Source: Coemansia sp. RSA 487
Taxonomy: Eukaryota > Kickxellomycota > Kickxellomycetes > Kickxellales > Kickxellaceae
Direction: 5' to 3'
Assembly (NCBI GenBank): GCA_027577595.1
Contig: JANBRJ010000004.1
Coordinates: 124,001 to 188,000, forward strand
DNA length: 64,000 bases
The notes under the pieces were generated by a model. It saw only the letters and a list, made by a program, of their open reading frames with translations. It ran no database searches and had not been told where the DNA came from. The position numbers were made by a program, and so were the translations under genes. Shown piece by piece: positions 1 through 64,000 of this stretch (within the stretch, counting starts at the first letter, position 1; the number at the start of each line of letters is the position of its first letter).

Positions 1-909
1 GAAGATGTTCAGAACCTTGAATTGCGCCTTTGCTTTCAGCTGCCGCCCCCAATCGTGCACTACTTCCGCACATCGTTGTTCTTTTTGTCCGCCTCGCAGA
101 CACATACCCACACCCCAGCCCTGCACTGCACTGCCCTGCCCTGCTGCGAACAAGTGGCCCCCTTTTATGCGTGTTCGCTGCTTCTTCTTGGGCTTTCCGT
201 CGGCAATCAAACATGTCAGCCGACGGACGCCATTGCAGATATTGCAGCTGACATTCTGGACATGGCTGTCGCACTGGTTCTTTATTCTCTCCTGGGCTTG
301 CTGAATGCCCACATGTACGGCGCGGCCTTCACACTCAGCAATAAGGCTTCCCCAAAACTTGGCTGCTCAACCGCAGTTGGCTGCGCCTTTCATCTTCATG
401 TTAAACTTTTGATCAGGATGACTTTTCACTTACCCAAGAAAGCTGCCTTCTCGAATGTATGTCGCCTTGCGCTGATTCTCACAACCTTACATCAGACTCT
501 TTTGTCTTCACTTGCCAAATCGCCCATTGTTACTTATATGGTCACGCTTGATTTCGGGTGTGCAAAACTCTGATGCATGCCATCTGTCTCTCCATTTAAG
601 CATTTCTGCTGATTATATTATTCCTTACATATAGAGCTGGAGCAAATGTGATTTATGTGTGTGTATCTGAACACGCGCTGCACAAGCAGATACACCAGTC
701 ACGCTTATTGAGTGATTGTTGCTGTTGGGACCACTATATATCGCAATTGCTCTGTTTACTTGATCGGGCTTTTTATATACAACTGGCCCGGTTCTTTACT
801 ACATGTTTGCATCAATATATGCCAGCACTAATCCCCACTCGAGTCTACGCTGTCTCTCGTTACTTTGTCCGCGTGAATTGCACACATACATACATACATA
901 CATACACAC

Positions 910-964
<55 letters not shown>

Positions 965-1310
965 CAGCGTGCATGTGCTCCCGCGTTCATCTACGCATGC
1001 TGGGATGGTACCAATCCATGCTTGGGCATTCAAAAACAAAAGTACCAGCACCAGCCGAATGTTGCGCCTCCCTCCCTCGGCTCGGCAATTGTTCATCTCA
1101 TTTTCACCGAGAATTCCTCCCTGCTTTTTGCGAAATTTCAAAGTCCGAGCCATCTTGACATGCGCTTTTGCTATATTTCAAATAGCGACATTTCTGCCAC
1201 TAGCCACTTCAAATATTTTTTTACCATATTAAGCCAAAGAAAAAGAAAAAAGAGTGCATGCAAAGAGTACGGTAGCAAGATGATTCACCCCGCCCTTATT
1301 CAATGTTTAA
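1..1310. other. Gene-free stretch at left edge
   Basis: No convincing coding region on either strand: the open frames are short, lack good start contexts, and the longest runs through simple repeats. It contains the CA-rich microsatellite listed separately. The right part is the 3' flank of the capping-protein gene that ends at 1311. Confidence 0.6.
887..968. repeat. CA/CATA-rich microsatellite
   Basis: About 80 bases made almost only of CA, CATA and ACACAT units (TG on the other strand). It changes from CATA tetramers on the left to pure CA on the right. It produces spurious Thr-His or Cys-Val open frames on both strands. Confidence 0.9.
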
Positions 1311-2144
1311 CTATTCGTTGCGGCTTTTGAGTTGGCCAAATAGATCGCGCTGGAGACGCTCCCGGTTCCTTGCCTCGTTGAGATCTGTCGCCGAGCGCAA
1401 GCTGTTCACAATATCGTGCGTCTTGCTAAAGTACACTTCCTGCAGAGAGTTGCGCATCTTGAACTCCATATCCTCAACCATACGCCCGATATTGACGATA
1501 TGCGCGTTTGCATCCTCGACCGGCAGCTCGCGGTCGTCTTGGCGTGTGAGCGAGCCAGACAGATTGATTTCATTGAGGCGGTCGCCCTTGGCCGCCGACG
1601 CCACAGTGTACAGCATCACGGTGCTTGTCAGCTTGTACCGCGCCTGGCGGCCCTTCTCCACCACCTCGATGACGTGAATCGAGTCCCATGAGCCCTTCGA
1701 ACGCACAGTCCCGTCGTTGACCTTCTTTATCAGCACGACGCCTGCAAACGAGTCGTCCATGTCCCACAGGTACACCGAAGAGACGCCGCCCTCGTAGTAC
1801 AGCTCCTTGTATGTGTCGAATGCCTCGTTGGCGGCTATTTCCAGCTTGCGCAGGCGGTCCGAAGGGACGCTGCCGTCAGGCAAGGGTGGGTCGTACTCGT
1901 TGGACCATGGAGACCGGTACGAATCGCCATCGCGGTTGTAGTCGCATACCAAATACTCCTTGCCTTCCGTGGCGTCCTGCCGCACTTTTAGCGGCTGGTC
2001 AACAGCAGATAGCAGGTCCTCGGTCAATTCGGGCATAACTTCCAAAAGTGTCACTAGATTCTCCTCGACATTCTGCGGTGGCAGACGGCGCATTAGGTCT
2101 AGCGCGCAGTCCATCTGCTGCTCGTTCTCATCGTAATCGGCCAT
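1311..2144 (-). CDS. CAP2: F-actin-capping protein subunit beta
   Basis: Beta subunit of the CapZ heterodimer, which caps actin-filament barbed ends at cortical patches. The 277-residue product has the family's usual length and runs unbroken through the hallmark N-terminal segment [13 protein letters not shown] and the later [14 protein letters not shown] and [17 protein letters not shown] segments. The ATG at 2144 (protein start [10 protein letters not shown]) follows an A-rich context (AAAAAAG before ATG); the frame extends 8 codons further upstream only to a GTG, so that was rejected. No introns. Divergent from ERG24, sharing about 530 bp of upstream DNA. Identity is secure from family motifs. 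Confidence 0.95.
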
Positions 2145-2672
2145 CTTTTTTGCAAATGCTGCTGCCACAGAGTGTAAAAGTCGGGGGAAGAAAAAAGGAG
2201 GAATGTATAGTTAAAAGTATAGTTAAAAGTATATATATGCAAAGAGAAGAAACAGTAAATGGAATGGCGCCTTTGTAAATAAGAGGTATGACGATGAATC
2301 CTTTCGCAGGGCTTGAAAGGCTTGCTGGAAAGAGACTATACTATTGTCGATGCTGCTTAGTGCAAACCACCATACACTTTGCACATGTCTATCGAGGGCA
2401 AGCCTATGTTCCGGACCTTGTGCCATTTGGTTTTTGTTAAAAATAGAGCCGGACTTTCCGTTGCTCGATTTTTACTTCTTGGACCGAATTGGCGCTATGG
2501 CCCCGAGGGATTTTTGATATCCCTTGCGTTCCAGCTATAAAATCTCCCCCTTTTGCTGACCCTATCAACGCTTCTTGTCTTTCTACCTTGTTTGCTGGAT
2601 TTCGATTATCACACCTCATATACCCGCCGGAACACATAGCAACAGTATTACTTTATTTATTTCGTTTCAACA
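2145..2672. promoter_or_regulatory. Divergent intergenic promoter, CAP2/ERG24
   Basis: 528 bp between two head-to-head starts, so it must contain both promoters. A short tandem repeat (TATAGTTAAAAG twice, followed by TATATATA) lies at about 2207-2238, close to the CAP2 side. No sterol-response motif could be assigned by eye. Confidence 0.5.
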
Positions 2673-4007
2673 ATGAGCGCCACCAGCAAAAAGCCGCTCA
2701 ATCCGCAGACCAAGCACCGCGAGTTTTTCGGCGTTCCTGGATCAGTCTTCGTCATGGTCATCACGCTTGCGGTGGTCAATATCTGGTACTTTTCGTGCAA
2801 CGAGGAGACCGGGTGCCACCTGCCGACGACGCGCAGCCAATGGACGCACATCATCGACAGCATCGCCGACCACAAGGCGTATCTAAGTGCCGACGCAATC
2901 ACCTACTATGTCCTGTGGTGGGCCTGGCTAGCCATGCTCTACTTTGTCATCCCATGCTCGTCCATACAAGGCACCGTCATGCGCAACGGCCAGCGCCTAC
3001 TGTACCCGATGAACGGGCTGTCCAGCATGCTGGTAACCACAGTAACCGCGCTGCTGGCGTATGCCAAGTACGGACCAGCACCATATCTCTGGATCGCCGA
3101 CCACTATTTTCAGCTGGCGGTGGCAAGCATACTCTTCTCGACCACACAGGCGCTGTTCGTGTATCTGTACTCGTTCCGGCGTTCGTCGCGGGCCTCGCCG
3201 GCAGGATCGAACAAGGAGCCCGTGCTCCTGGCGCTCGCAGGCAACTCCGGCAACCCGATCTACGACTTTTTCATCGGGCGCGAGCTGAACCCACGCGTGT
3301 TCGGCTTGGACCTGAAGTACTTCAACGAGCTGCGGCCCGGGATCATGGGGTGGGTCATCCTGAACGTGAGCTTTGCACTCAAGCAGTACCATGCGTTCGG
3401 TGCGGTGTCCAACTCGATGTGGCTGGCGATTGTGCCGCAGATCGCGTACTGCATCGATACTCTGGTGTTCGAGGACAAGGTGCTGACCACCATGGATATC
3501 ATGACGGACGGGTTCGGATGGATGCTGTCGTTTGGCGACCTGACGTGGGTGCCGTGCATGTACTCGCTCCAGGCGCGGTACCTCTCGTTCCACCCCGTAC
3601 GCCACTCGTTGTGGGCCACCACGCTTATCGGCGCGCTTGCAGCCGGCTCGTTCTTGGTCTTCCGGCTGAGCAACTACCAGAAGAATGCGTTCCGCACCAA
3701 CCCGAACGACCCAGCACTAAAGCACCTCAAGTACATCACAACCGAGGCCGGCAGTAAGCTCCTTATAAGCGGGTGGTGGGGGCTGGCACGGCATATCAAC
3801 TACACGGGTGACTGGATGTATGGTCTGGCGCAATGCATGGCCACGGGCTTCGATACCCCGATGACGTACTTCTTCTCCGTATATTTCCTGGTTCTTCTTC
3901 TCCACCGCAACTACCGCGACGAGTGCAAGTGCCGCGAAAAGTACAAAAAGGACTGGATCAGGTACTGCGAGCTTGTTCCTTACCTGTTCATACCCTATGT
4001 GATCTGA
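2673..4007 (+). CDS. ERG24: Delta(14)-sterol reductase (ERG24 family)
   Basis: Membrane enzyme of the ER that reduces the C14 double bond left after lanosterol demethylation in ergosterol synthesis, using NADPH. The 444-residue protein fits the ERG4/ERG24 family: several hydrophobic segments, the YDFFIGRELNPR and FNELRPG motifs around residues 205-230, the second family signature (GWWGLARHINYTGDW) near 370, and the C-terminal block LLHRNYRDECKCREKY...CELVPYLFIPYVI. FNELRPG and the two signatures favour ERG24 over ERG4, whose equivalent blocks differ. ATG at 2673 in context CAACAATGAGC. Single exon. Convergent with the GAS1-type gene, 144 bp apart. Confidence 0.92.
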   Translation: MSATSKKPLNPQTKHREFFGVPGSVFVMVITLAVVNIWYFSCNEETGCHLPTTRSQWTHIIDSIADHKAYLSADAITYYVLWWAWLAMLYFVIPCSSIQGTVMRNGQRLLYPMNGLSSMLVTTVTALLAYAKYGPAPYLWIADHYFQLAVASILFSTTQALFVYLYSFRRSSRASPAGSNKEPVLLALAGNSGNPIYDFFIGRELNPRVFGLDLKYFNELRPGIMGWVILNVSFALKQYHAFGAVSNSMWLAIVPQIAYCIDTLVFEDKVLTTMDIMTDGFGWMLSFGDLTWVPCMYSLQARYLSFHPVRHSLWATTLIGALAAGSFLVFRLSNYQKNAFRTNPNDPALKHLKYITTEAGSKLLISGWWGLARHINYTGDWMYGLAQCMATGFDTPMTYFFSVYFLVLLLHRNYRDECKCREKYKKDWIRYCELVPYLFIPYVI

Positions 4008-4151
4008 CAACACATATGGAGCTACATATTTTCCCACCGACTACTTGATAATGTGTTTTTATAAAGTTGCAAGAAACTAAAGGCAAAGCCAAGTATGGAC
4101 TAAAAAAATAGCTATTAGAAGAGCCATGGAGATGGGGGAGGAAGAATGGCA

Positions 4152-5711
4152 TTAGAAAATGGCGGCCCAGGCGGCAACTGCCACAGCGCCAGCAGAGAAC
4201 GCCTTCAAGGTAGCGTCTGCGCCGGAGGTGTGCGAACCCGAGTCCGAGCTGGAGTTGTCGGACGAGTCGCTGCTGGTGTTTCCGGTGCTGCTGCCAGTGC
4301 CTTTGGAGCAGGACGAGTCGCTGCTGAGCGAGGGCTTGGTAAGAGATGCGAATCCGTTAAAGTCGCACGACCCGTCGACGCCGCGCTGGCTATTGTACCA
4401 CGCATTCATGACCCACGAGACGCGCTGGATGGTGTTGCAGAACGAGTACTTACCGTACGTGCCAGCCTCACCATCGCCGATAACCTCGGCGCACGAAATG
4501 GTGCCGCAGACTGTGCCAAAGATGCTCGACACGTCCTGGCCAAACTGATCCAGCTCTTTGGTACCGGTAGGCATCTCGGTGGTCTTGCTGACACAGTACA
4601 GGGACTTCATCATACACTCGCACGTAGCGTTCGAGGGCGTCGGCGGCAGAACATCGCTGGCCAGCCACGAGTTGGCCGCGCTGACCTCGGGGCACGACTG
4701 CATCTTGCCACTGGGAGAGTAGCTGCTCATCGACTTCCCAGAGGGCTTGACGGCAGCCAGTGCGCTTTTGAAGTTGTTGTAATCAGCCGTCTTTGTCACG
4801 GTGTTGCCGCTGATGCTGACAAGCCCGTATTCGTTGCTCTCCTCGACATACTCATAGACAAACGCACCAGAGAACACACCGTCCATGTCGGAACCGTAGA
4901 TGGAGGCGATCTCAGGGAACGTGCGTGGCTGAACTTTGTTGCAGCCGTACTCAGTAAGAACGGCAGGCACGTCCCAGTTGGTGAAATTCTTGACCACACT
5001 CGCATATCCCGAGGTGTCGAATGTAACGCTGTCGCCGCACCACTCGTAGAGATTGAGACCGTAGAAATCGGCCTGCTCCTCTGTGGAGCCGCAGTCAAAG
5101 TAAGTCTGCATCTGCCAGCGGATGTCGGCATCGTCGTTGGCAGCGTACCCAACAGGCACAGACAGGCCCTTGGACTTGATGTACGCCTTGATGTCGCGCA
5201 GCGCGCCCTTGACAAACGCCGATGCGTTAGTGTTGTTAGCCTGGTTGGCGACCTCGTTACCAGCAAGGAAGCCAAGCATGTTGTCGTATGCGCCGAACGT
5301 GTCGACCTTGCTTTGGAAGTAGCCCAGCAAATCGACGTCGTACGATGGGTTGCTGCGGTCGATAGACTCGTTGGGCGTGCCCAGATCCAGCAGAACGTAG
5401 ATGCCAGCATCCGCAAGCATATTCATGCAGTCGTCATGGTTCCCAAAGGGCTCGGTCTGGTAGATGCGGACGGCATTGACGCCCAGGTCCTTGAGATACG
5501 GGACGTCGCGCGTGCAAATGGACTTGTCGGCCAGTGGGTCGCGGTAGGTGCTGGTCGACGTGATGTCGGGCTGGTAGTCGACGCCCTTGATGAAGAACTG
5601 GTCGCCGGTTTTGCTATCGAACCACTTGGACCCCTTGATGACAAGCGGGTTGATAGCCATTGCCTGCGAGGCAAGGCCAAGGATTGAGAGCGAGGTAAGG
5701 CTAGCGCGCAT
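4152..5711 (-). CDS. GPI-anchored 1,3-beta-glucanosyltransferase (GH72, GAS1 type)
   Basis: Cell-surface transglycosylase that elongates 1,3-beta-glucan chains made by FKS. From the ATG at 5711 the protein has 519 residues: signal peptide 1-19 (ends ASQAMA), GH72 domain about 22-320 with acid/base glutamate E153 in GNE and nucleophile E254 in LTEYGCN, a Cys-rich X8/CBM43 module about 345-455 (many cysteines, CECMMKSLYC), a Ser/Thr-rich stretch, and a hydrophobic C-terminal tail typical of a GPI signal. This is the subfamily with the Cys box, as in yeast Gas1/Gas2. The open frame continues 7 codons upstream to a TTG only. It lies head-to-head with FKS1 across 4.2 kb. Confidence 0.95.
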   Translation of the reverse strand: MRASLTSLSILGLASQAMAINPLVIKGSKWFDSKTGDQFFIKGVDYQPDITSTSTYRDPLADKSICTRDVPYLKDLGVNAVRIYQTEPFGNHDDCMNMLADAGIYVLLDLGTPNESIDRSNPSYDVDLLGYFQSKVDTFGAYDNMLGFLAGNEVANQANNTNASAFVKGALRDIKAYIKSKGLSVPVGYAANDDADIRWQMQTYFDCGSTEEQADFYGLNLYEWCGDSVTFDTSGYASVVKNFTNWDVPAVLTEYGCNKVQPRTFPEIASIYGSDMDGVFSGAFVYEYVEESNEYGLVSISGNTVTKTADYNNFKSALAAVKPSGKSMSSYSPSGKMQSCPEVSAANSWLASDVLPPTPSNATCECMMKSLYCVSKTTEMPTGTKELDQFGQDVSSIFGTVCGTISCAEVIGDGEAGTYGKYSFCNTIQRVSWVMNAWYNSQRGVDGSCDFNGFASLTKPSLSSDSSCSKGTGSSTGNTSSDSSDNSSSDSGSHTSGADATLKAFSAGAVAVAAWAAIF

Positions 5712-8700
5712 TGTGCAGGCTACTACTTCCAAGGTCGAGGTCGTTAAAAGGGGAAATACGAAAGGAGAATATGAAGATGAAAATGAGAAAGGAAGAAAAG
5801 CTGGTGATAGTAGCTTTGGCCGGAAAAATGAGAAAGGAATAAAGGAAGAGTTCTATCGCTTGTGGAAAATAGAGAAAGATGGAAAACAAAAGAGAAGGAA
5901 AGACCAGAAAAAGACCAGCCTGCTTGCATGCAGCGAGAGAAATGGTATGGTCCTGTGTTTTCGAAAATACAAAAACAACGTTTATAGAGCGTATCATCTC
6001 CGCTGTGCTTGGGTGGGTGTATATTTATTTATAAACCGGCTTTGCAATAATTGGGTGGCAAAAAAACAGTGCGGATATTGTTCCGTGGCTGCTGGCATTG
6101 CCCTTTCCTTCCAGTCTGTCATTCGTTGCACAAGGCGTGTTTCATGATAGAGTGTGAATTGTGTTGTGCTTTACACGCGGCGGCAGTGCACAAAGAGAAA
6201 ACGAATGTGGGACACAATAATGATCAAGACACGAACATGGTTCAAAGCTCCCCCAGTCTGAGCGACAAACTGCTTGGCCAGTCCAAACGAAATGAACAAC
6301 TCAGCCAGCCTCTGGCAGCGGTTGCGCTCATTCTGGCTACCACCACAGCGAAAAATGATCTTTGGTCTCTATCCAAAGTATCGTCACTATTACGTAGTCC
6401 ATGTATGTGTATCTCCACAGCCGGCTCAGACTATGTTGCTTGGAGCCGTGGTGCTGCAGAAAAATGCGGAAATATTCCCCATGCTCCGTTAAAGTTGCAT
6501 AGCCTTCATTATCGCACTTTTTGCCAAGACATATCCAACTTTGCACAATAACCAGCGCTGTATTTGCTGGAGTTTGTTCTTGCAAAGGTTTGGTAATCGC
6601 AGTAACTCCAAGGCAACTAAAATGCTGTCTCTGAACAAACAACAACGTTATTGCCCTATTCTCTCGTGCAATTTAGATGCTACTGCGTATGTCGCAGCGC
6701 CAAACGTTGCAGCAGCCTTTTAGATCTTCAGCTCATCGCACCAATCCCTGAATCACAGAGCAGGCGGACTTTGACTGCAAAAAGAGGGATGCAAACGAAG
6801 ATCAGCAACACAACAAAAAAAAGCCCAAACACGCGCTTGTGGTAGTGCCAGAAATAGTTTTTCTATCACACGGAACCCCCAAAGAAAATCTCACTTGTGT
6901 GTGGATGAGGTTGATCGGCAAGACTGCAGACCAGTTTGTGGTGTGGCTGCAGGCCAATGGATTTCGATGTTCTCACTCAATAGCCTCCGCATCTGGCTGA
7001 TAGAGTACCAAAAAAAGGCGAAAACAAAAAAGTTGTGGTTTTATTTCGAGACAAACACTTCCAGGTATATCTTCAATTGGGGAAGTTAACACTGAGAGCT
7101 GCGCCAGACTGTTTAGGGTGGAAATGGCCGATCCTGCTGCCCGGGTCTGCCTGTCCAATCGCGAGCAGCTGGAGCTGAATTTGACATCTGTGCCTATCGG
7201 CAAAAAGAAACATGTTTGCTGTGATGCTATCCTTGTCAAACGATGGGAGAAGAGGGTTGCGATGAAGAACTGAAAAGCCTGTCACCGAGTGGGCAGCCAG
7301 CTAACCAGAGAAACCACAACCACCATCTTTAGCAGGCGGACTTAGTTTGCTGCATGTTGTGCAGAAACCTTTCATATTGATGCGAGCCCATCAAACTGCC
7401 TTTGTAACCCAAATTCCAAAAACTGCAAAGATTTCTGCTGCAAGCAAACCGCCTCTTTTATTTTGCCCTTTTTCATCTCTGCCCTGGTCTCCTTCCTTGC
7501 TTTCTCGCCTCTCTTGCTTCTCTAAACACGCAATCCTTTTATTTCGCAAACATCTTTAACTCTGCTCTCCCTAGGGCTTCTGCATCCGCTTCCGAAACAG
7601 CATTGCCTGAGCTTTTTTCACATTCCTCCCAACATTCTTCTCTCTCCCCATCGTCCCCACCTCCCTGCTGCTGCTTCTCTGCTAGCTTCCTATATACGCA
7701 TTTCGTGCGCCAGAGAGGCCGCTGGAACAAGCGTGTTTTGTAACCAGAAAGCAAGTCTAACTTTTCCGTTTTTATCATCGCTTTACAGACCCTATTTCGA
7801 GAGAATTTTTCTCCCTTTCAAAAACGCGGGACTGGCAGAGGATCTCGCTTAGTTCCTCTCTTCTCCAATACACGCCACTATTTTTTGCGTTTCTGACCAC
7901 CACTTTTAACGACGGTTTTGCTATTTATTCTACTTCAGCGATAACTTGCCAGTTGATTTTCCTGGAAAAAGTCTCGAATATCTAACAGGACTCGCTGACA
8001 CGGCAGTTTGATCAGAAACGACTGCAGCCTTGTGGCAGCCACACAGCCTTTCCTTTCGACAAAGCTATTCTCGTCGACTTTCTCTGTTCTGCGGCTTTTT
8101 TCTTCATATCTTCTGCGATATCGAGGCGTAAACAACGGCTTGTTGGCGTTTTGTTTTCAAACACCACGCAAGAGTAAGTACACCACGCAATATGCTAAGC
8201 GCATTGCGGGGCGATTGTAGTAGTATGTCGATAGAATGTAGACAAAACAAACGCACAGTCTTGTATGATGGTGCTTGAGAACAACAATAACAACAGTAGG
8301 CTGGCGTGCTGTACTTAGCTTGTGGGTGGTTCTGTTTTTGGCGATTTGGCTATTGAGAACCGCAAGTCACAACAATGGCAGTCATATTGTATACGCTGGC
8401 CAAGTGCTTGTATGGGCGTTATTGTTGCGAGGCTGCGCTTTTTGCCTATTCTACGCCATTGTTTTTCCTTGTCGATATTTTGGTATCCACAGCAACAAGA
8501 CACAGCAAGTAGGCTCTCCTTTTTGGCCTGCGTCTGCGTTTTGCTGCCATAGCGTCTTTTATTCCAGGAATGAAGCCAGCAATCCTGGTTTTTTTTCCTT
8601 TTGGTGCTACTGCTTTCCTTTATTTCTGACACGGGCACCTGCTATTCTCCCCCTCAGAAAAAAAAAACAAACGCCACCATCGCTATTAGTAGGACCGCCC

Positions 8701-9894
8701 ACCAAAATTCCACCCACAGCCCATCATGATAAATGCAAGGCGTCAAATGAGCATAATCGCAGGAAACGACAGTGTTGTGTGTTGCTGTGGGTGTTCTCTC
8801 AGTGTCATGCTATCTGTATCTCCAGCCTGAAGCCCACAAATATCCAACCTGCTGGGCGTATCATCTTTGCTTGGCATTCTGCCACTTTTTGGCGGCTAAA
8901 GAGCTTGCGATCTGTGCTATACAATGACATTCCGGTACAACTTCACAAATAATCCACTGCGTGCTCCTCTTTCTCCCTCCTTTCAGCTTGAATTCAGATA
9001 TTGTTTGTCTTTGGCAAACACGTCGTTGAGGCTTCATTTAGATACTGCCTTTTTCACTCCCCCCTCCTTGTTTGGATTTTCAGTTGCGCAACAATCGCGA
9101 CGCTTTTGTCGCACACTATTTTTTCCTCTGCTTGCTAAGCATAACCTTTTTGTGTATCTGCCCGTATATAACACTAGTCCACTCTCTCTCCTGTCTCAGA
9201 CCAGCAGATAGATACCTGTTTTGCTTCTGCTTTCGCTTTACCCTTCTTTCCAACACTTCTCTACTCTATCGGCACGTTCTTATTTTGTATTGTTTGCCTA
9301 TCCATCAGGTGACGACGACGCCAGCCAGCAAAGCAAGGCGGCCATACACACAAGGCAGATAGACACAAGCCAGTGCGTACGTGCCATATATGCCAAATGA
9401 CCTGATGCATGCCCTATTCTCCTTGTATATTTGATTGGCATTTCGTTTATCTTTTGCCGAATGAATGATCCATCTGGTTCTGTTCTTTGCACACGCGTCC
9501 CTGGCATACTCCTTTGTATGCAGCTCACTCTTCCGATGCATGGCTTGATAAATTATAGTGTATCCGATAAGGAAGGATCATTGGTTTTTCTCTGAGTGTC
9601 CGCTGCTTGCGGTACCACCACGTCATCATACTCCTCCATTTATCAATAGTGCCATTTCGGCACTGTGATTCATCTGCCGTATATAATACCAAAGCTTTTT
9701 TCTTAGAGCAGATAACGTACCTGGATTCAAATTACTACTACTATCCTCCATCTCCCGGCTTTAATCTTCCTTTCTGTTGCTGTTTGAGTTTGTTATTTAC
9801 GCTGACACACCGACTCATTTTACTAATAGCGCACATTCTTTGTTTTTTGTTTTCATAATTTCGTATCTGAATCTCTAGATAGTTATTGTTGCAA
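5712..9894. promoter_or_regulatory. 4.2 kb gene-free region between GAS1-type gene and FKS1
   Basis: No supportable gene was found on either strand; the longest open frames (for example 8275-8952) begin with TTG or lack codon bias. The half next to FKS1 (about 7420-9890) is strongly pyrimidine-rich with many CTCC/TTTC runs, as in long fungal promoters or 5' leaders. The two genes diverge from this region, so it should contain both promoters and possibly a long FKS1 leader. No tRNA or snRNA could be recognised. Confidence 0.5.
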
Positions 9895-12800
9895 ATGTCA
9901 AACAACAACTATTACGGCGGCGATCATAGGCAGCAGCAGCAGCATGGCCAATACGACAATGTTCCGCCCACCCAGTATCTGGGCAACGGCGGTCATGGCC
10001 ATGGTCGTGACCCGCATGAGAACGATCCTTATGGAGAAGGCGCCTATGATGACTACGACCGCCCCGATTCCTTTGACGTCTCTTACTACACACGGGAGGC
10101 CGAAGATAATGACAACATATACATGGCTGGAACTAGCGGCCACGGAGCTGGCGGGCACCACGACGATGGCCCGAGTCTGCTCAGCCCTGACGGCCCGATG
10201 CCTCAGGGGCCGATGATGGGCGACCTTCCGCCCCGCAGACGCCGCAACGGCAGGAACCGCGACTCTGACATTGACTCTGTCAGCGATGGCGCGTACTCGA
10301 TGCGCTCGTCGCTTGTACGCACACCAGCTTCACATGCATCGAATGACATTGACATTTTTGGCGCATACCGCAACACTGCTGCGCCCGGTCTGGCCGATGA
10401 CGGCCGGTACGCGTCATATGCTCCATCGACAGAGTCGCTGATCCACATGCTTGAGAACAAAAAGGCCTATCGTCCGACGGGTTCGGTGACTTCCTTTTCT
10501 CGCAGCGCATCGTGGGTTTCCAACGGCAATGGCGGTCTCCTCGAGTTCCAGAATGCTGATGCGTTCCTCAACGCGGACGCACCCTACCCTGCCTGGAGCG
10601 ACCCGAACCAGATTCCGCTTTCCAAGGAGGAGATTGAGGACATCTTTCGCGAGCTGGCGACAAAGCTTGGCTTCCAGCAGGACAATATGCGCAACATGTA
10701 CGATGCAATGATGACAATGCTCGACTCACGCGCGTCACGCATGAGTCCTACGATGGCGCTCCTTATGCTGCACGCCGACTACATTGGCGGCGACCACGCA
10801 AACTACAGGCGCTGGTTCTTCTCTGCACAGCTGGATCACGACACTCCCCCTGTGCGTGAGCACATTGATCCCAAGCAACAGCATGAGCTGCTCGGCGAGG
10901 AAAGCACCGACCCGCGCAAGGACACGCCTGCGGCGTTTGTCGAAAAGTGGCGCGCGCAAATGAACGCTCTGTCGCAATACGAGCGTGCCCGCCAGGTTGC
11001 TCTTTGGATGCTTATATGGGGCGAGGCCGGCAACTTGCGCTACACGGCGGAGCTTCTCTGCTTCTTGTTCAAGGTCGCCGATGACTATGTAAAATCGCCC
11101 ACGGCCCAGCAGCGTGTTGAGCCTGCGCCCGAGGGCGAATACCTGTGCAACATCATCTGCCCCTTGTACAACTTTTTGCGCGACGAGGGCTACGAGATTG
11201 TCAATGGCAAGTACCTGAAGCGCGAGCGCGACCATGCAAAGACCATTGGCTACGACGACATCAACGAGCTGTTCTGGACGCCCGAGGGGCTCCGGTGCAT
11301 CAAGTTTGACGATAAGACCCTGCTTATGGACGCGGCCCCCCACGAGCGCTGGTCTCGTATGAAGGATGTCAACTGGGAAAAGTCCTTTACCAAGACCTAC
11401 AAGGAGCGCCGCACCATGTGGCACTTTATGACCAACTTTTCGCGTGTCTGGGTCATGCACATTACGGTGTACTGGTACTACATTATCTACGTGGCCAATT
11501 TTATCTACGATCCGTTCTTTGAGATGCACGATGTCCAGTCGACGGTTGGCAAGGACAAGGGCGTAATCCCCGACCTGCCCAACCAGGACGTCAAGCGCTA
11601 CACGCTGATGGCTGCTGGCGGTGCTCTTGCGCCGTTTATCTGCCTTGTTGGTGCGATTGCAGAGATGTTTTTTGTGCCTGTCAACAAGCACAACCAGCGC
11701 GCGCTCTGGCTGCGTCTGCTCTTGTTCGTTCTTATCCTTGCTGCCGATATTGCTCCTTCATTTTGGGCGTGGGGCCAGGGTAATGACCCCAACTACGACT
11801 GGTCCAGCGTTGACTACTCTGCCATATACCAGAAGAAGGCGCCAGCTAAGTTGGACAGCCCAGACTCGAGCAAGGTATCGCTCTGGAAGGCCGCGCGTGC
11901 TGTCTCCATTGTGCAGTTTATCTACTCGGTTCTGTTCACCATCTTCCTGACACTGATGCCTCCTTCGCTTATCTTCAAGCCGCGCAAGAAGAACCGCAAT
12001 AGCCGCGGCCTTATTAACAGGACCTTTGCAGGAAACTTCCCTCCGCTCAAGATTGCAGCGCGCTCTATCTCTCTGTCCTTGTGGGGAGCAATTTTCCTTT
12101 GCAAATACGTCGAGTCATACTTCTTCCTTGCCTTGTCGTTCAAGGATCCCTTCCGTTGGCTGTACCAGTTCCACCAGGACGGCTCTCTGTGCAGCGAGCG
12201 GTTTATCGGCAGCAAGCTCTGCGAGAACCAGAATTACATAACCCTGGCTTTCATGCTGATGCTTGATCTTTTGCTGTTCTTCCTCGATACATATCTGTGG
12301 TACGTCGTGTGGAACACAATCTTCTCGGTTGCGCGCTCGTTCTACCTTGGGATTTCGATCTGGACGCCCTGGCGCAACGTGTTCTCGCGGCTTCCGAAGC
12401 GCATCTACGCAAAGATCCTCGCCACTGCAGACATGGAGGTCAAGTACAAGCCCAAGGTCCTCTGCTCGCAGATCTGGAATGCAGTGGTCATCTCGATGTA
12501 CCGCGAGCATCTCCTTTCCGTTGACCATGTTCAGAAGCTTCTCTACCAGCAGGTGACCAGCGACGAGGACGGCAAGCGCACGCTGAAGCCCCCGGCGTTC
12601 TTTGTGTCGCAGGACGACGCAGCCTTCAACCAGGAGTTCTACCCATCACATTCCGAGGCCGAGCGCCGTATCTCATTCTTTGCGCAGTCGCTGTCGTCTG
12701 TCCTCCCCGAGCCCGTTCCTGTTGAGAACATGCCCACCTTTACTGTGTTCACGCCGCACTACTCGGAAAAGATTCTGATGTCGCTCCGTGAGATCATCCG

Positions 12801-15762
12801 CGAAAGTGACCAGTACACGCGTGTGACTGTTCTGGAGTACCTGAAGGCGCTTCACGCCGACGAGTGGGACAACTTTGTCAAGGACACCAAGATCCTGGCC
12901 GAGGAGAACTCGAGCAACTTTGGCCAGGCTTCTGCGTATGGCCAGGCACTGGCGCAGGATGCCGATAAGACCGAGTCCAAGATGAAGACCGATGATCTGC
13001 CCTTCTACACCATTGGCTTCAAGAGCGCCGCTCCCGAGTTTACGCTCCGCACGCGCATCTGGGCTTCGCTGCGTTCGCAGACCTTGTACCGCACAATCTC
13101 CGGGTTTATGAACTACTCCAAGGCGATCAAGCTTCTCTACCGCGTTGAGAACCCCGAGATGGTTCACTTGTTTGGAGGCAACGGCAGCGAGCGCCTGGAG
13201 CAAGAGCTGGAGCGCATGGCCCGCCGCAAGTTCAAGTTTGTGGTCGCTATGCAGCGCTATCTCAAGTTCAACAAGGACGAGCGTGAGGCCTCTGACTTCC
13301 TTCTGCGCACATATCCGGATCTGCAGATTTCCTATCTTGAAGAGGTTCCGTCGGTCGAGGAAGGCGGCTTGCCGCGCATCTACTCGTGTCTTATTGACGG
13401 ACACTCTGAAATTGGACCTGACGGACGCCGCAAGCCCTACTACCGCATCCAGCTCCCAGGCAACCCGATTCTTGGTGACGGAAAGTCTGACAACCAGAAC
13501 CATTCGATCATTTTCACGCGTGGCGAGTATCTTCAGCTCATCGACGCCAATCAGGACAACTACCTCGAGGAGTGCGTCAAGATCCGCAACATTCTTGGCG
13601 AGTTTGAAGAGTACAATCCTCCGACTGTCTCTCCCTACTCTCCTGCTGCCGAGCCGCAGCCAACCCCTGTTGCAATTGTCGGTGCACGCGAGTTCATCTT
13701 CTCCGAGAACGTCGGTATCCTTGGTGACGTTGCTGCTGGAAAGGAGGCGACCTTTGGTACGCTCACTCAGCGCATTATGGCGGAGATTGGAGCGCGCCTT
13801 CACTACGGCCATCCCGATTTCGTCAACTTTGTCTTTATGACTACACGCGGCGGCATCTCCAAGGCGCAAAAGGGTTTGCATCTCAACGAGGATATCTATG
13901 CTGGTATGAACTCCTTTACTCGTGGCGGTCGCATCAAGCACACCGAGTATTTCCAGTGCGGCAAGGGACGTGATCTTGGCTTCTGCTCAACACTCAACTT
14001 CATTACAAAGATCGGAACTGGTATGGGTGAGCAAATGCTTTCGCGCGAGTACTACTGGCTTGGGACGCAGCTTCCCCTGGATCGCTTCCTGACGTTCTAC
14101 TATGCTCATCCTGGCTTCCACATCAACAACATTATGATCATGATGTCTGTGCAGCTCTTTATGATTTGCATTATGTTTATTGGTGCGATGAACATAACCG
14201 TGGTCACTTGCGAGGGCGATGTGGATATGACCAACCCGAACTATGCGCAGTACCTGTCGCCAGACGGGTGCTTCTTGATCAAGCCTCTGGGTGACTGGAT
14301 CAACCGCACGACGCTTGCCATTCTTCTTGTTCTTCTGATCGCCTTCCTGCCCTTGTTCCTGCAGATGCTTACCGAGCAGGGCTTTGCGCGCGCAATTTCT
14401 CGTCTTGGAAAGCAGTTCCTTTCGTTGTCGCCTCTGTATGAGGTCCAGGTTACTCAGGTGTACTTCAACTCGCTGATGACCAACATGGCCTATGGCGGTG
14501 CTCGCTATATTGGCACTGGCCGTGGCTTTGCGACCTCGCGGCTGTCGTTCTCCACGCTGTTCTCGCGCTTCTCGGACTCGTCAATCTACTTTGGCATACG
14601 CCTGATGACGCTGCTGACGTTCTTCTCGGCGGCATACTGGAAGTGGCCAGTGATATACTTCTGGATATCGATTGCAGCGATGCTGGTGACGCCGTTCCTG
14701 TACAACCCGCATCAGTTCGTCATGACCGACTTTATCCTTGACTACCGTGACTGGCTTCGCTGGCTGGGCGCTGGAAACAGCTCGGCCAACACCAACTCGT
14801 GGATCTCGCACTGCCGTCTTACGCGGATCAGGATCACTGGCTACAAGCGCAAGCGCCTGGGCGATCGCACGCCGACGACTGGGTTCATTTCGCGTGCGCA
14901 CAAGGCGAACATCTTCTTCACAGAGATTCTGCTGCCCATCTTTATGGCGCTTATCATGCTTGTCAGCTACATGTTCATCCATAGCGTCAGCAATGTTACG
15001 GAAGCGAACGGCAACGATTCGGATCTGAACTCGACGCTCATTCGCGCAATCATCATTTCTGTTGCGCCGATCGTGGTCAACCTGGCCATTACAATTGCGT
15101 TCTTCTTTGTCTCGATTGGGCTGGGGCCCTGCTGCTCGATGTGCATGCCACAGTTCGGCAAGGTCATTGCTGGCATTGTGCATGGCATCGCAGTCATCAT
15201 CTACATAGCAATGTTCTTCTTGCTGTGGATTCTCGAGGACTGGGCGCTGACGCCAACGATCATGGGCATGGTGTGCCAGGTCTTTGTACAGCGAGCCATC
15301 TTTGCGGTGCTGCAGCATTTGATGTTGTCGCGCGAGTTTGGCGAGGACGAGACCAACGTTGCGTGGTGGACCGGGCGGTGGTACGGCAAGGGCATGGGCG
15401 GCTGGGCGTTCACGCTGACGATGCGCGAGTGGCTGTGCAAGATCATCGAGTGCTCGGTGTTTTCGGCTGACGTGTTTACGGGCCATCTGATTCTGTTCTT
15501 CCTGTCGCTGTTCACGCTTGTTCCGTGGATCGACAAGTGGCACTCGGCGATGCTGTTCTGGCTGCGGCCATCGCGCCAGATCAGACCGCCGATCTACTCG
15601 CTCAAGCAGCGCAAGCAGCGGAGACGCTCGGCTATCCTGTACGGGATTCTGTTCATCATCATGTTTGTGATATTCCTTGCTATCATCATTGCGCCGCAGG
15701 TGGCCAAACCGTCCATCAACCTCCCAAGCACGCTCGAGCAGTACCTGAACGGACGCTTCTAG
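9895..15762 (+). CDS. FKS1: 1,3-beta-D-glucan synthase catalytic subunit (GT48)
   Basis: Plasma-membrane synthase that makes 1,3-beta-glucan from UDP-glucose. 1955 residues from the ATG at 9895, close to the usual 1850-1950; no intron. Order: hydrophilic Gln/Gly/Asp-rich N-terminus (1-190), FKS1 N-terminal domain about 240-460, first membrane cluster about 520-860, large cytosolic GT48 domain about 900-1410, then a second membrane cluster to the C-terminus, with PSRQIRPPIYSLKQ near the end. Echinocandin hot-spot equivalents are F744-P752 (FLALSFKDP) and D1467-L1474 (DWINRTTL), both diverged from the yeast sequences. The frame opens 3 codons earlier at a TTG; the ATG is preferred. Confidence 0.98.
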   Translation: MSNNNYYGGDHRQQQQHGQYDNVPPTQYLGNGGHGHGRDPHENDPYGEGAYDDYDRPDSFDVSYYTREAEDNDNIYMAGTSGHGAGGHHDDGPSLLSPDGPMPQGPMMGDLPPRRRRNGRNRDSDIDSVSDGAYSMRSSLVRTPASHASNDIDIFGAYRNTAAPGLADDGRYASYAPSTESLIHMLENKKAYRPTGSVTSFSRSASWVSNGNGGLLEFQNADAFLNADAPYPAWSDPNQIPLSKEEIEDIFRELATKLGFQQDNMRNMYDAMMTMLDSRASRMSPTMALLMLHADYIGGDHANYRRWFFSAQLDHDTPPVREHIDPKQQHELLGEESTDPRKDTPAAFVEKWRAQMNALSQYERARQVALWMLIWGEAGNLRYTAELLCFLFKVADDYVKSPTAQQRVEPAPEGEYLCNIICPLYNFLRDEGYEIVNGKYLKRERDHAKTIGYDDINELFWTPEGLRCIKFDDKTLLMDAAPHERWSRMKDVNWEKSFTKTYKERRTMWHFMTNFSRVWVMHITVYWYYIIYVANFIYDPFFEMHDVQSTVGKDKGVIPDLPNQDVKRYTLMAAGGALAPFICLVGAIAEMFFVPVNKHNQRALWLRLLLFVLILAADIAPSFWAWGQGNDPNYDWSSVDYSAIYQKKAPAKLDSPDSSKVSLWKAARAVSIVQFIYSVLFTIFLTLMPPSLIFKPRKKNRNSRGLINRTFAGNFPPLKIAARSISLSLWGAIFLCKYVESYFFLALSFKDPFRWLYQFHQDGSLCSERFIGSKLCENQNYITLAFMLMLDLLLFFLDTYLWYVVWNTIFSVARSFYLGISIWTPWRNVFSRLPKRIYAKILATADMEVKYKPKVLCSQIWNAVVISMYREHLLSVDHVQKLLYQQVTSDEDGKRTLKPPAFFVSQDDAAFNQEFYPSHSEAERRISFFAQSLSSVLPEPVPVENMPTFTVFTPHYSEKILMSLREIIRESDQYTRVTVLEYLKALHADEWDNFVKDTKILAEENSSNFGQASAYGQALAQDADKTESKMKTDDLPFYTIGFKSAAPEFTLRTRIWASLRSQTLYRTISGFMNYSKAIKLLYRVENPEMVHLFGGNGSERLEQELERMARRKFKFVVAMQRYLKFNKDEREASDFLLRTYPDLQISYLEEVPSVEEGGLPRIYSCLIDGHSEIGPDGRRKPYYRIQLPGNPILGDGKSDNQNHSIIFTRGEYLQLIDANQDNYLEECVKIRNILGEFEEYNPPTVSPYSPAAEPQPTPVAIVGAREFIFSENVGILGDVAAGKEATFGTLTQRIMAEIGARLHYGHPDFVNFVFMTTRGGISKAQKGLHLNEDIYAGMNSFTRGGRIKHTEYFQCGKGRDLGFCSTLNFITKIGTGMGEQMLSREYYWLGTQLPLDRFLTFYYAHPGFHINNIMIMMSVQLFMICIMFIGAMNITVVTCEGDVDMTNPNYAQYLSPDGCFLIKPLGDWINRTTLAILLVLLIAFLPLFLQMLTEQGFARAISRLGKQFLSLSPLYEVQVTQVYFNSLMTNMAYGGARYIGTGRGFATSRLSFSTLFSRFSDSSIYFGIRLMTLLTFFSAAYWKWPVIYFWISIAAMLVTPFLYNPHQFVMTDFILDYRDWLRWLGAGNSSANTNSWISHCRLTRIRITGYKRKRLGDRTPTTGFISRAHKANIFFTEILLPIFMALIMLVSYMFIHSVSNVTEANGNDSDLNSTLIRAIIISVAPIVVNLAITIAFFFVSIGLGPCCSMCMPQFGKVIAGIVHGIAVIIYIAMFFLLWILEDWALTPTIMGMVCQVFVQRAIFAVLQHLMLSREFGEDETNVAWWTGRWYGKGMGGWAFTLTMREWLCKIIECSVFSADVFTGHLILFFLSLFTLVPWIDKWHSAMLFWLRPSRQIRPPIYSLKQRKQRRRSAILYGILFIIMFVIFLAIIIAPQVAKPSINLPSTLEQYLNGRF

Positions 15763-16380
15763 GAAAGATACGATGGCACCGGTTTATTCCCCCTCCCCCT
15801 TTCTGTCTTTTTCTTTACTACACTGTGATTTTTATGCCAAACTCCCCTTTTTACTTTTCTGTTCTGTTTTTAACCCCCTATTTTATCTGAATTATATTTG
15901 ATTTTGCTCAAATTCCTATGACATATGACATGACATGACATGCATGGCGAGTGCAAAGACTGTGACTGCCAGTCGCGATTGAACAGCGTGCACCATGCAT
16001 GTGGTGCGCCCGCCTCTGGTTCTTTGAACCAACGCAGTAAGTACTGCAGAGCCAAGAGGGAAGAGAAATAAATGGCCATATCCTCCGCTGTCGCATTAGT
16101 GTGGAAATAAGACGACCCAACCTGTTGATTGGCTGCAGGCACTTGAAAATAAGGGAAGGATCGGCTGGCTCTTCTTGCGTGCAGCAGTCATTAAAATTGG
16201 GGGAAAGAGGCGCACAGATGAAAGAGCTGAATTTGATCCAAGCAGACGGTCTAGTTTGTTTTTCTTTTCCTTTCTTCTGGCCAGTCCTTTTTTCTCTGTC
16301 TCTTTATTTTTGCTCAAAGAAACAAAAAACACAGCTCCTTCTAATTCATTTTATACACTTATTGTTTTACTATTTTCAAA
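15763..16380. other. FKS1 3' flank and ERG9 promoter
   Basis: 618 bp without a gene. A short tandem run of ATGAC/GACAT units occurs at about 15917-15943. T-rich tracts follow at 16255-16375, immediately before the ERG9 start codon. Confidence 0.5.
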
Positions 16381-17794
16381 ATGGCCATTTTAGATTGGAT
16401 TCTGCATCCGACAGAGCTGTGGGCTGGGTTCTGGTATGTTATGAGGCATGCACCGCCCGATGAAAAGACAAACAAGCTACAAGTCTCGGGCGAAATGAAG
16501 CGCTGCTACGACTTTTTGGAGATGACCTCGCGCTCATTTGCGGCTGTAATTCAGGAACTCAATCCAAAGCTCCGCGATGCAATTTGCTTGTTCTACCTGG
16601 TTCTCCGTGGTCTCGACACTATTGGTAAGCAGAGGAGAAGGAGAAGAAAAAGGAGAAGAAAAAGAAGGAAAAGGAAAAGGAGGAGGAGGAGGAGGAGGGA
16701 GCCTATGTTTTTTTTTTCGTTATTGCTATTTCTTCGGCGCCGAAAGGGTTCCATCATGAAACTAACACGCTTTTGTGGATTTTTATATGTAAGCAAGCGG
16801 TGTAGAGGACGACATGACGATTCCGGGAGCAAAGAAGCGTCATTTGCTAGAGACCTTCCACGAAATTATCTACCAAAAGGGATGGACGTTCAGTGAGTCG
16901 GGACCGGACGAGAAGGACGCGATCCTGCTTGTAGAGTTTGAGGTGGTGATCGCCGAGTTCATGCTGCTATCCACAGAGTACCAGGAAGTCATTGCCGATA
17001 TCACTAAGCGGATGGGCGCAGGCATGGCAAAGTACACGCGCGAGCGTGTGGAAACCCTGGACGACTACAACGAGTACTGCCATTACGTTGCTGGGCTTGT
17101 GGGCCATGGGCTGAGCAGGCTGTTTGCGGTGTCGGGGCTTGAGGACAAGTCTGTTGGCGAGCGGCTGGAGCTTGCAAACTCGATGGGGCTGTTTCTGCAA
17201 AAGACCAACATCACACGCGATATCAACGAGGATGTCCTGGATGGCAGGTGTTTCTGGCCTAAGGCGATCTGGTCCAAGTACGCAAAGGACGAGGACGAGC
17301 TGATCTCCAAGAACAACCGCGACAACGGCCTGTGTGCTTTGAATGATATGTGTGTCAACGTTCTTGCGCATATCCCAGACGTCATCGATTACCTGAGCCA
17401 GATCAAGGAGCCCTCGGTGTTCAGGTTCTGCGCAATCCCGCAGGTCATGGCGGTGGCTACCATTGTCGTATGCTTTGACAACACCAACGTGCTTGATGAC
17501 AACGTCAAGATTCGCAAGGGCGAAGCGCTCAAACTGATCTCGCAGGCCACAACCCTCGACAGCGTGAAACGCGTGTTCTACAAATATATGGTTGCCCTGG
17601 ATAAGAAGAACCATCCGGACAACCATGTGTACGAGGAGGTGCGCAAGATCTCTGATAAGACAAAGAAGAATATTGCTAGGACGCTCAAGGGCGGTGCGCC
17701 GGTCGACTTTACCGCAGAGTACCTGGTGATTGCGCTGTTCCTCGTCACAGCGTTCTTTTTCTTCTATTCATATTCCCAGTCCAAACAGCTGTAG
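16381..17794 (+). CDS. ERG9: Squalene synthase (two exons)
   Basis: Condenses two farnesyl diphosphates to squalene at the ER membrane, the committed step to ergosterol. Exons 16381-16624 and 16806-17794 give 410 residues. The junction is fixed by the family motif: joining ATTG to AGGACGAC restores DTIEDDMTI, the first Asp-rich substrate motif; nearer AG sites give wrong frames or extra residues. The second Asp-rich motif is TRDINED, and FWPKAIW follows. A hydrophobic C-terminal segment ([18 protein letters not shown]) is the membrane anchor. The 181-nt intron has a GTAAGC donor and GTGTAG acceptor and contains a long purine tract. Confidence 0.95.
16625..16805 (+). other. ERG9 intron with polypurine tract
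   Basis: Spliceosomal intron placed by restoring the DTIEDDM motif. Positions about 16631-16699 are almost uninterrupted purines (GGAGAA, GAAAAA and GGA units), followed closely by a run of T. TATGTAAGC lies near the 3' end. Confidence 0.85.
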
Positions 17795-18143
17795 CATTTT
17801 GACATTTCTTGCCTTTTTGTGTTTGGATTAAAAAGTTCAAAAATTGGTTTTTTTAATCTGCTCTTGTGTTGGTGGTCAGATGGTTTTAGGGGGGAGGAGC
17901 ACGCAAGACACATGTGTCAGTCTTTATCGGCACAGATCTTTTAATACAGAATTGAACAAATAAGGATAGATCGAAAGCTGATGACAGCATCGTATAAAAA
18001 GAAACAGCTGGCTTCATTTAAAATAAAATAAAAAAGCCAAAGTATCTTTTTTCTCTCTCTTGAGCCTCTTTCCTGACTATTAGCTACCTCTATCCTTTAA
18101 ATGGACGTATGAACTACATCGTTATATATTATTCTTTATACCA
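17795..18143. other. Short intergenic region upstream of the phosphoribosyltransferase
   Basis: 349 bp, AT-rich, with a pyrimidine tract (TTTTTTCTCTCTCTTG) at about 18045 and TATATATT near 18123, shortly before the next ATG. No gene seen. Confidence 0.45.
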
Positions 18144-18962
18144 ATGGTCAGCCCAAGCACAAACAACTCGGACAGCCAGAACCGCGGACACTTGTCTCCA
18201 GCAGCAGCATATAGTGGACGTGTAAACGAGCGGGCGGTATTTGACGACCGGATACATGCTGGACAGCAGCTGGCCACGGGGCTCCAAGAGTACGTTGGCA
18301 GCCCAGACACCGTGGTTCTGTCTCTGAGCCGGGGCGGAGCCATCGTAGCGTCGGTGGTAGCAGAACAGCTTGGGCCCAACGTCCCGCATTTCTACTATAT
18401 GGTACGTCCCATCCCATGTGCAACGATACCACGCCTGTCCCTGGGCAGCGTTGCGGGCGACGGAAGCGTGCGGATAGACAATATGGTGGCCAAGAGCATG
18501 GGCATTGTCTGTGACACAGCGGATGAAGCCACCGGTAGTGGAACTAGCCATGCGACTGCAGCATTGATGCAAGCGGTGGAGAACATCGACGTGCGACTGC
18601 AAGTGGAGCAAGGGTCGTTCTGGCGCGCGCCACCGTGCGCCAACGACCTTGAAGGCAAGACGCTTCTTGTTGTCGACGACGGAATGGAGGCTGGCGACAC
18701 TGTGCGCGAAGCCATCTTGCATTTACGTCACTGCTACCGGCCCCACAGAATCGTCGTCGTCGTGCCTGTCTGCTTGGCCGACCTGCGGTGGCAGCTGAGG
18801 AGACACAATGTGTGTGTTGTTGATATCGTGTCACCGTTGTTTGTCGGCTCGATTGCGCGGTGGTACGTGCGCGGCGTGGCTGCATCCGAGGCTGAGCAGG
18901 CGATGCTGACCCGCTTGTTTGTTGGCCCAGCTGCCTCTGCTGGCGAGTTTGACTACGAGTAA
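18144..18962 (+). CDS. Bacterial-type phosphoribosyltransferase-domain protein
   Basis: 272 residues. The core matches a prokaryotic family of stand-alone type I phosphoribosyltransferase proteins: FDDRIHAGQQLA near residue 33, VVLSLSRGGAIVA near 56, a segment GDGSVRIDN, then KTLLVVDDGMEAGDT near 172, the PRPP-binding loop, and a C-terminal PLFVGSIARWYVRG block. The two acidic residues of the loop are kept, but the usual small hydroxyl residue before the loop glycine (ATG or TSG in relatives) is Ala (EAG). The first 25 residues are Ser/Asn-rich and look added. Single exon, good ATG. The substrate is unknown; nucleobase salvage cannot be claimed. Lateral origin is possible but undemonstrated. 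Confidence 0.75.
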   Translation: MVSPSTNNSDSQNRGHLSPAAAYSGRVNERAVFDDRIHAGQQLATGLQEYVGSPDTVVLSLSRGGAIVASVVAEQLGPNVPHFYYMVRPIPCATIPRLSLGSVAGDGSVRIDNMVAKSMGIVCDTADEATGSGTSHATAALMQAVENIDVRLQVEQGSFWRAPPCANDLEGKTLLVVDDGMEAGDTVREAILHLRHCYRPHRIVVVVPVCLADLRWQLRRHNVCVVDIVSPLFVGSIARWYVRGVAASEAEQAMLTRLFVGPAASAGEFDYE

Positions 18963-20510
18963 GGTTTACGGATAAGCGATACAGCTATTCATTTATGTAT
19001 AGCTATCTTTTGAAAGTCGGCCAGGGCCTTTGGATCCGGCACAGACTACCAACAAAAGCAAAGTCGGATTTAATTGCACAGAGCGGCCGAAATCCAATAC
19101 AGCGGTAAGCCGATACTTTTATCTTTTTAGAGAATGTGGAGAAAATGTTTTTTTTTTCGCGTATAATGTATGAATCGTGTTCGAACCCGCAACACAGTTG
19201 CTGAAGCAGTCGATTGGTGTGTAAGCGTTGCAAATGTTATTTTTGACCGTGGTTCAGCGAAAAAGACAGTAGGCAGCGTAGTTGCAAACAACAGGAAACA
19301 GCGCAAACGCCATTGTGTAAAGCCAAAGATCAGGAAACATGGTAGAAATCCCAAAGAAAACGATCCGCTATACCACGTATGGTTGGTTGGCATTGGCCAA
19401 CCAACGAACAAGCAAGTGGAGCAATTCTGCAATTACATTACATCGATATTTGCTCATGTATGAGCTCATATTATATGCACGAAAGTGTCGCATATACCTT
19501 GAGAGATTTACTCTTCCTTCCACTAAAGCATCAGAACGAGGCTTCCCCGGTGTCAAGGCCATTTTGACAGAAAAATGGAAAAGGCACATTTTTTATTCCA
19601 AAAAAGATGTTTTTAGACACAACCATGTGCAAACGATCTCTCGGATGAGGGAAGCCTTTTGTGTGGGCCGGACAGTGAACAAAGTGTTTGCGCCTGTTTG
19701 GTTCCACACTCGCCCTTTGTATCCAAACATGAGGCGTCCGCCAAGTTCTTTTTGTCTGCCATCATGCCTCTGTGTGTTTTGAGTGACAGGCAGTCTTGAC
19801 CGAGCGAAGAGGTCCCACTGTTGTTGCTCTTTTTCTTCTTCACTTCAGCTTTTTTGTCCTTTTGTCTTTTTAGCACCCTTAATATCTTGTATCTTTTTTT
19901 TTTTTGCCTGAACCATCAGCCACTGCGTTTACACATCAAGGCATTGAACGACTTGACAGGAAGAAGCCTACTTTTTGCAGACCAAACAGCTGCCACCAGA
20001 AACTGGGGAGATTGCTCACACCCTGCTTATTTTGTTTCGTTTTCTGCAACCCTTGATCACCACCTTATCCTATTCTGCTTGAGACACCACGAGCTTCTTC
20101 GTCATCCCCCCTTTTTTTGTCTTGATAAATACTTGTCCCCTTTTCCGCTCCCTGCCATTTTTAATATTCTTGCTTGCTCTTTGGTTCAACAGAACTCCTG
20201 CTCCTTTGTTTTCACATTCAGGACGCTGAATTTGCCTTTCTTGGATACCGGGATTCCGAGATACCGAGATATAGAGACAAGGCTGTCGACACCTTTATCG
20301 CTCTTGAGCGCAAGGACCAGCGTTTGGCATCTATCTAAGAAAAAAAAAATAAGAACATCAGTCCAGGCCTGGTCGAGTTTACTACGTTCCAGAACACTGG
20401 GTCTGTGTGGTCCTATACCGTTATTTATCACCCTCAGCTACTGCTCCTCGTTTCTTCCTATTTTTGCCTCACTATTTTTATATCTTTGCAAAAAGTGACG
20501 GACAACCACA
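18963..20510. other. 1.5 kb gene-free region upstream of the kinase gene
   Basis: No supportable gene. Open frames at 19170-19463 and 19339-19782 have weak codon character. A T-arm-like GGGTTCGAAC on the minus strand near 19186 does not fold into a tRNA. The part from 19800 to 20500 is pyrimidine-rich, as expected for the promoter and leader of the next gene. Confidence 0.45.
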
Positions 20511-22079
20511 ATGGCGTTCATCAACAAGATAATCCAAAAGACCAAAACCAAGATCAGCGAACGGGACAGTGGCAGCAGCAACTCCAGCGGGATGACGTTC
20601 GAAAAACCGCCACAGTTCCAAGGTCTGGATTCTCCGACGAATCCGATCCCGCTACCAAACTCGCCAGCTGGCTATCAGCAGAACTATATAGCTACTGCAG
20701 TTGCGACCCCGCCAGTGACCACATATGCAACGGTTCCGTCGCAAAGGCACATGGTTCCATCCAACGCTCCTGTGCAGCCGACATCCACTAGTGTGGCCAC
20801 TCGCGCGGCGTCATTCTCTGTTGGCGTGCAGTCCTCTGGGAAAGGAACTGCTGTTTATATGCCGCAACAAGGCGAATACAATGCTCAAGCCGACCCAGTC
20901 ATGTACCAGCAACAGCAGCAACAACAGCCACCGCAACACCAACATCTTTTCCATCTGCCTAGCCACAACCATCACCACAACCACCACAACATACTCCACA
21001 ACGATACACAGCAGCAACAGCAGCAACAGCAGCAACAGCAGCAACAACAACAACAGATGATGATGATGATGACGAACGCGCTGCCTCCGGCCCTCCAGAC
21101 CGGCGATAGACCGCAGATGGACACGCATGTGCAGCTAGATAGCTTCGAGATCTTCCGCACAGTCGGCACAGGGTCGTTTGGGCGGGTGCGGCTCGTGCGC
21201 CACAAGGAAACAGGCAAGTACTTTGCAATGAAGGTTCTGCGGAAAAGTCACGTAGTACGGGCCAAGCAAGTGGAGCACGTGAACAGCGAACGACGGATCC
21301 TTGCGGAATGCAACTGCCCGTTCATCGTGTACATGCTAGGGACGTGCCAAGACCAAGTGAACCTGTACTTCTTCATGGAGTACGTGGTAGGTGGCGAGCT
21401 GTTTACGTATCTGCGGCGATACCACCAGTTCCCGTCGCCTGTGGCCAAGTTCTATGCGGCCGAAGTTCTCCTGGCGCTCGAATACATGCATGCACGCAAC
21501 ATTATTTGGCGTGACACGAAGCCTGAAAACATCTTGCTGGACTCGAGCGGCCATGTTAAGCTGACTGACATGGGATTTGCCAAAAAGGTCGTGGACCGCA
21601 CATGGACGCTGTGCGGGACACCCGACTACTTGGCACCCGAGGTGATCCAGGCCAAAGGGTACGGCAGGTCGGTCGACTGGTGGGCGCTCGGCGTGCTTAT
21701 ATTTGAGATGATTGCGGGGTACCCGCCGTTCTACGACGAGGACCATTACCGCTTGTACGAGAAGATCATGGCTGGCAGAATCCAGTGGCCAACGCAGTTT
21801 GATCCGGTTGCGCGCGACCTTGTCAGCCGCCTGCTGACTGCAGACCTGTCCCGCCGTTTGGGCAACTTACACCGCGGCTCCGCAGACATCAAGGACCACC
21901 GCTGGTTTGCAGAGGTCGACTGGAACCGCTTGGCGGCTAGGGAAATCCCGGCTCCCCTGATTCCGACACAAAAGGTCGATGGCGACACCAGCAACTTTGA
22001 CAGGTACCCAGAGACGGCCGAGACCTACGGCGACATGACATCCGAGGATCCGTACGCCAACCTATTCCCAGACTTTTGA
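20511..22079 (+). CDS. AGC kinase, cAMP-dependent protein kinase catalytic-subunit type, with atypical motifs
   Basis: 522 residues. A 200-residue low-complexity N-terminus (Gln and His runs, then Met run) precedes a PKA-type kinase domain at about 212-470. Seen: glycine loop GTGSFGRV, VAIK-type lysine in YFAMKVLRK, activation-loop threonine in RTWTLCGTPDY, APE, and a C-terminus ending FPDF, the short hydrophobic motif of PKA. Two core motifs are altered: YRDLKPEN is WRDTKPEN (333-340) and DFG is DMG (353-355). Catalytic D335, K337, N340 and D353 remain, so activity is still plausible. In yeast and other fungi, TPK kinases with long Q-rich N-termini carry cAMP signalling. Whether this is the main PKA or a diverged paralogue is not decidable here. 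Confidence 0.88.
   Translation: MAFINKIIQKTKTKISERDSGSSNSSGMTFEKPPQFQGLDSPTNPIPLPNSPAGYQQNYIATAVATPPVTTYATVPSQRHMVPSNAPVQPTSTSVATRAASFSVGVQSSGKGTAVYMPQQGEYNAQADPVMYQQQQQQQPPQHQHLFHLPSHNHHHNHHNILHNDTQQQQQQQQQQQQQQQQMMMMMTNALPPALQTGDRPQMDTHVQLDSFEIFRTVGTGSFGRVRLVRHKETGKYFAMKVLRKSHVVRAKQVEHVNSERRILAECNCPFIVYMLGTCQDQVNLYFFMEYVVGGELFTYLRRYHQFPSPVAKFYAAEVLLALEYMHARNIIWRDTKPENILLDSSGHVKLTDMGFAKKVVDRTWTLCGTPDYLAPEVIQAKGYGRSVDWWALGVLIFEMIAGYPPFYDEDHYRLYEKIMAGRIQWPTQFDPVARDLVSRLLTADLSRRLGNLHRGSADIKDHRWFAEVDWNRLAAREIPAPLIPTQKVDGDTSNFDRYPETAETYGDMTSEDPYANLFPDF
20904..21073 (+). repeat. CAG/CAA and CAC-rich coding repeats
   Basis: Within the kinase gene: a short CAG/CAA run, a His-coding CAC/CAT stretch with Asn, then CAG/CAA repeats at about 21009-21055 (17 codons, polyGln) running into ATG repeats (polyMet). 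The interrupted CAG/CAA mix would limit slippage. Confidence 0.9.
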
Positions 22080-22907
22080 GAAGATGTTGTTTTTTTTGTT
22101 TGTTTAGAAAAGTGTGGTGGGTAATGAACAAGCTAGCTAGCCAGCCATTTCACTCGTTTCGCTGGATTAAGTTTATTTATATTCTATCGATAACCCATTC
22201 ATTATTTAAAGCGTCCGTTTTCTTGAATATATCGGTCGACTACAGATAAAAGTCCTCCATTTACAATTGAACTAAAATTCCCACGCAAGCAGCGGAAATG
22301 AAGGTGTTCATTATGGCCAGGCGTTCAAAAAAGACCATCCGGGAAAGAAAGCCGCATTATACTGGTTGCCAAATGCGGAAGGAGTGGGCCTTTGCAGTCC
22401 CACAATAACAGGAGCAGGAGGGTGGAGGAGACAATCCATTTGCAACCAGGAACTAGCCATTTTGGCCGGGAAAGCTCTTTTTGCGTTTTCTTTTGCGCCT
22501 GTTGTCTGTGGGAGGCGTGACTGTTTTTCGCAGCAGAATGAAGTGAGAGAAAACCTGCGGATGTTGGAACTTTTGCGTTCCTGTGGGGAAGGGGAGCATC
22601 TTGATGTCTCTCCTCTCCAACGAGCACCTGAGCTTTTATTTTTTTCTCTCTTCTGTATTGTGTTTTCCATCAATTGCTGCTAATATTACTCTATTCCTCG
22701 ACTTTTTTTGTTATCGTTTATCCGAGTCTTTGGCTGTAGCTTTATATCAGCCTGTGGCGCTAGAATACATACCTTATAGCTGGTAGGGGGAAGGACAAGT
22801 ACTGCAAACTTGGTGCTTTCCTGTACACCCGTGGCAAGTGGCATCGGTTCAATACAGCATTCATCTTCAAAGACTATTCGACCTTCACAGAAAGCAACAG
22901 CCGAAAC
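22080..22907. other. Intergenic region between kinase and carrier genes
   Basis: 828 bp without a supportable gene. The frame on the minus strand at 22311-22673 has no family features. It should include the terminator of the kinase gene and the promoter of the carrier gene. Confidence 0.45.
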
Positions 22908-24101
22908 ATGAGTGCAGCCTCGACTCCAGTCACAACGGCGTCTTCGACAACGACCACTGCTGGCCAGGGTCAAGGCAATAATATCTTATTTACCTGGTTT
23001 GCCGGAAGCCTGGCGTCGTGCGGTGCGGTAACATTTACCAATCCGTTTGAGGTGTGTATTTGCCAATTATTTGATGCGGAGAACGTGTGATCAAAGCAGG
23101 AAGCATTACTCCGCGTGTGCTCTTGGTGCTTCTCAATGTATGCATGGAAAGGACATTGTCTTTGATAGCTTTACGTGTGCCAATGTACTGATTTCCCCTC
23201 TTCCTCTCTGTTACTGCTTGTATAGGTGGTGAAGACCCGGCTGCAGCTGCAAGGGGAGCTTGCACGGGCAACGCCAAGCATGGCGAAGCCGTACCACAAC
23301 GTAGCACAGGCGTTCTGGGTGATCGGCAAGAATGAGGGGCTCCGCGGGCTGCAAAAGGGGCTGGGGCCCGGATACATGTACCAAATCATGCTGAATGGCA
23401 CGCGGCTAGGGTTCTATGAGCCGACAAAGAACCTCATGTACCAAGTGTTTGCTGGACATACAAGCGACGCATCAGGTAAGCAAGTGCTGCCGCTCAACGT
23501 GGCAGCCGGTGGGCTGTGCGGAGTGGCGGGCGCAGCGCTCGGGTCCCCGTTCTTCCTGGTCAAGACGCGGATGCAGTCGGCATCCAAGTTTGCGGCAGTC
23601 GGGTACCAGCATAACTATACAAGCGCTCTGGACGGGTTGCGCAGGATCTGGCGCGACGGTGGGGTGCGTGGCCTGTACCGTGGCATGGATGCTGCAATGA
23701 TGCGCGCAGGCGCGGGGTCGGCCGTTCAGCTGGCCACATACGACCAGTGCAAGACTTACATTGCGCGGAACCTGGCGCACCGAGGGCTCGACGGCAACAG
23801 CGCGATGACGCACTTTTTGGCTAGCATGGTGACTGGCTTTTTCGTGTGCACAGTCATGAACCCGTTCGACGTGGTTAGCACGCGCATGTACAACCAGAAG
23901 GCTGCGGTGGGCGTGGGCGGTGCTGGTGCCTTGTACAAGAACCCGTTTCAATGCTTTTACAAGACCGTGACGACCGAGGGGTTCTTCTCGCTGTACAAGG
24001 GGTTCCTTGCGCACTATCTGCGGCTAGGTCCACATACCATCCTGATGTTTGTTTTTGTCGAGCAGATCAAGGCGCTTGGCACCAAGTACTCTAGCAGATA
24101 G
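22908..24101 (+). CDS. OAC1: Mitochondrial oxaloacetate/sulfate-type carrier (two exons)
   Basis: Inner-membrane carrier of the SLC25 family. Exons 22908-23051 and 23226-24101 (intron 174 nt, donor GTGTGT, acceptor TATAG, phase 0) give 339 residues. The join restores the first carrier signature NPFEVVKTRLQLQGE; the other two are SPFFLVKTRMQS and NPFDVVSTRMYNQ. Further OAC1-like blocks are LQKGLGPGYMYQIMLNGTRLGFYEP, LYRGMDAAMMRAGAGSAVQL, and LYKGFLAHYLRLGPHT. These segments resemble yeast Oac1 closely, so transport of oxaloacetate, sulfate or related anions is expected. A 25-residue Ser/Thr-rich N-terminal leader precedes the first helix. Confidence 0.9.
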
Positions 24102-25189
24102 AACTATAGAATCACTATCCCAACAGATCTGGCAAACAAAAAATGAAGCAAGTGTGAGCTTGGAAAATGTGCAAGGCCAGACCAGATCTCCCGCTCCTTT
24201 GTTGGAGTGTGGGTCAGCTGAGAGCTGATCTTGTGGAAACCAGCTACACACATGACCAAGGAAATCTACGTCCTCTTTGCCGGTGTTCTGTTTGAGCCGG
24301 AACAAGCAGTGGGCGGCGTCTGGTTGTTGTTTTTTGGCGCTCTGACTTGACGAGGAGAATCCCGCACGCAGGCCAGAACCCAAGCCACTCGCTGGGTAGA
24401 GCGAGGTTAGGCGCTGGGTGTCTGGGTTTTGTGCGTGCCTCAATTCGATGTTCTGTCCAGCATGCTGCGGCAATTCCACTTTCCTCATCCTCAGGTCACA
24501 CGGAACAAAGAAGTATCAGTCATTGCCGAAACCGCAAGCGTATGAAGTAAATTAATGCTGGTCAGGTGAGCTAGCCATGGTTTGATGGCCACTCTGCGCT
24601 TCTTTGACGGAGCCAAATGCCATCAAAGCCCCCACACAGGCTCTGCTGCCACACGGACATGACAGAACAGAAGCAGCGAATAGCTAACAGCTGGAAGAAA
24701 CGCACAAAGCGCAAAGGAAAAAGGGACCTCTTTTTTCGGTCTGTAACGTGAGTGATGGAGCGGATTGCGTGCAGTCAAAAAGAAAAACCACACACATTCT
24801 CCTCTTTCGTCACAACCCCCTCCTCCTTTATGTGGAATAAAAAGGGGCAAACGGAATCATGCCAGATGGACAACTCTTTGGCCTTTCTCTTTCTCTTTCT
24901 CACATATATTTATATTTTATCTTTTTTAAAGAGCATCGTATTTTCCTGTATTCCACTTCAACAGTTTCTTGTCCTTTTTCACAAACATCGCTTATTCAGC
25001 TATAGCCCTTCTGTCATACCCGCCTCTCCTATATTTATACATATTGTAGCAGCAGCAGCAGCTGACGTGAGCATACATTAAGCTATCCCATCTCTTTCTT
25101 CTCTTTGCCAACATTATCTATATACTTGTGCTCTTCTTTTTGTACCAACTACACACTAAGCCTAGTTTATTCTTCTCTTCAAGCAAAAG
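24102..25189. other. Upstream region of the subtilase gene
   Basis: 1.1 kb without a supportable gene. It contains an AT-rich block (TATATTTATATTTTAT) near 24905 and a short GCA/AGC trinucleotide run at about 25047-25062. Pyrimidine-rich sequence leads to the ATG at 25190. Confidence 0.45.
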
Positions 25190-26479
25190 ATGCGCCTTGT
25201 CAGCACAATCACCATTGTTGTTGTGGCAGCGCTTGCAAGCTCGGTGTCTGGAAGCCCAGTGCGCAGCACCGTCGTCAGCACTGCACCGCTCCTCTCCAGC
25301 TACGACTCTGAGAGCATCCAAGATAACTACATCGTCGTACTCAAGGACACTGCGGCGGCATCTGGCCAGCAAGCGCTGCAGAACCACTTTACGTGGCTCA
25401 CCAGCGACATCCAGGAGGCCAACGCACGTGCCCCGGCGTTCCAGGACGCCAACAAGGTCAACCACGTGTACAGGGACGCTATCGTAGGCTATGCCGGAAA
25501 ATTCGAGCCAGCGATCCTGGACCGCATCCGCCGGTCGGGAGACGTGGCGTACGTCGAGAGAGACTCGACAGTGTATGCGCTAGAGACTCAGCACAACGCG
25601 CCATGGGGCCTTGCGCGCATCTCGCACCGCCAGCCGCTGGGCTTTGGCACCTTCAACAAATACGTGCATGAGCCTAGCGGTGGTGAGGGCGTCACTGTGT
25701 ATGTAGTGGACACTGGAATCAACATCGACCATGTGGACTTTGAGGGCCGCGCCAAGTGGGGTAAGACTGTGCCCCTGAACGACGTTGACGAGGACCGCAA
25801 CGGCCACGGCACGCACGTCGCCGGCACAATCGCTGGCAAGCGCTACGGTGTGTCCAAGAGCGCGCATGTTGTTGCCGTCAAGGTGCTTGGGTCGAACGGA
25901 TCTGGATCTATGTCGGACGTCGTCATGGGCGTCGAGTTCACTGTCAGCGAGCACAAGAAGGCTGTGGCTGAGGCCAAGCGCTCCGGCAAGCCGCACCGCG
26001 GCAGTGTTGCCAACATGAGTCTGGGTGGCGGACTGAGCCGTGCGCTGAATCTTGCTGTCGACGCTGCTGTGCGCTCGGGCGTACACTACGCCGTGGCAGC
26101 CGGTAACGATAACCGTGACGCCTGCGACTACTCGCCTGCCAGCTCTCCCAACGCCATCACTGTTGGTGCTACCACCATCACCGACGAGCGTGCGTGGTTC
26201 TCCAACTACGGAAAGTGCGTCGATATCTTTGCTCCTGGAAAGGATATTCTTTCGACCTGGATTGGCAGCCGCTACCAGACCAACACCATCTCTGGAACCT
26301 CCATGGCTAGCCCACATGTTGCCGGCCTTGCTGCTTACATTCTTTCGCAATCGAACTCGACGCTTACCGGCCCCGAGCTCAAGACCAAGATGTTCGAGGC
26401 TGCCACAAAGGGCGCTGTTGAGAACGAGGGCACTGGCAGTCCCAACCTGCTTATCTTCAACAGCCCTCCCAAGAACTGA
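25190..26479 (+). CDS. Secreted subtilisin-like serine protease (S8, proteinase K/cerevisin type)
   Basis: 429 residues: signal peptide about 1-21, inhibitor-I9 propeptide about 45-131 (YIVVLKDTAA ... YVERD), mature peptidase from about 138. The catalytic triad is D174 (VVDTGIN), H206 (NGHGTHVAG) and S371 (SGTSMASPH), with oxyanion N306 (AAGND). All the residues needed for activity are present. Fungal relatives act as vacuolar protease B or as secreted nutritional proteases; the short C-terminus and lack of a retention signal leave both possible. Single exon with ATG in AAAAGATGC context. Confidence 0.95.
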   Translation: MRLVSTITIVVVAALASSVSGSPVRSTVVSTAPLLSSYDSESIQDNYIVVLKDTAAASGQQALQNHFTWLTSDIQEANARAPAFQDANKVNHVYRDAIVGYAGKFEPAILDRIRRSGDVAYVERDSTVYALETQHNAPWGLARISHRQPLGFGTFNKYVHEPSGGEGVTVYVVDTGINIDHVDFEGRAKWGKTVPLNDVDEDRNGHGTHVAGTIAGKRYGVSKSAHVVAVKVLGSNGSGSMSDVVMGVEFTVSEHKKAVAEAKRSGKPHRGSVANMSLGGGLSRALNLAVDAAVRSGVHYAVAAGNDNRDACDYSPASSPNAITVGATTITDERAWFSNYGKCVDIFAPGKDILSTWIGSRYQTNTISGTSMASPHVAGLAAYILSQSNSTLTGPELKTKMFEAATKGAVENEGTGSPNLLIFNSPPKN

Positions 26480-28379
<1,900 letters not shown>

Positions 28380-29347
28380 AGGGTATGCCCTGAGCTCTTT
28401 ATTCTCCGCAGCTCCTTCACTTGTCCATGGGTGGGAAGCCCAATTTTTTCTTTCCTTTGCTTTATTTTCTTCTCCTTGCTTTTTGAGCTTGGGCGTTCTA
28501 AATAACATTTTGCTTCCCCTCTATCTACTATCTACTACAGCTATATATCGTAACCACCATGTTATGTTATAGCCAATCTGCAGCATTTGCGAGTGCAACG
28601 GATTTTGTCCTATCGACATCGTCCACATTTTGCAAACAATCGGCTGTATCTTTTTCTAGTGCTGAGATGTTATTGCATGAAAGCTGGAGCGCCGCAAATG
28701 TCAAATGCAAGCTGATGGTCAAGGATATCGATAGGGTTGTTTGTGTTTTGGCTTGTGAATCAATAGTATAATAGTATTTGCACAAAATAAAGGCCACGTT
28801 GCAAAAACGTAGCCTGCCACACGACAATATTCGATAGCTGTGTGAATGAGTACAGAACATCCAAGCTTGACAACCAAAGCTGTATTTATTTTTGGTTTTG
28901 GCACTACCAAAAAAGGGCAGGTGAGGCAGGCAAATCACAGCATCAGACATAACAGCTAGCCAATTGCCCAGTCGAAAACTTCCACCTTGTTTGCGGAGAT
29001 GTGATTGGCTGGTCACACAAACTAGATTCCTTCAACGCCAAGTCTTGCCTCCAAGCAAAAAAAAAAGCTTTAAACAGGGCAATCTGCCCCACTTTGTCTT
29101 TAGCCTTTCTCTTCTTCTCACACATTATTTTCAAAGTATTTAGCAGTTTGACTTTCGCTTGGTTTTTTATCTGTTAAAGCGCTGTAGTATATTTTTTCTC
29201 ACACTAAAGAAATCTAAACAACCGCCCTTCTTTCGCTTCGCCTACCCTACGCCGACCTCGCTGGTCATCCTTCTCTTGAATTTGCGTTTTCCTGCTTTGA
29301 GCTTGGCCATTTGTGCAATCGTAGATTAGCTTTTGCTCTAACCAACA
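28380..29347. other. Intergenic region upstream of the HAC1-like gene
   Basis: 968 bp without a supportable gene. T-rich polyubiquitin 3' flank, then AT-rich sequence; a pyrimidine-rich stretch at 29210-29310 leads to the HAC1-like start. Confidence 0.45.
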
Positions 29348-31018
29348 ATGAGCCGTGTTTCAAGCGCAACACCGCACGCAGCAGACAAAGTCGAGAAGGA
29401 TACCGGTATAGGTGCGGGCGTTGGTGCAAGTGAGCTCGAGGCAAGCGCAGGCGAAACCAGGAAGCGCAAGCACTCGACGGTGATCACGACATCAAGTGGA
29501 GACTTTGACCTCAGCCTGCTTGATCCGCCACGCCCTGGAAGGCCGCCCAGGACAGCGTCTCAAGACCCTGCGATGCAAGAGGCTCGCAAGCGTGCTCGGG
29601 TTCTGCGCAACCGCGCGGCGGCCCAGCACTCGCGCGAGAAAAAGCGCCATCATCTGGAGAACCTGGAGCAGGAGAACTCGGAGCTGCGTGCCAAGAACTC
29701 GGAGCTCGAGGAGCGTCTTAGCAGAGCTGAGGACGCCAACGCGGCGCTCTCGTCGAGGCTTGACACGCTTTCACAGCAGTTCCAGGGGCTCCAGTCACTA
29801 CTTCTGAATTCGCAGAAGCAGCACGTGCCCTCAAAGTCTGCGTCGTTGCCACTTCCTGGCGTAACAGCAGCGCAGCAGCAGCAGCACAGTCTTGCTACAT
29901 CTAGCATGCTGGATTGGAACTCGTTGGCAGTTTCTCCTCTCCATGCACCACTGGATGGCACCCAGACGTGCATGCGTTCCAGCGACTCGTCGTTCACCTA
30001 CACCAACGCCATAACCAACACAACATCATCATCGCAAAACACCTTTGCATCTGCAGCAGCGGGTACACCAACGCGGATTCCAGCAGCACTGGATGCTTCA
30101 CCCGCTTCCGCCCCAACCATCACACCCAGCTCGCCCCAGAATATCGTCTCCAGCGCAAACATATCGGACTCGTCGCTTCTAACAGCGATGACCGATGCGA
30201 TTGCCGCCACATCGCCCGGCTCAAAGCCATCGGCAGCCACGAGGATGCACACTTCCAGCGTAGCAGCGTCGTCAGATTTCTCCGGCAAGGACTTGTCCGA
30301 GTCAGCAGCACTCGAGCAGTCGGGAGCACACGAATTTCGTGTAGCACTTGATTCCCAGCAGCGGATGCCCTTGCCATGTACGGAGAATATCTACCGCAAC
30401 CAACGACTGCAAACGCAGTCTTTGGAAGCAACTCTGGAAGCGTATTCCTCAGCCAGCTCATCCAAGAACTGGGCGCAGCGGATGGCCAGCTTAGCAGTGG
30501 CGGTGATAGTGTCGGCATCACCACAGAGCAGCCTGCAATCGATATGGACGATGTTCTGCGCTTTATTGTGGATCATCAGTCAAAGTGGAGGCTCGATCAG
30601 CAAGCACCAAGTCTCGCGCATAGCGTGTGGGATTTTGGAGTACCCTCAGCAGCAGCAGCATCAACGTCGTCAAACCTCCGCTAACCGCCAGGATGGTGGA
30701 AGCGATATTATTGCGGCATTGCTGAACAAGAGCACCGGCACCTATGCTAGGAGCTGGACTACTATGCGCGCAACGGCTCGTCAGAATAACAATGTAAATG
30801 GCGTGGCTAGCCTTGCGCTCCTGCTCTCGTGGCTCAACTGTGGGTCACAGATCGGGGTGGCGTTGCGACGCGTGGTAGGTAGCGAGTCGGTTGATAAAGT
30901 CGGCACACTTGCTGCGGAGCTACTCGTGGCTGTTCGTTCAGGCAACAACCGTAGGCACCATCGCTTCCGCACTAGCGGCGCGGTCTGTAATAAACAAAAA
31001 CTGTTTTCACCGCCCTAA
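29348..31018 (+). CDS. HAC1: HAC1/XBP1-like bZIP transcription factor; unspliced frame
   Basis: The unspliced frame encodes 556 residues. The bZIP (basic region about 79-101, zipper about 104-150) contains RVLRNRAAAQHSREKKRHHLENLE, very close to yeast Hac1 RILRNRRAAHQSREKKRLHLQYLE. This makes it the unfolded-protein-response factor activated by the ER kinase-nuclease IRE1. A Ser/Thr/Ala-rich region follows. At residue 320 lies the predicted IRE1 intron (30306-30358). Removing it gives a 427-residue protein ending at 30684, with the acidic segment AIDMDDVLRFIVDH. Without splicing, translation continues to 31018 through a hydrophobic stretch about 379-411 (SLAVAVIV, MFCALLWII). ATG in ACCAACAATGAGC context. 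Confidence 0.85.
   Translation: MSRVSSATPHAADKVEKDTGIGAGVGASELEASAGETRKRKHSTVITTSSGDFDLSLLDPPRPGRPPRTASQDPAMQEARKRARVLRNRAAAQHSREKKRHHLENLEQENSELRAKNSELEERLSRAEDANAALSSRLDTLSQQFQGLQSLLLNSQKQHVPSKSASLPLPGVTAAQQQQHSLATSSMLDWNSLAVSPLHAPLDGTQTCMRSSDSSFTYTNAITNTTSSSQNTFASAAAGTPTRIPAALDASPASAPTITPSSPQNIVSSANISDSSLLTAMTDAIAATSPGSKPSAATRMHTSSVAASSDFSGKDLSESAALEQSGAHEFRVALDSQQRMPLPCTENIYRNQRLQTQSLEATLEAYSSASSSKNWAQRMASLAVAVIVSASPQSSLQSIWTMFCALLWIISQSGGSISKHQVSRIACGILEYPQQQQHQRRQTSANRQDGGSDIIAALLNKSTGTYARSWTTMRATARQNNNVNGVASLALLLSWLNCGSQIGVALRRVVGSESVDKVGTLAAELLVAVRSGNNRRHHRFRTSGAVCNKQKLFSPP
30306..30358 (+). other. Predicted 53-nt unconventional (IRE1-type) intron of HAC1
   Basis: Both cuts would fall after the third base of identical 7-nt loops CAGCAGC (30303-30309 and 30356-30362), fitting the IRE1 consensus CNG|CNGN. 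The first loop is closed by five perfect pairs, CGAGT (30298-30302) with ACTCG (30310-30314), extendable past one mismatch. The second has three pairs, TCC with GGA, a weaker stem. Between them ACACGAA and TTCGTGT (30328-30342) form a third hairpin. The length is 2 modulo 3, as needed to enter the downstream frame, and the piece carries that frame's in-frame TGA (30349-30351). No GT-AG intron of plausible size makes the same shift. Confidence 0.75.
30361..30684 (+). CDS. HAC1: Spliced-form C-terminal exon of HAC1 (second frame)
   Basis: 107 codons in the frame that the predicted IRE1 cut opens, starting with the Ala-Asp-Ala-Leu-Ala-Met-Tyr codons. Codon choice here is biased like neighbouring genes, whereas the overlapping unspliced frame uses ATA three times. 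It contains FLSQLIQELGAADG and AIDMDDVLRFIVDH, an acidic/hydrophobic mix as in activation domains, and ends at TAA 30682-30684. The same DNA is therefore read in two frames. Confidence 0.7.
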   Translation, partial: ADALAMYGEYLPQPTTANAVFGSNSGSVFLSQLIQELGAADGQLSSGGDSVGITTEQPAIDMDDVLRFIVDHQSKWRLDQQAPSLAHSVWDFGVPSAAAASTSSNLR

Positions 31019-31410
31019 GTCAGAGCAAATACCCCAAGCATTTGCTCTGCTTTTTTATATTCTTTCATAGCTCGCACTTTTCTGCACTTTATATTTTCTC
31101 TAATCAATAAGTGTCAATACCAACACCTGTTTTGAAAATGTGTTTTGGTTCAGGTGAAAAAAAGAGCTGAATTCTTGATTTGATTGGCAAGCTGTTTAAA
31201 AAATTTTTATCAAGTGTTGAAAAAAGCGTGCATTTTTCGTTTTCTTTTTCTTTTTTTTTTCTCATTTGATGCTTTGTTCTTGAAACAACCATCCTTTATT
31301 TGGCACATACACGTATCCTTTTTTTCTCGCATTAACACACCTACCTATATAATCAGGAGAGAGTATCAAAGGACATAGCAAGTTATCTGTTATTTATTTC
31401 ATATACAGCC
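31019..31410. other. Intergenic, T-rich
   Basis: 392 bp; T-rich tract at about 31235-31262. Terminator of the HAC1-like gene and promoter of the next; no gene seen. Confidence 0.45.
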
Positions 31411-33117
31411 ATGCAGACACGCGGATCCACTGTTAACACAGAAACCGGCGCAGTAAGCACACCGCCCGCCGAAACAGCCGAAGGGAAGAGGAGTACGAGT
31501 ACACGGTTGCGTTCAACACGCACCAAGAGCAAAGCTATAGCGGTATCGTCTGAGGAGGAAGGCGCAGAGCCACAATCAATGACACCGACCAGAAGATCCA
31601 CGCGGACGGCGGCGCGGAAGGCCACCGAGCTGATCCATGATGTTACAGATATCCTGAGCCCACGTAAGCGAACAGCAGCCAAGAAGGCAGAGAAGCAAAG
31701 CTCTGCAGATGATGAAGTCGTGGTGATGTCGCCGAGGAAGGTAAGCAGAGGAGCGACGACGCCACGTTCAACCCGCGGCGCTCGGAAGATTGACGACCCG
31801 GAAGGAGATGCCAGAGCGCCTGGGTCGCCTACGCCGCGCAGGCGTACGACACGTAGGACGGCCAGCGCGGATAGCTTAGCTAGCGCCACCAGCGCCGAAG
31901 ACGAAGGTATTGTTGAGGAGGTGAAGAAGACACTGGCGCGCCGTGGACGGCCACCCAAGGCAAGCAAGAACAGCGTGGATGACTCGACTGATAGCATGCT
32001 GGATCTTTTGCCACCGCCGCATCCTGATGTGGATAACGCGGCAAGGGCACTGGCGTCGCTGGCTGGCGGAACTCGCAGACAGGCCACAATATTGGCCCAG
32101 CAGCAGCATCAGCAGTCGCAGTCTTCAGGCCAATCCGTCGATGAGGGCTTCAAGACCCCACCCGAAAGCCCCCAAGTGGCAGCTGTGGGAGCTACAGAGA
32201 GCTCCAAGGACGAAGAGTATAGCTCATCAAAGGAAGGGGAAGATGAGACATTCGAGGATGCTGTGGACGAGATATCTGATCTCAGCGACATCGGTGACCC
32301 GCACTTCACGGAAATAATGAGCTCCAAGGCGGCGACGGCTGCGATATCTGCGGCAGGGAGCATGGCGGGCAGCGTCACAGGTGACTCAGATGTCGAAAGC
32401 GACGACGATGAGGCACCCGAGATGGTCACATCAAAGGCGCCTAGGGACAAGCAACCGAATGCCAAGGAGGCAAGCGATAACCAGGATGCGGTGGTTCCAA
32501 AGAGTACCGCTGGCAACGACGGGAAGCCAGAACAGTCCGCACGTGCGAAAAAGAGACGCCGTGCTCGTCACCGCAAGCGCGCAGTTGTGATGGAGGCAAG
32601 GAAGAGTGTATCTGCTGCGATGAGCGACCTGTCCAAGCGCCATGCGTTGATGGCCAGCACGCTGCCCTCAGACATCCCCGAGGAGCTGCGGCTGGAGCTA
32701 CACGAGAAGCTTGTGGTCGATCCAGAGAAGCTTCCAGCCAAGCGCTCCACTGCTGCAGTGGCAGCCGGCGACAAGCTCGACACATCGGTTCTCGAGCAGT
32801 TTGCGCAGCAGAGCAAGAATAAGCGCAGCAAAGCCGATGCAGAAACATTGCTGTCGGCTGAGCGGAAGCGTGCGCGCAAGGAAAAGAAGAAGAAGAACAA
32901 GAAGGACCGAGCATCGCGGGTTGTCTCTGGGATCAATGTCGTTGCGTCCCGGTCAGCATCGAAGACGAATCTACTTCAGACTTTGGCTCAAAGTGTCCCA
33001 GACTCGGTCCGCCGCTTTGCAGAGGAGAAGCACGGCGGCAACCGCGTCAAACGCTCCGACCCGCTTGTTGCCATTGCGCGCAGCAACAACCAGGCTGCAA
33101 TTAGCTTTTTTAAGTAA
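31411..33117 (+). CDS. Basic/acidic nuclear protein, UTP16 (BUD21)-like C-terminal region
   Basis: 568 residues, charged and largely disordered. N-terminal part is Arg/Thr/Ser-rich with TPRRSTR-type repeats and an AT-hook-like RRGRPPK near residue 175. Middle: acidic DEEYSSSKEGEDETFEDAVDEISDLSD. Then DVESDDDEAPEMVTSK, a basic KKRRRARHRKR, and SDIPEELRLELHEK, followed by Lys-rich tracts. The order 'SDDDEAPE ... basic ... LPEEL' recalls the Utp16/Bud21 subunit of the small-subunit processome, but yeast Utp16 is far shorter. I infer a nucleolar or chromatin-linked protein; the UTP16 link is weak. Single exon, clear ATG. Confidence 0.6.
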   Translation: MQTRGSTVNTETGAVSTPPAETAEGKRSTSTRLRSTRTKSKAIAVSSEEEGAEPQSMTPTRRSTRTAARKATELIHDVTDILSPRKRTAAKKAEKQSSADDEVVVMSPRKVSRGATTPRSTRGARKIDDPEGDARAPGSPTPRRRTTRRTASADSLASATSAEDEGIVEEVKKTLARRGRPPKASKNSVDDSTDSMLDLLPPPHPDVDNAARALASLAGGTRRQATILAQQQHQQSQSSGQSVDEGFKTPPESPQVAAVGATESSKDEEYSSSKEGEDETFEDAVDEISDLSDIGDPHFTEIMSSKAATAAISAAGSMAGSVTGDSDVESDDDEAPEMVTSKAPRDKQPNAKEASDNQDAVVPKSTAGNDGKPEQSARAKKRRRARHRKRAVVMEARKSVSAAMSDLSKRHALMASTLPSDIPEELRLELHEKLVVDPEKLPAKRSTAAVAAGDKLDTSVLEQFAQQSKNKRSKADAETLLSAERKRARKEKKKKNKKDRASRVVSGINVVASRSASKTNLLQTLAQSVPDSVRRFAEEKHGGNRVKRSDPLVAIARSNNQAAISFFK

Positions 33118-33719
33118 GCGCTCCTTGTGTGTCTTGCTCCTTTTCTCAGCTTGGGCACCAATAGGTTTAAAATTTATATATAAAGAGCAACACTCACTCC
33201 CCCTCCCCAGATGATTTTCTTGATTAATTGAAAAGAGCTATCCTTTCCTTTACTCTGCCAAACTTTTGCACCTTGTCACTTCTTGATGCCTTTTGATTCC
33301 TGAAAGCTCTCGTCTTTCTGCGTTCAAACATCTTTGTATTCTATACTTTTCGTTTTCTGTATGCTGTGCTGTCAAAGACTGCGCGCGCTATCTCCAAGAC
33401 TTTTGCATTTAATTTGCTGAGCTTGCTTCAACCGTTTTTTTGCTATTCCAGCTCTTGTAACCACGCTTGAAGTTGCATGCCTTGTTCCTGCTGCATGGCA
33501 ACGACCAGAAGGACACAGCGGGTCTCGAAGTTGCACTGGCAGCGCCGTCTATGCATTTCAAGAATTCACACACTAGCAACTAATTTATTCTGTTTTCAGC
33601 TGGCGCAGGGATTCGCAAACCCACCTGAACACACAGACACAAAGACTCTAGAAGCGTATTTATAGAAGACCATCAAGGATATTTATTTGCTGACAGCGAC
33701 ATCATAAACCAAGGGTCCT
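33118..33719. other. Intergenic upstream of the Elongin A-like gene
   Basis: 602 bp, pyrimidine-rich with no supportable gene; a 62-codon frame at 33477-33665 ends before the next start and shows no splice link to it. Confidence 0.4.
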
Positions 33720-34760
33720 ATGGCCGACGATACGCCGGTGCCTGCACGCATACCCACCCTGACGGCCCTATGCCAGCGAGCGATCACCGCAAATATCCAG
33801 CGCATCCGGCGCTTGGGTGCAGTACCGCAGTTCCTTATATACGAATCTCTTGCGCAATGCACGCCCGAGCAGCTCGAAGCAATCGAGAGTTGGAATCCGC
33901 ACATCATCGACGACAACGAGCCTCTATGGGCGACCCACTGCATGCAAAAGTACAAGACACTCAAGGAGCTGTATGACAATGTAGCCAAGGGTACCGCACG
34001 CCCTGTGTCCTCGTGGCGCGTGCTGTACCACGATATGAAGCGCCAAGATGAGGTCCGTGCGCAAGAGATCATGGAGCGCGTGCGTGTAAAAACAGCTGCG
34101 CTGGAGAAAGAGCGGAATGCGCGCAAGATCCAGATCGCCCGGGTGAAACTGCGTGACCCCAGACACAACAGAGGGCCGCAAAGGTCTGGTGACGCACAGG
34201 TGCGACAAAAGACCGCTGGGGCGTCGCTGCTCCAGCGAGCGCGCCAGGAAACGAAGGCCCACATCTCGATGCTTAGTGGGTCACGTGGCCACCACTGGCA
34301 ACATACGAAGCCCAGCCGCCAGGAAACGTTGCTAAAGGCGGCGGAACCCAACAACCAACTTCCACGAGGTCATCCACCCGGTTTTCGCAACATCTCTGTG
34401 ACGCATGCTGCCCAGATTTCGCCAGCTGGGTCGCCCGAGCAGTCGCCGCCATATCAAGCGCCAGCCTGCTCGCCACCCTACTTTTCCTCAGCGTCCTCAT
34501 GCTCGCCAACGCATTCCGCATACTCTCCAACGCACTCTGCGTATTCGCCTCCCTATGTACCAGAGCTCACCAACCACGCCAAAAACAGCAGCAGTGACAC
34601 ATCTTCGGCCTTCAACATATTTGAGGACGTATTTGGCGTGTCGACCGCTGCTGCCTGCACAACGTTGCCTTCGACCGTAGTGATCAGCGAGCAGACGCGC
34701 AAGAGGCGGCGAGCGCGAAGAGAAAGCGACGCTAGTATGGAACAACCTGCAAACAAGTAG
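33720..34760 (+). CDS. ELA1: Elongin A-like protein (RNA polymerase II elongation factor/E3 adaptor)
   Basis: 346 residues. The first 150 match the Elongin A family: PTLTALCQRAITANIQRI (BC-box-like helix for Elongin C), then an F-box-like stretch VPQFLIYESLAQCTPEQLEAIESWNP, DDNEPLWATHCMQKY, and SSWRVLYHDMKRQDE leading into a charged helix. In yeast Ela1 pairs with Elc1 and helps ubiquitylate stalled Pol II. The second half is low complexity; at residues 261-279 it carries SPTHSAYSPTHSAYSPPY, two 7-residue units like the Pol II CTD heptad. A basic RKRRRARRE near the C-terminus may be a nuclear signal. Convergent with SEC53. Confidence 0.85.
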   Translation: MADDTPVPARIPTLTALCQRAITANIQRIRRLGAVPQFLIYESLAQCTPEQLEAIESWNPHIIDDNEPLWATHCMQKYKTLKELYDNVAKGTARPVSSWRVLYHDMKRQDEVRAQEIMERVRVKTAALEKERNARKIQIARVKLRDPRHNRGPQRSGDAQVRQKTAGASLLQRARQETKAHISMLSGSRGHHWQHTKPSRQETLLKAAEPNNQLPRGHPPGFRNISVTHAAQISPAGSPEQSPPYQAPACSPPYFSSASSCSPTHSAYSPTHSAYSPPYVPELTNHAKNSSSDTSSAFNIFEDVFGVSTAAACTTLPSTVVISEQTRKRRRARRESDASMEQPANK

Positions 34761-34940
34761 GTGCATCTCTCTTCCCCCCCCCCCCGACTTTCCAACAGCA
34801 GTTCTGCCAGATCCACGTGTACCAAATATATATTTAATAATGGCCCTGCCACGAACAGCAACTAGGATATATGTATTTGATATCATCAGCTGAAGGAATT
34901 CATGTTTCAAGAGTGTAAAAAAACTAAAGAGCAAAAGAGA

Positions 34941-35837
34941 TTAGATCTTGAACAGATCCTTGACAATAGCCTCGGTCTCCTCGGGATTCTTGACAGCGTG
35001 GCCAATAGTGTCTTTGTGTTCGTAGATCTCCCAGTCGTTTCCACCCTTGAACGTCTTGTCACCAAAGAAATGGATCGTAGTGAACCCCTCCTTTTCAATG
35101 TGTCTCAGACAGTACGTCTTGTCCCAGCCTTCAGGGAAGACATCGAACGAGATCTGGCCACCAATCGAGAACTTGAGCCCCATGCCGGCAAACTCCTTTT
35201 GCAACGCGGTGACGAACTTTTCGCGGATTTTGTGCTCCAGATCGAACTTTTCGTAGTTGTTGCGTTCTTCCTGGGAGCAATTACGCCCAATAGGCGACAC
35301 GTTGACCATTCCTTGGCGGAACTCGATAAATGTACCGCGCTTCTGCGGCAGCTCGAGATCAGCGATGTAGCGCAGACAAAAGTTTACCAACTTGGTGTAC
35401 CGGTCCTCGCCCAGGTACTTCAGGAAGCTGTTCTTGGGCAGCTCTTGGCCCTTGCGGAACGCGGTCAGCCCGTTTTCGGAGAAGCAAAAGTCAAACATGT
35501 CGAGCGCGTTGGCGCCTAGCTGCTCCCTTTGCTTGGCCAGATCGGAGCCGCCTACAAACCCGATCACGCACTTCTTGCGTAGGTCGCTGAGCATCTTCCG
35601 CGTGCTCTCGGTGATCTCCTAAAGAATAGAAGCCAGGGTTCCATATAACATAGACACTGTTTAGCAAAACCGGGTTTAACAGCACCTGCCATCGGGATGC
35701 GCTGTGCTTGGGGCTCTTTGGCTAGCTTGTCTGAATAAAGTGATACTTACGCAGCGTGCGGGAGTCAGCGTCCCATCGACGTCAAAGAGACAGATGGTGT
35801 CGGGAAACTCGCGGTCAGACCAGTTGGACGAAGTCAT
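34941..35837 (-). CDS. SEC53: Phosphomannomutase (two exons)
   Basis: Cytosolic enzyme converting mannose-6-phosphate to mannose-1-phosphate for GDP-mannose, needed for N-glycans, GPI anchors and mannoproteins. Exon 1 is 35751-35837 ([14 protein letters not shown], then [15 protein letters not shown] with catalytic D19 and D21); exon 2 is 34941-35618, starting [16 protein letters not shown]. Intron 132 nt, donor GTAAGT, acceptor CTTTAG, phase 0. The product has 254 residues, equal to yeast Sec53. Seen: [51 protein letters not shown]. All family motifs are intact. Confidence 0.97.
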
Positions 35838-36653
35838 TGTAACTGTGGCTTTAGTTGCAAATAAATGAATTTAGAACTTTGCTTAAAAAGATGGAACGTG
35901 TAAGGAGTGTTTTATATGGTACACTTTGCTAAAGCGGGAAGAAAAAACGAAAGCAACGGAACCAAAGGCGCCCTCTTTTTGAGGGAACTGAAGCTCTTTC
36001 TTTGCTGTGTGGTCCGAGAATGTTTGTGGAGATCGTTGAAGGGCACAAATATGTCCACAACACAAGTTTGTATGTTGGACAGGTTTTTATTGACAGTGTG
36101 GAGAAAAAGCGTGCTTCGGATTGTCCATTGTTGTGGTCCATTCATTCTCGTCAGGTGCGATGACGACTTGTAAGTTCTTGGCTTGTTTGCGTGAATGGAG
36201 GGAGAGGTACGTGGGGAGGCCTTTTATTCAGTTTGGTTCCAAGGAACGGATAAACAAGCTGTTGCTTAAATGGTCTCTCTTTCTCTCTGTCACACACACC
36301 CTTGCTGATGCGATCGGCGCAAAAAGCCTTTGCCAGCAACAAGGATTTTATTGCTGCGTTGGTCAAGTATTACTGGATCCATGATGCTACTGTCACTGCT
36401 TGTCTCTGAGTGCTGATTTGCACTGATTCGGCCAATCTGTGCGTGCCACCATTTTGATGTGGTGATACTTGATTAATTAAAGAACACGCGTTAGTTAGTC
36501 TCTGGCCATGCTTTCCTTTGTCTTTATCTCTTTAGCTTTCTCATTTAAAAATATACTTTGCGTTTGTTTTGTGTTAATTCGCTTGGCACCAGCTTTCGTA
36601 TAGACCCTCTCATATCCAGCTACCCGCAACTACCAGAACGCAGAGCAAAAATT
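35838..36653. promoter_or_regulatory. Divergent intergenic region, SEC53/SPF1
   Basis: 816 bp between head-to-head starts; must hold both promoters. No convincing coding region. Both products serve ER glycosylation or homeostasis, so shared regulation is possible but not shown. Confidence 0.45.
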
Positions 36654-39600
36654 ATGTCGTAAGTACGCCTGCTTTACTGCAGTTGAGCTGCACAAAATAG
36701 TTTCCTGTTGCGTACACACAGCGCTAGATACTTATGTCGTATGTTTCTAATGCCTGGTCTCAAATGAATTGTCGGTAATGTATAGGTCGCCATCACAGCT
36801 GCTGGTGCAAGGCAAGGCGGTCAACTCAGCAACGCTCCATCGGCGACTGCCTGTTTTCCAGCACGCATACATCTGGCCCTTCACGCTCGTGTACCCCGCA
36901 TGGCTCTACATCTACACGCTGCGCTACGACGACTTTCTGGGCTCGCAAGAGTTCACCACGCTGTCGCTGCTTGCGGTAATCACGTCGCAGGCGCTTGTTT
37001 TCCTGATGTGCCAGTGGAGCGTCAACATCAACGCGCTTCTGACGTGCCAATCAGTCAGCGACCCGTACGAGGCAGAGGTGGTCAAGGTTATTGCAGCCAG
37101 TCATTTCGGCAAAAGCGCAATGTGTGATATGGTGTTTGGTGTCAACGTCCACGACGAGTCGCACCCGCAGCTTTCGTTCGTGTTCCAGGCGCTAAAGTAC
37201 ATCTACGATGACGACAAAAAGATGTTCAGCCCAGTCATTTATCTATCGGACAGCAACCCACCGCTGGGCGAGCTCCAGCATGCCCCTGGCCTCTCAAGCA
37301 GCTTGGAGATCAAGGAGGCGCTTGAGACATATGGCGAGAACAAGTTCAAGATCCCGGTCCCCACATTCATCGATCTGTTCAAGGAGCATGCGGTTGCGCC
37401 GTTCTTTGTGTTCCAGATCTTCTGTGTCGGGCTATGGTGCATGGACGAGTACTGGTACTACTCGACGTTCTCGCTGCTGATGTTGGTGGTCTTCGAGTCG
37501 ACGCTTGTGTTCCAGCGCCTGCGCACGCTGAACGAGTTCAGCTCGCTGTCTATGCACCCGTACAAGATCCAAGCATTCCGCAACAGCGAGTGGGCCGAGG
37601 TGGGTACCGAAGCACTGTGCCCGGGCGATATCATTTCAGTAGTGCGCTCGCAGGATGACAGTGGGGTTCCGTGCGATGTGATTTTGCTGGAGGGCAGCTG
37701 TATCGTCAACGAGGCGATGCTTTCGGGCGAATCGACGCCGCAGCTGAAGGAGCCGATCCAGCTGCGCGACCCCACGGATATCCTCGACATGGAAGGCGAA
37801 GACAAGAACAGCATGCTGTTTGGCGGCACCAAGGTCCTCCAGGTCGACTCTCCGAGCGCGTCGAGCAGGATTGTCACGCCAGATGGCGGCTGTGCATGCT
37901 ATGTCTTGCGCACTGGATTCGGAACGTCGCAGGGAGAGCTTGTGCGCACGATGGTGCACAGCACTGAGCGCGTGTCGGCGGACAACAAGGAGTCGTATCT
38001 GTTTATTGGGTTCCTGCTGATCTTCGCCATCATGGCGTCTGCGTACGTGTGGATCGAGTGCAGCAAGAACCCGGATCGCCCAAAGTCCAAGGTCCTGCTG
38101 CACTGTATCCTCATCATCACGTCGGTCGTGCCTCCCGAGCTGCCAATGGAGCTCTCGATGGCTGTAAACTCATCGCTTATGGCGCTTACCAAGCTGGCGA
38201 TCTTTTGTACCGAGCCCTTCCGCATCCCGTATGCTGGAAAGGTCGATATCTGCTGCTTCGACAAGACCGGCACTATTACGGGCGAGGACCTTGTCGTCGA
38301 AGGCATTGCCGGCGTGCCTGGGAGCGCCGACCCATCGAGCCTGGGCAGCGCTACCCGTGTGGTTAGTCTTGAGGGTGCTCTGACTCTGGCCAGCGCCCAT
38401 GCGCTGGTGCAGCTCGATGACGGCGAGCTTGTTGGTGACCCAATGGAACGCGCGCAGCTCGAGGCCACCGGATTCAAGCTGGTCACCAGCGACATCATCG
38501 TGCCTAGCTCCTCTGAGGCCGAGTCACTCCTCCAAAAGGTCGGTGCCAGCCCGGAGAAGCTCAAGATCACTGTGAGCCGCCGCTTCCCATTCGCGTCTGC
38601 GCTCAAGCGCAGCGGCACCCTGAGCAGCATCAAGGGCCTCCCAGCGGGCGCCAGCAAGGCCAAGCACAACTATTTTGCAGCCGTCAAGGGCGCGCCCGAG
38701 ACGATCCGCGGCATGCTCCGGCTGGTGCCCAGCTGGTACGACGAGACGTACAAGACGTTCAGTCGCCGTGGCGGACGCGTGCTTGCGCTTGGGTGCAAGT
38801 GGGTTCTGCGCGACAAGGCGTATACCGAGGAGGACCTCAGTGAACTTGTACGCGAGGACATCGAGTCAGACCTAGAGTTCCAGGGGTTCCTGGTGTTCAG
38901 CTGCCCGCTGAAGGAGGATTCGGCAAGTGCCATCCAGATGCTGAACGAGTCGTCACACCGCTGCGTGATGATCACCGGCGACAGTCCGCTCACTGCGTCC
39001 CATGTTGCGCGCGAGGTCGGCATTGTGGACCGCGGTGTTCTGATTTTCGATACCGAATCCACTGCGCAGCCAAGTAACAGCAACAGCAATGACAGCGACA
39101 GTGGCCTTGTCGTGTGCACGTCGGTTGACGAGAGCATGCGCTTCGAGGTCGATCCCAGCGACATGCCTCGCATGAAGCGCGCCATGGACGGCTGGGACCT
39201 TTGTATGACTGGCGCGGCTCTCGATGTGCTGATGGAGACGTCGCTGTGGAGGGACTATCTTGTACACCACGTGTGGATCTACGCCCGCGTCAGCCCGTCC
39301 CAGAAGGAGTTTGTGCTGACCGAGTACAAGTCCGCCGACTACATCACGCTGATGTGCGGCGACGGCACCAACGATGTGGGGGCACTTAAGCAAGCGCACG
39401 TTGGCGTGGCGCTGCTGAACGGTAGCATCGAGGACCTGCGAGCAATTTCTGAGCGCCAGATGATCCAGCGCCTGAAGCACGCGTACGACGCGCAGTGCAA
39501 GATTGCGCGCCGCTTCAACCAGCCGCCGCCGAACCCGCCGCCCATGCTCAAGCGCCACATGGACAGGCTGGCCGCAAAGGAAAAGGAGCGCGAGAAGGAG

Positions 39601-40671
39601 CAGCAGGAAGAGCGCCGGCGCATCATCGCTGCCGGCGGCACCGTATCGCAAAGCCTGATTGCCGAGGACAAGAAGCGCGCCGAGGCCGCCAAGAAGGCCG
39701 AGCAGCTTGCGCTCGAGACCGAGACGCATCGCCGCAACGCAAACCCGCAAGCCGAAGTGATGCACTCGAAGATGACCGAGTGGATGATGCAGATGGACAC
39801 TATGGAGGACGACGTGCCGGTGCTCAAGTTCGGCGATGCGTCGGTTGCCGCGCCGTTCACGTCCAAGCTCGGCAGCATCAACGCCATCTGCAACATCATC
39901 CGCCAGGGCCGAAGCACGCTGGTGGCCACCACGCAGATGTACAAGATCCTCGGTCTGACGTGCCTGATCTACGCTTACAGCCTCAGTGTCCTGCACCTCG
40001 AGGGCATCAAGTCCGGCGACTGGCAGGCAACCATCTCGGGCGCACTGATCTCTGTCTGCTTCCTGTGCATTTCCAAGTCGACGCCGCTCGAAAAGCTGTC
40101 CAAGGAGCGCCCGCAGCCGCACATCCTCACCGTCTACATGTTGCTCACCGTGCTTGGCCAGTTTGCCATCCACGTTGCCGCAATGGTGTTTGTGACCAGA
40201 GAGGTGCGCAAGTACGAGTCGCCTACGGAGTTCGAGTTCGACAGCACCTTTGAGCCGACGCTGCTGAACACCGCCATGTACTTGGTTCAGCTGATGCAGC
40301 AGGTCTCGACGTTTGCGGTCAACTACCAGGGCCATCCGTTCCGGGAGGCGCTTAAGGACAACCGCTTCATGTACCGCGGCCTGATCGGTGTCAGCGCCAT
40401 CGCTGTCATCTGTGTTACCGAGTCCATTCCTGAGCTCAATGAGTTCCTGCAGCTTGTTCAGCTGCCCGAGTCCTTCCGCGATCTCTTGTGCCTTGCCATG
40501 GCCCTTGATTTTGCCCTGGCTTATCTCGTGGAAAAGGCGTGCAATGCGGTGTTTGCCGACTACTCGGCAAAGCCAATTGCTCAGCACAACGCGATCGAAA
40601 AGACGGTCCAGGTGCAAAACTACGAGAAGCGTGCGGTGGAGCTTGCCAAAACAGAAAAGCGGGAGTCGTAG
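36654..40671 (+). CDS. SPF1: P5A-type ATPase, ER transmembrane-helix dislocase (two exons)
   Basis: ER P-type ATPase that removes mistargeted tail-anchored helices. Exon 1 is only 5 coding bases (36654-36658, ATGTC); intron 36659-36785 has GTAAGT and TATAG; exon 2 is 36786-40671. The start reads MSSPSQLLVQGKAV and the product has 1296 residues. Motifs: LSGEST actuator loop, VVPPELPMELSMAVN (the P5A PPxxP hallmark), phosphorylated D494 in FDKTGT, CGDGTNDVGAL. About ten membrane segments. A Lys/Glu-rich arm insertion follows the P domain (about 930-1030). Without the intron, an upstream TTG start would be needed, so splicing is preferred. Confidence 0.96.
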
Positions 40672-40779
40672 AAGTCTCTGAGATTATTACTTTTATTTTG
40701 ACCTCAACAACAACAACAACGTTCTATTATTTCTCTACTTGTTCTATTCGTGAAGAGCCAGATGGAATCCAGATATATT

Positions 40780-42270
40780 CTAATCCGTGCGCTGTCTTTT
40801 GGTGGCCCCGTCGCTTCTGTCTGCTCGCATGCAGTTGCTACAGTACCACTGATCCAGCGTAAGGTCGCTTTCTGTGACAATCGGGACATGGCACATTTGG
40901 TGCACACCTAGCTCACATCCATCGCAGATGATGATCTGGTTGTATCCCCACGACTCCAGGTCATGGCACACGCGGCAGAATATTTCGTCATCTGGATCAG
41001 CAACCACAGTGTTTAGTCCTCCGCCTTGGCTGGTGACTGTACCGTCAGCGGCTTCTTCGGTGCAGCTCTTGCATTCGACATCGTCATTGCAGCACACCCA
41101 CACGCTCTCGATAACAGTGCCTTTGATATCCTGGGCACGCGTCGGCTGGCAAATGCCATCGCCAGCATCAAGTATCGAGTAGTGGCTAGGACCGCTGCTC
41201 TTGCCAAACCGACGGACAACCGACACTTTGCGCCTGGCGTTGTCAGCGGCAGCACCGTTGTCCACGACAAACGCACGCAACACGTACCGCTCTGTGCGCT
41301 CGGCGCTATCCCGGCGGCATCGGGCAGCAGCCATAAGTTTGTCGGTGCGCTCGACTATCGATTCCCAAACATCTTCTTGCGCCAGTAGCGTTGTTAATGT
41401 GTCGGCGGTACCTTGGGGCGGAAGCCAAACATCGTGTGTGGGTTGAGATAAAAGCACAGCGGCGTCTGGCGAAACTGTCCATCTGTTGAGTGCTTTGAAC
41501 GACTCTGCGATCTCCGTACACGAGGCTGCTAGGTTGGGTACGCCAACGCTGCAAAGCACTGCCTTGGCATCGTCGTATTGCTTGCGAGCTGTGGTGAGTT
41601 GAGCTTTTCGATCCCGTTTCGTGGAATCGTCCAAGTGGTTGTAGAAATCGAGCGTTGTGGTGCTACATAATATAGATGCTGGTAGCTACAAAGCTCCAAC
41701 ACGCCCCAGGCACGCCCCCACCCCTTAAACTTTTTCAGTTAGAAGCAATTCAATATTTACATAAACAAAGCAAGCATAAAACTGGGCAAATAGAGGAGGG
41801 AACATTTTGGCAAACATACCTACCTGACTCTTAATGATCAATACAGATGGTACCGATAAGTTGGATTGCTTTTCCATCCACCGCCGACCCAGATCTTCTT
41901 CAACTTGATGTGCACTGTTGTAACAGCATCCACTAGCATCTACATGCAGCATAAACCCAACGTCCAGGTCTAAGCGCAACCAGAGGACTTTGAGCAACTC
42001 ATACAAGCTTGGAGAAAACATAGCCAACTCACTTTGCTCTCCGGCCGTATCTTTCAGCCAAGCACCCAGAACAGTCAGCTCGCTGGAGTTGTCCTTTTCG
42101 CCGAAACGGTCGCCTCCGTGCGTTTCTAAAACGTCAATCACGTCTCTCTGCGTTCCAAGTTCGCCTCGTGCTGTCGTATTGGCCGAAAGGAGCCGTTCAG
42201 CAATAAGCGGCGCTGCATTTATAGCAACACACAAAAGTGTCGCCTGAACTCGAAGCACTGCCGTCTCCAT
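40780..42270 (-). CDS. PHD-finger protein of unknown role (two exons)
   Basis: Exon 1 41824-42270 (METAVLRVQATLL...VLIIKSQ) and exon 2 40780-41685 (LPASILCSTTTLDFYNHL...) are joined by a 138-nt intron, donor GTAGGT, acceptor TTTGTAG, phase 0; total 450 residues. Without the intron the downstream part has no ATG, only a TTG at 41634. The C-terminus carries a C4HC3 PHD zinc finger (CRVCHDLESWGYNQIIICDGCELGVHQMCHV...WYCSNC) that could read histone H3 tails. An extra CX2CX-type pair (CNDDVECKSC) lies before it. The first 350 residues are helical-looking and match no family I recognise. Convergent with SPF1, 108 bp apart. Confidence 0.75.
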
Positions 42271-42694
42271 GAACGCCCACACCCTTTCGGAATGGAAACA
42301 ACTATCAAATGAATAAACAAATCTAGAGCGCACGCTTGAGAAAAGGACAAAAAAAGAGCTGTGCAATGTGAATATAAAGTACAAAACTAGAAAATGACAC
42401 TGGCAAGAGAGAATGACAAAACAAAGCGCTACAGATACAATCTCAACGAAAAACAATATGGGCAAGGCATCACAATGTTGTTGCCCAGATAGTGGTACCA
42501 GCTTTAGATTCAAAAGCCAAGATCTGAGTAATGTGCAGTGGCAGGGGAGGTGAGATAAATTAAATTTTTACTTTGGGCTGCATTCATATAGAAAACTAAG
42601 AAAAAGAGACAAGGTAGAAAACCATGGTAGAAAAGAAAATAGAAACTAGGTGGAAATGGTATTAAGGGCGCTAACGACGATTGGTCAAGATCAC
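42271..42694. other. Intergenic between PHD gene and repeat-protein gene
   Basis: 424 bp; 5' flank of the PHD gene and 3' flank of the repeat protein, both on the minus strand. No gene seen. Confidence 0.45.
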
Positions 42695-45247
42695 TTAGAA
42701 GTACCTTTCGGCAACGTAGACGGCTGCGGGAGTGGAGCTGGCCTCAGCCTCCTCAGTGCAGGTATCCTCGGTGCTCTCGTCAGGAACGGAGGTGGTGTAG
42801 TCCTCGACGGTGGTGTCAGGCGACGACTCCTCCTCGGACGGGACCGGGACGGCGCTGTAGCCGGGGGTGGACTCCTCAGCAGGGGAGCTCTCCTCAACAG
42901 AGGTAGTGTAGTCCTCGACAGTGGTGTCAGGCGACGACTCCTCCTCGGACGGGACTGGGACAGCGGTGTAGCCGGGGGTGGACTCCTCAGCAGGGCTCGA
43001 CTCCTCGGGAACGGAGGTGGTGTAGTCCTCGACAGTGGTGTCCTCGGACGATGGGACGGGGACAGCGGTGTAGCCGGGGGTGGACTCCTCAGCAGGGGTG
43101 GACTCCTCCTCGACGGGGGCCGACGACTCCTCAACAGAGGTGGTGTAGTCCTCGACAGTGGTCTCGGGGGTGGACTCAACCTCCTCAGTGCAGGTGGTGT
43201 CCTCAGCAGGGCTCGACTCCTCGGGAACAGAGGTAGTGTAGTCCTCAACGGTGGTATCCTCAGATGATGGGACGGGGACAGCGGTGTAGCCAGGGGTCGA
43301 CTCCTCAGCAGGGCTCGACTCCTCGGGAACGGAGGTGGTGTAGTCCTCGACAGTGGTGTCCTCGGACGATGGGACGGGGACAGCGGTGTAGCCGGGGGTG
43401 GACTCCTCAGCAGGGGTGGACTCCTCCTCGACGGGGGCCGACGACTCCTCAACAGAGGTGGTGTAGTCCTCGACAGTGGTCTCGGGGGTGGACTCAACCT
43501 CCTCAGTACAGGTGGTGTCCTCAGGGACAGAGGTGGTGTAGTCCTCAACAGGGGTGCTCTCCTCAGGGGCCGAGGTGGTGTAGTCCTCGACGGTGGTCTC
43601 AGGAGTAGACTCTACCTCTTCGGTGCAGGTGGTGTCCTCAGCGGGGCTCGACTCCTCAGGAACAGAGGTGGTGTAGTCCTCAACGGTGGTATCCTCGCTC
43701 GATGGGACAGGGACGGCGGTGTAACCGGGAGTGGACTCCTCAGGAACCGAAGTAGTGTAGTCCTCGACGGTGGTCTCAGGGGTAGACTCGACCTCCTCGG
43801 TGCAGGTGGTGTCCTCGGGAACCGAAGTGGTGTAGTCCTCGACGGTGGTCTCGGGGGTAGACTCTACCTCTTCGGTGCAGGTGGTGTCCTCAGGGACAGA
43901 GGTGGTGTAGTCCTCAACGGTCGATGAAGGAGGAGGGACCGCGGTGTAACCGGGAGTGCTAACCTCAGGGACAGAGGTGGTGTAGTCCTCGACGGTGGTC
44001 TCGGGAGTAGACTCAACTTCCTCAGTGCAGGTGGTCTCCTCAGGGACAGAGGTGGTGTAGTCCTCAACGGTCGATGAAGGAGGAGGAACCGCGGTGTATC
44101 CAGGAGTGCTAGCCTCGGGGACAGAGGTGGTGTAGTCCTCGACGGTGGTCTCGTCACAGTAAGGAGTGGTCTCCTCGGGGGTGGTCTCATCGCAGTAAGG
44201 AGTGGTCTCCTCGGGAGTGGTCTCATCGCAGTAAGGAGTGGTCTCCTCAGGGACGGAGGTGGTGTAATCCTCAACGGTCGACGAAGGAGGAGGAACCGCA
44301 GTGTATCCAGGAGTGCTAGCCTCTGGGACCGAGGCGGTGTATCCAGGAGTGCTAGCCTCAGGGACCGAGGTAGTGTAGTCCTCAACGGTCGACGAAGGAG
44401 GAGGAACCGCGGTGTATCCAGGAGTGCTAGCCTCAGGGACCGAGGTGGTGTAGTCCTCAACGGTGGTGCCCGGAGAGCTAGGGACCTCGCAAGCGGCGGT
44501 CTCGGTGACGGTGTTGGTCACGGTGACGGTAGCGGTGGCACCAGGAACACCCGGGGCAGAGACGGTCTCGGTGACGGTGACAGTGTTGCCGGCACCAGGA
44601 GCGGTGACGGTGACGGTGACATCCTCGCAGCAGTACTCGTACTCAGAGGTAGGAACAAGAGGAACCGAAGTGGTGTAGTCCTGAGCAGTGGTGGTAGGCG
44701 CCACTGGGGTGGTCTCTACGGGAGTGGTCTCCTCGGGAGTGGTCTCGTCACAGTAAGGAGTGGTCTCCTCGGCAGGGGTGGTCTCCTCAGGGACGGAGGT
44801 GGTGTAGTCCTCAACGGTGGTGGTGTCCTCCGACGACGGGACGGGGACAGCGGTGTAGCCAGGGGTCGACTCCTCAGGGACGGAGGTGGTGTAGTCCTCA
44901 ACGGTGGTGGTGTCCTCCGACGACGGGACGGGGACAGCGGTGTATCCAGGAGTGGTCTCCTCAGGGACAGAGGTGGTGTAGTCCTCGACAGTGGTAGACT
45001 CGGCCTCTGGGGTGGTCGATGGGATCGGAACAGCGGTGTATCCAGGGATGGAAGGAGCGCTGTAGTCACCACCCTGAGAGGTAGTCTGTTCCTCGACCGA
45101 GGTCGGGGGAGCGGGGATGCTCGGGGCGCTGTAGGCGGGAGACTCCTCCGCGGCGGGGTTGGTGACATCGTAGTGACGCTTCATGGGAACGGCAACAACG
45201 GTGCTGCCGAAAGCAGCAAGAGCCATGCAAGCCTGGTTGAACTTCAT
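42695..45247 (-). CDS. Secreted Thr/Pro/Glu-rich tandem-repeat protein
   Basis: 850 residues. Signal peptide 1-19 (MKFNQACMALAAFGSTVVA), then a possible Kex2-type KR at 23-24. Nearly all the rest is made of variants of VEDYTTSVPEE, STPGYTAVPVPSSED and CTEEVESTPET, arranged in mixed order; YTTSVPEE-like units occur some twenty times. One non-repeat island (VTVTAPGAGNTVTVTETVSAPG...) sits about residue 210-255. Single cysteines recur at fixed places (TTCTEEVE, PYCDETT), so disulfide cross-linking is possible. No GPI signal at the C-terminus (VYVAERYF). Thr/Ser density suggests heavy O-mannosylation, so a cell-wall or matrix protein is inferred. The antisense strand is also open by composition. 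Confidence 0.8.
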   Translation of the reverse strand: MKFNQACMALAAFGSTVVAVPMKRHYDVTNPAAEESPAYSAPSIPAPPTSVEEQTTSQGGDYSAPSIPGYTAVPIPSTTPEAESTTVEDYTTSVPEETTPGYTAVPVPSSEDTTTVEDYTTSVPEESTPGYTAVPVPSSEDTTTVEDYTTSVPEETTPAEETTPYCDETTPEETTPVETTPVAPTTTAQDYTTSVPLVPTSEYEYCCEDVTVTVTAPGAGNTVTVTETVSAPGVPGATATVTVTNTVTETAACEVPSSPGTTVEDYTTSVPEASTPGYTAVPPPSSTVEDYTTSVPEASTPGYTASVPEASTPGYTAVPPPSSTVEDYTTSVPEETTPYCDETTPEETTPYCDETTPEETTPYCDETTVEDYTTSVPEASTPGYTAVPPPSSTVEDYTTSVPEETTCTEEVESTPETTVEDYTTSVPEVSTPGYTAVPPPSSTVEDYTTSVPEDTTCTEEVESTPETTVEDYTTSVPEDTTCTEEVESTPETTVEDYTTSVPEESTPGYTAVPVPSSEDTTVEDYTTSVPEESSPAEDTTCTEEVESTPETTVEDYTTSAPEESTPVEDYTTSVPEDTTCTEEVESTPETTVEDYTTSVEESSAPVEEESTPAEESTPGYTAVPVPSSEDTTVEDYTTSVPEESSPAEESTPGYTAVPVPSSEDTTVEDYTTSVPEESSPAEDTTCTEEVESTPETTVEDYTTSVEESSAPVEEESTPAEESTPGYTAVPVPSSEDTTVEDYTTSVPEESSPAEESTPGYTAVPVPSEEESSPDTTVEDYTTSVEESSPAEESTPGYSAVPVPSEEESSPDTTVEDYTTSVPDESTEDTCTEEAEASSTPAAVYVAERYF
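42988..43508 (-). repeat. Near-identical 318-bp-offset duplication inside the repeat gene
   Basis: About 200 bp at 42988-43187 recur at 43306-43505 with no visible difference, at an offset of 318 bp (106 codons). The surrounding repeats are more diverged, so this copy is recent or kept uniform by exchange. Confidence 0.8.
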
Positions 45248-48200
45248 TGTGTCGTAATATGTGTTGTGTGTGCGGGGTGTGGAAAAGAGGTAAAGGGAAG
45301 GTAAGGGCTTTGTTTGTTTTTTGGTAACGTCCTACGTTCAATGCGCCGGGCCTATGAACAATAAGGATGTGGATAGAAACAAAGAGAGTTGTATAAAGGG
45401 AGAAGCGTAAGGGTAAAAACGCAGAGGGATAATGGAGACAAAGGGAGGGGAAGAAATAGATAACGTCAAATGTGTTAGTAAGAAAAGTAGCAGAAGAAAA
45501 ATAGGAACATGTACATGGGTGGGGATATGCCAGACCAGGTGGTCTTTATATTCCCATCGGGCCAGGGAAAGCAGGCTGGCGGTCTGCCGCTTGGCTTACC
45601 TTTTACAAAAAATAACAAGCGGTCTACGAGGGTGAGAATTTGGAGCAAATAAAGAAAAGTCGCTGTGAGAAATAACGATGAGAAGGAACGCTTTTCTTTG
45701 TGCGTGGATGAGAGGGTTTATATTGGAAATACTCAAAACAACCACACACTTGCAAAGAAAGACGGAAATTGAGCGACAGCAGTGATGGGGATGATTATTT
45801 CTTTCAGTGGAATAGAGTGTCCAAAAAGTGATCGACTCTGCATGACAGAGAAAGTACATCTCCCCCACTATCTTTGTCTAAAAATAACGCGTGTCGTTCT
45901 GCTTTGCGAATGGTATTGCGGCTGCTATCAGAAGGAAAATCGAAACAAACGAAGGCACGCCGCTGCAGCCGAGTTCCCTGTTTCGATGCAGCATGTGAAG
46001 CGGATGGGCTTTTCGGAAGGGGGTGGGTACACGGAGCACCCCCTGCGCTCCCGCGGCTTTCTTGAGGCGGGTTCCTTTTTTTTCACAGTGGGGCGGTGTT
46101 GCTGCAAATTTTATCATATATATCACCCTCCTGGTGCATATTTGTGATGGCAAGACTGTGGTCCAGTCGACTGGCGGAGCATGAACCAGATGCGGGCGCA
46201 TGAATTCTGTCCAGCTTTGGCTGATGGCGGGGAAAAAGGGCCGAGAGATACACGAGTAAACCGCCGCCAAAAAGGAAATCCAAACGGTCTGCACATCTGT
46301 CATCTGTATTGTCTCGCAGTGTGTCACACCTACCTATTTCTGGCATGAGTCGAGAAGCTTTGCCGTGCATTGTGTCCAATGATTGCTTCATGATTTCTTC
46401 ACAGTATGTGCAAGCTGTAAACAATGGCCAGACCGAAAAGCAGGAATATATAAATAAATAATAAACATCATCCTCACCTTGGCGATCACCCTTTTCCAGC
46501 AAGCCTGCGGTTCGCGCTTCAGGCTCTTTGCAATTTGCAAGGCCGCTTTTTGTTTTGGCAAAATCACCACATATCCCTAATTTTAGTGGTTGCTGTCGTT
46601 TAAATCGGGATGCGGCAGTCTCATTTTTTTTTATTTTTGACTCAACATGGCACAGCCCACTTCATTCTGCGCGGAAAAGCCCTTCTAATGCAATGCTGCG
46701 ACACGGGTCTTTGAATGCTACAAATGTCAGAAACAAGAAGCCCACAACAGTGGGGATTCCAGATCTCTTGTGTCACAGAGAATTTTCTTTTTACTTTAGA
46801 CTTTTTGCTTTTAGATCAAAACACTTTGTTTTCAGAAAATGAATTACAAGCAAAACAGGAATGCATGTTGCAAGAAGAGGCTTTGCCGCACTGCGCTGGT
46901 ACGGGTGGAAAGCATGGCAGATCCTTGCGACTCAGTTGCACACCACACAAGTTATTTTTACCTTATGTCAAAGAAAAAACAAGAGCGTCTCCCAGCTCCA
47001 CACAGCACCACAGTTGGCATGTTGCGGGTTATTTGTGCCGAGATGTAATTACATTAATAGGACATCCCCCTTCATTGTCTGGCATGCAGCGGTTTCTATT
47101 GTTTTGTCTCGTTTTGTCTTGTGGCAGTCCACCGGCTATTATCCACAATGCCCACTTTGTACACAGTAGATAAGTGGTAAGTGGGTCTGGATAGCTGTTC
47201 TATTCGCTTGAAACTGGGTGAGCATGTTCGTTTTTTATTTGTTTTTGTTTTATTTTTATTTTTATTTTTATTTTTATTTTTATTTTTATTTTTGGGAGCT
47301 TGTGTTTGACATCGATATTGCAAAACAAAACGTAAAGGAACCGTGAGTCCTTGTCGCAAACAGGCAGACTGCATTTTGCCAAAGGAACCGTCAGCATAAC
47401 AGTGCATTGCATCTAGAGCTGTCAGTTTCTCTTTGTCAGTGCTCTTTGACACGGATCTGTTGGCGAAAAATTGGACTTGCAAAACTTCAAAAGCGTTCTT
47501 TGTGTTATTGTGTGCTTTGGTCAGCACCGCCAAGATATGCACAGTTTCGGTCATGTCCACCAAGTACATTTTTCTCTTTGGGCTCCATATGCAAAGGAAA
47601 CGTAATTTTGATATAATGTGTGCGTAATCAATGGATTGATGTTGTCAGTTTATGCGCTCGGATTTCTGCAATTATTTCCAGTGTTTTGTTCTGTGTCCTT
47701 GGCTCTGTGGCTGACTGGTCAATGGTTACGACCCGTGCCAGGTGCCAACCAAATACCAAAAAAGCGGATCAGCCGGTGCCAAAGTTCAAAAACAATGCAC
47801 CCTTTCAGTGAGCGAAACTCTACATTTTTAGTTCTTTGACAACCGCAACATTTGAAAATGCAAAATAACATACATAGCATCAGTGACTGGCTACTGCCCT
47901 TGGAACCACACATCTAAAACTACGTGATCACATGTGTTTGCATTTTACAAGATAGTTTCCCTTTCCGGGGTTTCTGGCTAATCGTTTAATTGTTAGAAAT
48001 GTTGTTCGTGGTGCAAATGAATGCCACCCATGTGACCCTTGTTTCGCTTTCGTTATAAAATGAAAAATGCTTGTCCATGAATTCATACTGCTTCTGGCCT
48101 GCGCTTTTATCTCCCTCCCCTCTCCATTAACCGAATAGCTGGGAGGAAGCAGCTGTGTTCTATATACAAGAAAGCATTCAGCTCAGATACTATCTACGGG

Positions 48201-48432
48201 AAATAGAGCGAGAGAAGGGAGGGATGGTGTGTTCAGCTCAATCACAGTAGGACGCATACCCAAAACCAAGCAAGGCGAAGTATGAAAGACAAAGCTGATT
48301 CGGTATAGCTGGCTGCTTACCACATCGAGCCATCGGTTGCACCCCAGATCTTTTTTTCTTTCTTTCATATTCCTTGTTTCAATTTGATACGCCCCAAGCG
48401 TACATACACACGATACAAAAGAAAAGGGAAGG
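45248..48432. other. 3.2 kb gene-free region
   Basis: No supportable gene on either strand; open frames are short and without codon bias. It includes the promoter of the repeat-protein gene (right of 45247), the T5A microsatellite at 47238-47294 and the promoter of the F-box gene. No RNA gene was recognised. Confidence 0.45.
47238..47294. repeat. TTTTTA hexanucleotide microsatellite
   Basis: Around eight tandem copies of a 6-base unit (five T and one A), flanked by less regular T-rich sequence. The complementary strand shows as a Lys/Asn-Ile-Lys open frame, which is not a gene. Confidence 0.9.
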
Positions 48433-50100
48433 ATGCGAGATCCAGTTTCTGCGCTGCCTTCCGAGCTCTCAATACTGATATTCCGCCAACTTACGCTGCA
48501 AGAGATCACGCAATGCATGTTTGTTTGCAATAAATGGTATCGGTTTTTGGATGGATATGCTGCCCTGTGGTGCACAGTTGACATACGACATGGTATGTAC
48601 AAGAGCCAGAGTCCTGATGACGATGATATCTGTATACGATCACCAACACTATCCAGCACCAACAGTGCCAGCAGCAGAAGAAGGCAAAGTGACTTGTTAA
48701 TATCTTCAGACATCGACGGAAACAAAGATGTTACGCGCACGCTTGCCGATGCAGATATTGCCACCATTGCACGCAGGGCAGGGCCTGCGCTTTCAAAGCT
48801 GTCGCTTGACTTTGTACCGCATCTATCGGATGCTGCAGTATGTGCACTTATTTTGTATAATTGTACAAACATTCGGCATCTGGACCTCCGAGCAAACCAG
48901 ACAATCAGTACAAATGTACTCGAGGCGCTTGTTGAAAACGTCAAGGATCGTCTCGAATTTCTTTCGCTCAGGTCAACAGAGATAGATGACTCGTTTGTCC
49001 AATCGCTATTAAAAAAAGCGGCACATCTCGTTCATCTGGACATTTCGTTCTGCAGAAAGATCACAAAATCGGCTTTTCCTCTTGTCGACCAGAATTCCAA
49101 CCTTGTATTTACTCCACCAGCCGATGTTTTTGACCTGATCCAGATAATCGCTGCGCAAGTCGATATATCAACCAACAGACTAATATTTTCTGCCGACAGT
49201 GACTTGGATCTATCTCAGTTGATGCCAGTGAATAACACACGGCTCCCAAAGCTTGAAACTCTTATCGCTGCCGGGTGTGCCTGTGTAGGAATCGCAGCAG
49301 TCACGCGAATAGTCAGGGTGTTTGGACAAACGCTAGACATGTTGGACGTTTCTCAGAGCCCAGTCACAATAGATGTGCTTCAACAAATATCAACATGCAT
49401 CGCTCAAGATCACACTAGCTTTAAGCGTCCGCTGAAACTGCACACGCTAAAGTTGTGCAATATGGACCACAGCTTAAGCGCAGATATCATGCAGCGAGCT
49501 ATGGTACCCGAAAGCATCACAGGGCCAGAGCACGCTTGGAGCTTTGCAGACTTTGCATTGGTTGTTCCGAACCTGGTATCCATCAGTCTTGGCGGTGAAA
49601 ATAACTGCATCACTGACGATCTGGTCGTACAGATAGCAACGAACTGCAAGCATCTTGTGTCGATCGACGTACATGGCTCGATCCGGCTCAGCCATCCAAG
49701 CCTGGCTGCGCTGGGCGAGAACTGCGCACGGCTAGAGTATGTGGACATCAGCGAGTGCCTTGGCTGCGAAGACCGCGGGGTTGTTGCCTTGGTTAGCAGG
49801 TGCGGTGCGCTCAAGTCGCTGAACCTGAGCGGGCTGCACATCGGCGATGACAGTCTTTCGGTGATTGGCGACTGCTTGCGGGGGTTGGAGCGGCTGGTCC
49901 TGGACTCATGCTGGCGCATAACATCACAGGGCATCAGGTCGATGGTTGCAAGGTTCAGCGAGTCTGGGTGCACGCGGAAACTAAGAAGGTTAAGTTTTAT
50001 CGACTGTATAAGCGTCGGCGTAGACGATGTTGCGTGGTGCAGAGAGCGGCTCCATCCCAGCGCAAAAATCACTGGCTCGTCGGTTGTGCCTTTTGTCTAG
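48433..50100 (+). CDS. F-box/leucine-rich-repeat protein
   Basis: 555 residues. F-box at about 5-50 (VSALPSELSILIFRQLTLQEITQCMFVCNKWYRFL), an acidic/Ser linker, then LRRs of the AMN1/GRR1 cysteine-containing type, for example HLDLRANQTISTNVLEALVENV, LVHLDISFCRKIT, LEYVDISECLGCEDRGVVALVSRC and LERLVLDSCWRITSQGI. It would be a substrate receptor of an SCF ubiquitin ligase in which NEDD8 (see UBA3) activates the cullin. The substrate is unknown. Single exon; ATG at 48433 in AAGGATGCG context. The codon use in the 5' half is more AT-rich than in the 3' half. Confidence 0.88.
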   Translation: MRDPVSALPSELSILIFRQLTLQEITQCMFVCNKWYRFLDGYAALWCTVDIRHGMYKSQSPDDDDICIRSPTLSSTNSASSRRRQSDLLISSDIDGNKDVTRTLADADIATIARRAGPALSKLSLDFVPHLSDAAVCALILYNCTNIRHLDLRANQTISTNVLEALVENVKDRLEFLSLRSTEIDDSFVQSLLKKAAHLVHLDISFCRKITKSAFPLVDQNSNLVFTPPADVFDLIQIIAAQVDISTNRLIFSADSDLDLSQLMPVNNTRLPKLETLIAAGCACVGIAAVTRIVRVFGQTLDMLDVSQSPVTIDVLQQISTCIAQDHTSFKRPLKLHTLKLCNMDHSLSADIMQRAMVPESITGPEHAWSFADFALVVPNLVSISLGGENNCITDDLVVQIATNCKHLVSIDVHGSIRLSHPSLAALGENCARLEYVDISECLGCEDRGVVALVSRCGALKSLNLSGLHIGDDSLSVIGDCLRGLERLVLDSCWRITSQGIRSMVARFSESGCTRKLRRLSFIDCISVGVDDVAWCRERLHPSAKITGSSVVPFV

Positions 50101-50266
50101 AAAGCCAACTAATTAGTTATATTGACAGTTGAGCAAAACAGATACTTGTTACTTGCAAAGATGATTGTAAAGAAAGATGCAAATGATATAGACAAGCAGA
50201 ACCTTCAACTAAAATGCAGAACGATATGCTAGGTGGAGGATCTGAGAGGATGTTTCTTCACCCGAT

Positions 50267-51540
50267 CTACATACTAATCACAGGAGGGGTATGCTGGCGG
50301 ACGACGATGTTTGCTTCTTTGAACAGTTTCAAAGTCAGGTCATCCATCCCGTACCCCTTTGAATAGACAACGGTCTTGACACCGAGCTGGACGATCTTCT
50401 TTGCGCATCCTAAGCACGGACACGTATTGCAGTACAGTGCCACTCCTTCTGCATTGCGCACACGTCCCCGACCAGCCTCGAGAAGCGCGTTCTCCTCTGC
50501 ATGGATGCACAGACAGTGGTCCAGCGAGATACCGCACGGAGTACCTGCGTTGCATCGCGGGCACCCGCCCTCGTTACAATTGGTGATGCCCTTGGGCGTG
50601 CCGTTGTATCCGGTGGCAATGATCTGTGTGTCCTTGACCAAAATGCATCCGACCTTGCGTTTCATGCAATTGGATCTGTGCGATGCCAGCTCGGATAACA
50701 GCATAAAGTACGTGTCCCACGATGGGCGGATACGCTCGCCGTTAAGCAGATCTAGCTGACCCAGATGCATGTGCAAGGCACCGATGGACGGGAACAAGTT
50801 AGCGATCGAGACATGGGCGCCAGCCAGCGCGCGCCGCATGCTGAGCTCCGTTGCGTCGATGGTGTTGCGGATGATCGGGGACTGCACAAGCGGCTTGAGT
50901 ACCGCTGGCTCCCCTGCACTTACTAGCTTGCTGTCTGTAATACTGCTTTCGCTATCTGTTGTCAGCACATCGAGGTCTTCATCTGAACTGGTGGGCGGCT
51001 CCTCGCACGCATAGAGGAGCATATCGTCTGTGGCGGCGAATTGCTCCAGCGTGAGCTTGGGGTCGTGTGTGCCATTCCGGGCACAGTATCGCCTGTACCG
51101 GAGCACAACAGGCGCATCGATGCCTACGATGAGCACAAAGGGTCTCTTTCGCAGCAGGTGGAGATCAATGATGCTGGTTACGTCAGTCGTAACGTAGTTT
51201 TGCGTCCATCGCGGGGTTACGTGCTTCACAATATCCTTAGCGGATCCGAATACCAGCGTTTCAGCGGAGTCGCCATTGCTATTTTCGAGGCTGTCGAGCT
51301 GGGTGTTTAGGCGAATACGGGAGAAACCCAGGATTTGCAAGTACTTAGCTACTTCCTCCTTTCCGCTGGCCTTTGTGCCTATTGTTAGGGAGTGTGGAGA
51401 ATAAATACAGTAGTTAAGATATCAGTACTTGTTGGCTTGTGGAAAGCACGATACCTCTCCCATTCTATTCCGACGACAGTGGCGACAGCAGCCTGGAAAG
51501 AGGGAGTGAGCTATGACTTACCTATGATGACTATAAACAT
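50267..51540 (-). CDS. DCD1: dCMP deaminase (two exons)
   Basis: Converts dCMP to dUMP for thymidylate synthesis. Exon 1 is 51522-51540 (19 bases, MFIVII plus one base), exon 2 is 50267-51378; intron 143 nt with GTAAGT, a CTAAC branch site and AATAG. The join gives MFIVIIGTKASGKEEVAKYLQILGF, matching the kinase-like N-terminal domain of yeast Dcd1. 376 residues. The deaminase domain starts at RPSWDTYFMLLSELASHRSNCMKRKVGC; zinc and catalytic residues are in CIHAEENALLEAG and CNTCPCLGC; a second cysteine/histidine cluster is NEGGCPRCNAGTPCGISLDHCLC. The central region is acidic and longer than in yeast. Confidence 0.93.
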
Positions 51541-51912
51541 TGAGTGCTGGGATGTTTTTCCAGTAGCAGTGGCTTAGAGGGATGAGAGTGTTTTTCTGGG
51601 AAATGAATGTGCACTAGAAACGGAGCTGATCTCGTATAAACAGGGTTAAAAAGTAGCAAGAGTACGAAAATTGATATTTCCGGAGAAACAAAAGAAAAAA
51701 AACAGGACATTGGGAACTACTGAGCATAGCAGCAGATACCCCATCCATCTTTGTTACAATAGGATACGCGGAGGGAAACTGCAGTCTTTTTGGGACTTCC
51801 GGTTTTTTTTTGCAAAAAGATAAAGCGGTGTGAGAAAGAGAGCTAAAATCCAGCTAAAAAAAGCTAATTTGACTGCTACTGCTTGACTGTGCCAGGCAGA
51901 GCGTGATCCGGC
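51541..51912. other. Intergenic between DCD1 and ureG
   Basis: 372 bp containing the DCD1 promoter and the 3' flank of ureG, both on the minus strand. No gene seen. Confidence 0.45.
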
Positions 51913-52743
51913 CTACTTGATCTTGGCGCCCGGAACGCACTGCTCCCATGTGGCTAGGACATGGTCGACGATCTCGTTGACGTTCTTGCCGTGCTTGACG
52001 ACAGCCATAGTGACGGGGCCGCTGTCGCGGATATGGTGCGCGTCGCGTAGCATGACATCCAGATCAGCGCCCACGGCGTCAGCAAGATCGGTCTTGTTGA
52101 TGACCAACAGGTCGCTCATGGTGATTCCGGGGCCGCCCTTGCGTGGCACCTTGTCGCCGCCGCTGACGTCGATGACGTAAATGATGTAGTCGGCGAGCTC
52201 GCGGCTGAAGTTGGCTGCAAGGTTGTCGCCTCCGGACTCGATCAGCAGCAGCTCCGTGTCGAACTTGGCGTGCAACGCCTCCAGCGCATGCAGATTGGCC
52301 GTGATGTCCTCGCGCACGGCGGCGTGTGGGCATCCGCCGGTCTCGACCGCCACGATGCGGTTGGCGTCAAGGGCGCCGTTGCGCGTCAGGAACTCGGCGT
52401 CTTCGCGAGTGAAAATATCGTTTGTCACACACGCGATGTTGTACTTGTCGCGCAGCGCCTGGCACAGCTTGAGCATCAGTGCCGTCTTGCCGCTGCCGAC
52501 GGGCCCGCCGATCCCCACCGTGAAAGCGCGCTCGCCCCAGTCGCGCCCCGTGCGGTTGTACGGCGCGCGCTCGTGGTAGCGCCCCGGGTGGTCCAGCACG
52601 TCGTGCGTGTGTCCGTGCTCGATGGCATGGTCATGCGAGTGCCCGTGGCTGTGCGAGTGCCCGTGCGAAGCACCAGAGGTGCTGCCGCTGCCGCTCTTAA
52701 AGTCACACACGTCTCCGCTGCCGTCTGTGTTGCTGGGTGCCAT
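51913..52743 (-). CDS. ureG: Urease accessory GTPase UreG
   Basis: SIMIBI-class GTPase that drives nickel insertion into urease, acting with UreD and UreF. 276 residues: a His-rich N-terminus (about 25-50, [12 protein letters not shown]) that can bind nickel as in plant UreG, then the GTPase domain with P-loop [11 protein letters not shown] (79-89), the CPH metal motif at 138-140 ([11 protein letters not shown]), [15 protein letters not shown], and NKTDLAD as the base-recognition NKxD. Length and motif order are standard. Urease, UreD and UreF are not in this window. Single exon, ATG at 52743. Confidence 0.97.
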
Positions 52744-53683
52744 GTTCTGTTATATGCGATCGTGTCTTGGTCAAAAGAGTGTGGGCTAATGTGGTTTGAA
52801 AAGTGTGTCCTAGACCGAACCAAGATGAGTTTGAAAGGAGAGCAAGAGAGAGGGGAGGCGTGACGAGCTTTTCCACTCGCTTTAAAACATTCTTTGCTTC
52901 ACAAACCAAAGCCTCACACTATCTCCCCCGCCAAGTTCATTAACTGCATTCCAGTTTCATAGCCCGATCCAGCAACCATGCCGACAAAAAGCGCGCACTT
53001 CTTCTCGAACCCTCCTCAGCCTTCGCTTGCTTTGCCAATCGTCTCATCTTCCTCACAAGTGCACACCCCGACTTGTTCTGTACACGATACATCCGCCTCA
53101 CCCATCCCATACAACCGCCACCTAAGCACAAACCGACCAACTCCTGGCGCATCCAATGCTGTGCAGAGGAGGCCAGGCGAAACCTGCTTGAAACAACTCG
53201 CTCCTTTTGTCCCCTTGGCTTGTCTCCTTTGTTTGTCCCCTTGGCCTGCTATTGCCTATTTTAGCTCCGTGAGGCCGACACGGCAAAAAAACAAGAAAGC
53301 GAATGGCTGTTCTGGTAGCAACAAAAACCGGCCGGCAGCTTCAGCAGCGCCTACAGACAAGCATTGACCAGATCCCATGCCTAAAACGCCAAATGCGGAA
53401 TCAGCAAAGGCTTTTATTGCATACAACAATGTGGCACGCCGCAAAACACGCCAGTCCAAGAATACAAAATGCACCAAATGCCGGAACGCCTTTCCGTTCC
53501 TTTTCCTTCTCAACACATTTTCTGTTATCTTCAACTGGCCATCAACATTACTGCACGTGTTATTGCTTTCTTTCCCGCACACAGAACCGTCCACAACTTT
53601 TGCGAATTAGACAGTCTTCACCGGTCCCCAGCTACCGCCGCCTCAACACTTACCCCAAGCTCTACATATCAAGGCCAGGGATA
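52744..53683. promoter_or_regulatory. Divergent intergenic region, ureG/C1-THF synthase
   Basis: 940 bp between head-to-head starts. An ATG frame at 52978-53367 (129 codons, Ser/Pro-rich) has no codon bias or homologous features and was not accepted as a gene. Pyrimidine-rich stretches are frequent. Confidence 0.4.
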
Positions 53684-56600
53684 ATGTCCGACTCTGCCAA
53701 AAACAAAGCAGCAGCAGTTCTTTTGGACGGCAAGGCCATCTCAGAGTAAGCTTCCCTCCGCTCATCTATGCCTTGCTTGTTGACAGCAAGTCTGATCTGC
53801 TTGATAACAGACAAAAGCACCCTGTTACTTTTTCCTCTGATCACAGATAGGGGAGAACTATTAGATACACTGGGCCTCCAGATCCACTAATTCTCTATTT
53901 GCATCTTTTCCTCCAATATAGACAGGTACGCAATGAGCTCAAAGATGAAGTAGCTGCGTACAAAGATATGCATCCGTCGTTCAAGCCCAAGCTAGTCGCC
54001 ATGCAGGTGGGTACCCGCAGCGACTCGAGCGTCTATATCCGGCAAAAGTCCAAGGCGTGCAAAGAGGTAAGGTCTCAGATACTTGTGCTAGTGTGGGAAA
54101 TGAAAAAAAGGCGGAGAACGTGTATCATTCAGAAAGGGATGCTCCTCTTCTCACGGTGCAAGTGATGGCTTGAGCATGTGCCTATTTTTTTTGCTCAAAC
54201 TATTGAACCAAAAACCACGCTTGCTATTGTCCATTTATGCCACTAACAAACACCAAAGATACTTACTATATGTCAAGCAAAGCGGGCCTTTCGCTGTAGA
54301 TTGGAATTGAGTTTGAGCACGTCCAGCTTGCCGAGGACATCCAGCAGAGCGATCTGGATGCGCAGCTCGACAGTATCAACAACGATCCATCGGTGCACGG
54401 GATTCTCGTGCAGCTCCCGTTGTCCGACCACCTGAACACCAAGCATGTGGTGCACTCGATCTGCCCCGAAAAGGACGTGGACGGGTTCCATGCCGAAAAC
54501 ATTGGCAATCTGTCAAAGCGCGCAACCGAGCCGTTCTTCCACTCCTGCACGCCGATGGGATGTATCGAGCTGCTCAAGCGCTACTCGATCCCCGTGGCTG
54601 GTAAGAACGCCGTTGTAGTCGGGCGTAGTGACATTGTCGGCTCGCCCGTAGCCATGATGCTGACCAACCTCGATGCGACGGTGACGCTGTGCCACAGCAG
54701 GACGCAGGGGCTTGAAGACAAGGTGCGCATGGCTGACATCCTGGTTGTTGCGATGGGGCGAATGGAGGCCGTCAAGGCAGAGTGGGTCAAGCTAGGAGCT
54801 GTGGTCATCGACGTCGGGATGAACGCCAAGGACGATGCGACGAAGAAGGCCGGCTACCGCTGGGTCGGCGACGTTGAGTCTGAAGCTATGCAGCGCGCCT
54901 CGTACATGACACCCGTGCCCGGCGGCGTCGGCCCAATGACCGTCGCCATGCTTCTGCGCAACGTCGTCATCAGCGCCAAGCGCCATTTTGACGCATCCTC
55001 TCGAGTGAAGATCGTGCCCAACGCGCTTGTACTCCAGGACCCTGTGCCCAGTGACATTGCCATTGCCGACGCGCAGAAGCCTAAGCTGATTGCTCAGGTT
55101 GCAGGCGAGTTGAACCTGGCGCACGCCGAGTTCGAGCCCTACGGCAAGCACACGGCAAAGGTCACGCTCGACGTCATCGACCGCCTCAAGGACAACAGCG
55201 ACGGACGCTACGTCGTAGTTACGGGGATCAGCCCGACACCGCTCGGCGAAGGAAAGTCAACGGTCACAATTGGACTGACGCAGGCGCTGTACGCGCATCT
55301 GAAGAAGCCGGCGTTTGCGTGCGTGCGGCAGCCGTCGCAGGGCCCGACGTTCGGCATCAAGGGTGGTGCCGCCGGTGGCGGGTACTCGCAAGTAACGCCG
55401 ATGACATCGATGAACTTGCATCTGACGGGCGACATTCACGCGATCACGGCCGCAAACAACCTGGTTGCAGCGGCTGTCGATGCTAGATGCTTCCACGAGG
55501 CAACGCAAACGGATATGCAACTGTTCAATCGCCTGTGTCCCAAGAAGAAGGGCGTGCGCACTATCTCCGACATAATGCTCCGCCGCATCCGTAAACTGGG
55601 CATAGATACAACCGACCCCGATGCGCTGACGCCTGACGAGATCGCGCGCTTCGTGCGTCTGGACATCGACCGCGACGCGATTATGTGGCGTCGCGTACTC
55701 GACACCAATGACCGCTTCCTACGCGAGATCACGATCGGCGAGGCTGCGACGGAGCGCGGGATGGCGCGCAAGACCGGATTCGACATTGCCGTGGCCAGCG
55801 AGATTATGGCAGTCCTTGCACTGACCACGTCGCTTGCCGATATGCGCGACCGCTTGGGCCGCATGGTTGTTGCGCTCAGCAAGCAAGGGACTCCCGTCAC
55901 GTGTGACGACATTGGCGTCACCGGCGCGCTGACAGTGCTTATGAAGGACGCAATCAAGCCGACGCTGATGCAGACGCTTGAGGGCTCGCCGGTCTTTGTT
56001 CACGCCGGCCCGTTTGCCAACATTGCGCACGGGAACTCGTCGATCGTCGCCGACCGCATTGCGCTCAAGCTCGTTGGTGCACCGCCCGGCGAGTCCGCTA
56101 CTCCAGAGAGCGCCGGCTACGTGGTGACCGAGGCCGGATTCGGCGCAGACATCGGGTTTGAGAAGTTCGTCAACATCAAGTGCCGCGCATCAGGGCTTGT
56201 TCCCGACGTTGCCGTCATTGTCGCCACGGTACGTGCGCTGAAGATGCATGGCGGTGGACCGGACGTCGTTCCCGGGAAGCCGCTTGCCGACGAGTACACG
56301 CAGGAGAACCTTGCGCTTCTGGAAAAGGGCTTTGAGAACTTGCGCAGACACATCGAGAACGTCAGAAAGATCGGCATCCCGGCAATCGTTGCCGTCAATG
56401 CCTTTGCCACGGACACTGATGCAGAGCTGCAGCTTGTGCGCACGCTTGCGTGCCAGGCTGGAGCATACGACGCGGTGCCCACGCATCTGTGGGCCAAGGG
56501 CGGAGCGGGCGCCGTCGACCTCGCTGATGCCGTTGTTCGCTGCTGTAACACAGCGCCTGCAAATGAAGAGGGGTTCCGCTTCCTGTATGACGCAGCTATG

Positions 56601-56948
56601 TCCATCAAGCAGAAGATCGAAACCATTGCCAAGCAGTTCTACCGCGCATCGTCTGTCAGCTTCAGCGATGAAGCTGAGCGCAAGATCGAGCAGTTCACAG
56701 CGAGCGGCTGGGATAAGATGCCTGTATGCATGGCCAAAACTCAGTACAGCTTTTCGGCCGATCCGGCGCTCAAGGGCGCACCCGACGGGTTCGACCTGCC
56801 GATCCGCGATATCCGTGCCAGCCTGGGCGCAGGCTTCATTTACCCACTCTGTGGTGCCATGCAGACCCTGCCTGGCTTGCCCACTCGCCCATGCTTTTAC
56901 GATATCGACATTGATGCTGAGACGGGCGATATTGTCGGGCTGTTCTAA
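53684..56948 (+). CDS. ADE3: C1-tetrahydrofolate synthase, trifunctional (three exons)
   Basis: Methylene-THF dehydrogenase / methenyl-THF cyclohydrolase plus 10-formyl-THF synthetase, linking one-carbon units to purines and methionine. Exons 53684-53745, 53922-54066 and 54300-56948 give 951 residues, like yeast Ade3 (946). Junctions restore [12 protein letters not shown] and [13 protein letters not shown]. Motifs: YIRQKSK with the dehydrogenase lysine, [53 protein letters not shown]; then the synthetase from about 320 with P-loop [14 protein letters not shown]. No mitochondrial presequence is evident, so the cytosolic form is likely. Introns of 176 and 233 nt. Confidence 0.96.
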
Positions 56949-57117
56949 GCAAACTATTCTCTTTCTGTAGTTTCTTCTGTACTGTTTCTTATTAGCTTTT
57001 GTCACTTTTTGCTCTCATAGTGGATTACAGGATAGCTTCTTTTTACTTTTGTAACATTTATGGAAAATATACTAAATAATGTTGCAGGAGGAGACAGATT
57101 CCGATATACACAAGCGT

Positions 57118-57486
57118 TTACTTTGAGTTGATAGCGCTGCGGATAAGCCGGTCAGCAGCGTCTTTATCGACCTTCAATGGACGAGCATCAGCTCCTCCGC
57201 TATGGTTCTTTGTTTTGTTGATTTTCTCAATGTACCGCTGTACACGCTGCAATTCGTTCATCACTGGATGCTCCTTGGGCGGCACGCCGTTGGCTTTGAG
57301 ATACACGAAGAACAGCGTGTTTATCGAGTACGCCACGAGTGCTTCGAGCTCGCACCGCTGCATCGCACTGAGCTTCGGTAGTGTTTCGCCCAACGGTTGG
57401 CTTAGTATTGGTCCCAGCGCGCGATGCACGTTGTCGACTGCCAGTCCGAACTGATCCACTTGCTTTTGCACCTTTTCTTCGGACAT
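57118..57486 (-). CDS. LRP1: C1D/LRP1 family exosome cofactor
   Basis: 122 residues from the ATG at 57486 (MSEEKVQKQVDQF); the frame opens 6 codons earlier at a GTG. It matches the Sas10/C1D domain: GETLPKLSAMQRCELEALVAYSINTLFFVYLKANGVPPKEHPVMNELQRVQRYIEKI, where the MNELxRVxxYxxKI helix binds Rrp6. The yeast protein (Lrp1/Rrp47) stabilises Rrp6 and supports 3' trimming of snoRNA and rRNA in the nucleus. The basic C-terminal tail that binds RNA is short here. Convergent with ADE3. Confidence 0.92.
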   Translation of the reverse strand: MSEEKVQKQVDQFGLAVDNVHRALGPILSQPLGETLPKLSAMQRCELEALVAYSINTLFFVYLKANGVPPKEHPVMNELQRVQRYIEKINKTKNHSGGADARPLKVDKDAADRLIRSAINSK

Positions 57487-57949
57487 TGCATTTAAATAGC
57501 CCACACGTAAAGTATGAGAGAAAGTTTGCTTGATTTCTAAATAATACAGATTGAGAGAAGAAAAAGGAAAAGAAAGCCTATGCTTCTATGAAAAGAAAAA
57601 ATATTCGTTTATATATATGTTTGGTGTAGATCTGATTGCAACTGATCCTGCCTTCTGTCGATTAGGCTACTTGTGCCAACCATGACCGCTCCATATTGAT
57701 TTTGGCCTTGGTAATGGAGCGCAAGGGAAAAAAGAGAGCTGATGATCTTGCTCTTTACCTTATTCACATGTACATTGTAGAATTGAGCCCAAACCAGAAA
57801 GTAATAGAATGTTCATGCAGAACAGCAAGAAAAAAGAACCACAATAGGTCTTTTTCAGTATAATTTGGCTAGAAACACACTAAAGTCAGCTAATCCACAG
57901 TGTCCGGGATTTTATATTGACGAGTAAAAAATAATAGAAAAAACACGCT
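57487..57949. other. Intergenic between LRP1 and histone H3
   Basis: 463 bp; LRP1 promoter plus the 3' flank of the histone H3 gene. AT-rich; no gene seen. I see no metazoan-type histone 3' stem-loop, as expected for polyadenylated fungal histone mRNAs. Confidence 0.45.
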
Positions 57950-58907
<958 letters not shown>

Positions 58908-58908
58908 T

Positions 58909-58948
58909 TGTCCAAAACTAATTGCGCCGAATAAGAAGGATGTATACG
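58909..58948 (+). repeat. Left terminal inverted repeat
   Basis: Forty bases starting TGTCCAAAACTAATTGCG and ending GGATGTATACG; one mismatch with the inverse copy at 59881-59920. Confidence 0.85.
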
Positions 58949-59880
58949 AGCCGAACGGTGAAAGGGCTGCTGTGGTGGAGATAACGAATTTTGCGACCCA
59001 AGAAAAGTCGTTTGCGTCAGTTGGCGTTATATTTGCACTTGGAAGCAAGAGGCGCAAACAGAGCTTTGTGGAGTAAGCTGTTCGCTACACGCCTATTATT
59101 TCACACTAAAATAGATGAACTTCTCGGTCTCTGTCTATGCTTTCAATGTGGTTAGTTAATATCTACCTTAATAAGACCTAACAATTTGAAGAAATGCCAT
59201 CGTCTTGAACAAGAAACTAACTGCAGTGCTGGCGCACATCAAGAAACCTCTGTGAAGCATTCAACATCCTGACGATATCAGTGTCAGTACTACGCTGGCA
59301 TTTGGTTGGAAAATGCTGTCTATCAACAAGAGATGATGAAAGAGGTGCTCTACCATGGTCTCCTTGAGTGCACCAACGAACTGTGTATGGGGCTAATGGA
59401 AGTGGATGATGTTTTGGCTCCTTGCTCACGCATGCACAACCGAGACCTCGCCGCCGTTCTTAGCTTCAGGCATATTTTCTATGGCCTTCGCGATCACGGT
59501 GAAGCTCCAGAGCGCTTCTGTCGCAGTCAGTCTGCTGCTGCTACCACAAATAAACAGTAGCCCCTAAGAAAGGGAAGAGGGCAAGGACGAACAAACAACC
59601 ACCACAAACTTCAGCCAAAGTTACAGCCGCGGCAAATCCTAGTTCTAGGAATCCTAGCTCTAGGATAGGATGCTGATGCTGTCCCTTTTGCAGGTAAAGG
59701 TGCTCGAATGAGAGCTGAAGAGATAAACATCTGTGACTGCTTTTTGACAATGGCACTAATCATTTGTTTTCTTTTGTGTTTTCCTGTTTTGCACTGACGC
59801 AGATGCCACGCCTGTGCAAACGACTTTTTCTTGAATCACAGGATACGCCAACGCCACCGCAAACCTTTCGCCATTCGACA

Positions 59881-59920
59881 CGTATACATCCTTCTTATTC
59901 GACGCAATTAGTTTTGGACA
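59881..59920 (-). repeat. Right terminal inverted repeat
   Basis: Inverse copy of 58909-58948 with 39 of 40 bases matching. Both arms sit in similar short open frames (CPKLIAxNKKDVY...NGER), which follows from the repeat and does not imply a gene. Confidence 0.85.
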
Positions 59921-59921
59921 G

Positions 59922-61042
59922 TAGCAAGGATAAACACTACCTGGAAATGCCAAATATTTTCATCGCTTTGCTGACGCCGTGTATAGAAACATGCCGAATC
60001 CAGGAAAATTATTGTCGCCGAAATACAAATTGCCGGCAATTACTTGCTGTAGTACGCCTTTATTTCTTGTGTTGTGATGGTATCTTTTAATGCGAATGTT
60101 TTTATTTAACCAAGTATGTTTTTGCCGAAGCTCCATATTTACAACATATTGCCGCTTTTTCGATGTCATTGCCACTACCGGAAATAGTAGCAGAAGATGT
60201 TTGTGAGCAGCTGTCGATATGTCTGCCCGGCGCTTTTGTCCATTTATCGGCAACGACAATCGCATTTTATCAGCTTTTACTTGTTGTCCAGGTAACCCCA
60301 AATGAGGCATTGGCGCTGTGGCTACTGACCGTGAAAAACAGCGAGTATTTGATATACCAAAACACGTAAATGCTATATCATGCAGGAAAACGCTGAGAAT
60401 ATCGGTAATGGAAATATGAGGAGGGATCGGGTATGCGCTCCTCGCAGGCGTGGTTAATGAATGGCCAGTGGCCACTTTACTCAATGGAGCCACGCTAGTT
60501 GGCAGTGCTTTCGCCACAATTATTTTGTTTCTTGTTCGCTGAATCATTTTAAAGCTGCGCATGCGCAAGAATAAAGAGCAATGGTAACTTCGCCTACCAA
60601 AGAAAAACTATTCTGTATGAATCGGCAACCTTCTGGCACTTTTCTCGGGATTATAGTATGTCTAGCGCAGCACTTTCACTGCACACTTATTAGCTTTTAG
60701 CGGAACCCACAGCAGCCTCCTTTTTTGCATAATATTGGTGTTATCCTTTTTTCCTGCAACTACTCGGATAGCAGTATAAAAACTATTTAAAAAGTTTCCA
60801 CGCATCCGCCACTGCTATTTCAGCATCCATATCCTCGCTGCAACATTGCACAAATATTTCTATTCAAAGTAGCACCTTACTTCACTCGCAGCACATTTCC
60901 CACACAACCGCAGAGATTTCTCCTCTCTCTAGCAGAAAATCTTACCCCATCTTTGCTTTTCTCTTTCAGATCCTGCTTGCAAATAACCATTATCAAGCTT
61001 TTCATTTATATCGTTTTTAGCTTTATTTTCTATTCCACCAAA
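59922..61042. other. Gene-free region and promoter of the small secreted peptide
   Basis: 1.1 kb. The open frames at 60163-60369 and 59960-60568 have no recognised features and may be remnants. A TATAAA lies at 60775-60780, about 270 bp before the ATG at 61043, followed by pyrimidine-rich sequence as expected for a leader. Confidence 0.4.
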
Positions 61043-61195
61043 ATGAGATTTGCAAGCGCTCTTATCTGTATTGCTATGGCGGTTATTGCACTGAACCAGG
61101 CCAACGCAAGCCCTGTGCCCGCTGAGCTTGAACCTAGTTTTGTGCCACAAATGACGCCCGGCCCTAACCGCGACTGGCCTCTGAACATTATCTGA
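61043..61195 (+). CDS. Small secreted peptide, 50 residues
   Basis: From the ATG at 61043 (context CACCAAAATGAG): a strong signal peptide of about 22 residues (MRFASALICIAMAVIALNQANA) then a 28-residue mature part, SPVPAELEPSFVPQ followed by MTPGPNRDWPLNII. It is Pro-rich, Cys-free and ends in hydrophobic residues. No family recognised. A TATAAA, a CT-rich leader and a T-rich 3' flank make expression plausible. It could be a secreted signal, a wall peptide or a host-interaction peptide; nothing in the sequence decides. The frame is open further upstream but only via a non-ATG start. Confidence 0.6.
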   Translation: MRFASALICIAMAVIALNQANASPVPAELEPSFVPQMTPGPNRDWPLNII

Positions 61196-61628
61196 GCTGC
61201 TTGCACTTGTTCTGCTTCTTTTTATCTTATTTTTTTTTTTTTGCCGTATAGTGTCCGATTTTTGTATGTTTCCACACCATAGCCAATCTAACAAATAAAA
61301 TGGATCTAACCCAGAACAAATAAATGATATACAAAAAACTAGTGCTCATATATACTGTCTAATGCTAGAATGCTAGAATACTGAATGTTTTCAAAATATG
61401 TGATGTGCTTTAGCTGATTTAATTGTCATATTTCCGCAGCAGAATTTAAATAAATATATTGCACGTGATATGTCCAAAACAACTGAAATCGGATATTCAA
61501 AAGCAATAGCGAAAAAGTATCTTTTTAGAAAGCAAATTCGCTCTTCAATTCAACCATTTTTACTTTTGCTTTTTATACTTTACACTTCTATTCCTTGTTC
61601 CCAGACCTGAATACTAGAAATCAAGAGA
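61196..61628. promoter_or_regulatory. UBA3 upstream region with a CACGTG box
   Basis: 433 bp. A palindromic CACGTG followed by A lies at 61462-61467, about 160 bp before the UBA3 start; this is the core bound by bHLH factors such as Cbf1, but a single hexamer can occur by chance. The left part is the terminator of the secreted-peptide gene. Confidence 0.4.
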
Positions 61629-62948
61629 ATGCCACCACCAACAATCGCAGCAGATTCGGCTTCGCCTCTCTTGCAAGAGCAATGCACAACAGGCGTCGAC
61701 AGGTACCTCAAGCTCAATGCTGTACATGTAGAGAACTTTGAGCTTGTTGATGAAAACGGCAAGACGCCGCAGGACTTGCTCAACGAGGCAAAGATTCTGG
61801 TTATCGGGGCTGGTGGTCTTGGGTGCGAGATGCTCAAAAACCTCGCCATGTCTGGGTTCAAGGATATCCACGTCATCGACATGGACACCATAGATATAAG
61901 CAACCTCAACAGACAGTTTCTTTTCCGCAAGCGGGACGTCGGTAGACCCAAGGCCGAAGTTGCTGCAGAGTTTATGCGCCGCAGAGCGCCAGACGTCAAT
62001 ATCACTGCGCATTACAAACGTATCCAGGAAATGTCTGAGGAGTTCTACCTTGGTTTCACATTGATTGTCTGTGGTTTGGACTCTATTGACGCGCGCCGCT
62101 GGATCAATGCATTTGCTTTCTCGCTTGCCCAGAATTATGGAATGGAAGGGTTCAAGCCTATCGTAGATGGTGGAACCGAAGGATTCAAGGGCAATGTCAG
62201 GGTAATCTTGCCAACGCAAGGCGCCTGCTTCGAGTGTGGGCTCGATCTGTTCAGCCCAAAGACAACCTACCCGATATGCACGATCGCCAACACGCCACGA
62301 ATTCCAGAACACTGCATCGAGTGGGCTTCAGTGCTCGAATGGCCACGCGTGTTCCCCAACAAGAAGCTCGATGGTGACGATCCAGACCACATCAACTGGC
62401 TAGTCGAGCAAGCAACGGCACGTGCCGAACAGTTCAAAATCGGCGGAATCACATACTCGCTAACCCAGGGCGTTGTCAAGAACATTATTCCAGCAATAGC
62501 GTCAACAAACGCCATTATCGCTGCGGAATGCACAAACGAAGTCCTAAAGCTCGTCACGCTGTGCAATCCTTACCTTGACAACTACATGTTTTACTCAGGC
62601 GACGAAGGCATCTACTCACACTCATTCTCGTATGGACAGAACGAAAAATGCATGGTATGCGGACACAAGCAGAAGGCGGTCGAGGTTCCTGCCGAAATGA
62701 CACTAGAGGATCTAATTGAGTCGATCAAGGACGATCCGTCGCTGCAGCTCAAGTCACCATCGTTGACAGTTGGCGAAACTAGTCTTTATTTCCAGAAACC
62801 CAAGAGTCTTGAGGAGCGCACGCGTCCGAATCTAGCGAAGAAGATCTGCGATCTGTTTGAGAGCGGTTCTACAGTTGTTGTAACAGATCCGGTTCTGCCC
62901 ACTAGTTTGCAGGTGATTGTGAAATTTATCACCAGTTCTACAGCATGA
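61629..62948 (+). CDS. UBA3: NEDD8-activating enzyme E1 catalytic subunit
   Basis: Adenylates NEDD8/Rub1 with its partner Ula1 and passes it to Ubc12, which modifies cullins of SCF ligases. 439 residues: nucleotide-binding ILVIGAGGLGCEMLKNLA (56-73), DMDTIDISNLNRQFLF, the active-site C217 in TYPICTIANTPR, paired zinc cysteines (ACFEC and CMVCGHK), and a C-terminal ubiquitin-fold domain (about 355-439) that recruits Ubc12. Length matches the family. Single exon; ATG at 61629. Motifs after 'CGLDSIDARRWIN' exclude UBA2 and UBA1, which are longer. Confidence 0.95.
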   Translation: MPPPTIAADSASPLLQEQCTTGVDRYLKLNAVHVENFELVDENGKTPQDLLNEAKILVIGAGGLGCEMLKNLAMSGFKDIHVIDMDTIDISNLNRQFLFRKRDVGRPKAEVAAEFMRRRAPDVNITAHYKRIQEMSEEFYLGFTLIVCGLDSIDARRWINAFAFSLAQNYGMEGFKPIVDGGTEGFKGNVRVILPTQGACFECGLDLFSPKTTYPICTIANTPRIPEHCIEWASVLEWPRVFPNKKLDGDDPDHINWLVEQATARAEQFKIGGITYSLTQGVVKNIIPAIASTNAIIAAECTNEVLKLVTLCNPYLDNYMFYSGDEGIYSHSFSYGQNEKCMVCGHKQKAVEVPAEMTLEDLIESIKDDPSLQLKSPSLTVGETSLYFQKPKSLEERTRPNLAKKICDLFESGSTVVVTDPVLPTSLQVIVKFITSSTA

Positions 62949-63233
62949 TTTCTCTTTTTTTTTGTAGTAATGATTTGGACATTTCTTTCTATCTTTCGTG
63001 CATTCAGCCAGTTCTATACAAAATTTAGAGAATCTGGTGCAAGCACACCATAACAGAAAAGCAGTGATGCTTTAAGCGTGAACTGACACAGCGTTTTTTG
63101 TGTGCCTTAGATCCACAATTCTGGAAATATCAACAGACTCTGTACATCTCTTCTATACCATTATTTTATTACTTGCGCATACGTTTCTATTCTCCAACCA
63201 TCTCTCTGCAACAAATAATCCCACTTCACAGAA

Positions 63234-64000
63234 ATGGACGTACGAGTGGACAAACATCCATTCTTGGTAAACGGCGTACACTGGTCCGTCGCAAACAGGT
63301 GGATCATCGGCACATCGGCACAAGCATTTATAGTAACGCCAGAGTGTACAATGCGGGGCGAATTCAAATCCACAAGCTATGTCTCTGCAACAATTGAGGC
63401 GAGCCAGGATATCGAGGCCGTTTGTCTACTTGATTCACTGCCTGGCAAGTTTGCCTACGAGCATGCAATCGTACTTTTGGCCAGCGATTCGAGTATCCGC
63501 ATACATGCACCAAAGGGCCTTCCTAGTGCTGTCGACTGGGACGAGGTTGGTCGTGGAGCATTTGGGACTGGTGCGAGCCATGTGTGTGCGATTGCAAGCA
63601 CCCAGATACTCGATAGCAACGGCGACACCTTGCCGGTCGTTTCCTGTGCAACGGTAGGCGGAGAGGTAACCGTTCTTGGTCTGGAAAGCGCCCATGGGGA
63701 CCATATAGAAGCCAAGTTGGCGCTAATGTTCCACTCCGGAAACGAACTCATCAGCCATGTGGCATGGACGGCCAACGAAGCAACAGATACCGCAGTGTGT
63801 AGACCGTTGCTGGCGGTGTGTGCGGTTGATGGGACTGTGAATCTGTGGGATGTTGCGAGAGACTTGACAAGCGCAAACATGGTCTGCACGCTGGGAAGCA
63901 AAGACTGGCGACCAATCACTGCCAGCGCTTCTTGTGCGAGTCTGTTTGTTTTGGCAAAGCTTGGGACCGTCATTGTTGTGGACACAAGTACCAGTGGTTC
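63234..64000 (+). CDS. Beta-propeller (WD-like) protein, 3'-truncated by window end
   Basis: An open frame from the ATG at 63234 (MDVRVDKHPFLVNGVHWSVANRWIIGTSAQ) runs to the window edge, 255 complete codons. It shows propeller-blade repeats, for example LLAVCAVDGTVNLWDVARDL near 205-220 and VSCATVGGEVTVLGLES. The start 'VNGVHWSxxxxIIGTxxxxFIVTPE' resembles the N-terminal propeller of TFIIIC subunits related to GTF3C4/Sfc9, where 'WS.D..IAV.T...V.IL.P' is usual; this is a weak match from memory. The gene is incomplete, so the call stays at domain level. Confidence 0.65.
   Translation, partial: MDVRVDKHPFLVNGVHWSVANRWIIGTSAQAFIVTPECTMRGEFKSTSYVSATIEASQDIEAVCLLDSLPGKFAYEHAIVLLASDSSIRIHAPKGLPSAVDWDEVGRGAFGTGASHVCAIASTQILDSNGDTLPVVSCATVGGEVTVLGLESAHGDHIEAKLALMFHSGNELISHVAWTANEATDTAVCRPLLAVCAVDGTVNLWDVARDLTSANMVCTLGSKDWRPITASASCASLFVLAKLGTVIVVDTSTSG

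Follow-up and report, generated by a model that had tools for sequence, protein, structure and literature searches.

A predicted 53-nt IRE1-type intron with twin CAGCAGC loops in a HAC1-like gene of Coemansia sp. RSA 487

The HAC1-Like Gene and Its Surroundings

The window, i.e., the whole stretch of 64,000 nucleotides of Coemansia DNA that was analyzed, carries on its forward strand a HAC1-like gene coding for a bZIP protein (Table 1), and also encodes a 1,3-beta-glucan synthase, a GH72 protein with an X8 domain and an ERG4/ERG24 sterol reductase, three neighbours from families associated with fungi. The bZIP domain is matched by the Pfam families bZIP_2 (E 3e-08) and bZIP_1 (E 1.7e-06). Among 11 bZIP reference segments, which provide a similarity ranking and no tree, the best match of the basic region is Aspergillus HacA (63.9 bits, 43% over 82 aa), followed by yeast Hac1 (50.1 bits), the remaining nine of the 11 scoring 36.2 bits or less. 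The protein hence appears to possess the Hac1-type basic region expected of a HAC1/HacA orthologue. A search for relatives by protein pattern, one scan per collection, gave 185 hits from genome_contigs and 14 from viral_contigs, neither collection being aimed at fungi, and 0 of these hits were confirmed. A search of 29000-31500 against Rfam gave three sub-threshold matches, all irrelevant, and, as a candidate UPR element of the promoter, a single CANCGTG-type match is located at 28795, ~550 nt upstream of the gene.

Two further features of the window deserve a mention. A polyubiquitin gene (27690-28379) is composed of three units and ends in a single M; compared to human ubiquitin, all three units bear P19S, E24D, N25R or K, A28E or D and T55Q, and two of them S57G, some of these positions being rarely changed in ubiquitin. 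On the reverse strand, a coding-like stretch with a histidine-rich start (51916-52749) looks like the urease accessory protein UreG.

Table 1. Features of the HAC1-like gene and of its predicted IRE1-type intron (positions in the window)
Feature	Position	Strand	Basis
HAC1-like gene, frame 0 (unspliced) ORF, 556 aa	29348..31018	+	ORF
Exon 1, 319 codons + 1 base	29348..30305	+	coding score +0.15 per codon
bZIP domain, HacA/Hac1-like basic region	29579..29731 (aa 78-128)	+	Pfam
Predicted closing helix, 5' arm (UUCUCCGGCAAGG), pairing with 30382-30387 and 30369-30375; 6-nt bulge 30376-30381	30278..30290	+	MFE, centroid
Predicted 5' splice-site hairpin, loop CAGCAGC 30303-30309, predicted cut after 30305	30298..30314	+	fold
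Predicted IRE1-type intron, 53 nt	30306..30358	+	loops, frame scores, shuffles
Predicted long hairpin filling the intron between both splice hairpins	30319..30352	+	fold
Predicted 3' splice-site hairpin, 3 bp, loop CAGCAGC 30356-30362, predicted cut after 30358	30353..30365	+	fold
Exon 2, post-splicing frame, +108 aa after codon 319, giving 427 aa	30359..30684	+	
Predicted closing helix, 3' arm	30369..30387	+	MFE, centroid, pair probabilities
Candidate short spliceosomal intron (or 30625-30691), branch-like CTAAC, CAG end	30640..30691	+	
Coding-like tail, frame 0, read unspliced or reached via a second conventional intron	30685..31018	+	G+C, score

Twin CAGCAGC Loops at the Borders of a Predicted Intron

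Within the gene, a CNG|CNGN heptamer loop stands at each border of a 53-nt segment (2 modulo 3), which lies 3' of the bZIP domain and whose removal changes the C-terminal frame. An original prediction, made from the letters alone, had proposed this segment as an IRE1-type intron, and it was exact regarding the position and letters of the two CAGCAGC loops, the perfect 5-bp stem CGAGT/ACTCG under the first one and the length of the intron; its admission that the 3' stem has three pairs only was likewise borne out. The segment begins with CA and ends with AG, and it thus has neither GT-AG nor GC-AG spliceosomal borders.

CNGCNGN heptamers are common in the window (924, i.e., 462 per strand), and 20 are present inside the HAC1-like gene. 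A perfect Watson-Crick stem of at least 5 bp is found under one of the 924, namely the heptamer at 30303, while with G-U pairs counted 5-bp stems occur under seven heptamers of the forward strand (30303 included) and one of the reverse strand. With Watson-Crick stems of 5 and 3 bp, 30303/30356 is the sole pair of hairpin loops spaced by 15-100 nt on either strand of the window, and it stays unique when the stems, still restricted to Watson-Crick pairs, are relaxed to 4+3, 3+3 or 4+2 bp. By chance, 0.0067 such 5+3 pairs are expected per 64-kb strand (300 Markov-1 simulations). When the codons of 29348-30683 were shuffled with the CAG-rich codons kept, a 5+3 loop pair arose in 7 of 20,000 shuffles, and 0 of 20,000 combined such a pair with a closing helix of 7 bp or longer.

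These shuffles bear on the simplest alternative, namely that IRE1 splicing does not occur and that the locus is an ordinary intronless gene for a 556-aa bZIP protein, the loops being a by-product of its CAG-rich coding sequence. Such a gene would fit with frame 0 being open throughout and with the many CNGCNGN sites mentioned above. However, the rarity of the loop pair in shuffles retaining the CAG codons and the poor quality of frame 0 past the junction, where it scores 14 nats worse and is enriched in W and C (see below), both speak against it, and we consider an intronless gene very unlikely.

Predicted RNA Fold

Folding of 30270-30390 gave a minimum free energy (MFE) structure of -41.6 kcal/mol with which the centroid agrees (z -2.38; 6 of 200 shuffles as good), the shorter stretch 30285-30380 standing out less (z -1.73; equalled by 12 of 200 shuffles). 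The fold also contains an element that the original prediction lacked, a predicted closing helix of 13 bp, made of GGCAAGG/CCUUGCC (30284-30290/30369-30375) and UUCUCC/GGAGAA (30278-30283/30382-30387), with pair probabilities of 0.78-0.97 for the inner 7 bp and of 0.72-1.0 for the outer 6 bp. In the predicted fold, this helix bounds a junction from which the 5' hairpin, the long intron hairpin and the short 3' hairpin emerge, so that both splice hairpins would be held inside one closed structure, as in IRE1 introns. Taken alone, the inner closing helix is not uncommon: shuffling of the flanks yields at least 7 bp in 2.4% of 5000 cases, and 3.9% of 1727 window positions offer as much. Regarding the middle hairpin, which had been proposed as ACACGAA/TTCGTGT, it is present in the fold but its seven nucleotides cannot all pair, as the loop would keep 1 nt only; it is predicted to form 6 bp with a 3-nt loop (30328-30333/30337-30342) and to extend to 30319-30352.

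Each loop is predicted to sit on a stem, of 5 and 3 bp respectively, the 3' hairpin being a minority conformer which competes with an adjacent small stem. Enforcing the 3' hairpin gives -40.7 kcal/mol vs. -41.6 kcal/mol for the minimum, and forcing both loops to be fully open gives -40.3, i.e., 1.3 kcal/mol above the minimum. Sampling 2000 structures from the ensemble of each of three stretches gave a fully open 5' loop in 30-33%, a 3' hairpin with an open loop in 8-9% and the two together in 2-3%. A yeast-like pairing of the 5' UTR with the intron was also considered and rejected, the duplex being no better than what ~31% of 300 shuffles reach in energy.

Reading Frames Around the Junction

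The reading frames were compared using a codon model trained on 13 ORFs of the window. The 387 control windows overlap (60-nt steps) and were drawn from these same training ORFs, and hence the control scores are slightly flattered. Over 30361-30681 (107 codons), the post-splice frame scores +4.7, frame 0 -9.2 and the third frame, which has 4 stops, -31.6. In the controls, an off-frame outscores the true frame in 7 of 387 windows, and in 2 of 387 it does so by at least 14 nats. Exon 1 and exon 2 together reach 52.6, vs. 37.7 for frame 0 alone. The post-splice frame had been credited with a better codon bias: it does fit the local coding statistics better, by 14 nats, but this gain comes from the amino-acid make-up, and the synonymous-codon part is nearly equal in both frames (-7.6 vs. 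-8.8). W and C account for 6 of 108 frame-0 codons past the junction, compared to 2 of 319 in exon 1. The post-splice frame is acidic (9 D, 3 E, 1 K and 3 R over 30361-30681) and resembles exon 1 in its abundance of S and A. This frame is stop-free over 30361-30681 in 2.6% of 5000 shuffles; of 66 intergenic pieces, 9% attain its score and 0 of 66 are stop-free. In the last window of exon 1 (29948) it is stop-free as well, with a near-neutral score of +1.7. The TGA that excision had been said to remove does exist (30349-30351), but it belongs to the downstream frame, and the exon-1 frame has no stop there and is open to 31018.

When the change of frame is allowed at any position, the best score is obtained at 30400 (56.0), above the one of the IRE1 excision, and the scores at 30350-30360 are 51.3-51.9. 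This optimum would suit a conventional GT-AG intron located nearby (e.g., from 30271 or 30301 to 30452 or 30497), which would produce the frame change and make the RNA fold coincidental. As a yardstick, five introns of the window were read by eye at exon junctions: they measure 132 to 233 nt, have a G+C of 0.42-0.46 and possess the donors GTAAGC, GTAAGG, GTAAGT, GTGTGT and GTAAGC. If no branch-site rule is applied, the same frame change could come from 45 GT-AG pairs spanning 40-300 nt, and in 13 of them the donor shares 4 of 6 bases with GTAAGT, like the one of the window intron with GTGTGT. However, 0 of 45 have a GTAAG donor, vs. 4 of the 5 introns read in the window. A branch-site rule leaves only candidates with GC donors, this rule being too strict since it also missed all MTHFD1 introns, which went unlisted. 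Such an intron would, moreover, leave the unique loop pair unexplained, and we consider it very unlikely.

The same optimum (56.0 vs. 52.6) could be accounted for by two indels from sequencing or assembly, the first near 30350-30400 and the second, compensating it, near 30650-30690, which would fake a frame excursion, and CAG runs are present at 30356-30361 and 30647-30658. Nevertheless, this scenario, which requires two errors and the coincidence of a unique IRE1 fold at the first of them, is very unlikely.

Comparison with Known IRE1 Introns

The following comparison draws on excerpts of the cited papers. The IRE1 intron measures 56 nt in HXL1 of Cryptococcus neoformans (PMC3154848) and 65 nt in cib1 of Ustilago maydis (PMC8071499), and inside one yeast clade the HAC1 introns vary in length between 19 and 848 nt (PMC6222058). 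An intron of 53 nt is thus inside the known range, and the original claim that this length would represent a distinct architecture finds no support. Very probably, the Coemansia gene is a new example of the known IRE1 on-switch rather than a new kind.

Close parallels are found in basidiomycetes. Cryptococcus HXL1 shares with the Coemansia gene the intron length class, a CAG at both borders, predicted stem-loops and an altered C-terminus behind the bZIP, but the bZIP of Hxl1 is called very divergent from Hac1/Xbp1 (PMC3154848), unlike the HacA/Hac1-like one of Coemansia. Ustilago cib1 has likewise an intron of intermediate length and the IRE1 consensus CNG|CNGN (PMC8071499), the consensus reported for yeast Ire1 being CNG|(C/A)NGN (PMC8104961). 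With Aspergillus HacA, the gene shares a HacA-like basic region, whereas the introns of filamentous ascomycete HAC1/HacA are only 20-26 nt long (PMC8071499). As in Verticillium dahliae HAC1, with its potential 526 aa unspliced and 417 aa spliced (PMC8071499), the unspliced ORF is longer than the spliced one, here 556 and 427 aa. The switch of the C-terminal frame by a twin-loop IRE1 intron is also a feature of plant bZIP60 and animal XBP1, although the intron of bZIP60 is shorter (23 nt; PMC4891664). For early-diverging fungi, the excerpted paper on anaerobic fungi gives Ire1 and no HAC1 intron (PMC10512342).

Proposed Mechanism

With its HacA-like bZIP type, its paired loops in a closed multi-hairpin fold and its frame statistics, the segment has the support expected of the IRE1-type intron originally predicted at 30306-30358, and we believe with good confidence that it is a genuine one in a HAC1/HacA-type gene, cleavage and ligation being what we infer from the sequence. 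Upon ER stress, IRE1 would cut both CAGCAGC loops behind their third base, at 30305 and 30358, while the closing helix and the intron hairpin would keep both loops together in a compact junction. Following the joining of the exons by an RNA ligase, the loss of 53 nt would make translation leave frame 0 for the second frame, and an acidic C-terminus of 108 residues would substitute for the one of 237 residues, converting a 556-aa protein into a 427-aa protein. This acidic tail would act as activation region.

The locus hence offers a well-formed and readily testable putative IRE1 substrate, in which a 53-nt, largely hairpin-filled intron pairs a HacA-like bZIP with an intron length class reported from basidiomycetes. 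A comparison with relatives would help to date changes in intron length.

The Unspliced Frame and the 3' End of the Gene

Beyond the junction, frame 0 is stop-free over 30359-31015, a situation met in 0 of 5000 dinucleotide shuffles (mean, 7.7 stops). In the tail that follows the post-splice stop, its coding score per codon is +0.039, vs. -0.27 and -0.28 for the other frames. From this stop (30684) to 31018 the G+C is 0.56, and it then falls to 0.27-0.38 per 55 nt. In a control made of the 110 nt that directly follow each of 14 other ORF ends of the window, where the polyubiquitin end was set 3 nt too far downstream, the G+C has a mean of 0.37 and a maximum of 0.49. The tail as a plain 3' UTR was therefore rejected, since its G+C persists at 0.56 until 31018. 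Given the open frame 0 and the drop of G+C at its stop, the coding sequence very probably runs to 31018.

Two routes could lead to this stop: continuous translation of frame 0, or a conventional intron in addition to the IRE1 one, either 30640-30691 (52 nt) or 30625-30691 (67 nt), which would bring exon 2 back to frame 0. In the latter case, the spliced protein would end at 31018 and have 521 or 516 aa, and retention of the IRE1 intron would give a form of 441 or 436 aa. The coding-like tail, an acceptor CAG with a CTAAC 6 nt upstream, and a total coding score of 58.8 for either version, vs. 52.6 with exon 2 ending at 30684 and 42.0 with frame 0 throughout, argue for a second intron. On the other hand, the two candidates differ from the five window introns in their length, in their donors (GTACCC and GTGTGG, respectively) and in their G+C (0.60 and 0.57). 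Furthermore, frame 0 is stop-free at -9.2 in the overlap, which 0 of 387 control windows attain at either off-frame offset, a weak argument given that an exon-1 window of the HAC1-like gene itself does so at offset +2 (29948). We thus prefer continuous frame-0 coding, with a potential 556-aa unspliced protein, on account of these controls, and only mildly so because of this exon-1 window; the second intron is rather unlikely. The second-intron variant retains the IRE1 intron, so that confidence in the exact protein lengths is lower than in the intron itself.

With an unspliced frame that is open and coding-like, one may ask whether fungi produce HAC1u proteins and put them to use. In plants and animals, bZIP60u and XBP1u are translated (PMC4891664), and in Verticillium dahliae the excerpted account reports the unspliced HAC1 form as being without immunoblot signal (PMC8071499). 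One may imagine that the C-terminal half is dual-coded under selection, hydrophobic stretches of the 556-aa form guiding the nascent chain or mRNA to the ER membrane, as does animal XBP1u, until splicing puts the activation tail in place of this one. The hydrophobic stretches of the frame-0 protein (aa 381-417 and 486-504) are moderate: the best Kyte-Doolittle 19-mers of the tail reach 1.42 and 1.34, the latter being also the value of the XBP1u segment, and the summed Hessa values are positive, and hence true transmembrane helices are not supported, unlike in bZIP60u, which has a transmembrane domain (PMC4891664). Among 150 off-frame control pieces, 21 reach 1.34, and thereby match the hydrophobic stretch of the overlap, and 17 reach 1.42. 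Because of this moderate hydrophobicity and of the 21 of 150 controls that are as hydrophobic, we deem a membrane-directed unspliced form unlikely.

Near the end of the gene, an AATAAA (30989-30994) lies inside the frame-0 tail, ~20 nt before the stop codon; if it is a polyadenylation signal, it sits oddly with a stop at 31018. Finally, 3 nt past the frame-0 stop, a perfect 10-bp hairpin with a 9-nt loop (31021-31049, forward strand) is followed by a T run and may represent an element in the presumed 3' UTR of this mRNA. It is one of three hairpins of the window with 10 Watson-Crick pairs and a loop of 3-12 nt, and a second perfect one, also of 10 bp with a 9-nt loop, is located upstream of the polyubiquitin gene (27102-27130).
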